From a virus, in IMG/VR virus record IMGVR_UViG_3300035181_000656, positions 1 to 32,391 of that record: a DNA stretch of 32,391 nucleotides. The stretch is one strand, 5' to 3'. The position numbers were made by a program, and so were the translations under genes. Within the stretch, counting starts at the first letter, position 1, and every line of letters begins with the position of its first letter. Shown here in pieces: positions 1 through 32,391 of this stretch. Under the pieces are notes generated by a model that saw nothing but the letters and a program-made list of their open reading frames with translations, was not told the DNA's origin and did no database searches.

Positions 1-1
1 G

Positions 2-559
2 GTAACAGCAAGTAAAACGCTGTTTGGTTATCACGCTGGCAGCACAACTTTTTACGCTAACTTGTTAACAGATACAGCTGGCACGGCAACAGCAGGTACT
101 GAATTTTCCCTAAATGGATTTTCTGCGACCCTCAGCGGCCTTGCGGGACTTGTTGCCTCTGGAAACTCTGCTCGTATTTTGTATGGGAATAGCACGCAGC
201 AAATACAAGCAACTTTCGACTGTTCAGGGGCATCCCCTACGTTGTCAAGCACGGTTTTAACCTTCTTTACTTCTTTAGCAATAGCAGCAGTCACAGCGTC
301 TGATGCCTATGGCATACGAGCACCAAGGTTGCAGTTTGCCGGAGCAACCGTCACTAACGTACCCGCAAACAATACCCAGACACTTGCTACTGTAACTACG
401 GCAAATTCAATAAGAGCTGTAGTGCCAATGATGATCGGTATATCCGCTGCATCTGGAGCACCCACGGGAGTCGTCGTCGCTGCAAATGAGTCTATCTTGG
501 CAAATGCAGTCAGCAGTACCAATGGATTCACCATCAACCGCATCGAGGCCGCAGCATGA
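2..559 (+). CDS. Tail-fibre-like structural protein, 3' part only
   Basis: The reading frame is open from base 2, so the gene begins upstream of the window and only its C-terminal ~185 residues are seen; the TTG at 62 is probably internal. The visible part is rich in Ala, Thr, Ser, Val and Asn, with no charged clusters, no membrane segment and no cysteine pattern. This low-charge beta-rich composition is typical of phage tail fibres, appendages and surface proteins. Its style resembles the protein at 31441-32106 at the other end of the window, though I cannot claim homology. It stops in an ATGA overlap with the next gene. The structural assignment is inference from composition and position. 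Confidence 0.55.
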   Translation, partial: VTASKTLFGYHAGSTTFYANLLTDTAGTATAGTEFSLNGFSATLSGLAGLVASGNSARILYGNSTQQIQATFDCSGASPTLSSTVLTFFTSLAIAAVTASDAYGIRAPRLQFAGATVTNVPANNTQTLATVTTANSIRAVVPMMIGISAASGAPTGVVVAANESILANAVSSTNGFTINRIEAAA

Positions 560-975
560 AAGCCCTAATCACAGCAGCAGGGCAGTACGGCCCTTTCACA
601 TCCATCGAGCAAACCGCAGATCGTTGGGTGTGCGATGGTGCGGAGTTTCAATTTAGCGTGATTGGTGATGCGACGATTGGGGAGTGGGTTGCACCACCAC
701 CAGCACTCCCGACAGTGGACGAGTACACAAACGCTCTTACCTCTATGTTAGACAAAGAAGCGCAGAGTCATATGTATGATGACCGTATATCTTGTGCTTT
801 ACGTGCTGGTTATCCCGGTCCATTTCATGCTGAGGGTGTGGCGTTTGCGATGTGGATGGATGGATGCAACGCACAAGCCTACACGCTCATGGCACAGGTT
901 CAGGCGAGTACTGCTCCACAACCTACGATGGAACAGTTTCTTGCAATCTTTCCAAAGATGGTGTGGCCCACATGA
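556..975 (+). CDS. Putative tail-fibre assembly / tail accessory protein
   Basis: A 139-residue protein that starts in an ATGA overlap with the tail-fibre-like gene and ends in an ATGA overlap with the next one. Its N-terminal half is short beta-type sequence (WVCDGAEFQF). The C-terminal half, around residues 55-135, is helical with a YTNALTSMLDKEAQ segment, a YDDRISC segment and a closing PTMEQFLAIFP. This plan (N-terminal beta region, C-terminal helical region with a conserved aromatic-proline end) is common in small proteins encoded just after tail fibres, including tail-fibre assembly chaperones and DUF4376-like proteins. The function rests on position and general pattern only. Confidence 0.6.
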   Translation: MKALITAAGQYGPFTSIEQTADRWVCDGAEFQFSVIGDATIGEWVAPPPALPTVDEYTNALTSMLDKEAQSHMYDDRISCALRAGYPGPFHAEGVAFAMWMDGCNAQAYTLMAQVQASTAPQPTMEQFLAIFPKMVWPT

Positions 976-1187
976 TTCTAGCGTGGATAGTCAGGGCTGA
1001 CATCAGGGTCATGGGTTGGCTGAATGGCAAGCCCAATGAGACGCTATCCTCCGCTGCATGGAACGCACACCTGAGCAATGTCTGGTGGGGATGGACATAC
1101 CTTGTGATCGATCTGTTGCTGTACGCGTTTGAACGCGACCACTGCCGCAAGGACTGGGAGTACCGGAAGGAAATATATGCAGATTGA
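972..1187 (+). CDS. Small membrane-associated protein of the lysis block
   Basis: A 71-residue protein starting in an ATGA overlap; a longer version from 852 would run inside the upstream gene and is not supported. It carries the segment GKPNETLSSAAWNA (about residues 19-32), one hydrophobic stretch WWGWTYLVIDLLLYAF (about 38-53), and a charged tail starting ERDHCRK. Small proteins with a G(K/E)P-ETLS segment and a DHCR tail are recurrent next to lysis genes in proteobacterial phages and have no established function. It overlaps the peptidase gene by 11 bp. A holin or spanin-like role is possible but not shown. Confidence 0.7.
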   Translation: MILAWIVRADIRVMGWLNGKPNETLSSAAWNAHLSNVWWGWTYLVIDLLLYAFERDHCRKDWEYRKEIYAD

Positions 1188-2190
1188 GAAGTTCGCACCA
1201 GGAATCGACTGGAGACCTATCGGGACGCCAGTTGTCGATCAAGGGAACTATGGCGACTGCCAGTCATGGGCCAGCAAGGAAGCACTCGACCTCGCGTTCA
1301 AGCGCGACGGTAAGCTGTCTGACTTCTCAGTGTGCTATCTGTACTACTGGTACCAGAAGCTTGCTGGTACGTCTGGGACGTACAGTGGTGGGTTCCCTGA
1401 CCAGCTTGCTCAAATCCTGAACGCCAACGGCTGCGCGAATAGCACAGAGTGGCCCTTTGATACGACCCACTACGGAGAAGTCCCCCCAGACGCCGTACAG
1501 GCAGACGCCAAGACCTTGGTTCCTGCTGGGACTGTTTTGACCACAGGTCTCGGTGTGAATCTTGCAGCCATCAAGCGCTCTCTGAACCAAGGTGCCCCCG
1601 TCATCCTCGTTATAAACGATACCGAGGCATTCCACGGGGTTACCGGGCCACTAGAAACTCACGCGTGGGACTTGAATAGCAACTACATGGGTCAGCATGT
1701 CATGTGTGCTCATGGCTACACTGAGTCTGGACGACTGATCGCCAAGCAGACATGGGGTGACTGGTGGGGCGACAAGGGGTATGTAGGCATCCCCTTTGAA
1801 TACCTGCCAAAGATGCTAGTCAGTGCGATGGGCTTCTCTAAGCTCCCCGTGGCGCTACATGCTGACCCAGCATACGTCCCCTACGGCATTCCTACGTTCA
1901 ACTCGGGTACACAGATTCTGGAACTACCTCAAGTCGCTTGGATTGAGAATCCATTCGCTGGTGCGAAGTTCTTCAAGAACGTTCGCATCAAGATTGTATC
2001 TAGCGCTGGGGACGCAACGCCGAACTCGCCCAAGTTCAACTCAGCGTTCGGCACGAACTACATCATCCGTACCAACATGGCCGGACTATCAGAGGTGGGC
2101 TTCCCACAGTTGATATTCGACGGTGTTCTGTACTACAATGTCCACGTCACTAACCCTAACCTCGATCTAATTTCCGCGGAGCCAGAATGA
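1177..2190 (+). CDS. Papain-like (C1) cysteine peptidase
   Basis: 337 residues from the ATG at 1177, which has GGAAGG six bases upstream; an earlier in-frame start at 1129 lies inside the previous gene. Residues 22-32 read QGNYGDCQSWA, matching the papain-family oxyanion Gln (Q22) and nucleophile Cys (C28). Residues 173-181 (QHVMCAHGY) supply the catalytic His (H174). The usual KNSWG...WG..GY block is present as KQTWGDWWGDKGY (190-202), so the catalytic Asn position holds Gln (Q191). Residues ~210-337 form a beta-rich C-terminal part I do not recognise. No signal peptide or membrane segment is visible. It lies inside the lysis operon, ending in an ATGA overlap with the small holin. It could cleave peptides in the envelope or act on virion proteins. 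Confidence 0.85.
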   Translation: MQIEKFAPGIDWRPIGTPVVDQGNYGDCQSWASKEALDLAFKRDGKLSDFSVCYLYYWYQKLAGTSGTYSGGFPDQLAQILNANGCANSTEWPFDTTHYGEVPPDAVQADAKTLVPAGTVLTTGLGVNLAAIKRSLNQGAPVILVINDTEAFHGVTGPLETHAWDLNSNYMGQHVMCAHGYTESGRLIAKQTWGDWWGDKGYVGIPFEYLPKMLVSAMGFSKLPVALHADPAYVPYGIPTFNSGTQILELPQVAWIENPFAGAKFFKNVRIKIVSSAGDATPNSPKFNSAFGTNYIIRTNMAGLSEVGFPQLIFDGVLYYNVHVTNPNLDLISAEPE

Positions 2191-2372
2191 GTCAAGGCCA
2201 AACTGTTGATCACCCTGTACTAAAAGCTGCGTCCGCGTGGGTAGCCGCTTGGCTCGCAGACCTCAACATTCATTCTTGGGGTGACGTAGCCGCGATGTTG
2301 GCTGCTGCGTACTCATTTCTGCTGATTATTGAGTGGGTGTGGAAGCGCTTCTTCAGAAAGCCGCGCAAGTGA
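2187..2372 (+). CDS. Small holin
   Basis: 61 residues beginning in an ATGA overlap with the peptidase gene. A short polar N-terminus is followed by amphipathic sequence (HPVLKAASAWVAAWLADLNI), a hydrophobic segment AAMLAAAYSFLLIIEWVW (about 36-53) and a strongly basic C-terminus KRFFRKPRK. This resembles small proteobacterial-phage holins with a LKA.SAWVA..LA...IHSW.D N-terminal part and a basic tail. As a holin it would collect in the inner membrane and open it at lysis time. Its end overlaps the endolysin start (GTGA), the classic holin-endolysin pairing. Whether the N-terminal segment also enters the membrane cannot be decided here. Confidence 0.8.
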   Translation: MSQGQTVDHPVLKAASAWVAAWLADLNIHSWGDVAAMLAAAYSFLLIIEWVWKRFFRKPRK

Positions 2373-2776
2373 TCACCTCGCAGCAATACTTCGGCATCTG
2401 GATGTTCCATCCAGATGCTACCCCTGAGCGCATGATCAATGCCAATGAACTGCTCGGGAGAGTGGAGAGGGTCATGGACCGACTTGAGGAGATGGGAGTG
2501 GTGTTCAGGACCAACCCAGCCACTAAGTCTCAGGTCAGCGGCCAGACCTTTGGAGGCTTCCGTCCTCAGGACTGCCCCCAAGGTGCGCCCAACTCCAGTC
2601 ACAAGGAGGGGCAAGCTGTCGACATCTACGACCCCTTCAATGAGATCGATGGGGTCATTACAGACGATCTCCTCACCCAGTTCGACCTCTACCGCGAGCA
2701 CCCAGACTCCACCCCCAACTGGTGCCACCTCACAACTCGTCCTCCACACTCAGGTCATAGGAGCTTCCTGCCATGA
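2369..2776 (+). CDS. Endolysin, M15-family peptidase (D,D- or L,D-endopeptidase type)
   Basis: 135 residues from the GTG at 2369 (GTGA overlap with the holin stop); another GTG at 2333 lies inside the holin gene. The central block SSHKEGQAVDIY (76-87) is the SxHxxGxAxD signature of M15/VanY-like zinc peptidases, and WCHLTT (118-123) gives the third ligand. Probable zinc ligands are H78, D85 and H120. GGFRPQ (62-67) matches the substrate-binding Arg region of the family. No separate cell-wall-binding domain is present. The enzyme would cut peptide cross-links or stem peptides of peptidoglycan after the holin opens the inner membrane. It ends in an ATGA overlap with the second holin. Confidence 0.88.
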   Translation: MITSQQYFGIWMFHPDATPERMINANELLGRVERVMDRLEEMGVVFRTNPATKSQVSGQTFGGFRPQDCPQGAPNSSHKEGQAVDIYDPFNEIDGVITDDLLTQFDLYREHPDSTPNWCHLTTRPPHSGHRSFLP

Positions 2777-3288
2777 ACGAAATACTCGCTAGCCTAGCCC
2801 CCACTCTCGCATCTGCTATCTTGGGGCCTCTGGGCGGGGTGGCAGTGTCGGCCATCGGTAAGGTATTTGGTATTGACTCTGCCACTACAACTGACATCAC
2901 GAAGGCGTTCCAGGATGGTAAGCTCACTCCTGACCAGCTTACCCAGCTCAAGGAATTGGAACTGAAGTATCAGGCCGACGAGAAAGAACGTGGCTTTCGG
3001 TACTCAGAGCTCGAGTTCAAGGATACGTCCGACGCTCGTAACATGCAGGTCCTCACTCACAGCAATATTCCCCCTCTGCTGTCAGTGCTGGTAACCACGG
3101 GCTTCTTCGGCATTCTTATCTTCATGGTTACTAACCAGAACTACAAACCCACAGAACCTCTACTGGTTATGCTGGGGTCTCTGGGTACGGCCTGGACTAT
3201 GATTATTGGCTTCTACTTTGGCTCTAGCCACGGTAGCCAAAGTAAGGACGTATTGCTGGCGGCTAGCACCCCACAAAGCCAAAAGTAA
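2773..3288 (+). CDS. 3TM-type holin (GTA_holin_3TM-like)
   Basis: 171 residues from the ATGA overlap with the endolysin. It has an N-terminal hydrophobic stretch (residues 4-34, Ala/Leu/Gly-rich), a charged middle (LTPDQLTQLKELELKYQADE, then a DARNMQ segment), and two clear membrane segments near 96-117 and 130-150, the last followed by FYFGSSHGSQSKD. This order, including the DARN motif and the FYFGSS-GS-K ending, matches the 3TM holin family first described from gene transfer agents. With the small protein at 2187 the phage would have two holin-like proteins around one endolysin. One may act as antiholin or pinholin. Stop is TAA, just before the terminator hairpins. Confidence 0.85.
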   Translation: MNEILASLAPTLASAILGPLGGVAVSAIGKVFGIDSATTTDITKAFQDGKLTPDQLTQLKELELKYQADEKERGFRYSELEFKDTSDARNMQVLTHSNIPPLLSVLVTTGFFGILIFMVTNQNYKPTEPLLVMLGSLGTAWTMIIGFYFGSSHGSQSKDVLLAASTPQSQK

Positions 3289-3303
3289 AGCCTTCAGAAG
3301 TGG

Positions 3304-3357
3304 CTACGCGCCCATCGGGGCGCGTAGTTAAGGGGTAGGGTGCGGGCAGTGCCCGCA
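3304..3357. terminator. Two hairpins between converging gene blocks
   Basis: First hairpin: CTACGCGCCC (3304-3313), loop ATCG, GGGCGCGTAG (3318-3327), a perfect 10-bp stem. Second: TGCGGGC (3341-3347), loop AGT, GCCCGCA (3351-3357). They lie between the plus-strand lysis genes and the minus-strand ligase gene, so they probably stop transcription from both sides. Neither is followed by a good T-run, so termination may be weak or the stems may mainly protect 3' ends. Confidence 0.6.
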
Positions 3358-3362
3358 AGCGC

Positions 3363-4238
3363 CTACAGCCCCGGTGGACGTAGTCCCAGGAACACCGGGA
3401 AGCGGGGGCGGGCATCACTACCCATTGGGAAGTACTTGAACTTTACCACCTGCCCCATCAGAGTGTCGCGGTGCGCCCAGAACCAGTCTCGGTCAGAGTC
3501 GGTAAACCCGGTTCCGATGTTGAACTCGATGCCCTTGTATTTTCCATTGGCACCCTTGACCAACAGAGCTCCGAGATCTCCGCGTCCCACCATGTTTTCA
3601 GCATGACTTGACCGCTCAGTATGTCCCAAGGCATTGACTGTGGCTTCGTTTGCGTTGTGCATCCGTTCCTCAAACCCGACGATTTCTGCTTCTGCATCCT
3701 CAAACCTCTTTACCTTCAATAGTGAACCTTCGCGCACGGTGGCGCGGCCTTCCTTGTAGGGTCCGTCCATAGACCTGACCATCACCCCTTCGTACCCGGC
3801 TTCGAGCGCCGTCTCTTCGTAGCGTCGCAGCGCGGGGTGGCTATCAATTACTACGTGGTGGACAATCTTGATGCCCGCAAAGTCACGGCAGGTGCGGACC
3901 AAGCGATCGTACCTTTGGTGGAATGGTGTGTTCTTAACTTGACAATCAAACACCCAGAACTGAACATCAGGTTCTCCGGCGTAAGAACTCACTGCTGAGG
4001 TCGTACGTCTAAAGACGGTACTGTCGTGCTCCCCCAGTATCAACTCACCGTCCAGGCCATTGTACATGGGGTTCGCAAAGGTTTCTTGTATCCATCGGTT
4101 CCGGATAGGCTTCAAGTTACGGGATACGAGGACCCCGTCATGAACTATAGCTCGGATACCGTCCAGCTTGGGGCTAGCCATCAGGGGGTAGGACAAAAGT
4201 GTGATATCGTCACACGTAGCACTCAACATCGGTTTCAT
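3363..4238 (-). CDS. ATP-dependent DNA ligase
   Basis: 291 residues; the ATG at 4238 has AAGGAGAAC upstream. The nucleotidyltransferase motifs are in order: motif I SPKLDGIR with the lysine to be adenylylated at K24, LDGELILG (62-69), FWVFD (94-98), motif IV EGVMVR (150-155) and motif V LLKVKR (173-178). The rest is an OB-fold-sized C-terminal domain ending GQVVKFKYFP... The size is that of a compact phage ligase with no zinc or BRCT domains. It would seal nicks during phage replication and repair using ATP. It is the last gene of the accessory operon and is coupled to a tiny upstream ORF through TGATG. Confidence 0.95.
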   Translation of the reverse strand: MKPMLSATCDDITLLSYPLMASPKLDGIRAIVHDGVLVSRNLKPIRNRWIQETFANPMYNGLDGELILGEHDSTVFRRTTSAVSSYAGEPDVQFWVFDCQVKNTPFHQRYDRLVRTCRDFAGIKIVHHVVIDSHPALRRYEETALEAGYEGVMVRSMDGPYKEGRATVREGSLLKVKRFEDAEAEIVGFEERMHNANEATVNALGHTERSSHAENMVGRGDLGALLVKGANGKYKGIEFNIGTGFTDSDRDWFWAHRDTLMGQVVKFKYFPMGSDARPRFPVFLGLRPPGL

Positions 4239-4300
4239 CAGTTCTCCTTGGTTAAATTCTGTGCCTGCTCTGCGATTTGGGATTGTAGTTGTGGGGTCAT
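4238..4300 (-). CDS. 20-residue coupled mini-ORF
   Basis: A very short ORF (MTPQLQSQIAEQAQNLTKEN) that begins in an ATGA overlap with the zinc-ribbon gene and ends in a TGATG overlap with the ligase start. Perfect coupling on both sides suggests it is translated, at least to carry ribosomes to the ligase. Its own last codons contain the ligase ribosome-binding site (AAGGAG). It shares a 15-bp segment (4260-4274) with two other places in this operon, so it could also be a remnant of a larger module. No function is assigned. Confidence 0.45.
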   Translation of the reverse strand: MTPQLQSQIAEQAQNLTKEN

Positions 4301-4479
4301 GATGTTACATACGCCTCACGCTGGCAGACGGGGCAGTTGATAGTGAGGTAGTCCCCGTCACGCTGATCGGAATGAAACTTTGCTTCTTTTCTTGCAAATT
4401 CATAGACGGTTTTGCAGTGCCCGCACTTGTTCCGGTAAACCTTGTCCTCTGGCCTATCACCGTATTCTATGATCTTCAT
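4297..4479 (-). CDS. Small zinc-ribbon protein
   Basis: 60 residues with two CxxC pairs, CGHC (19-22) and CPVC (49-52), separated by a short charged stretch; this is the spacing of a zinc ribbon. Such small proteins in phages often bind DNA, RNA or host proteins, but nothing here shows which. The start has AAAGGG upstream. The stop overlaps the mini-ORF at 4300 (ATGA), and the start overlaps a stop in another frame (TGA 4476-4478). Confidence 0.7.
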   Translation of the reverse strand: MKIIEYGDRPEDKVYRNKCGHCKTVYEFARKEAKFHSDQRDGDYLTINCPVCQREAYVTS

Positions 4480-4576
4480 ACAGTCCCTTTCTGCACCTGC
4501 TCTGCGTCCTCAAGGCTAAAGCCACTCTGCTCCTTTGTGCCACTTCTGCATGCCGTAGTTTTACTCTTGTATTCAT
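4457..4576 (-). CDS. Possible 39-residue basic peptide, uncertain
   Basis: The ATG at 4576 overlaps the previous stop (ATGA) and has a strong GGAGGAC ribosome-binding site, but the resulting peptide (Arg-rich, starting MNTRVKLRHAEVAQRSR) has no recognisable pattern and overlaps the zinc-ribbon gene by 23 bp. Another frame across the same bases ends SLEDAEQVQKGTV in an ATGA overlap with the zinc-ribbon start but has no start codon of its own. The two frames together look like one short gene broken by a frameshift. Treat as doubtful. Confidence 0.3.
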   Translation of the reverse strand: MNTRVKLRHAEVAQRSRVALALRTQSRCRKGLYEDHRIR

Positions 4577-4884
4577 TCCGTCCTCCATAGCACCAACTTA
4601 GGTTCGGGTTGATATTGGTCTCCGTTAGTACATACGCCGCCTTCTTTGGTAAAGTGACAGCGGTAATCTCCGGTAAATTGCGACCAGTAGAACTGCCGGC
4701 AAGTCCGGCAGTCGGGTGCTGGTGGTTTCCCAAGCTCAACCACATAAACTTCACCGTCAATCAACCTGCGTATGTCACTCGCTAATCTGTCAGATTGGTT
4801 CATGTTGGCAATGGCGCGGTGCACATCAATCTCGCAGTTCTTTGCGAATGCGTGGAGTTGCTTAATCTCTTGGTCTTTAGTCAT
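4573..4884 (-). CDS. Cys-containing accessory protein
   Basis: 103 residues, start in an ATGA overlap with the upstream gene and AAGGACAAG as ribosome-binding site. Residues 1-55 are helical (KDQEIKQLHAFAKNCEIDVHRAIAN). The C-terminal part holds four cysteines (CRTCRQFYW, YRCHFT, GVCTNG), a possible small zinc-binding knuckle that recurs at the ends of short phage proteins. No enzyme motif is visible. It is part of the ATGA-linked accessory chain and its role is unknown. Confidence 0.7.
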   Translation of the reverse strand: MTKDQEIKQLHAFAKNCEIDVHRAIANMNQSDRLASDIRRLIDGEVYVVELGKPPAPDCRTCRQFYWSQFTGDYRCHFTKEGGVCTNGDQYQPEPKLVLWRTE

Positions 4885-5140
4885 GGCTTGTCCTTTGCGT
4901 GAGTAATGGCTTTATTAAGCAGTGCTACATTAGTAAAGAAGACACTACCGTCGCGGTGAACTATTCCACCAACAGCGCGCACATCGTCATTGGTTAGCTC
5001 TATTGCTTCGGCTGGTTGCGCTACTGGTTGTGCCCGTAGTGCGGCTAGGGCTTTACGGGCAATTCCAGCTTGAGTGTCTTCGCCAAACTCGTTGAACAGA
5101 GAAATCTTCTCCAGCGCCATCAATTCTTCGCGTGTACTAG

Positions 5141-5144
<4 letters not shown>
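4881..5144 (-). CDS. Accessory protein of unknown function
   Basis: 87 residues starting at the ATG of an ATGA overlap (GGGAGCGAG upstream); a longer start at 5195 would lie inside the previous gene. It has an N-terminal helix (MTSTREELMALEKISLF), the linker AALRAQPVAQPAEAIE shared in style with other genes of this block, and a C-terminal segment IELTNDDVRAVGGIVHRDGSVFFTNVALLNKAI. The modular N-terminus plus Ala/Gln/Pro linker plus short domain recalls the shuffled Ea22-like proteins of temperate and lytic phages. Function unknown. Confidence 0.7.
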
Positions 5145-5677
<533 letters not shown>

Positions 5678-5718
5678 GGGGCTTCCTTCCGCCGTCACCG
5701 GCATAACATTTCACTCAT

Positions 5719-5739
5719 GGCGGGCGTGCTACGCCCGCC
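5719..5739 (-). terminator. 9-bp hairpin after the 363-residue gene
   Basis: GGCGGGCGT (5719-5727), loop GCT, ACGCCCGCC (5731-5739): a perfect 9-bp stem eight bases after the stop of the upstream gene on the minus strand. There is no T-run, so it may be a weak terminator or an mRNA-stabilising stem inside the operon. Confidence 0.45.
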
Positions 5740-5746
5740 GCATACT

Positions 5747-6838
5747 TCAGGCGCTATGCGCCTGCTCTGCGGTAGCGATGGCAATACTATTCTTTTCGCA
5801 AATGTCTGCAATGTAGGCAATGGTGCCACCAGCATTGGCTATTCGTATGCGTGAGTCCGCTACATCATCTGAATCACATAATTCGGATGCATATTGATGT
5901 AGCCAGTCAGTTATTGCAATCTGAGCTTTCTTGCACGAATCCAGCAGCGCGACATTTACTGGTTGCTGCGCTACTGGTTGGGCATCCAGTGCTGCCCGTG
6001 CAATCATGTTGCCGTCGCTGTTTCCGTAGTGTTCCCCGTTGCCGAGTCGCGCCAGTTTTTTCAACGCTTCCACCAGCACCTGATTGACTGGCTCCCGAGG
6101 TGGGGAGGGTGGGGCGTTTGCAGCGAGACACTGGTGCCAAATATGTTTTGCAAGCCTTGTGTATGAACCCAAATCAATGCCGAAAGCCATGGCAGATTCA
6201 TAGGCAGACCGTGCGAAGTCCTCAACTTCTGATTCGCCAAGTGTTAAAGCTTCCCGCACCTCCGGTTGCTGCGCGTACCCATTCGCCTGATTCGTCAGAT
6301 TTGAAAACTGGCGTGTATCGTACGGTTGCTGCGCTGGCTGTGCGCCCGCTGCGAGGTATAGTGGTGTAATCTTCCAGCCGATGCATGGCCCTGTGTTGGT
6401 GGACAACTGGCGCTCTTGACCAATATTGAATGTCCCATCAGGTTCCCACAAATACTCAAAGGGCTCCTGCCCCGTCGGCGCATCCAATTCCTTCACACGG
6501 TCTGCCTGTGCTGTGGCCTGATAGCCCGCAAGTCGCTCGTACTTTTCGCCAGTGGTGTGCCCATCCCACTCGCCTTGATACTCGGGCAAGTGGTCGAACA
6601 GGTGCGCTTGGCTGTCGTGGTAGTGCCAGCTTGCTTGTCCTGTCGGTAGGTCAATGTAGACGCAGCCGTGCCAGTCCTCCGACCAGCCTTCGATAGCAGT
6701 CTTTTTCTTGCCAGCGGGGAATACTTTGGACAGCAGCGCGACCAGATTATTGCGCTCCCAGTAAGCGCCGTCTTTGGCGTTGCGTTGCGCTTCCAGTTCG
6801 TCTTCCTGTGCTGTGAGTGCATCTGCCGCGTTACCCAT
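5747..6838 (-). CDS. Modular accessory protein with WDGHTT domain
   Basis: 363 residues if started at the ATG at 6838, which lacks a clear ribosome-binding site. Residues ~1-105 contain YWERNNLVALLSKVFP, HGCVYIDLPTGQASWHYHDSQ and EWDGHTTGEKYERL, a domain that recurs in phage accessory proteins. The middle has EPFEYLWEPDGTFNIG. The C-terminal part has PVNVALLDSCKKAQIAITDWLHQYASELC followed by IANAGGTIAYI, again a recurring module, joined by Ala/Gln/Pro linkers. No catalytic motif is recognised. Just upstream the same frame is open but carries an in-frame TAA (see the next entry), so this may be the translated remainder of a longer protein. Confidence 0.65.
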   Translation of the reverse strand: MGNAADALTAQEDELEAQRNAKDGAYWERNNLVALLSKVFPAGKKKTAIEGWSEDWHGCVYIDLPTGQASWHYHDSQAHLFDHLPEYQGEWDGHTTGEKYERLAGYQATAQADRVKELDAPTGQEPFEYLWEPDGTFNIGQERQLSTNTGPCIGWKITPLYLAAGAQPAQQPYDTRQFSNLTNQANGYAQQPEVREALTLGESEVEDFARSAYESAMAFGIDLGSYTRLAKHIWHQCLAANAPPSPPREPVNQVLVEALKKLARLGNGEHYGNSDGNMIARAALDAQPVAQQPVNVALLDSCKKAQIAITDWLHQYASELCDSDDVADSRIRIANAGGTIAYIADICEKNSIAIATAEQAHSA

Positions 6839-6868
6839 CAGGTTTACAACGGCTAGAGTTCCGTCTAG

Positions 6869-6916
6869 TTAATCGGTTTGGTTGCGTAACCGTTCTATCA
6901 ATTCTTCAACCTTCAT
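6869..6916 (-). pseudogene. Original 5' end of the preceding gene, cut off by TAA
   Basis: The ATG at 6916 has an excellent ribosome-binding site (AAGGAGAT) and encodes MKVEELIERLRNQTD before a TAA at 6869-6871. After the TAA the same frame continues LDGTLAVVNL and reaches the ATG at 6838 with no further stop. The 78-base distance keeps frame exactly. The likeliest reading is a nonsense change (for example CAA to TAA) in a gene that once started at 6916, giving a coiled-coil N-terminus. Reinitiation at 6838 may rescue translation. TAA ends other genes here normally, so a changed genetic code is unlikely. Confidence 0.6.
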
Positions 6917-7235
6917 TTGAATCTCCTTGTATTGCGTAGAGTTTGACGCGCTGGTTCACCCCGCGCAGTTTGTCACCTTCATTATTTGGTGAGTACAGCA
7001 GGATTTCTCGACACCATTCAGAGCCCTCTGGACTTGGCTTGAACTGGTTTGGGTGCAATTGAGCAACAACCCCAACACCCCGCGCGTTGTCGAGGATGGC
7101 GAGGGCGTTGCAAACATTGCGGTATTTATCTGTACCCGGCATCAGTACCTTTTCGCAAAGGTCTTGCGCTTGCTTCAAAGCCTCATGCACCTTGGCAACA
7201 TCGGAGGCGGGTAGCAGGTAGTGGGCGGAGGTCAT
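6906..7235 (-). CDS. Accessory protein, paralogue of 7641-7922
   Basis: 109 residues from the ATG at 7235, four bases after the upstream TAA; the longer start at 7304 lies inside the upstream gene. It opens MTSAHYLLPASDVAKVHEAL, has ALAILDNARGVGVVAQL in the middle, and ends KLYAIQGDSNEG. All three blocks recur in the protein at 7641-7922, with an inserted charged stretch between the second and third blocks here (SEWCREILLYSPNNEGDK). Function unknown. Its stop overlaps the interrupted reading frame at 6916 by 11 bp. Confidence 0.7.
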   Translation of the reverse strand: MTSAHYLLPASDVAKVHEALKQAQDLCEKVLMPGTDKYRNVCNALAILDNARGVGVVAQLHPNQFKPSPEGSEWCREILLYSPNNEGDKLRGVNQRVKLYAIQGDSNEG

Positions 7236-7239
7236 GCTG

Positions 7240-7644
7240 TTACCTGAAAGTAATAAAGCCAAAAGACAACGCACCAAACCGCACGCCATTGCCAGTTTCT
7301 CCACGAACGAACACTTCTTCGTTACCGTTTATGCCCACGACCTTTGTGCCATTCGGGATGTAGTCATACCACTCGGCAGGAAATAACCAGTGAATTCCTT
7401 TGGCGTCGTCTTCCCATACCTGAAAGCCCATCTGATGAACCCGAGCAAGCGGCAGCTTTCCAAGGTTGTTCCATTCGTCGGGAGTTAGGTTAGGCGCAGA
7501 TACTTGAGCGTCATCAGTCCTGTGAAACGGAGGCGTCACAATTTCCAGCTTGTCTCCATGCGGCAAACCAATCGCCGCAGCAAAGTCTTCTGCAAATGTT
7601 GGTGATCCCATGTCAGGCATGGGCGTGTCTTCGGGTAGGTTCAT
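7240..7644 (-). CDS. Conserved phage accessory protein
   Basis: 134 residues, start in an ATGA overlap with the upstream gene and AAGGAGAGAG as ribosome-binding site. A short acidic N-terminus is followed by a compact beta-rich part: VHQMGFQVWEDDAKGIHWLFPAEWYDYIPNGTKVVGINGNEEVF, ending GETGNGVRFGALSFGFITFR. The FPAEWY...IP.G and RFG-L-GF elements recur in small proteins of other phages. No enzyme motif or cysteine cluster is seen; the function is unknown. It sits between the two paralogues. Confidence 0.7.
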   Translation of the reverse strand: MNLPEDTPMPDMGSPTFAEDFAAAIGLPHGDKLEIVTPPFHRTDDAQVSAPNLTPDEWNNLGKLPLARVHQMGFQVWEDDAKGIHWLFPAEWYDYIPNGTKVVGINGNEEVFVRGETGNGVRFGALSFGFITFR

Positions 7645-7922
7645 TTGCTCTCTCCTTGTATTGCATAGAGTGGTGCAAAGCGGTCATAGCCTGCGCCCTC
7701 TGTCAGAGTAAACATTCGCGCGTTTTGCAATTGGCTTATGTTGGCGACAACACCAACACCCTGCGCGGATTGCAGGATGGCAAGTGCTTCTGTGATTACC
7801 TTCGGTGTAATTTCCTTGGTGTAGTTGCCTTGATCGTCTTTTGCCATTACGCGATTGATAGACAGTGCGCGATGGATAGCGGCAACATCGGAGGCGGATA
7901 GCAGGTAGTGGGTGGGGGTCAT
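7641..7922 (-). CDS. Accessory protein, paralogue of 6906-7235
   Basis: 93 residues, start and stop both in ATGA overlaps. It opens MTPTHYLLSASDVAAIHRAL, has TEALAILQSAQGVGVVANI in the middle and ends PLYAIQGESK. These blocks match the protein at 6906-7235 in order and spacing except for a shorter last section. The pair, separated by one gene, looks like a local duplication of a two-gene unit followed by divergence. Function unknown. Confidence 0.7.
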   Translation of the reverse strand: MTPTHYLLSASDVAAIHRALSINRVMAKDDQGNYTKEITPKVITEALAILQSAQGVGVVANISQLQNARMFTLTEGAGYDRFAPLYAIQGESK

Positions 7923-8167
7923 GGCTTATCCCAGTTCTTGTCAAAGTCATACATTGCAGCGTTCGGAGTGTCACCAAAACCCGCAACGCCAACTTGCAGA
8001 TCGTCACCAAACAGGGCGCACCGCCGATTACCGTCCTTGGATAGCTTGGGTTTGAACACTACACTTGGGCGCATCAGTTCCAATGCGGCGTCTTGCCAAG
8101 AGTACTGCACCATACTCGCTGCGTGACAGATGGCATTTGCTGCCATATTTGAATCTTCTGCGTTCAT
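7919..8167 (-). CDS. Conserved small phage protein
   Basis: 82 residues in an ATGA-linked chain, with AAGGAGAGC before the start. The C-terminal two thirds read PSVVFKPKLSKDGNRRCALFGDDLQVGVAGFGDTPNAAMYDFDKNW, a pattern (KP.LS.DG..WCALYG..L..GVAGFG.TP..A..DFD..W) that I have seen recur in short proteins of many phages. It has the look of a small beta-alpha domain related to HicB-like folds (a GFGDTP turn followed by a helix), but no partner toxin is present. Function unknown. Confidence 0.72.
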   Translation of the reverse strand: MNAEDSNMAANAICHAASMVQYSWQDAALELMRPSVVFKPKLSKDGNRRCALFGDDLQVGVAGFGDTPNAAMYDFDKNWDKP

Positions 8168-8547
8168 CCTTGCTCTCCTTGTTGTGCAGACATTGCTTTG
8201 TCAATCACGTTGCGCAGAGTTCCCGGCAAGCACAGCAGACGAATGCCGCTGCTGAATGTTGGGTTACTTGCTTCGGCGTCTAGCCAATCCAACCGCGCAG
8301 CATCCACGCTCTGTGCTTTCAGTGCGTCGAACTGTTCTTGCAACTTGAATAGCTTGTTTTCACTACTCCGCTGGTTCTCATTCGCAGCGATGCAGGAATC
8401 TTTCCACTCGTCACGGTCTTGTGTCAGTGCGTCGAGTTCGGCAATGAGGTCGCGGATAGCGTCTGCTAAATGCTCTGGCACATACGTCTTGCCCCTCGTG
8501 TAAACACGATCAGCCAGCGCAAGATATTCTTCGCGTGTCTTAGTCAT
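8164..8547 (-). CDS. Coiled-coil Ea22-like accessory protein
   Basis: 127 residues with GGGAGCAAGC before the start. Residues 1-80 are mostly helical with heptad character (EELxALAD, AIRDLIAELDALTQDRDEW, NKLFKLQEQFDALKAQ). Then comes DAARLDWLDAEASNPTF, a segment common to shuffled Ea22-like phage proteins, and a short C-terminal part LPGTLRNVIDKAMSA. Both ends are in ATGA overlaps. No function is assigned. Confidence 0.65.
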   Translation of the reverse strand: MTKTREEYLALADRVYTRGKTYVPEHLADAIRDLIAELDALTQDRDEWKDSCIAANENQRSSENKLFKLQEQFDALKAQSVDAARLDWLDAEASNPTFSSGIRLLCLPGTLRNVIDKAMSAQQGEQG

Positions 8548-9122
8548 GCTTGCTCCCTTTGCTCAATCTCAGCACATACGATGCAGAGCAAGGTAGCTTG
8601 TACGGCCCTAGAAGCGGCCCAAGCAGCGTCCCAAGCAGCGCCCCAAGCACCGGTGTCCCTAGCAGCGTCTCTAACAGCGGCACTAGCAGCGTCCCTAGAA
8701 GCGGCACTAGAAGCGGTCCAAGCAGCGGTCCAAGCGGTGCCCCTAACAGCGGCACTAGCAGCGGCACTAGCAGCGGCTCTAGAAGCGGTCCAAGCAGCGA
8801 CCCTAGCAGCGGCCAACTCCTGAGCTGTTGCAAAACCATTGGCGTAAAGCTCTGCCACATCTAGAGCAGAGATGCTTCTCGAGGCAGTCATCAAGTGCTG
8901 GACACTACGTGCGCAATCAACGGCGAACAGACGCATTTCACGATGATGGCCATCTACTGCGCGTAAGCACCACAGAGCATCGTCTAGTCCGTTGCTTTCG
9001 AGGATGGTCGTAACCGCTAATTGTTCATCGTCGGCTTTGGTCTTGCCTAGGTTACCGAGTAACTTTGACCAGCCGTCAGAGCAGGGTGAATGTGCGCGGA
9101 TTTTGTTTAATGTAGTTTTCAT
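8544..9122 (-). CDS. Alanine/tryptophan-repeat phage protein
   Basis: 192 residues from the ATG at 9122 (AGGAGAATGAC upstream), not from 9200, which lies inside the previous small gene. Residues 1-105 form a conserved-looking domain: CSDGWSKLLGNLGKTKADDEQ, ILESNGLDDALWCLRAVDGHHREMRLFAVDCARSVQHL and ALDVAELYANG. The rest is a run of short repeats (WTASRAAASAAASAA, SAAVRDAARDTGAWGAAWDAAW) predicted to be one long alanine-rich helix. Proteins with this first domain and a variable number of A-A-W repeats are widespread in phages, sometimes called putative immunity proteins, without proof. It ends IEQREQA in an ATGA overlap. Confidence 0.75.
   Translation of the reverse strand: MKTTLNKIRAHSPCSDGWSKLLGNLGKTKADDEQLAVTTILESNGLDDALWCLRAVDGHHREMRLFAVDCARSVQHLMTASRSISALDVAELYANGFATAQELAAARVAAWTASRAAASAAASAAVRGTAWTAAWTASSAASRDAASAAVRDAARDTGAWGAAWDAAWAASRAVQATLLCIVCAEIEQREQA
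8583..8820 (-). repeat. Degenerate trinucleotide-phase repeat coding Ala/Trp/Arg
   Basis: About 240 bases of degenerate tandem repeats on a 12- to 15-base unit with GCAGCG-like cores. It encodes the alanine-rich half of the 192-residue protein. Such tracts expand and contract by slippage or recombination, so the length may vary between related phages. Confidence 0.75.
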
Positions 9123-9123
9123 G

Positions 9124-9264
9124 TCATTCTCCTGTCTTTGGTTGTGTGATGCCGATTTCAAGGTTCTCCCGCTCAATGATTGTCCCGGATATGCAGGCAT
9201 TCAGTACTTCAATCAACTGCTCTTGCAGTGTTTCGGGTAGTAGTTTCGTTTCGAGGTTGGTCAT
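9124..9264 (-). CDS. Small accessory protein, 46 residues
   Basis: The ATG at 9264 lies in an ATGA overlap with the upstream gene. The protein starts MTNLETKLLPETLQEQLIEV and ends ENLEIGITQPKTGE; it is helical with leucines in heptad-like positions. Its last codons contain the AGGAGAATGA ribosome-binding site of the next gene, one base before that gene's ATG. It fills the gap between two well-supported genes and is very probably real. Function unknown. Confidence 0.65.
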   Translation of the reverse strand: MTNLETKLLPETLQEQLIEVLNACISGTIIERENLEIGITQPKTGE

Positions 9265-9494
9265 GCGTTATCCTCCTTAAGCCGTAGAGTGTACCCCAGC
9301 ACAGCGTCCTTGGGTCCACCACGGATAATTGAGTGGGAGAGGCGGTACGGCTTACCTTGACGGTGTATGTAGTTCCGTATCAGCAGTATGTGCTTAAACG
9401 TACAGGAGTAGTTCGTGGCCCCTTTCTGTTCAAGGACAGAAAGGATAGCCTGTACGTCCAATGACTCAATCTTTTTAAGTGGCAGTATTCGCAT
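9261..9494 (-). CDS. Small unknown phage protein
   Basis: 77 residues; the ATG at 9494 has CAGGAGTTCATCA upstream, overlapping the end of the previous gene by 20 bp. The protein is basic and mixed (MRILPLKKIESLDVQAILS, then FKHILLIRNYIHRQGKPYRLSHSIIRGG and YTLRLKEDNA). No domain is recognised. It is followed in an ATGA overlap by the 46-residue gene. Confidence 0.6.
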   Translation of the reverse strand: MRILPLKKIESLDVQAILSVLEQKGATNYSCTFKHILLIRNYIHRQGKPYRLSHSIIRGGPKDAVLGYTLRLKEDNA

Positions 9495-9672
9495 TGATGA
9501 ACTCCTGTAGGCGCTTGATACGCATCGTGTTGTACGCCACGATACTCGTGGCGTAGTCCCGAGCGCTTTCAGCCTCGAGCTTGGATAATTGGGCTTCCCC
9601 GAGTTCCGCAGTAGCCATCTCTAAGGTGGTCATCTTGCGGAACGTGCGCCTGAGTTGTTGTATGATAGTCAT
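9475..9672 (-). CDS. Small coiled-coil protein
   Basis: 65 residues, start in an ATGA overlap with the first gene of the operon. Apart from a basic N-terminus (MTIIQQLRRTFRKM) it is a helical segment TTLEMATAELGEAQLSKLEAESARDYATSIVAYNTMRIKRLQEFI with heptad spacing, likely a dimeric coiled coil. Function unknown. Confidence 0.6.
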   Translation of the reverse strand: MTIIQQLRRTFRKMTTLEMATAELGEAQLSKLEAESARDYATSIVAYNTMRIKRLQEFINANTAT

Positions 9673-9884
9673 ACCTCGAACGCTCCCTTCTCAGGTGCTG
9701 GGCGCTCACGAGGCCAACGCAGGCTACCTTGGATCATGCTGGGGAGCTTGTAGGCGTCAGTGCTGCCGGGGCGGACTGGGGGTGCGAACACGAAGTACGC
9801 GGTTGTCGCCTGGAAGTTGGCCTTGATGCTTGGCCCCTTCCTTACAGGCTTCACAGACTTACTAAAGTCAATCTTACGGGACAT
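9669..9884 (-). CDS. First protein of the accessory operon
   Basis: 71 basic residues, start at 9884 with CTAGGAGCAAACG upstream, 18 bases after the 5' hairpin of its promoter. It begins MSRKIDFSKSVKPVRKGPSIKANF and continues FVFAPPVRPGSTDAYKLPSMIQGSLRWPRERPAPEKG. Basic and proline-rich, with no known domain. As the first gene after a strong-looking promoter it would be the most highly expressed of the block, a position often used for host-takeover proteins. That role is inference. Confidence 0.65.
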   Translation of the reverse strand: MSRKIDFSKSVKPVRKGPSIKANFQATTAYFVFAPPVRPGSTDAYKLPSMIQGSLRWPRERPAPEKGAFEV

Positions 9885-9901
9885 CGTTTGCTCCTAGAAC
9901 T

Positions 9902-9938
9902 CCCGGGCACAGCGCCCGGGCCTAGGTGCATTATAGCA
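9902..9938 (-). promoter_or_regulatory. Extended -10 promoter with 5' hairpin
   Basis: On the minus strand TGCTATAAT occupies 9938-9930. Nine bases further begins a perfect stem GCCCGGG/CCCGGGC (9920-9914 with 9908-9902, loop of 5), so the mRNA would start near the base of a stem-loop. No good -35 is seen. It drives the accessory operon 9884 to 3363. Confidence 0.7.
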
Positions 9939-9940
9939 GG

Positions 9941-10402
9941 CTATAGCTTCTCAGGGTGGTCATGCCTCAGGTGCCGCAAGGCCTCGTCCTCATCCGACCA
10001 CCACTGCTTTCTACAGTGAAGGCAGGTGCGTAGAGCATTGGTAAGGCTGTACCCCTCAATCGTGTAGTGACCCCGGAAGTCAAGAGGTATGGGTTTAGGA
10101 ACGGATGCCTCATTTTGTATCCTTCTGGAGAACCCCGCGACCTGAGTACCTGTAGTAATTGGCTCAGGCCCCGGGGCAGCGGGTAGACACATCTTGTCGT
10201 AGACCTCAAGGTACTTCTCAATGAAGTGCAGAGCCTTCTGTAAGTCCTGCTTGCCGTTCTTCTTACGCGCTCGCATGACGTACTTGGTGATCTGCCCCTC
10301 GAAGTAGTTAAGCCCGTGCTCAACTACGATGTCCCAGTGCTGGTACGCTACCTCAGTACCGCCGTAGTGAGCACCTGCCACTTGCTTTTCATTTGCTGAC
10401 AC
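9941..10402 (-). CDS. DUF3310 protein with C-terminal zinc-finger-like tail
   Basis: 153 residues from the GTG at 10402, overlapping the thymidylate-synthase-like gene by 14 bp. Residues ~11-70 (HYGGTEVAYQHWDIVVEHGLNYFEGQITKYVMRARKKNGKQDLQKALHFIEKYL) are a clear DUF3310 domain, proposed in the literature to be a nucleotide-kinase-related module and very common next to phage nucleotide metabolism genes. The C-terminus holds CLHCRKQWW...LRHLRHDH, a C2H2-like zinc-finger pattern. As the last gene of the modification/nucleotide operon it may act on deoxynucleotides or their regulation. Confidence 0.85.
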   Translation of the reverse strand: MSANEKQVAGAHYGGTEVAYQHWDIVVEHGLNYFEGQITKYVMRARKKNGKQDLQKALHFIEKYLEVYDKMCLPAAPGPEPITTGTQVAGFSRRIQNEASVPKPIPLDFRGHYTIEGYSLTNALRTCLHCRKQWWSDEDEALRHLRHDHPEKL

Positions 10403-11387
10403 TATGTTCTCGCCTTTCTGTCCACTCTGTGAACGCTAGTTTCCAATCACACTCAACGATATCGTTCATGGTCTCTTTCCAGACTCGAGACCCAGCCTTA
10501 CGGGCGTCGTACGTAGTCTTGAGGGGAGAGACCACAGTACGGAAGAAGTTAGTCTTCCATGGGATGGAAAATTTACCGAGTGCCATGTCTTCGCAGTCAG
10601 TCAGGAAGTCCAGGTAGTTCTCCCCCACGGCGAGCAGAGGTACCGTGAACCGAGGGTACCGCCAGTACTCGTCAATCACTGGAGGATTTTCGAGAAAATC
10701 CTTCGCGCATGGGACTTCCTTGTACGCATGGAAGTTGTTGCTGACTTGACGATAAGTGCCGACACCGACGCCGATAGCAGCGGCCATGAGCTCCTGGAGA
10801 ATACTAAAATGCACGGCGTTGGCCCCGTACGCACCCCAAAGGGCATCATTGCTACGGCAGCAGACCGTCATGCCTAGTACTCGGTGCCCGAACGCATTTC
10901 TACGACAGTCGAAGTAGATGTGAGTGTTACAGGGGCGATCTTTCTTGCTGATAGCCAAGTCCAACTCCGCGCTCCACATCTGCATGACGCACTGCCGAGA
11001 ATCTGGATTTCTCCTGAGTTCCCCCACGATCTCCGTGATCTGGTCTAGGGCAAAGGCTTGCCTCCAGCGGTATCCGTAGGCACCGTGGATCTTCCCATCT
11101 GGTTCTGAGTACTCGGCCATTCGGGCGTTGTAGGGGAGAAGAAACGAGCTATTGCTTCCTCCCGCGAGCATCCAAATAGATTCGAGCAGATGGAACACAG
11201 GGTTGGCGTCACGCTTTGCATTGAAGAGTACCCGCTGAGTGGGGTACAGGTACTCAGTAATAACTGGCCCCTGCGCGACCCGTACAGGACCCGCTCGAGA
11301 CTCCTCATCAACTCCCGCAACCTTAAGCCACTGGAATCCATCGCCGAGCGCGTGGTTGACATTCTTAGCTATGATTACTCTGGTCAT
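10389..11387 (-). CDS. Thymidylate synthase homologue (possible dUMP hydroxymethylase)
   Basis: 332 residues from the ATG at 11387 (AAGGAGCTCCTCG upstream); a longer frame to 11567 runs inside the upstream gene. The catalytic Cys lies in RPCNTHIYFD (C153), followed by MTVCCRSNDALWGAYGANAVHFS (about 173-195), equivalent to the canonical QRSxDxxLGxPFN block; N190 probably matches the Asn that selects a uracil base. SNNFHAY provides the last conserved block. Ordinary thymidylate synthase transfers a methyl group from methylene-THF to dUMP; phage relatives make 5-hydroxymethyl-dUMP. The two cannot be told apart by eye, but the neighbouring genes favour a role in making a modified thymine precursor. 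Confidence 0.85.
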   Translation of the reverse strand: MTRVIIAKNVNHALGDGFQWLKVAGVDEESRAGPVRVAQGPVITEYLYPTQRVLFNAKRDANPVFHLLESIWMLAGGSNSSFLLPYNARMAEYSEPDGKIHGAYGYRWRQAFALDQITEIVGELRRNPDSRQCVMQMWSAELDLAISKKDRPCNTHIYFDCRRNAFGHRVLGMTVCCRSNDALWGAYGANAVHFSILQELMAAAIGVGVGTYRQVSNNFHAYKEVPCAKDFLENPPVIDEYWRYPRFTVPLLAVGENYLDFLTDCEDMALGKFSIPWKTNFFRTVVSPLKTTYDARKAGSRVWKETMNDIVECDWKLAFTEWTERREHSVSK

Positions 11388-11784
11388 CGAGGAGCTCCTT
11401 AATTTTGGGTTCTGGCTTCCAGTAGCCGGGTCCTTTTTGCAGTTTACCATCAATAAACAACGCGGACCCATCTGCCTGGAGCTTAGATGCGTTGCTGTCC
11501 ATGATGATCTGGAGCACTTGCTCGATGGGGATACCCCAGCGCAAGGACTCGCTAGCGCAGTAGACAATGGTGTCCCCCAGCCAGTCAGCCATCATTACCT
11601 GAGCGTTCTCAAGCCCGCGCTCATCAAGCATGTTCTTGATGTCAGCGCCTTCGTCTAGTTCGTTGGCAATCATGTTCCTGAACTGATGCAGACGCGCAGC
11701 CTTAGCCTCCACGTTGTGGGGAATGGTCTCCATCTTGTACATGTCATTGAACGCAGGAATGCGTTCGGAGAAGAAGTTACTCAT
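11365..11784 (-). CDS. MazG-like nucleotide pyrophosphohydrolase
   Basis: 139 residues, AAGGAACTTAT before the ATG. The helical core reads AARLHQFRNMIANELDEGADI (acidic metal-binding helix), then MADWLGDTIVYCASESLRWGIPIEQVLQIIMDSNASKLQADG, and a tail GKLQKGPGYWKPEPKI. The E..DE and WLGD acidic helices and the SN-SKL..DG segment are typical of the all-alpha NTP pyrophosphohydrolases found in phages. It would hydrolyse a (d)NTP to the monophosphate and pyrophosphate. Beside a thymidylate-synthase homologue it may remove a normal nucleotide (for example dTTP or dUTP) or supply dUMP. The substrate is inference. It overlaps the next gene by 23 bp. Confidence 0.8.
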   Translation of the reverse strand: MSNFFSERIPAFNDMYKMETIPHNVEAKAARLHQFRNMIANELDEGADIKNMLDERGLENAQVMMADWLGDTIVYCASESLRWGIPIEQVLQIIMDSNASKLQADGSALFIDGKLQKGPGYWKPEPKIKELLDDQSNHS

Positions 11785-11840
11785 ATAAGTTCCTTAGAGT
11801 TGTTGATAAGAATACTAGACCTCGTGGGCTTGCCCTTAGC

Positions 11841-12698
11841 TCATTTGGGCGGGTAGTTGTTCCGGGCATGTCCGCCCTCATGTACTCGGATATACTTGTC
11901 GAACTCGCACATCACATTCTGCATGTCCTGCATGTGGATGTCTCCCACATAGCTAGCCACGTATGGCATAACCTGTTTATGAGCGGTTTGTAGGGCTTCA
12001 GAGAAGCCGCTGGGCGTTACTTTGTGCCCCCAGTACCGGGTAAGCCCGCGCAAGCTGCCCGGGCCGTGTGCAGCCCATGAGTGCCAGTCCGGAGCCACGC
12101 GGAGGGGGTGCCCCTCGGTATTCTTAAGGTCAGCTACGACCTGAGCAGCGAGGAACGAGCCCAGACCATCGATCTCGGTCAGCCACCTGAACACCAAAGC
12201 GCAGTCCATGGGTTTAGCATCCAGCCACCCAGTCCATAGTATGGACTCCTCTTTAGCCCTAACAGCGGCTACCACATGGTCAATCACGTAGTCCACCTTG
12301 TCCATACTGCGACCGCAGGTGCTGATCGTGTAGGCGTTTCCCCAGATCGCTACTCCCTCGGCTCGGGTGAATTTAAGCTGGTCTTTGACGCGAGCCAAGT
12401 CGCCAGTCTGTACAACATCCCCAAGGCGGTCAAGTGTAGATATGCGGTTAACCATGCGAGCAAGAACAACAACCCAAACAGGGGCATCAACACTGGAATA
12501 AGTACGCGAGTTGCGGATATACCGAGTAACCTTGTCATCTTCGCGATGTACATTACAGAACCTCGTAGTCGCCAGCACAGGGTCCACAGTCCAAGGGGCT
12601 GGCACCCCGGACTCTTTACGCATTCGGATAGACTCTCGCTCATTGATCCAATAAGTTAAGTCCATGGTGCGTGGGTATTCAATTAAGACATTAGACAC
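11841..12698 (-). CDS. 5-hmdU DNA kinase helical-domain / aGPT-PPlase-like protein
   Basis: 285 residues from a GTG at 12698 (GAGG eight bases upstream), overlapping the glycosyltransferase gene by 8 bp. The N-terminal part contains DLTYWINERESIRMRKESGVPAPWTVDPVLATTRFCNVHREDDKVTRYI (residues 13-61), which matches the WINERE.I...KE.G.P.PWT.DPIL...RFCNVrREDDrVTrWI pattern of the helical domain in phage 5-hmdU DNA kinases and alpha-glutamyl/putrescinyl-thymine pyrophosphorylases. Further blocks are EIDGLGSFLAAQVVADLK and APDWHSWAAHGPGSLRGL. No P-loop is present, so it is the stand-alone helical form. In characterised systems this family processes pyrophosphorylated 5-hydroxymethyluracil in DNA on the way to hypermodified thymine. 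Confidence 0.8.
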   Translation of the reverse strand: MSNVLIEYPRTMDLTYWINERESIRMRKESGVPAPWTVDPVLATTRFCNVHREDDKVTRYIRNSRTYSSVDAPVWVVVLARMVNRISTLDRLGDVVQTGDLARVKDQLKFTRAEGVAIWGNAYTISTCGRSMDKVDYVIDHVVAAVRAKEESILWTGWLDAKPMDCALVFRWLTEIDGLGSFLAAQVVADLKNTEGHPLRVAPDWHSWAAHGPGSLRGLTRYWGHKVTPSGFSEALQTAHKQVMPYVASYVGDIHMQDMQNVMCEFDKYIRVHEGGHARNNYPPK

Positions 12699-13470
12699 AG
12701 TTAGTCCTCGCCTTCTTCCAGTAAACTGTCACGTCGGTACGCTCACCTCCGCCCCATGCGCCCTTGGTCACCTTCTTAGTGACTTTGACCACCCCGGGGT
12801 GGAGCTCGGCCAGCTTGTGAGCATTAGCCGCTTGGAGCTCGGGGGTACGGAAGTGGGAGCAACCTCCCACCGCGCCGGAGCCGCCCGCTTGGTTGTGAGC
12901 AAACTCATTCATAACCATGTTGTCGTATCCCCTCTCAAGAAGGGATAACGCTACGTGGAAGTCTTCCATGACCTCCATCTCGTCAAACCGGATGCCGTGT
13001 TCCTTAAGGGGGCCAGAGCTGTAGCCGAGCACCCGCATGATGCGAGTGTTGTACAGATACTCTTCAGTATTCCGGTTAGCGCCCTCACGAGCAGCGAAGC
13101 CCACATGGGCTACACGGGAGTCTTCACAGCCACGAAGAATCCGCTCCATCTCTATGAAGGCGTGAAGCAACTCACCACTCTGCAGGTCTCGCAGCTTGGT
13201 GCGGTCATCGTCACGGCGCTTGAAGAACAGTAGGTCGTCGTCCACCATGCAGAATGGCTCGTCTTCTCCTACAAGATTGTCGAGGATGTACTGGCGTGTG
13301 GGGGCGATGGTGAGTATCCCCGGAGGAAGCACTACAACGCTCTCATGCCCATGATACATACTAGACTCACGACACTGCACTACCAGAGTGACGTCCAACC
13401 CCACTGCGGACAGCGTCTTTTTGGTGACCTGATTGCCAGATCGACCAAGTGTGGGTATAAATATCTTCAC
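12691..13470 (-). CDS. GT-A-fold glycosyltransferase resembling TAGT family
   Basis: 259 residues from a GTG at 13470 with AGGAG seven bases upstream. It opens MKIFIPTLGRSGNQVTKKTL, has VVLPPGILTIAPTRQYILDNL (46-66) and a metal-binding DDD in FCMVDDDLLFF (D77-D79), and later MEVMEDFHVALSLLERGYDN. This is the plan of GT-A transferases and best fits the TET/JBP-associated glycosyltransferases (TAGT), with an IPT.GR start, an R-Q-x-I-L-D helix before the DDD and ED-F near residue 165. Such enzymes attach sugars to modified bases in phage DNA. No TET/JBP oxygenase lies nearby, so the acceptor would have to come from the 5-hydroxymethyl-uracil route. It is next to and translationally coupled with the aGPT-PPlase-like gene. 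Confidence 0.8.
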   Translation of the reverse strand: MKIFIPTLGRSGNQVTKKTLSAVGLDVTLVVQCRESSMYHGHESVVVLPPGILTIAPTRQYILDNLVGEDEPFCMVDDDLLFFKRRDDDRTKLRDLQSGELLHAFIEMERILRGCEDSRVAHVGFAAREGANRNTEEYLYNTRIMRVLGYSSGPLKEHGIRFDEMEVMEDFHVALSLLERGYDNMVMNEFAHNQAGGSGAVGGCSHFRTPELQAANAHKLAELHPGVVKVTKKVTKGAWGGGERTDVTVYWKKARTNCV

Positions 13471-13486
13471 ATTTGTCTCCTAATGG

Positions 13487-13514
13487 AGTCTCACCCGCCG
13501 TAGCGGGTGAGACT
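13487..13514 (-). terminator. 12-bp hairpin between two operon genes
   Basis: AGTCTCACCCGC (13487-13498), loop CGTA, GCGGGTGAGACT (13503-13514): a perfect 12-bp stem between the gene ending at 13536 and the GTG at 13470. There is no T-run, so partial termination, RNA processing or 3'-end protection of the first gene's mRNA are all possible. A second GGCGGGTGAG lies at 13522-13531. Confidence 0.55.
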
Positions 13515-13535
13515 TGATGCGTGGCGGGTGAGTGA

Positions 13536-13976
13536 TTAGTCGATGGATTCTTCGACTGTCGCAGCAGCCAAGTCAGCCTGTGCGGCATCAGCGGCGGCAT
13601 CCACGTGCTTCACTTTCTTGGCCTTGGCTTCCTTAGGAGCCTTGGCAGGGCGCTCCTGCTTCACGATCAGGGTAGGGTTGTACCCCTCGATAGCGATGTA
13701 GCCGTGAGCTGCATCGTACACCAAGTCGGGAGTCACGACGCCAGCGGTCAGTGCTTCGTCGCAAGTCTGACCATCCTTGTACAGGGCGAAGCGATTAAAC
13801 GCCTTGCTACCTGAGCGCTTCGGGTTTGCGGGAACCAGCAGAGTGATCTTAGCAGTCAGGGGTACACCCTTCACACCACGAACACCAATCACAGCAGCTT
13901 TGCTGGATTCCGACGCATTTTTGATCACACCTTCGGCAGCGACTGCTGCACCCGAAACTTTGTCTTTCTTTGCCAT
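13536..13976 (-). CDS. Conserved phage protein, first of modification operon
   Basis: 146 residues, start at 13976 with AGGAGCCATAA upstream, after a promoter with 5' hairpin. A Lys/Ala-rich N-terminus (MAKKDKVSGAAVAAEG) precedes a conserved-looking core KITLLVPANPKRSGSKAFNRFALYKDGQTCDEALTAGVVTPDLVYDAAHGYIAIE (about 43-97), then a Lys/Ala/Glu-rich tail. The core (NPKR.GS.S..RF.LY..G.TV.e.l.AG....dl..d...G.I.I) recurs in many phage genomes without assigned function and looks like a small nucleic-acid-binding fold. First place after the promoter and a hairpin behind it imply high expression. Confidence 0.75.
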   Translation of the reverse strand: MAKKDKVSGAAVAAEGVIKNASESSKAAVIGVRGVKGVPLTAKITLLVPANPKRSGSKAFNRFALYKDGQTCDEALTAGVVTPDLVYDAAHGYIAIEGYNPTLIVKQERPAKAPKEAKAKKVKHVDAAADAAQADLAAATVEESID

Positions 13977-14032
13977 TTATGGCTCCTATTAAAGAAATCG
14001 TACTATGGAGCAGCATCGTACAAGAATGTTAA

Positions 14033-14067
14033 ATCCCCCACTGCCCTGGGATGCTTTAATTATAACA
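14033..14067 (-). promoter_or_regulatory. Extended -10 promoter with 5' hairpin
   Basis: On the minus strand TGTTATAAT lies at 14067-14059. Six bases later ATCCC (14052-14048) can pair with GGGAT (14037-14033), or alternatively CCCA with TGGG. It would drive the operon 13976 to 9941 containing the thymidylate-synthase and glycosyltransferase genes. Confidence 0.65.
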
Positions 14068-14083
14068 CAGTAAAATTCCCGCG

Positions 14084-15496
14084 CTACGCTAGTTCCTGCA
14101 AGACCCCCATAAAGTCGATCATCTCCTCCTCGCGCTCGTCTAGCTTGCGGACCACTCGTTCATCCACTGTCCCACGCGCGAGTCCTCGGTGTACGATGAC
14201 AGAGCCGTGACTACTTCCACTCCTCCTAATCCGATCAATGACCTGTATATAGTCCACCAGCTTCCATGTGATTCCGTACATATAAATGTGCCCACAGATA
14301 TCCTGTAAGCCATCAATTCCAAGAGAAATGGATGCAGTGGATCCAAGCACCACGGGGTAGGCACCCCGACGGAAGCGCTCAATGGTTTCATCATCCTTGC
14401 GAGCGTTTCCTGTAGATATACAAGGACACTTAAGAGTCCCCATAAGAAGGTCTCGGTCCTCGACAAATTCGTACGTGACAATAAGCGATTCACCATTCAG
14501 CTCCTCAATAAGACCCTGTAAGTCCTCAAGCTTCTCGGTATGGAAGCGAGTAGCCTCCCCATCGTTGTCGTAGACAAACCCGTTGGCTATTTGCCTGCAC
14601 TTGGCGCTTGCAACGGCGGCATTCGCAGCCACAATAGTTTTGTTCTGTAGCGCGATTATTAGGTCACGCTCGGCACTATCATACGCCCGCTGAGCGTCCG
14701 GGGGTAGATCAATGAAGCGATCATCAAAGAACACCGGGGGTAGGCCCTCAATCTCAGCACGTGTGACCACGAGGCTGTACGGAGCTATCTTAGCTGCGAC
14801 CTCCTCAAAGGCACCGTGGTTCGGGATGAAGTCGTACTTGTCCCACGGCTGCTGATGGAAGTACTTGCTCCTGTAGTGTGTGATGTAGGACCCAAGCGAC
14901 GCACCTTCGTCCAGAATAAAGACCTGCCCAAAGATGTCCTCCAGCCCCGTGGGGTTGAGCGTACCAGTGCCGATGTACCGACGCTTGAACTTGGGAATGA
15001 TCTTACGCATCAGCTTAAAGCGGTTCGTACCAGTGTCCTTAAACTTGTGGCTCTCGTCTACCCACAGAATCTGGAACTTGTCGGTCACGTAGCGTAGGCG
15101 GGCGGCACCGGGAGAGTTACGGGCATCAGCCCCGAATAGCCAGCTTAGTCCCTCGGGGTTGACCACGTAGATGTCGTAGTCATCAGACTTGAGCAGTTCC
15201 TCCTTGCCCTTACCGTGCAGAACACAGACCCTCAGGTCTTTGAACTCGTCCCAAGTCTTGTGCTGCCGGGGCCATACATTGTACGCTGGCTTCAGCGGAC
15301 ATATGACTAGCATCTTGTCCACATACTTCAGCCTCTTAAGAATCTGGAAGGCTGCGTAGGTCACCGTAGTCTTCCCCGCACCGGGGGCCATGAACAATCC
15401 CGCACAGGCTTGGCTGATGCAGAGCTTAACCCCGGTCTCTTGCGAAGAACGCGGAGTCCAGGGCTTTGATACCACTTTCCACATTGTCAATGACAT
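14084..15496 (-). CDS. SNF2-like DEAD/DEAH-box helicase
   Basis: Up to 470 residues; the ATG at 15496 has AAGGA ten bases upstream, with an alternative ATG at 15484. The Walker A motif APGAGKTT is at 37-44, the Walker B/DESH box ILWVDESHKFK at 143-153, TGTLNPTG is motif III-like, and the C-terminal RecA-like domain contains STASISLGIDGLQ and YIQVIDRIRRSGSSHGS, the last like SNF2 motif VI (QviDRirR.GS). Phage SNF2 proteins of this compact type often sit next to a VRR-NUC nuclease and polA. It probably translocates on DNA to remodel forks or recombination intermediates. It overlaps the nuclease gene by 71 bp, unusually long here. Confidence 0.9.
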   Translation of the reverse strand: MSLTMWKVVSKPWTPRSSQETGVKLCISQACAGLFMAPGAGKTTVTYAAFQILKRLKYVDKMLVICPLKPAYNVWPRQHKTWDEFKDLRVCVLHGKGKEELLKSDDYDIYVVNPEGLSWLFGADARNSPGAARLRYVTDKFQILWVDESHKFKDTGTNRFKLMRKIIPKFKRRYIGTGTLNPTGLEDIFGQVFILDEGASLGSYITHYRSKYFHQQPWDKYDFIPNHGAFEEVAAKIAPYSLVVTRAEIEGLPPVFFDDRFIDLPPDAQRAYDSAERDLIIALQNKTIVAANAAVASAKCRQIANGFVYDNDGEATRFHTEKLEDLQGLIEELNGESLIVTYEFVEDRDLLMGTLKCPCISTGNARKDDETIERFRRGAYPVVLGSTASISLGIDGLQDICGHIYMYGITWKLVDYIQVIDRIRRSGSSHGSVIVHRGLARGTVDERVVRKLDEREEEMIDFMGVLQELA

Positions 15497-15716
15497 ATAC
15501 TAAGAATCCTTGTTCCCTGATGGATTTGATACGCTCTTGTTGTAGAGGTCTAGCACTCTTGCCTGCCGCTTTGAACTCAATAAAGATAGCCACTCCACTG
15601 TAGAGGAATACGCGATCAGGCCAACCCGTACTCCCCATCGGTGTAAACTTGATAGCCAGAATGTCGTGTGCTTCTGCCCACGACACCACTTTCTTCTCTG
15701 TCTGGCTTTCACGCAT
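15426..15716 (-). CDS. VRR-NUC domain nuclease
   Basis: 96 residues from the ATG at 15716, which overlaps the upstream stop by 8 bp; an earlier start at 15749 is inside the upstream gene. MRESQTEKKVVSWAEAH (E7 region), TGWPDRVFL and IFIEFKAAGKSARPLQQERIKSIREQGF give the E...PD...E-x-K-x...Q order of stand-alone VRR-NUC enzymes. Members cut branched or junction DNA, and in phages they often pair with an SNF2-like helicase. The catalytic residues are all present. Confidence 0.9.
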   Translation of the reverse strand: MRESQTEKKVVSWAEAHDILAIKFTPMGSTGWPDRVFLYSGVAIFIEFKAAGKSARPLQQERIKSIREQGFLVYVIDNVESGIKALDSAFFARDRG

Positions 15717-16167
15717 CTGCCTCGGATATAAATTTCCAAGTGTAGCCACAGCGAACTTTCTTCATAGTAGAGGGAGAGCACTCATACCTCTTAGCTAGTT
15801 CATCTCTAGTGCCTGTGTCTTTTCTAATGGCAAGAACTTTCTCAGGGGTTAGTACCGCTGTGTTTTGTCGCCCAGCTAGTACTCTGTCCACCATATTGTC
15901 AGACGCAGTGCCGGGAATTACATGATAGGGACTGACACACCTACGGCAATCGCATAAATGTCTACCATGTGACCCACCCCTCCAATCTGGATGCTCCATG
16001 GCTACCGCCTCGTGAAGAACGTCGGTCTTTGCCTGTAGAGTTTTCATTGAAACTTCTCTATCAGTTGCGGCGCATCCCTGTGGAGTAGTTCTCCGCTGCC
16101 AAATCCAACATGCATAGTCTTCTTTTCCGTCAATCGCACAGTGCTCTCTTAGTTCAGTCCGGCCCAT
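15709..16167 (-). CDS. HNH homing-type endonuclease
   Basis: 152 residues with AAGGAACTACT before the ATG. It starts with a CWIW element, typical of free-standing HNH enzymes. The core HEAVAMEHPDWRGGSHGRHLCDCRRCVSPYHVIPGTASDNMVDRVLAGRQ holds the H, C-C pairs, N and H of an HNH_3-type site. The C-terminus LTPEKVLAIRKDTGTRDELAKRYECSPSTMKKVRCGYTWKFI is a helix-turn-helix, used for target binding. It stands between two nuclease genes and its codons look more AT-rich than its neighbours', both signs of a mobile homing gene. It probably cuts a cognate gene in competing phages. Confidence 0.88.
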   Translation of the reverse strand: MGRTELREHCAIDGKEDYACWIWQRRTTPQGCAATDREVSMKTLQAKTDVLHEAVAMEHPDWRGGSHGRHLCDCRRCVSPYHVIPGTASDNMVDRVLAGRQNTAVLTPEKVLAIRKDTGTRDELAKRYECSPSTMKKVRCGYTWKFISEADA

Positions 16168-16176
16168 AGTAGTTCC

Positions 16177-16890
16177 TTACGCGAACCTGCACGGTCCACC
16201 TTTAGACTTAGAGAAGTCACACCAGTTGCACTGGTAGCTCGGCTTCGGCGCACAGAACTCATCACGCAGCATCAGAGCAATACGCTCGTTCCATAGTGGG
16301 ATGAGCTTAGAACGTACCCCTGATTCACTAACTCGTATGCGCTGAGGTGCTTCGGTATCTTCAAGATAGTAAGTCGTAACGAGCGCTTCTTTTGCCCTGT
16401 AGTGCAGTAGCGAAGCTACTGCATACAGCTTCCGTTGATCTGCGTGAGTTTCCTTAGGCTTGCCACTTTTCCACTCGTATACGTGGGCGGTCTTGTCGTC
16501 ATCAAATCTGACTGCGTCAAGGATGGCAATGCAGGATGTGTAGGGGCTGGCTGGCGCGGATACCGCCCAGTCCACGTCGAATCCGAGCTTTTGTTCGACA
16601 TGCATGTCTCCATTTGGGTGGTTGCGGAGTTCGTCAAAGATAGGGATGTATTTAGAGTTCACAGCCCCGTGCAGAACACTCACGTCTCCGTGCTTGATGT
16701 AGTTCTCTACGCTGGCGTGTATCTCCAGCCCGCGAGCAGCCGCTCCACCGGGAGGTTTACGGGGTAGCTTCATGACACTCCCGAACTTCCATTTTGCAGG
16801 GCATGAGTTATAGGTTTCCCACTGACTGAAGCTCCACCGTAGCTTTACTTTTTCAAGTGGGACTGTGGGTTCTGCGCCGAGCTCTTGCAT
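16177..16890 (-). CDS. PD-(D/E)XK nuclease (RecB/Cas4-like)
   Basis: 237 residues, GAGAGGATATCA before the ATG. The start of the domain is WSFSQWETYNSCPAKWKFG, followed by RGLEIHASVENYIKHG (motif H/E helix). The active-site core is AILDAVRFDDDKTAHVYEWKSGKPKETHADQRKLYAVAS, giving D, E-x-K and the Q..Y helix of RecB-family nucleases. The C-terminal YQCNWCDFSKSKGGPC resembles the Cys cluster that holds an Fe-S site in Cas4/AddB-type enzymes, but only three cysteines are present here; the fourth is not seen. It is likely an exonuclease in replication or recombination. Confidence 0.88.
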   Translation of the reverse strand: MQELGAEPTVPLEKVKLRWSFSQWETYNSCPAKWKFGSVMKLPRKPPGGAAARGLEIHASVENYIKHGDVSVLHGAVNSKYIPIFDELRNHPNGDMHVEQKLGFDVDWAVSAPASPYTSCIAILDAVRFDDDKTAHVYEWKSGKPKETHADQRKLYAVASLLHYRAKEALVTTYYLEDTEAPQRIRVSESGVRSKLIPLWNERIALMLRDEFCAPKPSYQCNWCDFSKSKGGPCRFA

Positions 16891-17033
16891 TGATATCCTC
16901 TCATCGTAAATGGTTCAACCCCGATGGGGGTTACTGTATCGTCCCCGCACTTGTAGCAGCGGTACCACTGCCAATCTAGTCCATAGGTAACTTCGGTCTC
17001 CCTATGCGTTGGCCTCCAGTCGTGGTGGTTCAT
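16845..17033 (-). CDS. Small zinc-binding protein
   Basis: 62 residues from the ATG at 17033 inside the end of the polymerase gene (32-bp overlap); GAGAAGT precedes the start. It reads MNHHDWRPTHRETEVTYGLDWQWYRCYKCGDDTVTPIGVEPF, with a CYKC pair and a third Cys near the end (YQCKSS), so a small metal-binding knuckle is possible. It overlaps the nuclease start by 46 bp. Both overlaps preserve good start signals, so the gene is probably real. Function unknown. Confidence 0.6.
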   Translation of the reverse strand: MNHHDWRPTHRETEVTYGLDWQWYRCYKCGDDTVTPIGVEPFTMRGYQCKSSAQNPQSHLKK

Positions 17034-18900
17034 ACTTCTCGATGTCTGCCCAATTTGGACCTGCGTAGCCTTCGGAGCGGAAGGGGACGTCAAAGCGGTC
17101 TTTGTCCATGGCCGTACGAAGACGGACCATGCCCGCTTCCAAGTTCTCTGTAGGTACGCTAGTGTTGAGCTCATCATGTACGGCTGCGATTAGGAGTTCA
17201 TCGGGATTACGTTCGTTGTCGTAGTCAATCATTGACTGCTTGGTCTGATCCGCGCTACTACCTTGGATAAGGTAGTTGAGGAGCTTATAGGACAGGTCAC
17301 GTTCTGGGTTTGGCTCCCGATAATATACGCGACCGCCCCAAGTGCGGATATACTCGCCGCGTTTACCACGGTTACGAGTATCCAGAGAAAGTTCCCGGAT
17401 TTCGGGCAGAGCTCCAAAGTATGCGTTCCGTAGATTGGTGCCTTCATCCTTGTCAACCCCCATGGAGGATGCAAGTTTGTCCGCACCCATGCCGTACATG
17501 ATGCCGAAGCCAATAATCTTGACGTGCCTCCGCAGCATGGTAATTCCGGTCTGGTCCTTGATGATCTGCATCACCGCATTATGTGGGTCAGTTGTCGGGT
17601 CCTTGATGAAGGCCTCGAACAAGCTACCCTCTGCGTAGTGAGACATCACACGCATTTCCTGAGCGCTAAAGTCTCTCTTCACCCATGTATGCCCTTCCTC
17701 AGGCAGCAGGTACTGTCGCATGTGCATGACTGGGTGTATAATACGCCCTGTAGCCTTTGCCTGACCCTCCAGGAAGGAGGCTATGCCGTCGGGTATAGTC
17801 AGAGACTCGAAGTCGTTTGGTGGGTTCTGAAGGTTCGGGGCCTTGCAGGACATACGACCGGTCTTGGTGCCAGATATGTCACCGTCAGCACCCTTCTCAC
17901 CACGCGTCTGGTTCCAGCTCGGGTGTAGGCGTCCACCTTCCTTTAGTGCTTGTTCGAGCCACGGCCCGGCGAAGGTGCCGAGGCAAGTCGCTAGCACACC
18001 CCGGTAAGCCATGTAATTGAGTAAATCCGGGTCCCTAACACGACCCACAAGATTCTTCCGTGCTGTGGACCGTTTCCCGGTTGGCGTGAGTACCCAATCA
18101 TCAACCATCTTGGCGCGGTCCAACGCGTCGGCCAGTTCTCTATCTGAATCGATATTGAAGTCTCCAAGCTTCCCATGGACGTAGTCTTCAGCCATCTTCA
18201 TGGCTGCTCCATAAGTTTCAATATCGTTGCCCAGCCGCTCCATGTCAAGGCGTACGCCTCGCTTCGTGGAGTCTGCAAGAATCGGCGACAACTTCTGCTC
18301 TCGGCGGTAAGCCTCCAGCATGCCCATCTGCATCATGCGGGGGTACAGCTTATTGAATAGCAGCTTGGCGCGGTCGGTATCGCCATTGGCGTACGGAGCG
18401 CACAACTCGGCCGGAGCCTTGCTGATGTGGGCACCCCACGTCTTGGGGGTAGCCCCGGGCACGTTCTGGAGCACCCAAGTCATCAGGTTGGTCTGCTCTT
18501 CTGGTGGTATACCCAGCTCGCGCTCAGCACTGGGCTTCAGAGCAAAGCTCATGGCGTACGGGTTTGTCAGGAACAGTAGGAACATGGAATCATGTACCTT
18601 GAGCGGATTCTTGGCCTTGTAGCCGAAGTACTCACCCAACACCGCCGACTCAAACGCTGCGTTGTGAGCTAGCCAGCCATCCTTCTTGTCAGCACGGTGC
18701 AAGAACCCCAACGTACGAGCCCGGGCATCTTCCCAGGACACATTGTTGCCCGTGGGGTGACCCCACGCGAGGTACTCACTGCCGCTATCTCCCACCTTGA
18801 GACTGACTCCCACAGGCTTGGGCGGACTGTACGACGGAGCTCCGTCTATAGCCTCGGTTTCAAAGTCGATACAATCGACGTCTAGATACTCATCAGACAT
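17002..18900 (-). CDS. polA: Family A DNA polymerase with 3'-5' exonuclease
   Basis: 632 residues, AAGGATAGT before the ATG. The exonuclease domain has Exo I IDFETEA (D12, E14), Exo II AHNAAFE (78-84) and Exo III YANGD (170-174). Polymerase motif A is KRDFSAQEMRVMSHYAEG (D410), motif B RRHVKIIGFGIMYG (457-470) with K461, F465 and Y469, and motif C AAVHDELN (572-579, H575-D576). F465 corresponds to E. coli Pol I Phe762, the residue that discriminates against dideoxynucleotides and is widely used to type phage polymerases. There is no 5'-3' exonuclease domain. This is the replicative polymerase of the phage. Confidence 0.97.
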   Translation of the reverse strand: MSDEYLDVDCIDFETEAIDGAPSYSPPKPVGVSLKVGDSGSEYLAWGHPTGNNVSWEDARARTLGFLHRADKKDGWLAHNAAFESAVLGEYFGYKAKNPLKVHDSMFLLFLTNPYAMSFALKPSAERELGIPPEEQTNLMTWVLQNVPGATPKTWGAHISKAPAELCAPYANGDTDRAKLLFNKLYPRMMQMGMLEAYRREQKLSPILADSTKRGVRLDMERLGNDIETYGAAMKMAEDYVHGKLGDFNIDSDRELADALDRAKMVDDWVLTPTGKRSTARKNLVGRVRDPDLLNYMAYRGVLATCLGTFAGPWLEQALKEGGRLHPSWNQTRGEKGADGDISGTKTGRMSCKAPNLQNPPNDFESLTIPDGIASFLEGQAKATGRIIHPVMHMRQYLLPEEGHTWVKRDFSAQEMRVMSHYAEGSLFEAFIKDPTTDPHNAVMQIIKDQTGITMLRRHVKIIGFGIMYGMGADKLASSMGVDKDEGTNLRNAYFGALPEIRELSLDTRNRGKRGEYIRTWGGRVYYREPNPERDLSYKLLNYLIQGSSADQTKQSMIDYDNERNPDELLIAAVHDELNTSVPTENLEAGMVRLRTAMDKDRFDVPFRSEGYAGPNWADIEKYEPPRLEANA

Positions 18901-18903
18901 ACT

Positions 18904-19043
18904 ATCCTTATAAAAGACCCCGTGCCGAAATTACCGTGCAGGGAGGAGACACGGTACCAACTTCTAGAAACGTGGCACGGGGTATGAAATGGTGGAGGAC
19001 CGCGTACATCAAACGCGATTACCCTAGATCAAGGACCATCTAG
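18904..19043 (-). promoter_or_regulatory. Highly structured leader upstream of polA
   Basis: The 157 bases between polA and the next gene hold four stems: CCCCGTGCC/GGCACGGGG (18918-18926 with 18974-18982, 9 bp) enclosing ACCGTG/CACGGT (18933-18938 with 18950-18955); CGCGT/ACGCG with a 7-base loop (19001-19017); and CTAGAT/ATCTAG (19024-19029 with 19038-19043). After the 9-bp stem the minus strand reads TCTTTTATAAGG, which includes the polA ribosome-binding site at 18906-18910. It looks like an RNA regulatory element or weak terminator/attenuator controlling polA. Confidence 0.55.
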
Positions 19044-19057
19044 ACTCCCCCGCTTAA

Positions 19058-19858
19058 TCAGAACTTCTTGGCCTTCTTGCCTTTGGAGCCGTCTCCCTCG
19101 CCCTCGGGCGGAGCTTCTGACTCGTCAGCTACGGTGTCAAAGCCCAGCAAGCCGATGCGAATAGCGTCGGTCTTACGAGTCTCCAGCGCGTCCAGGATGT
19201 CTTCACTGCCGACGCCCTTGATGCCTTGGAATTCGACACGGAACTGGCTCTTGGCGTCGGGCTTGGTGGTCAGTCGTGTCACGCAGGCCCACGCGGGTAG
19301 GCCTATGCTCGCGGCCAGGATGTTCACGTAGCTGCTGTAATTCTTCACAGACATCACGGGCAGGTCTACGATGGCAAGTTCGCCTTCCTTGATAGCCTTG
19401 ATGGGGTCTGCGTCGTTAAGAACAGTCGCCGGTAGAAGGACAAGGCGTCGTCCCTCTTTACAGGCTTTGCCACGACCGCCGGAGGGGTCACTTCCCCACT
19501 CGTTATTAGGGCAACCATCACATGCGGCATTGACAGGGCTAGTGACAACATCGCTAGGAGCCAGATCGTTATCGGTCTCGCTGAAGGCGAAGCAGTTCGG
19601 GTTGACAATGTTGTTGGGGTCATACTTGCCCTTGTAGTAGACGTTCTTGTAGATAGCTGCGAGGATGATGACCTCCAGCGCGTTGTCCTTGACAGGCTGA
19701 CCCCCGTAGGAGATAATGCCAGCCTTCAAACTAATCTTGGAAAGACTGGGGCGTTCCTTGGCTGCGGCCTCCTTGGCCGCTGCGGCCAGAGCCGCAAGGC
19801 GACCCGTAGATACGGCACCTACGGTATTCGCTGGTGCATTGATAATGTCATTGCTCAC
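19058..19858 (-). CDS. Probable ssDNA-binding / replication protein
   Basis: 266 residues from a GTG at 19858 with GGAG seven bases upstream (GTGA overlap). The N-terminus is Ala-rich (RLAALAAAAKEAAAKE), followed by KISLKAGIISYGGQPV, and a Cys segment CDGCPNNEWGSDPSGGRGKACKEGRRLVLLPA (about 118-150). It ends EAPPEGEGDGSKGKKAKKF. A C..CP...G...GKGK.C.E.R.L.LLP block is conserved in a phage protein found next to polymerase genes. The acidic stretch near the end recalls SSB tails, though here it is followed by lysines. ssDNA binding is inferred from position and tail; no OB-fold signature is certain. Confidence 0.6.
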   Translation of the reverse strand: MSNDIINAPANTVGAVSTGRLAALAAAAKEAAAKERPSLSKISLKAGIISYGGQPVKDNALEVIILAAIYKNVYYKGKYDPNNIVNPNCFAFSETDNDLAPSDVVTSPVNAACDGCPNNEWGSDPSGGRGKACKEGRRLVLLPATVLNDADPIKAIKEGELAIVDLPVMSVKNYSSYVNILAASIGLPAWACVTRLTTKPDAKSQFRVEFQGIKGVGSEDILDALETRKTDAIRIGLLGFDTVADESEAPPEGEGDGSKGKKAKKF

Positions 19859-20274
19859 TTCTTGACTCCTTGCTTAGAAAGTTTGTAAACTGGAAACTTG
19901 CCCACGCCGGGCACTTCAACGCCAGCATCCCAGCGCTCTTTAACAGCCGCGCGTCCGATACGCTTTTCGAAGAACTCCATCGAGTCCGTCTCCTTAGCGT
20001 ACTGCCAGACCTTGGCCCAATCCTGCACCACCGGGGCCATAGTCGGCGCGGGCAGTGTAAATATCGCTTCTCCACCCCCAGTGGCGGAAATCTGCTGCTT
20101 AAGCATCTGCTCAATCAGCTTGGCTTCACACGCAGACTCCTGAGTTTTGAGTGCTGCGCTCACCTTGTCAGCGGCCAGTCTCTTCTGCTTAGTGTCCCAG
20201 AAGTGGTCGGCCAGCTTGCCAAGTTCTGTGGCTGAGAGTATCTCAGTCTCAAGGTACACTTCAATGGTGCCCAA
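19855..20274 (-). CDS. Conserved phage replication-block protein
   Basis: 139 residues from a TTG at 20274 with AGGAGACATAA upstream; no better start exists. The N-terminal two thirds are helical (LGKLADHFWDTKQKRLAADKVSAALKTQE). The C-terminal block VQDWAKVWQYAKETDSMEFFEKRIGRAAVKERWDAGVEVPGVGKFPVYKLSKQGVKK has the dW..f..yi.....f.ll.kR....a..e..e.g..vPGv..f....ls pattern that I associate with a widely conserved phage protein encoded beside SSB-like genes. Function unknown; it may be a replication or recombination helper. It ends in a GTGA overlap. Confidence 0.7.
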   Translation of the reverse strand: MGTIEVYLETEILSATELGKLADHFWDTKQKRLAADKVSAALKTQESACEAKLIEQMLKQQISATGGGEAIFTLPAPTMAPVVQDWAKVWQYAKETDSMEFFEKRIGRAAVKERWDAGVEVPGVGKFPVYKLSKQGVKK

Positions 20275-20503
20275 TTATGTCTCCTGCAATAAGCTCAAGC
20301 ACGGGCGTCGCCATAGTGACAGGTCCCGTAGAATCGAGCATGTGGGTGTTGTGAAGGAACGGAATGAGATTAGGCCCGACAGGCTCGTAATTCGTATCCG
20401 CAATGCGTATGTCTTGGAAGGACATACTGCCGCCCGGTGGAGCTGGCTCGTATAGCACGTGGAGGAAGACTCCGGTGCTGTGTTCAAACAGGTGTTGTCG
20501 CAT
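20261..20503 (-). CDS. Small protein, first of the replication operon
   Basis: 80 residues from the ATG at 20503 (AAGGACCTGACA upstream), 15 bases after the 5' hairpin of its promoter; the frame to 20551 covers the promoter and is not a gene start. It reads MRQHLFEHSTGVFLHVLYEPAPPGGSMSFQDIRIADTNYEPVG and ends TMATPVLELIAGDIIGHH; a beta-rich acidic small protein with no recognised domain. It overlaps the next gene by 14 bp. Confidence 0.6.
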   Translation of the reverse strand: MRQHLFEHSTGVFLHVLYEPAPPGGSMSFQDIRIADTNYEPVGPNLIPFLHNTHMLDSTGPVTMATPVLELIAGDIIGHH

Positions 20504-20518
20504 TGTCAGGTCCTTGTT

Positions 20519-20550
20519 GCGCCGGGGGCGGCGCGTTGTGCATTGTAGCA
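20519..20550 (-). promoter_or_regulatory. Extended -10 promoter with 5' hairpin
   Basis: Minus-strand TGCTACAAT at 20550-20542; seven bases later a perfect stem GCGCCG/CGGCGC with a CCCC loop on the mRNA strand (20534-20519). It is placed to drive the nine-gene replication operon 20503 to 14084, including polA and the nucleases. Confidence 0.7.
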
Positions 20551-20568
20551 TGGGCGGCTGGGTCAGGA

Positions 20569-20766
20569 CTAGGACAGGTCGTCCCGGTCGTACGGGTGGC
20601 GCGGCATGGGCGGCACAGTACCCAGCAAGGGCGGCTGTGACGTGTCAGATGGGGCCATAGGCGGCCTCTGAAGCCCCGGTAAGGGGGTAGTAGCCTGCGG
20701 GCCCTGTAGCGGGCCGTACAGGGCCTTGGAGAGCGTGTCAGTCAGCCCCAGCTTTTCCTTGTTCAT
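20569..20766 (-). CDS. Small proline-rich protein
   Basis: 65 residues starting in an ATGA overlap, with GAGGTGAAGAA upstream. About one residue in five is proline (LPGLQRPPMAPSDTSQPPLLGTVPPMPRHPYDRDDLS), so most of the chain is probably disordered. It is the last gene before the replication-operon promoter. Function unknown. Confidence 0.55.
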   Translation of the reverse strand: MNKEKLGLTDTLSKALYGPLQGPQATTPLPGLQRPPMAPSDTSQPPLLGTVPPMPRHPYDRDDLS

Positions 20767-21035
20767 TTCTTCACCTCGTAGGTCAGTGTGACGTACGACA
20801 ACGTCACTGTGAATTCATCGTCGTGTGCGAACCTCAGCTCCCGCGCTTTCGGCCAGCTGAGGTACGATGGGGACGCCCCAGTGTCCGTGGTGTCAGGCAG
20901 CAGGGCGAACCCCACCGTGTTGACAAGAACGACCTTACGGGGTACGTTCAAGTACTTGTGACTCTTGTTGCTAGCAACAAGAGTCACTGTGGTACCGACC
21001 TTGATAGCCCGCCTGAGGTCAGCTAGGGACTTCAC
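20763..21035 (-). CDS. Small unknown protein
   Basis: 90 residues from a GTG at 21035 in a GTGA overlap with the upstream stop. The sequence begins MKSLADLRRAIKVGTTVTLV and alternates beta strands to the end (VTLSYVTLTYEVKK). An SH3-like or OB-like beta barrel would fit, but there is no motif to confirm it. Function unknown. Confidence 0.6.
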   Translation of the reverse strand: MKSLADLRRAIKVGTTVTLVASNKSHKYLNVPRKVVLVNTVGFALLPDTTDTGASPSYLSWPKARELRFAHDDEFTVTLSYVTLTYEVKK

Positions 21036-21298
21036 GCGTCCACCGTGGCAGAGTTGGCGAGCAACGGACCGTTCACGCCCTCGTCCATAGCGGCGGGGAC
21101 CATAGCTGCGTTGCTCTTGGCAGTCTGACTCACCTCTTCAGAGATCACTCGGAACACGCGACTCAGCGCTCCGCTGCTCAGGAACACCTCCTGCTTGCCC
21201 GTGGGGCCTTCCAGGGTGATGGTACCAACCATCTCGTTCGGCTTGTAGCCAGCGTAGGAAGTTTGCCTCTCAATACGCACAGCTTTAATCGTCATCAT
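21032..21298 (-). CDS. Small unknown protein
   Basis: 88 residues; the ATG at 21298 has GAGGGG eight bases upstream. Beta-strand sequence comes first (MMTIKAVRIERQTSYAGYKPNEMVGTITLEGPTGKQEVFLS), then a helix (LSRVFRVISEEVSQTAKS) and a flexible tail. No known domain. It ends in a GTGA overlap with the next gene. Confidence 0.6.
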   Translation of the reverse strand: MMTIKAVRIERQTSYAGYKPNEMVGTITLEGPTGKQEVFLSSGALSRVFRVISEEVSQTAKSNAAMVPAAMDEGVNGPLLANSATVDA

Positions 21299-21302
21299 GG
21301 CA

Positions 21303-21518
21303 TTAACCCCTCGTTGATTTGAAAATTGTTACTCCGCCCCCAGCACTGCGAATCACTCCAGCTAGGGTCTTCAGCTCTTGGTAAGGTCCTGTTTTCAGTA
21401 CCTTACTATCCTTGTCAGTGACAAGGATGCACTTGATGTCGTCCTTGGGTACTGGCGGAGGCGTACGGTCAGCCTCCGCCAGCAACGTACCCACTGGAAA
21501 GGGCGCGTAGGACCTCAC
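21303..21518 (-). CDS. Small unknown protein
   Basis: 71 residues from a GTG at 21518 with GGAGATGATAGC upstream, overlapping the previous stop (GTGA). It has a proline-rich start (MRSYAPFPVGTLLAEADRTPPPVPKDD) and a small alpha/beta-type remainder (IKCILVTDKDSKVLKTGPYQELKTLAGVIRSAGGGVTIFK). Function unknown. Confidence 0.6.
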   Translation of the reverse strand: MRSYAPFPVGTLLAEADRTPPPVPKDDIKCILVTDKDSKVLKTGPYQELKTLAGVIRSAGGGVTIFKSTRG

Positions 21519-22339
21519 GCTATCATCTCCTCTACGGCGGTCCAGAGACCTTGGTTAATCTTGTTGGAAGCCGCAATGGCTTCCACACCGCGCACCCGGC
21601 TCTTACGCCCCGTCCACACGGACTTGGTTTCCCAGCCACCCTGCATAACGTTCTCCTGTACGCAGTTCAGCACGGACCAAGCGCTCAGGCCGTCGTCCAC
21701 GGGGCGGCGTACCTTCAGCAAGTCCACAGCCTTGAAGGGCTTGATGGCGTCGCCGTAGCGGAGGCTCATGGCAGTCTCGGCTAGTACATTCCGCTGGTCG
21801 TAGCTCAGATCAACAGTCTTGAAGACTTCGATCTGATTGAACATGCGGGGTAGGTCTTCCTCGATGATTCGGCTGGCAACGTCTATCACCATGCCAGTGC
21901 TGCGCCCCTTGGAGTGAATAATGCGGTGGCTCGCAATCGACTTACCCACGGTAAGTCCGTTGCTGCACACCAAGCGGAAGTACCCAGCACTCAGGGTGTA
22001 GGCGCTGGTACCATCGTGTGCGTTGGTGAGAATCACCTCGGCAGTACCGTCGGCAGCGCCGCCGTACTTGTTCAGTGAATCGCCACGCCGCAAGCGCAGG
22101 GAGTGGCGGCAGAATCCCTCCTTGCCCGGGACCAGCGTCTTGTTCTGGGTTGCCTCGAACACGCTCCAGCCGCTGTCCAGCAACTTCTCGAGAGGCTCGA
22201 TCGTGGGTATGTATTCGTAGCGGGGGCCGCGAGTGGGGAGCACTTCGGACTCAGTAGCAAAGACTGCGGGGCAGTACTGGCGGATAGCTGTCAAGGCCAG
22301 AGGACTACCTGTCCGCAGGGTACGCATTTGTTTAGACAT
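21515..22339 (-). CDS. DUF932-like protein
   Basis: 274 residues from the ATG at 22339 (GGAAGGGGGCC upstream); the frame to 22417 overlaps a real small gene. RYEYIPTIEPLEKLLDSGWSVFEATQ is the y..i.t.e.le.L...Gw....a.Q opening of DUF932 proteins, followed by FCRHSLRLRRGD, VILTNAHDGTSAYTLSAGYFRLVCSNGLTVG and ALSAWSVLNCVQENVMQGGW. The combination of rH..R.R, NsHDG..a..l..G.fR.vCsNGl and a terminal N..QEn....G matches that family, which occurs in phages and plasmids and may relate to DNA metabolism or anti-restriction. The function is not established. Confidence 0.8.
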   Translation of the reverse strand: MSKQMRTLRTGSPLALTAIRQYCPAVFATESEVLPTRGPRYEYIPTIEPLEKLLDSGWSVFEATQNKTLVPGKEGFCRHSLRLRRGDSLNKYGGAADGTAEVILTNAHDGTSAYTLSAGYFRLVCSNGLTVGKSIASHRIIHSKGRSTGMVIDVASRIIEEDLPRMFNQIEVFKTVDLSYDQRNVLAETAMSLRYGDAIKPFKAVDLLKVRRPVDDGLSAWSVLNCVQENVMQGGWETKSVWTGRKSRVRGVEAIAASNKINQGLWTAVEEMIA

Positions 22340-22502
22340 TACCGGCCCCCTTCCGTACATTCTTGGCAGGGAGTTTGATCTCCATACGACGCGCCTCAAC
22401 GGCTTTCTTGTTGTCATGGTTCCGCGCTTTATGCGAAACCTCGCGGCTTGGCTTAACCAAGCCTTGGGCGATCAGTTGATCACGGAGAGAAGTACCACTC
22501 AT
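22332..22502 (-). CDS. Small basic protein resembling DUF2058 N-terminus
   Basis: 56 residues; the ATG at 22502 has AAGGAGCTCGTC, an excellent ribosome-binding site. MSGTSLRDQLIAQGLVKPSREVSHKARN matches the SLRDQLLKAGLV.ekk..ka opening of DUF2058 (YaiL-like) proteins, with the rest a lysine/arginine-rich helix. It overlaps the DUF932-like gene by 8 bp and is the first gene after promoter 22559. It may bind nucleic acid. Confidence 0.7.
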   Translation of the reverse strand: MSGTSLRDQLIAQGLVKPSREVSHKARNHDNKKAVEARRMEIKLPAKNVRKGAGNV

Positions 22503-22529
22503 GACGAGCTCCTTAAGTTACTAGGGCAT

Positions 22530-22567
22530 GGACTAGCACCGCGCTGGCCCATGTAGGCATTGTAGCA
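22530..22567 (-). promoter_or_regulatory. Extended -10 promoter with 5' hairpin
   Basis: Minus-strand TGCTACAAT at 22567-22559, preceded by TAGCC as at 9930 and 23419. Eight bases later GGGCCAGC pairs with GCTAGTCC around a 5-base loop (22550-22530), with one mismatch and one G-T pair. It is placed to drive 22502 to 20569. Confidence 0.65.
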
Positions 22568-22593
22568 GGCTACAAAGTCACTGCAAGTGCCCA

Positions 22594-22764
22594 CTACCCA
22601 CCCAGAAGCGCGGTGATTACGGACTTGGAGTCGTCGGGCAGGTCCAGTAGGATGCGTTCGCGGGGTTGTAGTTCCACAGTACTCGCTGTGGATGGAGCCA
22701 TGCACTCAGCAAGCAGGTGCTTGGAGTGTAGTGTCTCGGGCGGAACTAAGCTGATGCGGGTCAT
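22594..22764 (-). CDS. 56-residue protein resembling the N-terminus of T4 endonuclease V
   Basis: The ATG at 22764 is in an ATGA overlap with the upstream gene. MTRISLVPPETLHSKHLLAE closely follows the MTRINLVPVEEL-DQHL-AEYRE opening of pyrimidine-dimer DNA glycosylases (DenV). In DenV the N-terminal Thr2 is the catalytic amine and Arg3 and Glu23 are needed. Here T2 and R3 remain, but after residue 20 the sequence diverges (CMAPSTASTVELQPRERILLDLPDDS) and ends at 56 instead of ~138 residues. It is either a much shortened relative or an unrelated protein with a similar start. Confidence 0.6.
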   Translation of the reverse strand: MTRISLVPPETLHSKHLLAECMAPSTASTVELQPRERILLDLPDDSKSVITALLGG

Positions 22765-23141
22765 ATAGCCCTAGTGAAGCGTAGCTCTTTGAGGAGCATG
22801 CGGTCGATCTGGTTAAGCGTCAGGTCGCTCAACTGCGCGGCAATCAGCTCGCACTGCTGCAAGGCCCTCAGTATGTCGTTGATGGGGGCGATGTACTGAC
22901 GGAACTGGTTCTCATCACTCGCGTCTGCGTCCATGGGGTCCATGGGGTCCATGCATACAATCACATTCATGTCGAACTTACCGTAGTGCGACATAGGGTC
23001 TACGCCATCTACGTCAATGAAGACCACGCCGTTTGGCTCGCCAACCTTGCCATTCCATCGGAACTCAGCGCCCGGGGCCTCAGCAAGGTCGCTGTTAAAG
23101 TTCAGCGCCCAGTCACGGGCTTTGATTAATTGAATGTTCAC
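22761..23141 (-). CDS. Unknown acidic protein
   Basis: 126 residues from a GTG at 23141 (GTGA overlap). The first half is beta-rich (NGVVFIDVDGVDPMSHYGKFDMNVIVCMDPMDPMDAD); the MDPMDPMD segment comes from a short tandem DNA repeat. The second half is helical (QYIAPINDILRALQQCELIAAQLSDLTLNQIDRMLLKEL). No enzyme motif is recognised. It ends in an ATGA overlap with the endonuclease-V-like stub. Confidence 0.6.
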   Translation of the reverse strand: MNIQLIKARDWALNFNSDLAEAPGAEFRWNGKVGEPNGVVFIDVDGVDPMSHYGKFDMNVIVCMDPMDPMDADASDENQFRQYIAPINDILRALQQCELIAAQLSDLTLNQIDRMLLKELRFTRAI

Positions 23142-23368
23142 TCTACATTCTCCAAAATTAAAGTTTCAATATCCGACTTCTCGTCGTACGTCATTTTCCG
23201 CTCCAGCCACGGGGCTGGTCGGCCTCTACGGTCGCACACCGTAAATTCAATTTCTGAGTATCCGTAGCAATCCCAGTCGCTGTCAGCGCTCGGGCCCATA
23301 GGCTCCTGCACGAATACTCTCCCTACCTGGATGGTACAGGGGATGCCCGCGATTCTTGTGTGAATCAT
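23138..23368 (-). CDS. Small unknown protein
   Basis: 76 residues from the ATG at 23368, with AGGAG eight bases upstream; a TTG six bases earlier is too close to that site. It reads MIHTRIAGIPCTIQVGRVFVQEP, then DSDWDCYGYSEIEFTVCDRRGRPAPWLERKMTYDEKSDIETLILE, a small beta-rich fold. The start and the WD.YG..E..F.v.DR.G...PWLE.K.t pattern look like a conserved phage family, but I have no name for it. First gene after promoter 23419. Confidence 0.65.
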   Translation of the reverse strand: MIHTRIAGIPCTIQVGRVFVQEPMGPSADSDWDCYGYSEIEFTVCDRRGRPAPWLERKMTYDEKSDIETLILENVE

Positions 23369-23391
23369 ACCCAACGCTCCTAGTTAGTACT

Positions 23392-23427
23392 GGCCAGCAA
23401 CTTTGCGGGCCTAGGCGCAGTATAGCA
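23392..23427 (-). promoter_or_regulatory. Extended -10 promoter with 5' hairpin
   Basis: Minus-strand TGCTATACT at 23427-23419, preceded by TTTGTAGCC exactly as at 22559. Seven bases later a stem GGCC/GGCC plus GCA/TGC with one mismatch (23411-23392). It drives 23368 to 22594. Just upstream (23442-23458) is a short (ACACT)n run that includes the primase stop codon. Confidence 0.65.
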
Positions 23428-23455
23428 GGCTACAAAGTCGCTACACTACACTACA

Positions 23456-25597
23456 CTATAGATTGTGCGCTTTGAGGTGCTGGGCGCAGGTGTGGACGTC
23501 CTGCCAGTTCTGCGGCGGGGTGTCGGGTCGTTGTACCACCCACCACCTGCTCACACCTGACTTGCTGCGGATGCTCTTACCTTCGCTAGCTCGTACGAAG
23601 TTCTGGTTCCGCATCTCGTTGCTCAGAGCATCGACTTGTCCCTTGGTGGGCTCGGTGCCTAGGTGGTACATGGTCAGCTCCTTGGCTGAGAACAGTGATC
23701 TGCCGTCCGTCAGGGGCGGCAGATGCAGCTGAGGGTCGGCTCTCAGCTGGGCGACGAAGCGCTCAAGCGGGTTCCGCGCTGCATCAATCACCTCCTCCTT
23801 GGCGGCAGTGCCTGGAGCCCATGCGGCAGGGTCGAAGCCGGATATATCTCTCGTCAGCAGGTAGTCGTGGATAGCGGCGGCTGCCACCTCAGACTCGAGC
23901 CAGTCGGCCAAGGGCTTCCAGTAAGACTGCACACCCCGAAAGTCCAGCTCTGGGAGCGCTGGGCTCCAACGTATGACAGCCGCTCGCCTGTCGTCCTCGT
24001 CCAGCTTCACACAGTCGTAATAGTTAGACGTGATCGCGAGGTTGGACACATTACGAATCTTGTACTCGGGGTCGCCCTTCCTGTTCACAGTCGTGGTCTT
24101 GTTGGTGACTATCCCCTTGATCTTCTGATTCACAGCGTCAGCGGCGCTCTGCACTCGCTTCAACTCATCTGCATGTATGAACTGTCTGGCTGCATAGAGA
24201 GATGTGAACTGTGACCTGAGCTCGTCGTTGCTGATTTTTACGGAGTTACCACCGTATATCGCGTGCATGGGGGTCAGGAACAAGTCCTTGCCGGTTCCTG
24301 AGGGGCCGAACAGCAGGAGCAGAGTGTTGAGTTTCGCCCCTAGATTCTGTAATGGGAACGATAGCCAGTCAAGTATCCACTCTGCAATGTCAGGCGTAGG
24401 GGCATTATTAGATAACAAGGCCAGCCACTGGTCTACGTTGCCCGGGGCCGGGTCTACGCCCATACCACGCCAAGTGTTCAGCGTGTTGGCATGTATGCGG
24501 GGCTGTCCTGGAGTGTATGACAGCACATCAACGGCAGTGCGGCGCTCATCCTTGAGCCAGAGCTTGGCGACATTCACAGGCTTGAGGTTCCCGTCTGCAG
24601 TCTCTACCTCAGCTTGGTAGTGGGCGTAGACAAGCTCGGTGAAGGCATTTCCTGTCATCAGCGCACCGGACTCAATATCCGCAACTCGGGACAAAGAGCG
24701 GATAATACAGACCTTATCATTGAGCTCGAGCTTCATCAGCTCAACCTCTGACATGTCTATATTTTCTAGGTCCTCGTCTGGCGTGGTAAGAAACAGGGTG
24801 GCCACTTCGCGGCCGACACTGTGGACATAGTCATCGAACCCGTAGTCCTGGCCCCCAAGTATGTCAGGACTCTTGTGCATGCGCAGGAGTCTGGGGGTTC
24901 GGCCAGTCACCTCTAAGAGCTTGACGGCGAGCCGCTTGGCTGCTTGCTCAACCTGTGTGGACGTTGATATATTAGTATCGAACAGAATCACGGGGTTGAG
25001 CTCTAGAGCCTTCCAGGGTAGGTCTCTTAGCTCGGGCAAGAGAGCTATCGCGTGCTTCCTGCTAGACCAGCCCCAGACGCCGTTGAGGCCTATGGAGTAG
25101 GTGCCGCACACGGCTCCGTTCACGGCTTTAAGGGCGGACTCGTGTATGAATATTCGCGCTCCTTTTGGGAGCGCATCCCACCTCGGCAGGGACTCTGCCA
25201 CGGGGAGGTAAGCTGCTGGAGGAGTGTTCGGCGGGCAGAACATCTTACCTGCGAAGCTCGGCACTACAGTTGGGTCCACGGCTTCCCCGAATGAGTGGAC
25301 TAGGCGAGGTCCCGGGGTCTGCTCGGCTGGCGCTGACGCGACCAGCCGAGCAGACCACCAATCGATCTCAAACCCGAGTGGGCTGTGGTGGGGGAAGACG
25401 ATGGCGTGTCTGCTGTCGGGGTACGCCAGAGGCGCACCCCTCGCTTGCGACATCAGGTCCTCAGCTCTGCATATCTTTAGTCCGAGCTCGGCTGCAAGGG
25501 TGAGGCCTATGCCTCGGTCTGCTAAGTACTTGATTACCTCGGTTGGTGTGGAGCGCGTGTGGGGAGCAAGTCCCTTAACCTGTGAATAGGTTAGCAT
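23456..25597 (-). CDS. Primase-helicase (DUF3854-like TOPRIM plus SF3-type DUF5906 helicase)
   Basis: 713 residues from the first ATG at 25597, which lacks a ribosome-binding site. The N-terminal half has HAIVFPHHSPLGFEIDWWSARL, then GARIFIHESALKAVNGAVCGTYSIGLNGVWGW (148-176), VILFDTN (203-209) and GGQDYGFDDYV (248-258), the E...D-x-N...DD layout of DUF3854/TOPRIM-like primase domains. The C-terminal half is an SF3-like helicase: Walker A LFGPSGTGKDLF (429-440), Walker B RQFIHADELKR with D477-E478, and sensor NLAITSNYYDCVKLDEDDRR. It would unwind the fork and make primers for PolA. It is a single-gene operon with an unusual leader. Confidence 0.9.
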   Translation of the reverse strand: MLTYSQVKGLAPHTRSTPTEVIKYLADRGIGLTLAAELGLKICRAEDLMSQARGAPLAYPDSRHAIVFPHHSPLGFEIDWWSARLVASAPAEQTPGPRLVHSFGEAVDPTVVPSFAGKMFCPPNTPPAAYLPVAESLPRWDALPKGARIFIHESALKAVNGAVCGTYSIGLNGVWGWSSRKHAIALLPELRDLPWKALELNPVILFDTNISTSTQVEQAAKRLAVKLLEVTGRTPRLLRMHKSPDILGGQDYGFDDYVHSVGREVATLFLTTPDEDLENIDMSEVELMKLELNDKVCIIRSLSRVADIESGALMTGNAFTELVYAHYQAEVETADGNLKPVNVAKLWLKDERRTAVDVLSYTPGQPRIHANTLNTWRGMGVDPAPGNVDQWLALLSNNAPTPDIAEWILDWLSFPLQNLGAKLNTLLLLFGPSGTGKDLFLTPMHAIYGGNSVKISNDELRSQFTSLYAARQFIHADELKRVQSAADAVNQKIKGIVTNKTTTVNRKGDPEYKIRNVSNLAITSNYYDCVKLDEDDRRAAVIRWSPALPELDFRGVQSYWKPLADWLESEVAAAAIHDYLLTRDISGFDPAAWAPGTAAKEEVIDAARNPLERFVAQLRADPQLHLPPLTDGRSLFSAKELTMYHLGTEPTKGQVDALSNEMRNQNFVRASEGKSIRSKSGVSRWWVVQRPDTPPQNWQDVHTCAQHLKAHNL

Positions 25598-25605
25598 GTT
25601 ATAAT
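25597..25605 (+). promoter_or_regulatory. Plus-strand extended -10 promoter for a small RNA
   Basis: TGTTATAAT at 25597-25605 is a perfect extended -10, the same nonamer as at 14059-14067 on the other strand. A weak -35 (TTAACC, 25575-25580) lies 19 bases before the TATAAT. The predicted start (about 25612) is exactly the base of a 7-bp hairpin. No plus-strand gene follows; a terminator ends the transcript at 25691. Confidence 0.6.
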
Positions 25606-25611
25606 TGCACT

Positions 25612-25691
25612 ATGAGCCTCAAGGGCTCATGTCCTAGTAGGAGAGTAGGAGATCTAAAAGCCCGGAGGATTGAGCCCCTCACGGGCTTTTT
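25612..25691 (+). ncRNA. Candidate antisense RNA to the primase-helicase leader
   Basis: The predicted ~80-nt RNA begins with hairpin ATGAGCC-TCAAG-GGCTCAT (25612-25630), continues with a purine-rich single-stranded part (AGTAGGAGAGTAGGAGATCT) and ends in a strong intrinsic terminator (25656-25691). It contains no ORF of note. The minus-strand promoter at 25739 transcribes the opposite strand through the same bases into the primase-helicase gene, so the two RNAs are fully complementary. GGGCTCA (25623-25629) can pair either with the first hairpin arm or with TGAGCCC in the terminator loop (25671-25677). Confidence 0.5.
25656..25691. terminator. Intrinsic terminator, usable on both strands
   Basis: AAAAGCCCG + GAGG (25656-25668), loop ATTGAGCC, CCTC, a bulged A, CGGGCTTTT + T (25682-25691). 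It gives a 13-bp stem with five Ts on the plus strand and four on the minus strand. On the plus strand it ends the candidate small RNA; on the minus strand it lies between promoter 25739 and the primase-helicase gene and could act as an attenuator. Confidence 0.75.
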
Positions 25692-25722
25692 ACTTACTGG
25701 CGCACAGGTAATGGAATACTTG

Positions 25723-25747
25723 GTACGCTAGCCCGCACAGTATAGCA
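25723..25747 (-). promoter_or_regulatory. Extended -10 promoter for primase-helicase
   Basis: Minus-strand TGCTATACT at 25747-25739, identical to the nonamer at 23419. A weak stem GTGCG/CGTAC (25738-25723, one G-T pair) overlaps the expected start, so this is the one member of the set whose hairpin is not placed 6-9 bases downstream. The resulting leader is about 135 bases long. Confidence 0.6.
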
Positions 25748-25759
25748 TGGGCTGGGGCG

Positions 25760-26059
25760 TCAAGCCGCCCGAGCGGGCTGCTCAGGTGGAGAGTATCTTA
25801 CCCAGAATTCATGCCCGTGGAGTACGAGCCTCGCGCTCGGGTATGACTCGTTAAGGATCGTGTTCTGCAGGCTCTCCTGCAGAGTGCGTTGGTACTTGGC
25901 TATCCTGGCTGAGTTGAAATCACTATCTTCGTCGATCTCGAATCGGAACCAGTTCCACATCCATGTCTGCAGAGCACAGATGGCTTGCACGATGTTGTGG
26001 ACTTGGATGGGGGTATCGTCTGGGTCGTATCCCGGGTCGTTGTGGCCTACGGTCAGCAT
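25760..26059 (-). CDS. Unknown small protein
   Basis: 99 residues, AAGGAACTGAC before the ATG at 26059. Residues 1-20 are acidic, 22-45 form a Trp-rich helix (NIVQAICALQTWMWNWFRFEIDED), and the rest is helix then strand (SARLVLHGHEFWVRY). It forms a one-gene unit between two promoters (26106 and 25739). No domain is recognised. Confidence 0.65.
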   Translation of the reverse strand: MLTVGHNDPGYDPDDTPIQVHNIVQAICALQTWMWNWFRFEIDEDSDFNSARIAKYQRTLQESLQNTILNESYPSARLVLHGHEFWVRYSPPEQPARAA

Positions 26060-26083
26060 GTCAGTTCCTTAATGGTTAGAACC

Positions 26084-26114
26084 TAGCACTGCGCTAGTGC
26101 GTACACTATAGCAT
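26084..26114 (-). promoter_or_regulatory. Extended -10 promoter with 5' hairpin
   Basis: Minus-strand TGCTATAGT at 26114-26106; seven bases later CTAGC-GCAGT-GCTAG on the mRNA strand (26098-26084), a perfect 5-bp stem. It drives the gene at 26059. Confidence 0.65.
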
Positions 26115-26128
26115 GGTACACCTCAAGC

Positions 26129-26161
26129 CCAAGGTTTATTTGTTAGACCCAAGGTTTATTA
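26129..26161. repeat. 20-bp-period direct repeat at a gene end
   Basis: CCCAAGGTTTATT occurs at 26129-26141 and again at 26149-26161. The second copy encodes the INLG near the end of the gene at 26136; the first lies just past its stop. It looks like a slippage or recombination duplication that moved the stop codon. Confidence 0.7.
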
Positions 26162-26717
26162 GATACTTCACAATGTCTTCTCTATGTATGAGATCAGCTC
26201 CTAGTTGAAAGCTGTTCTTCTCAGGTCTGAAGTCTAGGCGCTTCATCTTAGATTCATACATAGGCCACCACTGCCAGTGATGCGGTTGGACGTAGTCTAC
26301 CTGAGTATCATCCCCTCCCACTGAGGAGACTATTGCTGAGGTGATCATACTGATCTCCTTATCTGGCAGTGTACGCGCTTGTTGCATAGCTCTGGTTCGT
26401 TTTCTCTCGGAGGGCTCACTCGCAGGGTAGCTCACTAGGAAGCCAGTGGATCGTATACACTCAAGCAGCTTCTTTAACTGACCCCTCTCAAAGAGATGAT
26501 GCTTTACCGAGGGGGGTCCCTCCTTCTGGGGGACCTCCACCCTAATCTCGGCGCTCAGGCCTATGCGCTCTATTCTCACTAGTGAGTCATAAGCTCCTCT
26601 GTATGACCAGACCATGCTCCCAGGTCTAAGCTCTTTGTGGAGTATCTGACAGCCGGAACGGCGCAGCTCTGCCTCGATGCGGTGTGGTACGGAGTAGGGG
26701 CTAAAGTGAGTGGGCAT
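26136..26717 (-). CDS. Unknown protein, first of the minus-strand region
   Basis: 193 residues from the ATG at 26717. No ribosome-binding site is evident; the ATG lies eight bases after a strong inverted repeat (CAGGTTAC/GTAACCTG, 26725-26742). The protein begins MPTHFSPYSVPHRIEAELRRSGCQILHKELRPGSMVWSYRGAYDSLVRIERIGLSAEIRVEV, a beta-type domain, with a middle helix (RGQLKKLLECIRSTGF) and a C-terminal part ending DLIHREDIVKYLINLGSNK. As the gene nearest the control region it would be transcribed early. Function unknown. Confidence 0.6.
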   Translation of the reverse strand: MPTHFSPYSVPHRIEAELRRSGCQILHKELRPGSMVWSYRGAYDSLVRIERIGLSAEIRVEVPQKEGPPSVKHHLFERGQLKKLLECIRSTGFLVSYPASEPSERKRTRAMQQARTLPDKEISMITSAIVSSVGGDDTQVDYVQPHHWQWWPMYESKMKRLDFRPEKNSFQLGADLIHREDIVKYLINLGSNK

Positions 26718-27015
26718 GGTTGAGCAGGTTACGTGTAACCTGAGTTATATGGGTGGATACGCTTGATACAACATCTAAATACTAGGCGCTACGCTGGGCA
26801 GTGCATTGTATTTGTAATTAGGTATTAAGTAAATACAGTATACCCGTATAGTAAAAAGAAAGTACTGATCACTAAGGTCTATATACTGTTTTGTATATAT
26901 CATATAGGTACCGTTATATGCCTGTTTACGTATTTATATTGTGGTATTGCCCCCCCTTTGCCAAGTTGCTCAGTGTTGGCTCAAGTTGTTGGTTTATAAG
27001 GTAAAAAGGCTGTAA
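26718..27015. other. AT-rich non-coding region, candidate origin DNA
   Basis: No gene is supported here. About 26800-26950 is strongly AT-rich with TATA-like runs on both strands (GTATTAAGTAAATACAG, TATATACTGTTTTGTATATA), unlike the ~55% GC of the coding DNA. A possible minus-strand -10 (TACAAT, 26820-26815) could serve the gene at 26717. A run of nine Cs with one T (26950 area) follows. With the DnaA box at 27072 this is the best candidate for a duplex-unwinding element. Confidence 0.5.
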
Positions 27016-27043
27016 CAGGCGGTGTAGCATGCTACACCGCCTG
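27016..27043. repeat. Perfect 28-bp palindrome
   Basis: The half-site CAGGCGGTGTAGCA (27016-27029) is followed directly by its exact complement, with no spacer. It contains TGTAGCATGCTACA at the centre, which reads like two TGCTACA promoter elements back to back. It could be a protein-binding site, a cruciform or an origin element; on the minus strand it is followed at a distance by a T-run (GCCTTTTTACC), so termination is also possible. Confidence 0.85.
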
Positions 27044-27071
27044 CTTGCTACAAACGGGAGGCGCCCCTCGC

Positions 27072-27080
27072 TGTGGATAA
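27072..27080 (-). promoter_or_regulatory. Perfect DnaA box
   Basis: TTATCCACA on the minus strand (27080-27072) is an exact high-affinity E. coli-type DnaA box. It lies in a gene-free region beside AT-rich DNA and the 28-bp palindrome, which makes chance less likely though a single box is not proof. Nothing else is recognised between 27081 and 27328 except stop-rich DNA with several CTCAGT-like words. Confidence 0.6.
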
Positions 27081-27328
27081 GTTATAGACCTCCCCTGCAC
27101 CAAAAGAGTGCTCGTAGCATTCTGTTAACATCTCGCGTAAACCCCCCCAAAACTGCGACCCTACCGAGTACTTAGCACCCCCGCCTTGGCCTCAAATGAG
27201 ATCAACTTAGAGCTGAGAACTGAATCCAAAGGACCAAAAACTCCGCTCTCAGTCGTGGCTCCTCATACTCATATGCGCGAGGTAAGAATCTCTCCCAAAA
27301 TCCAAATGACACTGAAGCGATTCTGGTC

Positions 27329-27392
27329 AACTCAGTACTCAGCACTGAGTTCTCAGTCAGCTCGGCCTCGGGTCTAAGGCCTCGGGTCTAAG
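27329..27392. repeat. Inverted repeat and 14-bp tandem duplication
   Basis: AACTCAGT (27329-27336) and ACTGAGTT (27344-27351) form 8-bp arms around a 7-bp spacer, the same geometry as the repeat at 28242-28276. GCCTCGGGTCTAAG is then repeated exactly in tandem (27365-27378 and 27379-27392). Together they look like operator-type DNA. Confidence 0.7.
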
Positions 27393-27413
27393 TTAGTAAG
27401 CGCTTACTAACTT
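27390..27413. repeat. Perfect 24-bp palindrome, iteron relative
   Basis: The half-site AAGTTAGTAAGC is followed by its exact complement. The right half is the GCTTACTAACTT of the iteron array at 27986-28094, so this is a fifth, symmetrical copy located on the other side of the regulator-like gene. Confidence 0.85.
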
Positions 27414-27427
27414 CGTGGGCAAAAATA

Positions 27428-27474
27428 AAGGGCTAGGGTAAACCCTAGCCCTTACAAAGCCCTAGGGGCTTTGT
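27428..27474 (-). terminator. Double-hairpin terminator for the 27477 gene
   Basis: On the minus strand, three bases after the stop, ACAAAGCC pairs with GGCTTTGT (27474-27467 with 27461-27454). A second, 12-bp stem AAGGGCTAGGGT/ACCCTAGCCCTT (27453-27428) follows, and then TATTTTTG. The second is a textbook intrinsic terminator. Confidence 0.85.
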
Positions 27475-27476
27475 GG

Positions 27477-27881
27477 TTACTGCGCCACTGGGGCCAAGTT
27501 GGGCCTTGCGCCCTTGGCCCGGTAGGTTACAAAGCCACTGGCAAGTCCCGGGGCAAGGCCACTGGCGGCAAATTCCGCCGCCACCTGTGCCACCGTGGCG
27601 CTGCCGCCATTGGTAGCTATAGCCTTGGTAACCGCTGCCCATTGTAGGGCGTTTACATGGCCCTGCGCTGGGTTGTAGCCATTGCCAGTAAGGCTGTAAG
27701 TGGTACCACCCTGCGCTACGGGGCGTGTGCCTTTAAAGGTAGCCACGTGGTTTGCAGCCACTACGGTTGCAGCGCCAACTTGCAGCGCGTGGACCTTAGC
27801 TACTGGGGTAGCCACTACTGGGGTTGCCACTGTGGGCAGTGGACTTGCGACTACTGCCGCGGACTTGGTTGATTTTGCCAT
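27477..27881 (-). CDS. Putative DNA-binding regulator of the control region
   Basis: 134 residues from the ATG at 27881 (AAAGGGCCTATC upstream); the frame to 27974 covers its promoter. The first half is a low-complexity Ala/Val/Thr/Pro-rich arm starting MAKSTKSAAVVASPLPT. The second half, YNPAQGHVNALQWAAVTKAIATNGGSATVAQVAAEFAASGLAPGLASGFVTYRAKGARPNL, has the helix, GG-x-AT-turn, helix and beta-wing order of a winged helix. It stands alone between iterons and terminator with its own promoter, as expected for a regulator or origin-binding protein. The assignment is inference; no family name is certain. Confidence 0.6.
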   Translation of the reverse strand: MAKSTKSAAVVASPLPTVATPVVATPVAKVHALQVGAATVVAANHVATFKGTRPVAQGGTTYSLTGNGYNPAQGHVNALQWAAVTKAIATNGGSATVAQVAAEFAASGLAPGLASGFVTYRAKGARPNLAPVAQ

Positions 27882-27901
27882 GATAGGCCCTTTACTAGTG
27901 C

Positions 27902-27928
27902 ACACCGGATTGGTGTAGGTGTAGTATA
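27902..27928 (-). promoter_or_regulatory. -10 element with 5' hairpin for the regulator-like gene
   Basis: Minus-strand TATACT at 27928-27923 without the TG extension. Six bases later ACACC-AATCC-GGTGT (27916-27902) forms a perfect 5-bp stem. It would give a short leader to the ATG at 27881. Confidence 0.55.
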
Positions 27929-27985
27929 GGGCATGTAGCACGGTACACCATAGGGTAAACCCTAGGTTGTGCAAATATAGTTGAT

Positions 27986-28094
27986 GTAAGCGCTTACTAA
28001 CTGCATGGGCCGGAAAACCCCCAGCTTGGCAGTAAGCGCTTGCTAACTTAGATGTAAGCGCTTACTAACTTAGATGTAAGCGCTTGCTAACTTA
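27986..28094. repeat. Iteron-like array, 22-bp period
   Basis: GTAAGCGCTTRCTAACTTA occurs at 28032, 28054 and 28076, spaced exactly 22 bp, with R alternating G, A, G and TAGAT joining the copies. A further copy (GTAAGCGCTTACTAACT) is at 27986, 46 bp before the first. The core GTAAGCGCTTAC is itself palindromic. A spacing of two helical turns puts all sites on one face of the DNA, as in replication iterons and cooperative operators. Confidence 0.85.
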
Positions 28095-28241
28095 GTGGTT
28101 AGAACCAAGGTACCGGGAAGGTCGAGCCGGAACTGAGAGAATCCATTGGAGAGAGCGTAGCCCTAGGGCCCGAGTCCGTCGCTAAACCGAGTCCTGAGCC
28201 CCAAATTTTTCGACTCGAGATTTAACAACTCAGTACCGTGT

Positions 28242-28276
28242 ACTTAGAATTCAGTGCTAGGTACTGAATTCTAAGT
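28242..28276. repeat. 14-bp perfect inverted repeat
   Basis: ACTTAGAATTCAGT (28242-28255), spacer GCTAGGT, ACTGAATTCTAAGT (28263-28276). It ends about 70 bp before the late promoter, in DNA with A/T tracts (CGAAAATTTT repeated near 28287 and 28304). No T-run follows on either strand, so an operator is more likely than a terminator. Confidence 0.8.
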
Positions 28277-28340
28277 TCGGGGACCCGAAAATTTTACTCG
28301 ATCGAAAATTTTTGACCGCTTGCGTAGATAGGCCAAAGGG

Positions 28341-28370
28341 TGCTATACTTGGCGGGCTGCCCCTGGCAGC
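28341..28370 (+). promoter_or_regulatory. Late-gene promoter: extended -10 with 5' hairpin
   Basis: TGCTATACT at 28341-28349, with a weak -35 TTGCGT 18 bases before the TATACT and A/T tracts upstream that could act as an UP element. Six bases after the -10, GCTGCC-CCT-GGCAGC (28356-28370) forms a perfect 6-bp stem. It drives the plus-strand packaging and structural genes from 28409. Confidence 0.75.
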
Positions 28371-28408
28371 GACTCACAGCTTAACACATTTTCCTGGAAG
28401 GAAAACGT

Positions 28409-28627
28409 ATGAAATGGCCCAAAGGCACTCCACGCCATGAGATTGCCCCCGCCGAGTGGCGGCACACCCCCAACTTCACAGGCAGCTATGAGCTCGACGC
28501 TGTGATTCACCGGAACCCTAACCCTGACCTCAAGCACCGAATGGCATTCTACGGCGGGGACGGGGGCACAGTCTACGGCCAGAAGACCGGGTACAACGGA
28601 TACGATGGGTACAACAAGGATGACTGA
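28409..28627 (+). CDS. Small protein ahead of terminase
   Basis: 72 residues, GGAAGGAAAACGT before the ATG. It starts MKWPKGTPRHEIAPAEWRHTPNFTGSYELDAVIHRNP and ends with a Gly/Tyr-rich tail (YGGDGGTVYGQKTGYNGYDGYNKDD) that is probably disordered. First gene after the late promoter. It overlaps TerS by about 20 bp. No known domain. Confidence 0.65.
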   Translation: MKWPKGTPRHEIAPAEWRHTPNFTGSYELDAVIHRNPNPDLKHRMAFYGGDGGTVYGQKTGYNGYDGYNKDD

Positions 28628-29372
28628 CCACTCTGTTAGAGGGGCCACCCCCAGGCGGGTCCCCCGCCTGCCAGAGCGGCATAGCGACTGGACTTGGGCA
28701 CAGGCTCAGTACGAGATGGGCCTCCGCCCCCTGACCGACATTGCCAAGGACATTGGTGAGAGTGACGCGAACGTAGCCACCCGTGCTCAGCGCAGAGGCT
28801 GGGTGCGCGACCCCACGGCCAAGCAGCGGATGATCCAGCTGAGGGACGAGAAGGTACTCGCCGAGACCGAGGCCGCACGATCTGAGGTAATCGCGGTCAC
28901 TGCTCAGATGCAGAGCACGATCCTCATTGGACATAGGAAAGACATTGCCCGTGCCCGCAGGCTCGTGGGCCTGCTACTGGACGAGCTGTGCCAGGTGACT
29001 GAGAACGTAGCGGTATTCGAGGAACTTGGGGAAATCTTGCGAGAGCCTGACGACCGAGGCCGCGACAAGCGGAACGACGTGTACAGGAGAGTACTGAGCA
29101 TGACGGAGCGGGTGTCGAGCCTGAACACCTTAGCCACAGCGCTGAAGACGCTCGTGCTCCTCGAGCGCCAGACCTTCGGCATCGAGGGCTTGATAGAGGA
29201 CCCCGAGGCTACCCGTCCCACAGAGGCCGTGGTCAAGGGCTTGGACAAGATTATGGATCGATTCGATCAGGTCTTGGCGATGCAGTCTCCCGTGGCGCCG
29301 CCGCCGCCCACTAACCTTCAGGTGATCGTAGATGTGCGGGAGGCCCGCGATGGGGTGTCTGTATCAACTTGA
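28605..29372 (+). CDS. Terminase small subunit
   Basis: 255 residues if the ATG at 28605 is used; the ATG at 28620 is an alternative and neither has an ideal ribosome-binding site. DWTWAQAQYEMGLRPLTDIAKDIGESDANVATRAQRRGWVRD (about 28-69) is a helix-turn-helix of the TerS DNA-recognition type, followed by long helical oligomerisation segments (LGEILREPDDRGRDKRNDVYRRVLSMTERVSSLNTLATALKTLVLLERQTFGI). The C-terminal tail is Pro-rich. It sits directly ahead of TerL. It would bind the packaging site and regulate the large subunit. Confidence 0.85.
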   Translation: MGTTRMTDHSVRGATPRRVPRLPERHSDWTWAQAQYEMGLRPLTDIAKDIGESDANVATRAQRRGWVRDPTAKQRMIQLRDEKVLAETEAARSEVIAVTAQMQSTILIGHRKDIARARRLVGLLLDELCQVTENVAVFEELGEILREPDDRGRDKRNDVYRRVLSMTERVSSLNTLATALKTLVLLERQTFGIEGLIEDPEATRPTEAVVKGLDKIMDRFDQVLAMQSPVAPPPPTNLQVIVDVREARDGVSVST

Positions 29373-29432
29373 GTTCTCTAACGGTAAGCATGGGCCCGAC
29401 GCAGCCAGAGCACGGACACTAGCGGGGAGAGA

Positions 29433-31031
29433 ATGTTCCCAGATCGCATAAAGGAGCAACTGCTCTCTGCGCCCTTTGACAAGATAGCGCAACTCTGGCT
29501 GGTGCTGGAGCAGCAGGCTGGAGATGTTGCGAAGCGGTGGCTGTCGCAGAATGATAGGTACTACTTGTTAGTTCGAACACTTAAGAGACAGGACGCCATA
29601 AACGAGTGGCTATACCAACGCTGTCGAGAAGTTCAAAAAGACCCTGATGGGCACCTAGACCTGTGGGCTAGAGAGCATTATAAATCCACAATCATTACAT
29701 TTGCCGGGATTATTCAAGAAATTCTCAAGAATCCCAGCATCACTATCGGATTGTTTAGTCACACCAAGCCTATAGCGAAGGCATTTCTGCGTCAAATTCA
29801 GAAAGAGTTTGAGGGGAATGAAGAACTTAAAGATTTGTTCCCAGAAATACTTTACAAGAACCCTGCAAGAGAATCTCCGAGCTGGTCTCTCGACAATGGA
29901 ATTGTCGTAAAGCGGCAATCGAATCCTAAGGAGGCGACATTGGAGGCCCACGGCCTAGTAGATGGGCAACCGACCTCTAAGCACTTCGCATTACTGGTGT
30001 ACGACGACGTAGTAACAGTAGAGTCAGTTAGCACCCCCGAACAGGTACAGAAGACCACCGCTGCATGGGAGATGTCCGATAACCTAGGGGCCGTTGGTGG
30101 CCGTAAATGGACTGTCGGCACTAGGTACTCATACGCAGACACCTACGAAGTCATGATGGAACGGCAAGTGGTCAAGGTGCGGAAGTACCCCGCCACAGAC
30201 AATGGCAAGATAGATGGGAAGCCTGTACTGTTTCCTCTGGAAGTCTGGGAAGAGAAGGTCAAGACTCAGGGCGAGTCCACGATTGCTTGCCAGATGTTGC
30301 AGGACCCCTTGTCCGGGCAGCAGCGGATGTTCGACGTTGAGAACCTGAGGTACTACGAGGTTCGCCCTGAGACCATGAACGTTTACATCATGGTAGACCC
30401 TGCCCGTAGCAAGAAAAAGAACTCGGCCAAGACTGGCATCATCGTGTTCGGCATCGACTACGCCATGAACAAGTACATGCTGGATGGATTTAACCACCAG
30501 ATGGACTTGCGTAAGCGCTGGGAGAGGACCGCGATGCTCTACCATAAGTGGAAGCAAGCGCCCGGGGTGCGGAACGTGTACGTTGGCTACGAAGCGTTCG
30601 GCGCTCAGGCCGACCTGGACTACTTTGCAGAGCAGATGAAGAAGCCCGACGAGGGTGGTAGCTTCCCCATCGTGGAGCTGGCATGGCCCCGGGACGGAGA
30701 CTCCAGCAAAACAGACCGAGTTCAACGCCTGAGCCCTGATATCAAGGCTGGGAAGATTCTGATACCATACCCCACGGATGCGGATAGGCTTACAGCAGTT
30801 CAGCGCAAGTTCGCTCAGAGCGGGCAGGACTACCGCGTGAGCAGGCCCATACGCCGGAAGTCCGAGACCGGCGAGGTGTACGACGTGGTTGCTGACTTTA
30901 AGATGCAGGTACACTTCTTCCCACACGGCGGGCGCGTGGACTTGATTGACGCAGCCAGCCGCATCTACGATATGGAGCCGAAGGCCCCTAGCTTCTATGA
31001 GCCGGGGTACGCGGAGCCTGAGTACACCTGA
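29433..31031 (+). CDS. terL: Terminase large subunit (ATPase and nuclease)
   Basis: 532 residues, GGGGAGAGA before the ATG. The ATPase has a degenerate Walker A WAREHYKST (78-86), of the kind seen in T7-like and related large subunits (pRgH.KST), and Walker B ALLVYDDVVT (186-195). The RNase-H-like nuclease begins VYIMVDPARSKKKNSAKTGIIVFG with catalytic D322, followed by VYVGYEAFGAQADLDYF and, near the end, GGRVDLIDAASRIYDM with the last acidic residues. It packages DNA into proheads. Bases ~29550-29940 are clearly more AT-rich than the rest of the gene. Confidence 0.93.
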   Translation: MFPDRIKEQLLSAPFDKIAQLWLVLEQQAGDVAKRWLSQNDRYYLLVRTLKRQDAINEWLYQRCREVQKDPDGHLDLWAREHYKSTIITFAGIIQEILKNPSITIGLFSHTKPIAKAFLRQIQKEFEGNEELKDLFPEILYKNPARESPSWSLDNGIVVKRQSNPKEATLEAHGLVDGQPTSKHFALLVYDDVVTVESVSTPEQVQKTTAAWEMSDNLGAVGGRKWTVGTRYSYADTYEVMMERQVVKVRKYPATDNGKIDGKPVLFPLEVWEEKVKTQGESTIACQMLQDPLSGQQRMFDVENLRYYEVRPETMNVYIMVDPARSKKKNSAKTGIIVFGIDYAMNKYMLDGFNHQMDLRKRWERTAMLYHKWKQAPGVRNVYVGYEAFGAQADLDYFAEQMKKPDEGGSFPIVELAWPRDGDSSKTDRVQRLSPDIKAGKILIPYPTDADRLTAVQRKFAQSGQDYRVSRPIRRKSETGEVYDVVADFKMQVHFFPHGGRVDLIDAASRIYDMEPKAPSFYEPGYAEPEYT

Positions 31032-31111
31032 GTAGCCCAGCCCATTGTAGGGCGGGCGTCCGCGCTGTACTGAACAGCTAACAGACCCCTTGCGCCCGGG
31101 GCCGTAGTGGT

Positions 31112-31126
31112 GTACACTGCGCCCCT
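31112..31126 (+). promoter_or_regulatory. Possible -10 placed for a leaderless gene
   Basis: The 95-base gap after TerL contains two short inverted repeats (GCGG/CCGC near 31050, CTGT/ACAG near 31070). TACACT at 31112-31117 is preceded by TG-rich bases. The next ATG is nine bases later, so a transcript starting ~7 bases after the -10 would be almost leaderless. Weak evidence. Confidence 0.3.
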
Positions 31127-31444
31127 ATGGGACAAAACACTCAGCCTAGCGCCACGTTAGCCGACCTCCAGTCGATTAACGTCAAGGTAACGACTCGCGC
31201 TACGAACTGGCTAGACTTAACTACCCGGGCGTGGGGTGCTGAGTTCCACGCGCCAGACCACGGCATCTACGAATTCAGTAATGGTCGGAAGTTCGACTCT
31301 ACCGACCAGTCGCAAGAAGGCCTCTACGGAGGCACCGTACATTCACCCATCGTAGCGAACAGCAAAGCCTACCCAGACATGGTGCAGGGATATCTGCTAG
31401 CTCAGCCGGGGGTGCGGCTAGTTACTGATCAGACGAATCTATGA
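31127..31444 (+). CDS. Structural-region protein, unknown
   Basis: 105 residues. No ribosome-binding site precedes the ATG (GCGCCCCT), unusual for this genome. It reads MGQNTQPSATLADLQSINVKVTTRATNWLDLTTRAWGAEFHAPDHGIYEFSNGRKFDSTDQSQ; a W-rich mixed fold ending VRLVTDQTNL. It overlaps the next gene by ATGA. Position after TerL suggests a minor virion or assembly protein. Confidence 0.65.
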   Translation: MGQNTQPSATLADLQSINVKVTTRATNWLDLTTRAWGAEFHAPDHGIYEFSNGRKFDSTDQSQEGLYGGTVHSPIVANSKAYPDMVQGYLLAQPGVRLVTDQTNL

Positions 31445-32106
31445 GCGACGTACTCGTATCCGCTCTGCCGCTGGCTGCTTCCGCAGTCTCTACTGACACG
31501 CTAGTCGCGAGCGTATCGAACGTAACCAGCAGACTTAGTATTGGTACCCTGTACCAATCTCTGGCTTCGTATGGGTTCTCCGCCAACACGACGAACATCA
31601 CCTACAGTGGACTGCTGAGTACGGCGGTTCAGCCGGGGTACGCGGACACGGGCATACTGGCTCAGTTCGTCAGCACGACCTCATCTTACAATCAGGTCCT
31701 TGCACAGAACAAGAGCAACGCCACGGGCGCTAGTACGAACTTCATTGCAGCCAATAATCAGGCTACATCCACTACGAACTTCGCAGAATTCGGCATCAAC
31801 TCCAGCACCTTCTCTGGGGTAGGTCCATTCAACGCAGCAGGCGCTGCGTATCTGGCAAGCTACGGCGTAGACCTCGTAGTTGGCACGACCACAGCCAACA
31901 AGATTCACTTCTGTGTGAATGGTGGCGCTACTGATGCGATGGCTATTGACGCTAACGGCAACGTCCTGCTGACCGCCAACACATCTCCCCCAGCACTGAC
32001 CGTAAACAACCAGATGGTCTTTGCTTTAACGTCGAATACGAACCTTCGTATCTCTGTTCGTGGTACGGACGGAGTCACCCGCACTGGCAACATCACACTT
32101 TCATAG
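31441..32106 (+). CDS. Tail-fibre/decoration-like structural protein
   Basis: 221 residues beginning in an ATGA overlap. The sequence is low in charge and rich in Ala, Ser, Thr and Asn (MSDVLVSALPLAASAVSTDTLVASVSNVTS). A middle block YNQVLAQNKSNATGASTNFIAANNQATSTTNFAEFGINSSTFSG and a C-terminal GGATDAMAIDANGNVLL recall the head domains and pre-chaperone regions of phage tail fibres, where an M.I..nGNV(L/G)I.t segment is frequent. There is no coiled coil or peptidase motif. A surface or appendage protein is likely; its exact place in the virion cannot be told. Confidence 0.65.
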   Translation: MSDVLVSALPLAASAVSTDTLVASVSNVTSRLSIGTLYQSLASYGFSANTTNITYSGLLSTAVQPGYADTGILAQFVSTTSSYNQVLAQNKSNATGASTNFIAANNQATSTTNFAEFGINSSTFSGVGPFNAAGAAYLASYGVDLVVGTTTANKIHFCVNGGATDAMAIDANGNVLLTANTSPPALTVNNQMVFALTSNTNLRISVRGTDGVTRTGNITLS

Positions 32107-32114
32107 GAGCCATC

Positions 32115-32276
32115 ATGGACGAATTGGACCCACAAACTCAACCCTCAGCGGGTTGGTCTTACCCTCAGCTGGCTGTGCCGGATGAGATCGCCGAACCTCA
32201 GGAACCGGCTGCTGAGGTGCCCACTGTGGAAGCCCCGGTCACCCCAGCAGAACCCTCGGACACGGCACCAGAATGA
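32115..32276 (+). CDS. Short acidic Pro-rich protein
   Basis: 53 residues, AGGAGCCATC before the ATG. It contains almost no basic residues and many Pro, Glu and Ala (DELDPQTQPSAGWSYPQL, then EPQEPAAEVPTVEAP), so it is probably disordered. Its stop overlaps the next start (ATGA). Such peptides occur between terminase and portal genes in phages, with unknown role. Confidence 0.7.
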   Translation: MDELDPQTQPSAGWSYPQLAVPDEIAEPQEPAAEVPTVEAPVTPAEPSDTAPE

Positions 32277-32391
32277 GCCGGATAGCCGCCATGACGAATC
32301 AGGATTCGTCAGCAGACATTCAGGTCGTCGACATGACCGAGGACCCCGAGAACGCGCAGATGCATCTGATCGCGAAGATGGCGGCTACCAA
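32273..32391 (+). CDS. 5' end of a late gene, possibly portal
   Basis: Starts in an ATGA overlap at 32273 and runs off the window. The visible 39 residues (MSRIAAMTNQDSSADIQVVD, then MTEDPENAQMHLIAKMAAT) are acidic then helical. After TerL and small genes the portal or a head protein is the expected next gene, but the sequence here is too short to tell. Confidence 0.55.
   Translation, partial: MSRIAAMTNQDSSADIQVVDMTEDPENAQMHLIAKMAAT

Follow-up and report, generated by a model that had tools for sequence, protein, structure and literature searches.

How might a virus use a glycosyltransferase whose gene lies in one operon with a homologue of thymidylate synthase (TS)? This question is raised by a minus-strand operon at positions 9941-13976 of the window, i.e., the whole 32,391-nucleotide stretch of viral DNA analysed here, which encodes a TAGT-type glycosyltransferase (TAGT), a stand-alone PF18723 protein (HEL), a MazG-like protein and a TS homologue (Table 1). 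Thymidine hypermodification cassettes have been described for Pseudomonas phages M6/PaMx11, Salmonella phage ViI, Delftia phage phiW-14 and Bacillus phage SP10 (PMC6449724, PMC11946847). The original prediction proposed that the virus may glycosylate a base made by the hydroxymethyluracil route, and this reading gains support from the sequence, as both profile tests (for HEL and TAGT) were positive. We consider it likely that this gene set hypermodifies thymine by way of 5-hydroxymethyluracil, with a glycosyltransferase standing in for the 5-hmdU DNA kinase.

Table 1. Genes of the putative hypermodification cassette and its flanks.
Feature	Position	Strand	Match or support
DUF3310 gene, conserved downstream of the cassette	9941..10402	-	PF11753, 27.9 bits
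TS-superfamily dUMP 5-hydroxymethylase candidate (HMase), 332 aa, ATG 11387	10389..11387	-	PF00303, phrog_5131
MazG-like nucleotide pyrophosphohydrolase, 139 aa	11365..11784	-	phrog_671 only, E 1e-12
HEL, stand-alone PF18723 protein, 285 aa	11841..12698	-	PF18723, AlphaFold2 model
TAGT-type GT-A glycosyltransferase, 259 aa, GTG start	12691..13470	-	PF20691, phrog_842
146-aa gene directly upstream of TAGT	13536..13976	-	homologues in TAGT loci

Profile searches recovered all four named genes on the minus strand, and the four-gene operon is real. The genes had been described as adjacent and overlapping, which is correct for TAGT/HEL (8 nt) and MazG/TS (23 nt), while a gap of 56 nt separates HEL from the MazG-like gene. 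Dozens of independent viral contigs show the same order, TAGT-HEL-TS, and therefore, the arrangement is not due to chance. The MazG-like protein is without a match in Pfam and NCBIfam, and it probably shapes the dNTP pool. The operon further holds the two flanking genes, and the DUF3310 gene lies downstream in most loci. The 146-aa protein has no match in Pfam or PHROG, and its homologues (>40 bits) occur at 33/66 loci with a TAGT, 2/9 with a GT-B-like protein and 2/29 with a kinase. The window comprises the whole record, has no terminal repeats, and its identified late genes include a terminase but no nameable capsid, portal or tail gene; thus, it is probably a fragment of the genome.

The TS homologue scores 68.9 bits against PF00303 and an E-value of 4e-95 against phrog_5131. 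Its likely start codon is preceded by AAGGAG, and counted from this methionine the predicted C153 and N190 occupy exactly these positions. The protein falls short of a ThyA-type thymidylate synthase (NCBIfam equivalog; best score 62 bits versus 175 required) and, with Asn190, also lacks the Asp that T4-type dCMP hydroxymethylases carry at the base-selecting position. In 64 cassette homologues C153, R178, S179, D181, N190, H220 and Y222 are invariant; the base-selecting residue is Asn in 64 of 64 regardless of the partner enzyme, and also in the Brevibacterium phage LuckyBarnes (NC_047851). At this site, Asp is found in the CMP hydroxymethylase that is the nearest relative with a solved structure. 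Moreover, the window protein is 40-43% identical to the HMases of M6/PaMx11-type phages, and in one search of whole records, each of the 50 contained the TS homologue. The invariant Asn and the identity to the M6/PaMx11-type enzymes support a hydroxymethyluracil rather than a hydroxymethylcytosine route.

The putative glycosyltransferase belongs to the TAGT family by virtue of its PF20691 score (59.7 bits, curated cut-off 27.5) and a DDD metal site, and it matches phrog_842 with an E-value of 3e-43. The residues DDD77-79, D170, GG202-203 and RT208-209 are invariant in an alignment of 38 relatives; profile searches yielded no PDB relative. TAGTs with known products use cytosine-derived bases (PMC13216743, PMC13390438), and hence, an action on uracil-derived bases is an extrapolation. 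In a 2026 survey, 288 of the 753 phage genomes that encode such transferases had solitary TAGTs, which were termed potential novel transferases (PMC13216743).

HEL harbours the predicted motif pattern WINERE...PWTVDP...RFCNVHREDD and matches PF18723 with 135.8 bits (cut-off 25). The earlier label, aGPT-PPlase-type protein, holds as regards the family; yet PF18723, formerly aGPT-PPlase clade 1, is now named the helical domain after the 5-hmdU DNA kinase, and the pyrophosphorylase role had been presumed. An AlphaFold2 model of HEL (pLDDT 95) finds its top structural match in the phage 5-PmdU glycinyltransferase PUGT (Z 10.4, 216 residues aligned), followed by HhH DNA glycosylases (Z 8-9 against MjOgg, Mag1 and NTHL1); for helical proteins, the tool cautions that scores of this size (Z about 9-10) can arise. 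A Foldseek search of the model against the PDB gave no match at E ≤ 0.001, and profile search no credible PDB relative. When inspected for a helix-hairpin-helix with a conserved Asp, HEL was found to carry GLGSFLAAQVVADLKN, followed by the nearly invariant Asp195, and many further polar residues are invariant (R12, C39, N40, R43, D46, D181, K259). The fold is predicted from the model to be DNA-glycosylase-like and base-flipping, and HEL probably helps the TAGT. Possibly, HEL is dispensable for glycosylation, since the circular genome of Manatee Spring phage (MW202897) encodes a TAGT and an HMase, and the part of this genome that was examined showed no HEL.

As anticipated from the sequence, the window contains neither a P-loop 5-hmdU kinase (searched with PF18748 and for homologues of M6 gp54) nor a TET/JBP oxygenase (PF12851). 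No kinase was detected in TAGT-bearing relatives either, including those with terminal repeats, with the proviso that divergent kinases can escape PF18748, as does the P-loop protein in the corresponding slot of Microbacterium phage Kauala. RefSeq and PHROGs annotate M6 gp54 as a terminase small subunit; PF18748 places the protein in the 5-hmdU kinase family. PF12851, which detected its positive control in phage Nigel, had no match in 48 related viral records, Manatee Spring phage or LuckyBarnes, and the LuckyBarnes genome also lacks a detectable kinase. Since the relatives with terminal repeats, which are hence apparently complete, contain neither kinase nor TET/JBP, the absence of both is a true trait of the class rather than a consequence of the window being a fragment.

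Evidence for a replacement comes from the partner genes of HEL. Among 109 non-redundant HEL loci, picked by similarity to the HEL of the window and thus not reflecting population frequencies, the partner is a TAGT in 66, a P-loop 5-hmdU kinase in 29 and a GT-B-like protein in 9. TAGT and kinase never occur together (0/109; about 18 expected under independence, with a nominal P of 3e-16 for sequences that are not independent), and the TAGT gene lies within 250 bp of HEL in 58 of the 66 loci. A homologue of the amino-acid:DNA transferase M6 gp51 is present in 13 of 29 kinase loci, as opposed to none of 75 glycosyltransferase loci including the window (P 6e-9); where at least 4.5 kb of upstream sequence is present, the counts are 8/13 versus 0/46. 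Well-supported sister HELs have different partners (locus pairs L055/L056, L049/L071, L039/L041 and L019/L023) in otherwise syntenic surroundings, which indicates that the swap occurred repeatedly. The TAGT sits exactly where related viruses have the kinase, and thus, DNA decoration looks like an exchangeable module. A HEL scan of genome contigs added two matches only, neither informative about the partner.

A joint profile of the GT-B-like families A and B weakly matches GlgA-type GT-B glycosyltransferases (E 1.6e-4); the slot protein of family C yielded an AlphaFold2 model of low confidence (pLDDT 55) and no PDB relative by profile search. Six glycosyltransferase loci contain homologues of HldE1, GmhA and HldE2 of the ADP-heptose pathway, and GmhB was confirmed in L023 and L019; the difference between glycosyltransferase and kinase loci (6/53 versus 0/9) is not significant alone (P 0.58).

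In the mechanism we propose, the TS homologue would hydroxymethylate dUMP to 5-hm-dUMP, as suggested by its family, active-site residues and relatives, and the MazG-like protein might help to hold dUTP/dTTP low and dUMP available. 5-hmdU would then be built into the phage DNA, as has been proposed for M6-type phages, and the TAGT would move a sugar from a nucleotide-sugar donor onto the hydroxymethyl group. In what is the least certain step, HEL may bind DNA and flip or present 5-hmdU to the transferase of the operon, be it kinase or glycosyltransferase. This would yield a glycosylated 5-hydroxymethyluracil resembling base J, which could shield the phage DNA from nucleases. A broader scheme, which we regard as evenly balanced between right and wrong, views 5-hmdU as a platform whose capping enzyme can be exchanged: a common dUMP hydroxymethylase and a base-presenting HEL would be joined by a kinase (leading to amino-acid-derived bases), a GT-A TAGT or a GT-B-like enzyme, and some lineages would supply their own ADP-heptose, giving rise to hexosylated or heptosylated base-J-like 5-hmdU.

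Phages often encode glycosyltransferases, some of which modify envelope glycans. The TAGT might thus act on a host envelope or protein target and neighbour the cassette by chance, but its tight spacing to HEL, its mutual exclusion with a DNA kinase and the link of the PF20691 family to DNA glycosylation make this extremely improbable. Scarcely more credible is an ordinary amino-acid thymidine hypermodification, with kinase and amino-acid transferase encoded outside the sequenced fragment and the TAGT as an add-on. The fragmentary state of the window would allow for it; however, a kinase lies near none of the TAGT-HEL loci, apparently complete relatives lack one genome-wide, the gp51 homologue is missing from all 75 glycosyltransferase loci, and the position adjoining HEL, which the kinase occupies in kinase loci, is taken by the TAGT in the window.

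A T4-like cytosine route, in which the TS homologue would be a dCMP hydroxymethylase and the TAGT would glycosylate 5-hydroxymethylcytosine, is quite unlikely. It accords with the hmC-derived substrates of TAGTs with known products (PMC13216743), with the LuckyBarnes announcement, which names the homologue a predicted dCMP-hydroxymethylase (PMC6588365), and with the CMP hydroxymethylase as closest solved structure; yet that enzyme has Asp, whereas Asn is found throughout the 64 cassette homologues, as in M6-type phages, in which 5-hmdU is the precursor of the modified base, and thymidine-type kinase cassettes use the same HMase family. Finally, HEL itself might build the final group as a PUGT-related transferase acting on the sugar or the hydroxymethyl group, with the TAGT working before or after it. 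We deem this unlikely, despite PUGT being the best structural match and despite the many invariant polar residues: the partners of HEL are chemically unrelated (kinase, GT-A, GT-B-like), and in SP10, according to the BFVD record, the HEL fold occurs within one 637-aa polypeptide that bears the name 5-hmdU DNA kinase, so that a shared DNA- or base-binding role fits better than one fixed chemistry.

Glycosylation of 5-hmdU by the cassette, the reading we prefer, would offer many solitary TAGTs a candidate substrate and partner, and points to a possible function of the PF18723 protein, which had lacked an explanation. It also predicts new DNA sugar adducts (heptose), which could affect restriction and modification-dependent defence.

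Compared with known systems, the window shares with M6-type phages a putative dUMP-hydroxymethylase homologue with the same active site and a PF18723 protein, two features which mark the M6/ViI type, as well as the DUF3310 neighbour and a nearby DNA polymerase A. Unlike the M6/ViI type, it has a TAGT in place of the 5-hmdU DNA kinase and no homologue of the amino-acid:DNA transferase. The gene combination had been thought not to have been described; one sentence on HTVC023P-type pelagiphages (PMC9599517, 2022) does mention it but leaves it uninterpreted, and the part of that paper dealing with these genes proposes neither a replacement of the kinase by the transferase nor a mechanism. TET/JBP-TAGT cytosine hypermodification systems have the TAGT in common with the window, in which, however, the hydroxymethyl group would be made at the nucleotide level by the TS-like HMase, with no TET/JBP in the window or the related genomes searched. 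The T6-type TAGT of T-even phages, which forms gentiobiosyl-hmC (PMC13216743, PMC13390438), likewise combines this glycosyltransferase family with a TS-superfamily HMase; yet its substrate is glucosyl-hmC, which receives a second sugar, whereas a scan of 30 window ORFs revealed no alpha- or beta-GT, and the HMase is of the putative uracil type. Base J of kinetoplastids (beta-D-glucosyl-hydroxymethyluracil) represents the same predicted product class, but arises through oxidation of thymine by JBP1/2 and the action of JGT, as opposed to the dUMP hydroxymethylase route of an unrelated cassette. The phage LuckyBarnes (PMC6588365), cultured on Brevibacterium iodinum, has consecutive genes for a TS homologue, two TAGTs and HEL, and differs from the window in its second TAGT copy, a TS gene located upstream rather than downstream and a C-terminal extension of the HMase; as a cultured carrier of the set, it is open to nucleoside analysis.

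The window spans a whole virus record (32,391 bases), in which terminal repeats were looked for and not found; therefore, the record is probably a fragment of a genome. The operon on its minus strand (see table) comprises overlapping genes (TAGT/HEL 8 nt, MazG/TS 23 nt, TS/DUF3310 14 nt) and lies downstream of genes for DNA polymerase A, a PD-(D/E)XK exonuclease and a DEAD-type helicase, as assigned by Pfam; phrog_2396 is also among the PHROGs matches of the operon genes. The original prediction of a TAGT-like glycosyltransferase and a stand-alone WINERE-type protein (HEL) was borne out by profile scores, and the residues C153 and N190 that it named in the thymidylate synthase (TS) homologue are correct with numbering from the ATG at 11387. 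A perfect 11-bp hairpin without a T-run, GTCTCACCCGC-TACG-GCGGGTGAGAC on the minus strand, lies in the gap that separates the 146-aa gene from TAGT. The 146-aa family occurs mostly with TAGT loci (33/66) and rarely with kinase loci (2/29, weak), and the helicase of locus L057 seems to include a similar-looking segment as a fusion.

Features of the window and of related loci
Feature	Position	Strand	Remark
146-aa gene	13976-13536	minus	first in 5'-to-3' operon order
Hairpin	13488-13513	minus
TAGT glycosyltransferase	13470-12691	minus	PF20691 59.7 bits, above cut-off; phrog_842
HEL	12698-11841	minus	PF18723 135.8 bits, above cut-off
MazG-like protein	11784-11365	minus	phrog_671
TS homologue	11387-10389	minus	PF00303 68.9 bits, above cut-off; phrog_5131
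DUF3310 protein	10402-9941	minus	last in 5'-to-3' operon order
Repetitive Ala/Trp-rich protein	8544-9200		phrog_18326 (function unknown)
Phage protein	1129-2190		papain-family (C1) cysteine protease domain
ADP-heptose genes, L023	12305-14697
ADP-heptose genes, L019	9429-11787
Epimerase-type gene, L080	7711-8682		NAD-dependent epimerase/GDP-mannose-dehydratase type; directly upstream of TAGT
TAGT-radical SAM/SPASM fusion, L066	3324-5063		between HEL and TS
M6 gp54, L082	3686-4249		terminase small subunit in RefSeq and phrog_800; PF18748 (5-hmdU DNA kinase) match
Kauala gp53, L092	1368-1973		P-loop protein with the motif GYPGSGKST; gene immediately precedes HEL
MW202897, L083	19998-22688		TAGT directly beside uracil-type hydroxymethylase; HD protein, DUF3310

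The TS homologue of the window falls short of all NCBIfam cut-offs that define genuine thymidylate synthase. It shares 40-43% identity with its counterparts in M6/PaMx11-type Pseudomonas phages, whose modified base is believed to derive from 5-hydroxymethyldeoxyuridine (5-hmdU; PMC6449724). The uracil-selecting position (Asn177 of E. coli ThyA) is Asn in 64/64 cassette homologues regardless of the partner enzyme, and all 64 likewise keep the catalytic Cys and the residues that bind dUMP (Arg, Ser, Asp, His and Tyr). The nearest solved relative, a CMP hydroxymethylase, carries Asp instead of this Asn. The homologue in phage LuckyBarnes also has Asn, which lends no support to its published dCMP-hydroxymethylase annotation (PMC6588365).

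HEL relatives gathered from viral contigs and isolates yielded 109 non-redundant loci, in which the slot at HEL is occupied by TAGT (66), the P-loop 5-hmdU kinase family of M6 gp54 and PF18748 (29) or a GT-B-like protein (9), proportions that are not population frequencies, since the loci were picked by similarity to the window's HEL. The remaining five lack a profile-based slot family and include Microbacterium phage Kauala, whose gp53, missed by PF18748, is a candidate divergent kinase. TAGT and kinase never share a locus (0/109; approximately 18 expected under independence, nominal P 3e-16, related sequences not being independent), and in whole-record searches their matches sit in separate records; the TS homologue was present in 50/50 records. 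Homologues of the amino-acid:DNA transferase M6 gp51 occur in 13/29 kinase loci versus 0/75 glycosyltransferase loci, as expected if gp51 requires a phosphorylated base that the glycosyltransferase pathway does not make. Given its PF18748 match, the terminase label of M6 gp54 looks like an error, which propagates through the PHROG.

A HEL tree of 65 sequences requires no fewer than 11 changes of partner label (lowest possible 2; shuffled mean 23). Four well-supported sister pairs differ in the slot gene, namely L055 kinase/L056 GT-B-like (support 100/100), L049 kinase/L071 GT-B-like (100/93), L039 kinase/L041 TAGT (100/99) and L019 TAGT/L023 GT-B-like (99/92), while helicase, HEL, TS and, in most pairs, DUF3310 are homologous. 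The change is a gene replacement inside a fixed operon.

The proposed absence of a TET/JBP oxygenase and a P-loop 5-hmdU kinase held in nine TAGT-bearing relatives (G008, G013, G022, G024, G034, G036, G038, G041 and G042), which appear complete because their ends either overlap or carry exact direct repeats: neither Tet_JBP (control phage Nigel positive) nor PF18748 or the M6 kinase gave a match. In the cultured Brevibacterium phage LuckyBarnes, consecutive genes encode TS, two TAGTs and HEL, and searches of its genome detected no TET/JBP and no kinase.

GT-B-like families A and B combined weakly match GlgA-type GT-B glycosyltransferases (E 1.6e-4), and some individual proteins give sub-cut-off matches to Glycos_transf_1 or Glyco_transf_4. 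Database searches with family C (L023, L057, L107, L229) gave no match, and its AlphaFold2 model was too poor for use; it carries an E-x-L-x-A-G-L-P stretch, as do many GT-B enzymes. We infer that family C is a glycosyltransferase, a reading strengthened by nearby ADP-heptose pathway genes in L023 and L107. In six non-redundant glycosyltransferase loci (these two and the TAGT loci L011, L012, L015 and L019), the hydroxymethylase gene is followed by consecutive relatives of HldE domain 1, GmhA and HldE domain 2, and in L023 and L019 also by GmhB; this gene set suggests heptose on the phage DNA. Every scanned gene of the set has a heptose-pathway family as its top NCBIfam match, below equivalog cut-offs. 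The L019/L023 pair retained these genes despite the exchange of TAGT and family C, which suggests a common donor for the two transferases. L080 harbours an epimerase-type gene, and L089 a separate radical SAM/SPASM gene close to HEL and TAGT; possibly, radical chemistry further modifies the sugar in L066 and L089. No ADP-heptose or epimerase-type genes were seen in the window, and the donor would therefore come from the host or the missing genome part.

The AlphaFold2 model of HEL is all-helical and confident (pLDDT 95, pTM 0.90), and Foldseek yielded no strong match in the PDB. Among the aligned Foldseek candidates, the phage 5-PmdU glycinyltransferase PUGT took the top rank (Z 10.4, 216 residues aligned); next came archaeal 8-oxoguanine glycosylase, Mag1, AlkA-type enzymes, NTHL1 and the queuine salvage enzyme. 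The list is consistent, although its Z values are in the range where helical proteins may match by arrangement alone. The sequence contains a segment resembling a helix-hairpin-helix (GLGSFLAAQVVADLKN) and, 24 residues past its second Gly, a near-invariant Asp. In BFVD, the fold is part of a 637-aa Bacillus phage SP10 protein named 5-hmdU DNA kinase. HEL accompanies kinases and glycosyltransferases alike, and a predicted 5-hmdU-making enzyme is found in nearly every HEL locus. Together with the predicted base-flipping-type fold, this is best explained by a reader role, in which HEL would present 5-hmdU to its partner transferase. Of all proposed steps it is the least certain, because Manatee Spring phage MW202897 has TAGT beside the hydroxymethylase, and HEL was not found within the 22.7 kb examined of its circular 40-kb genome.

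The operon is genuine, occurs widely and forms a coherent whole. The data show its gene content and active-site residues, the mutual exclusion of TAGT and kinase, the repeated exchange of the slot gene, and the lack of TET/JBP and kinase in apparently complete relatives. Judged from its genes, the product is most likely glycosylated 5-hydroxymethyluracil, while enzyme activities, sugar, order of steps and the part played by HEL are predictions; the product can be tested in the available phage LuckyBarnes. According to a 2019 paper, glucosylated 5-hmdU was unreported in phages (PMC6449724), and the phage uracil modifications listed in 2024 by PMC11550810 do not include it. The literature searched, outside which the field's central papers fall, yielded no description of a kinase-for-glycosyltransferase exchange. 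TAGT in T6-type phages is held to add a second glucose to glucosylated hmC (PMC13216743, PMC13390438). Thymidine hypermodification via 5-hmdU and a DNA kinase has been described for M6, ViI and phiW-14, as relayed in PMC6449724 and PMC11946847; the system reported here is of the same kind, yet a glycosyltransferase takes the kinase's place.
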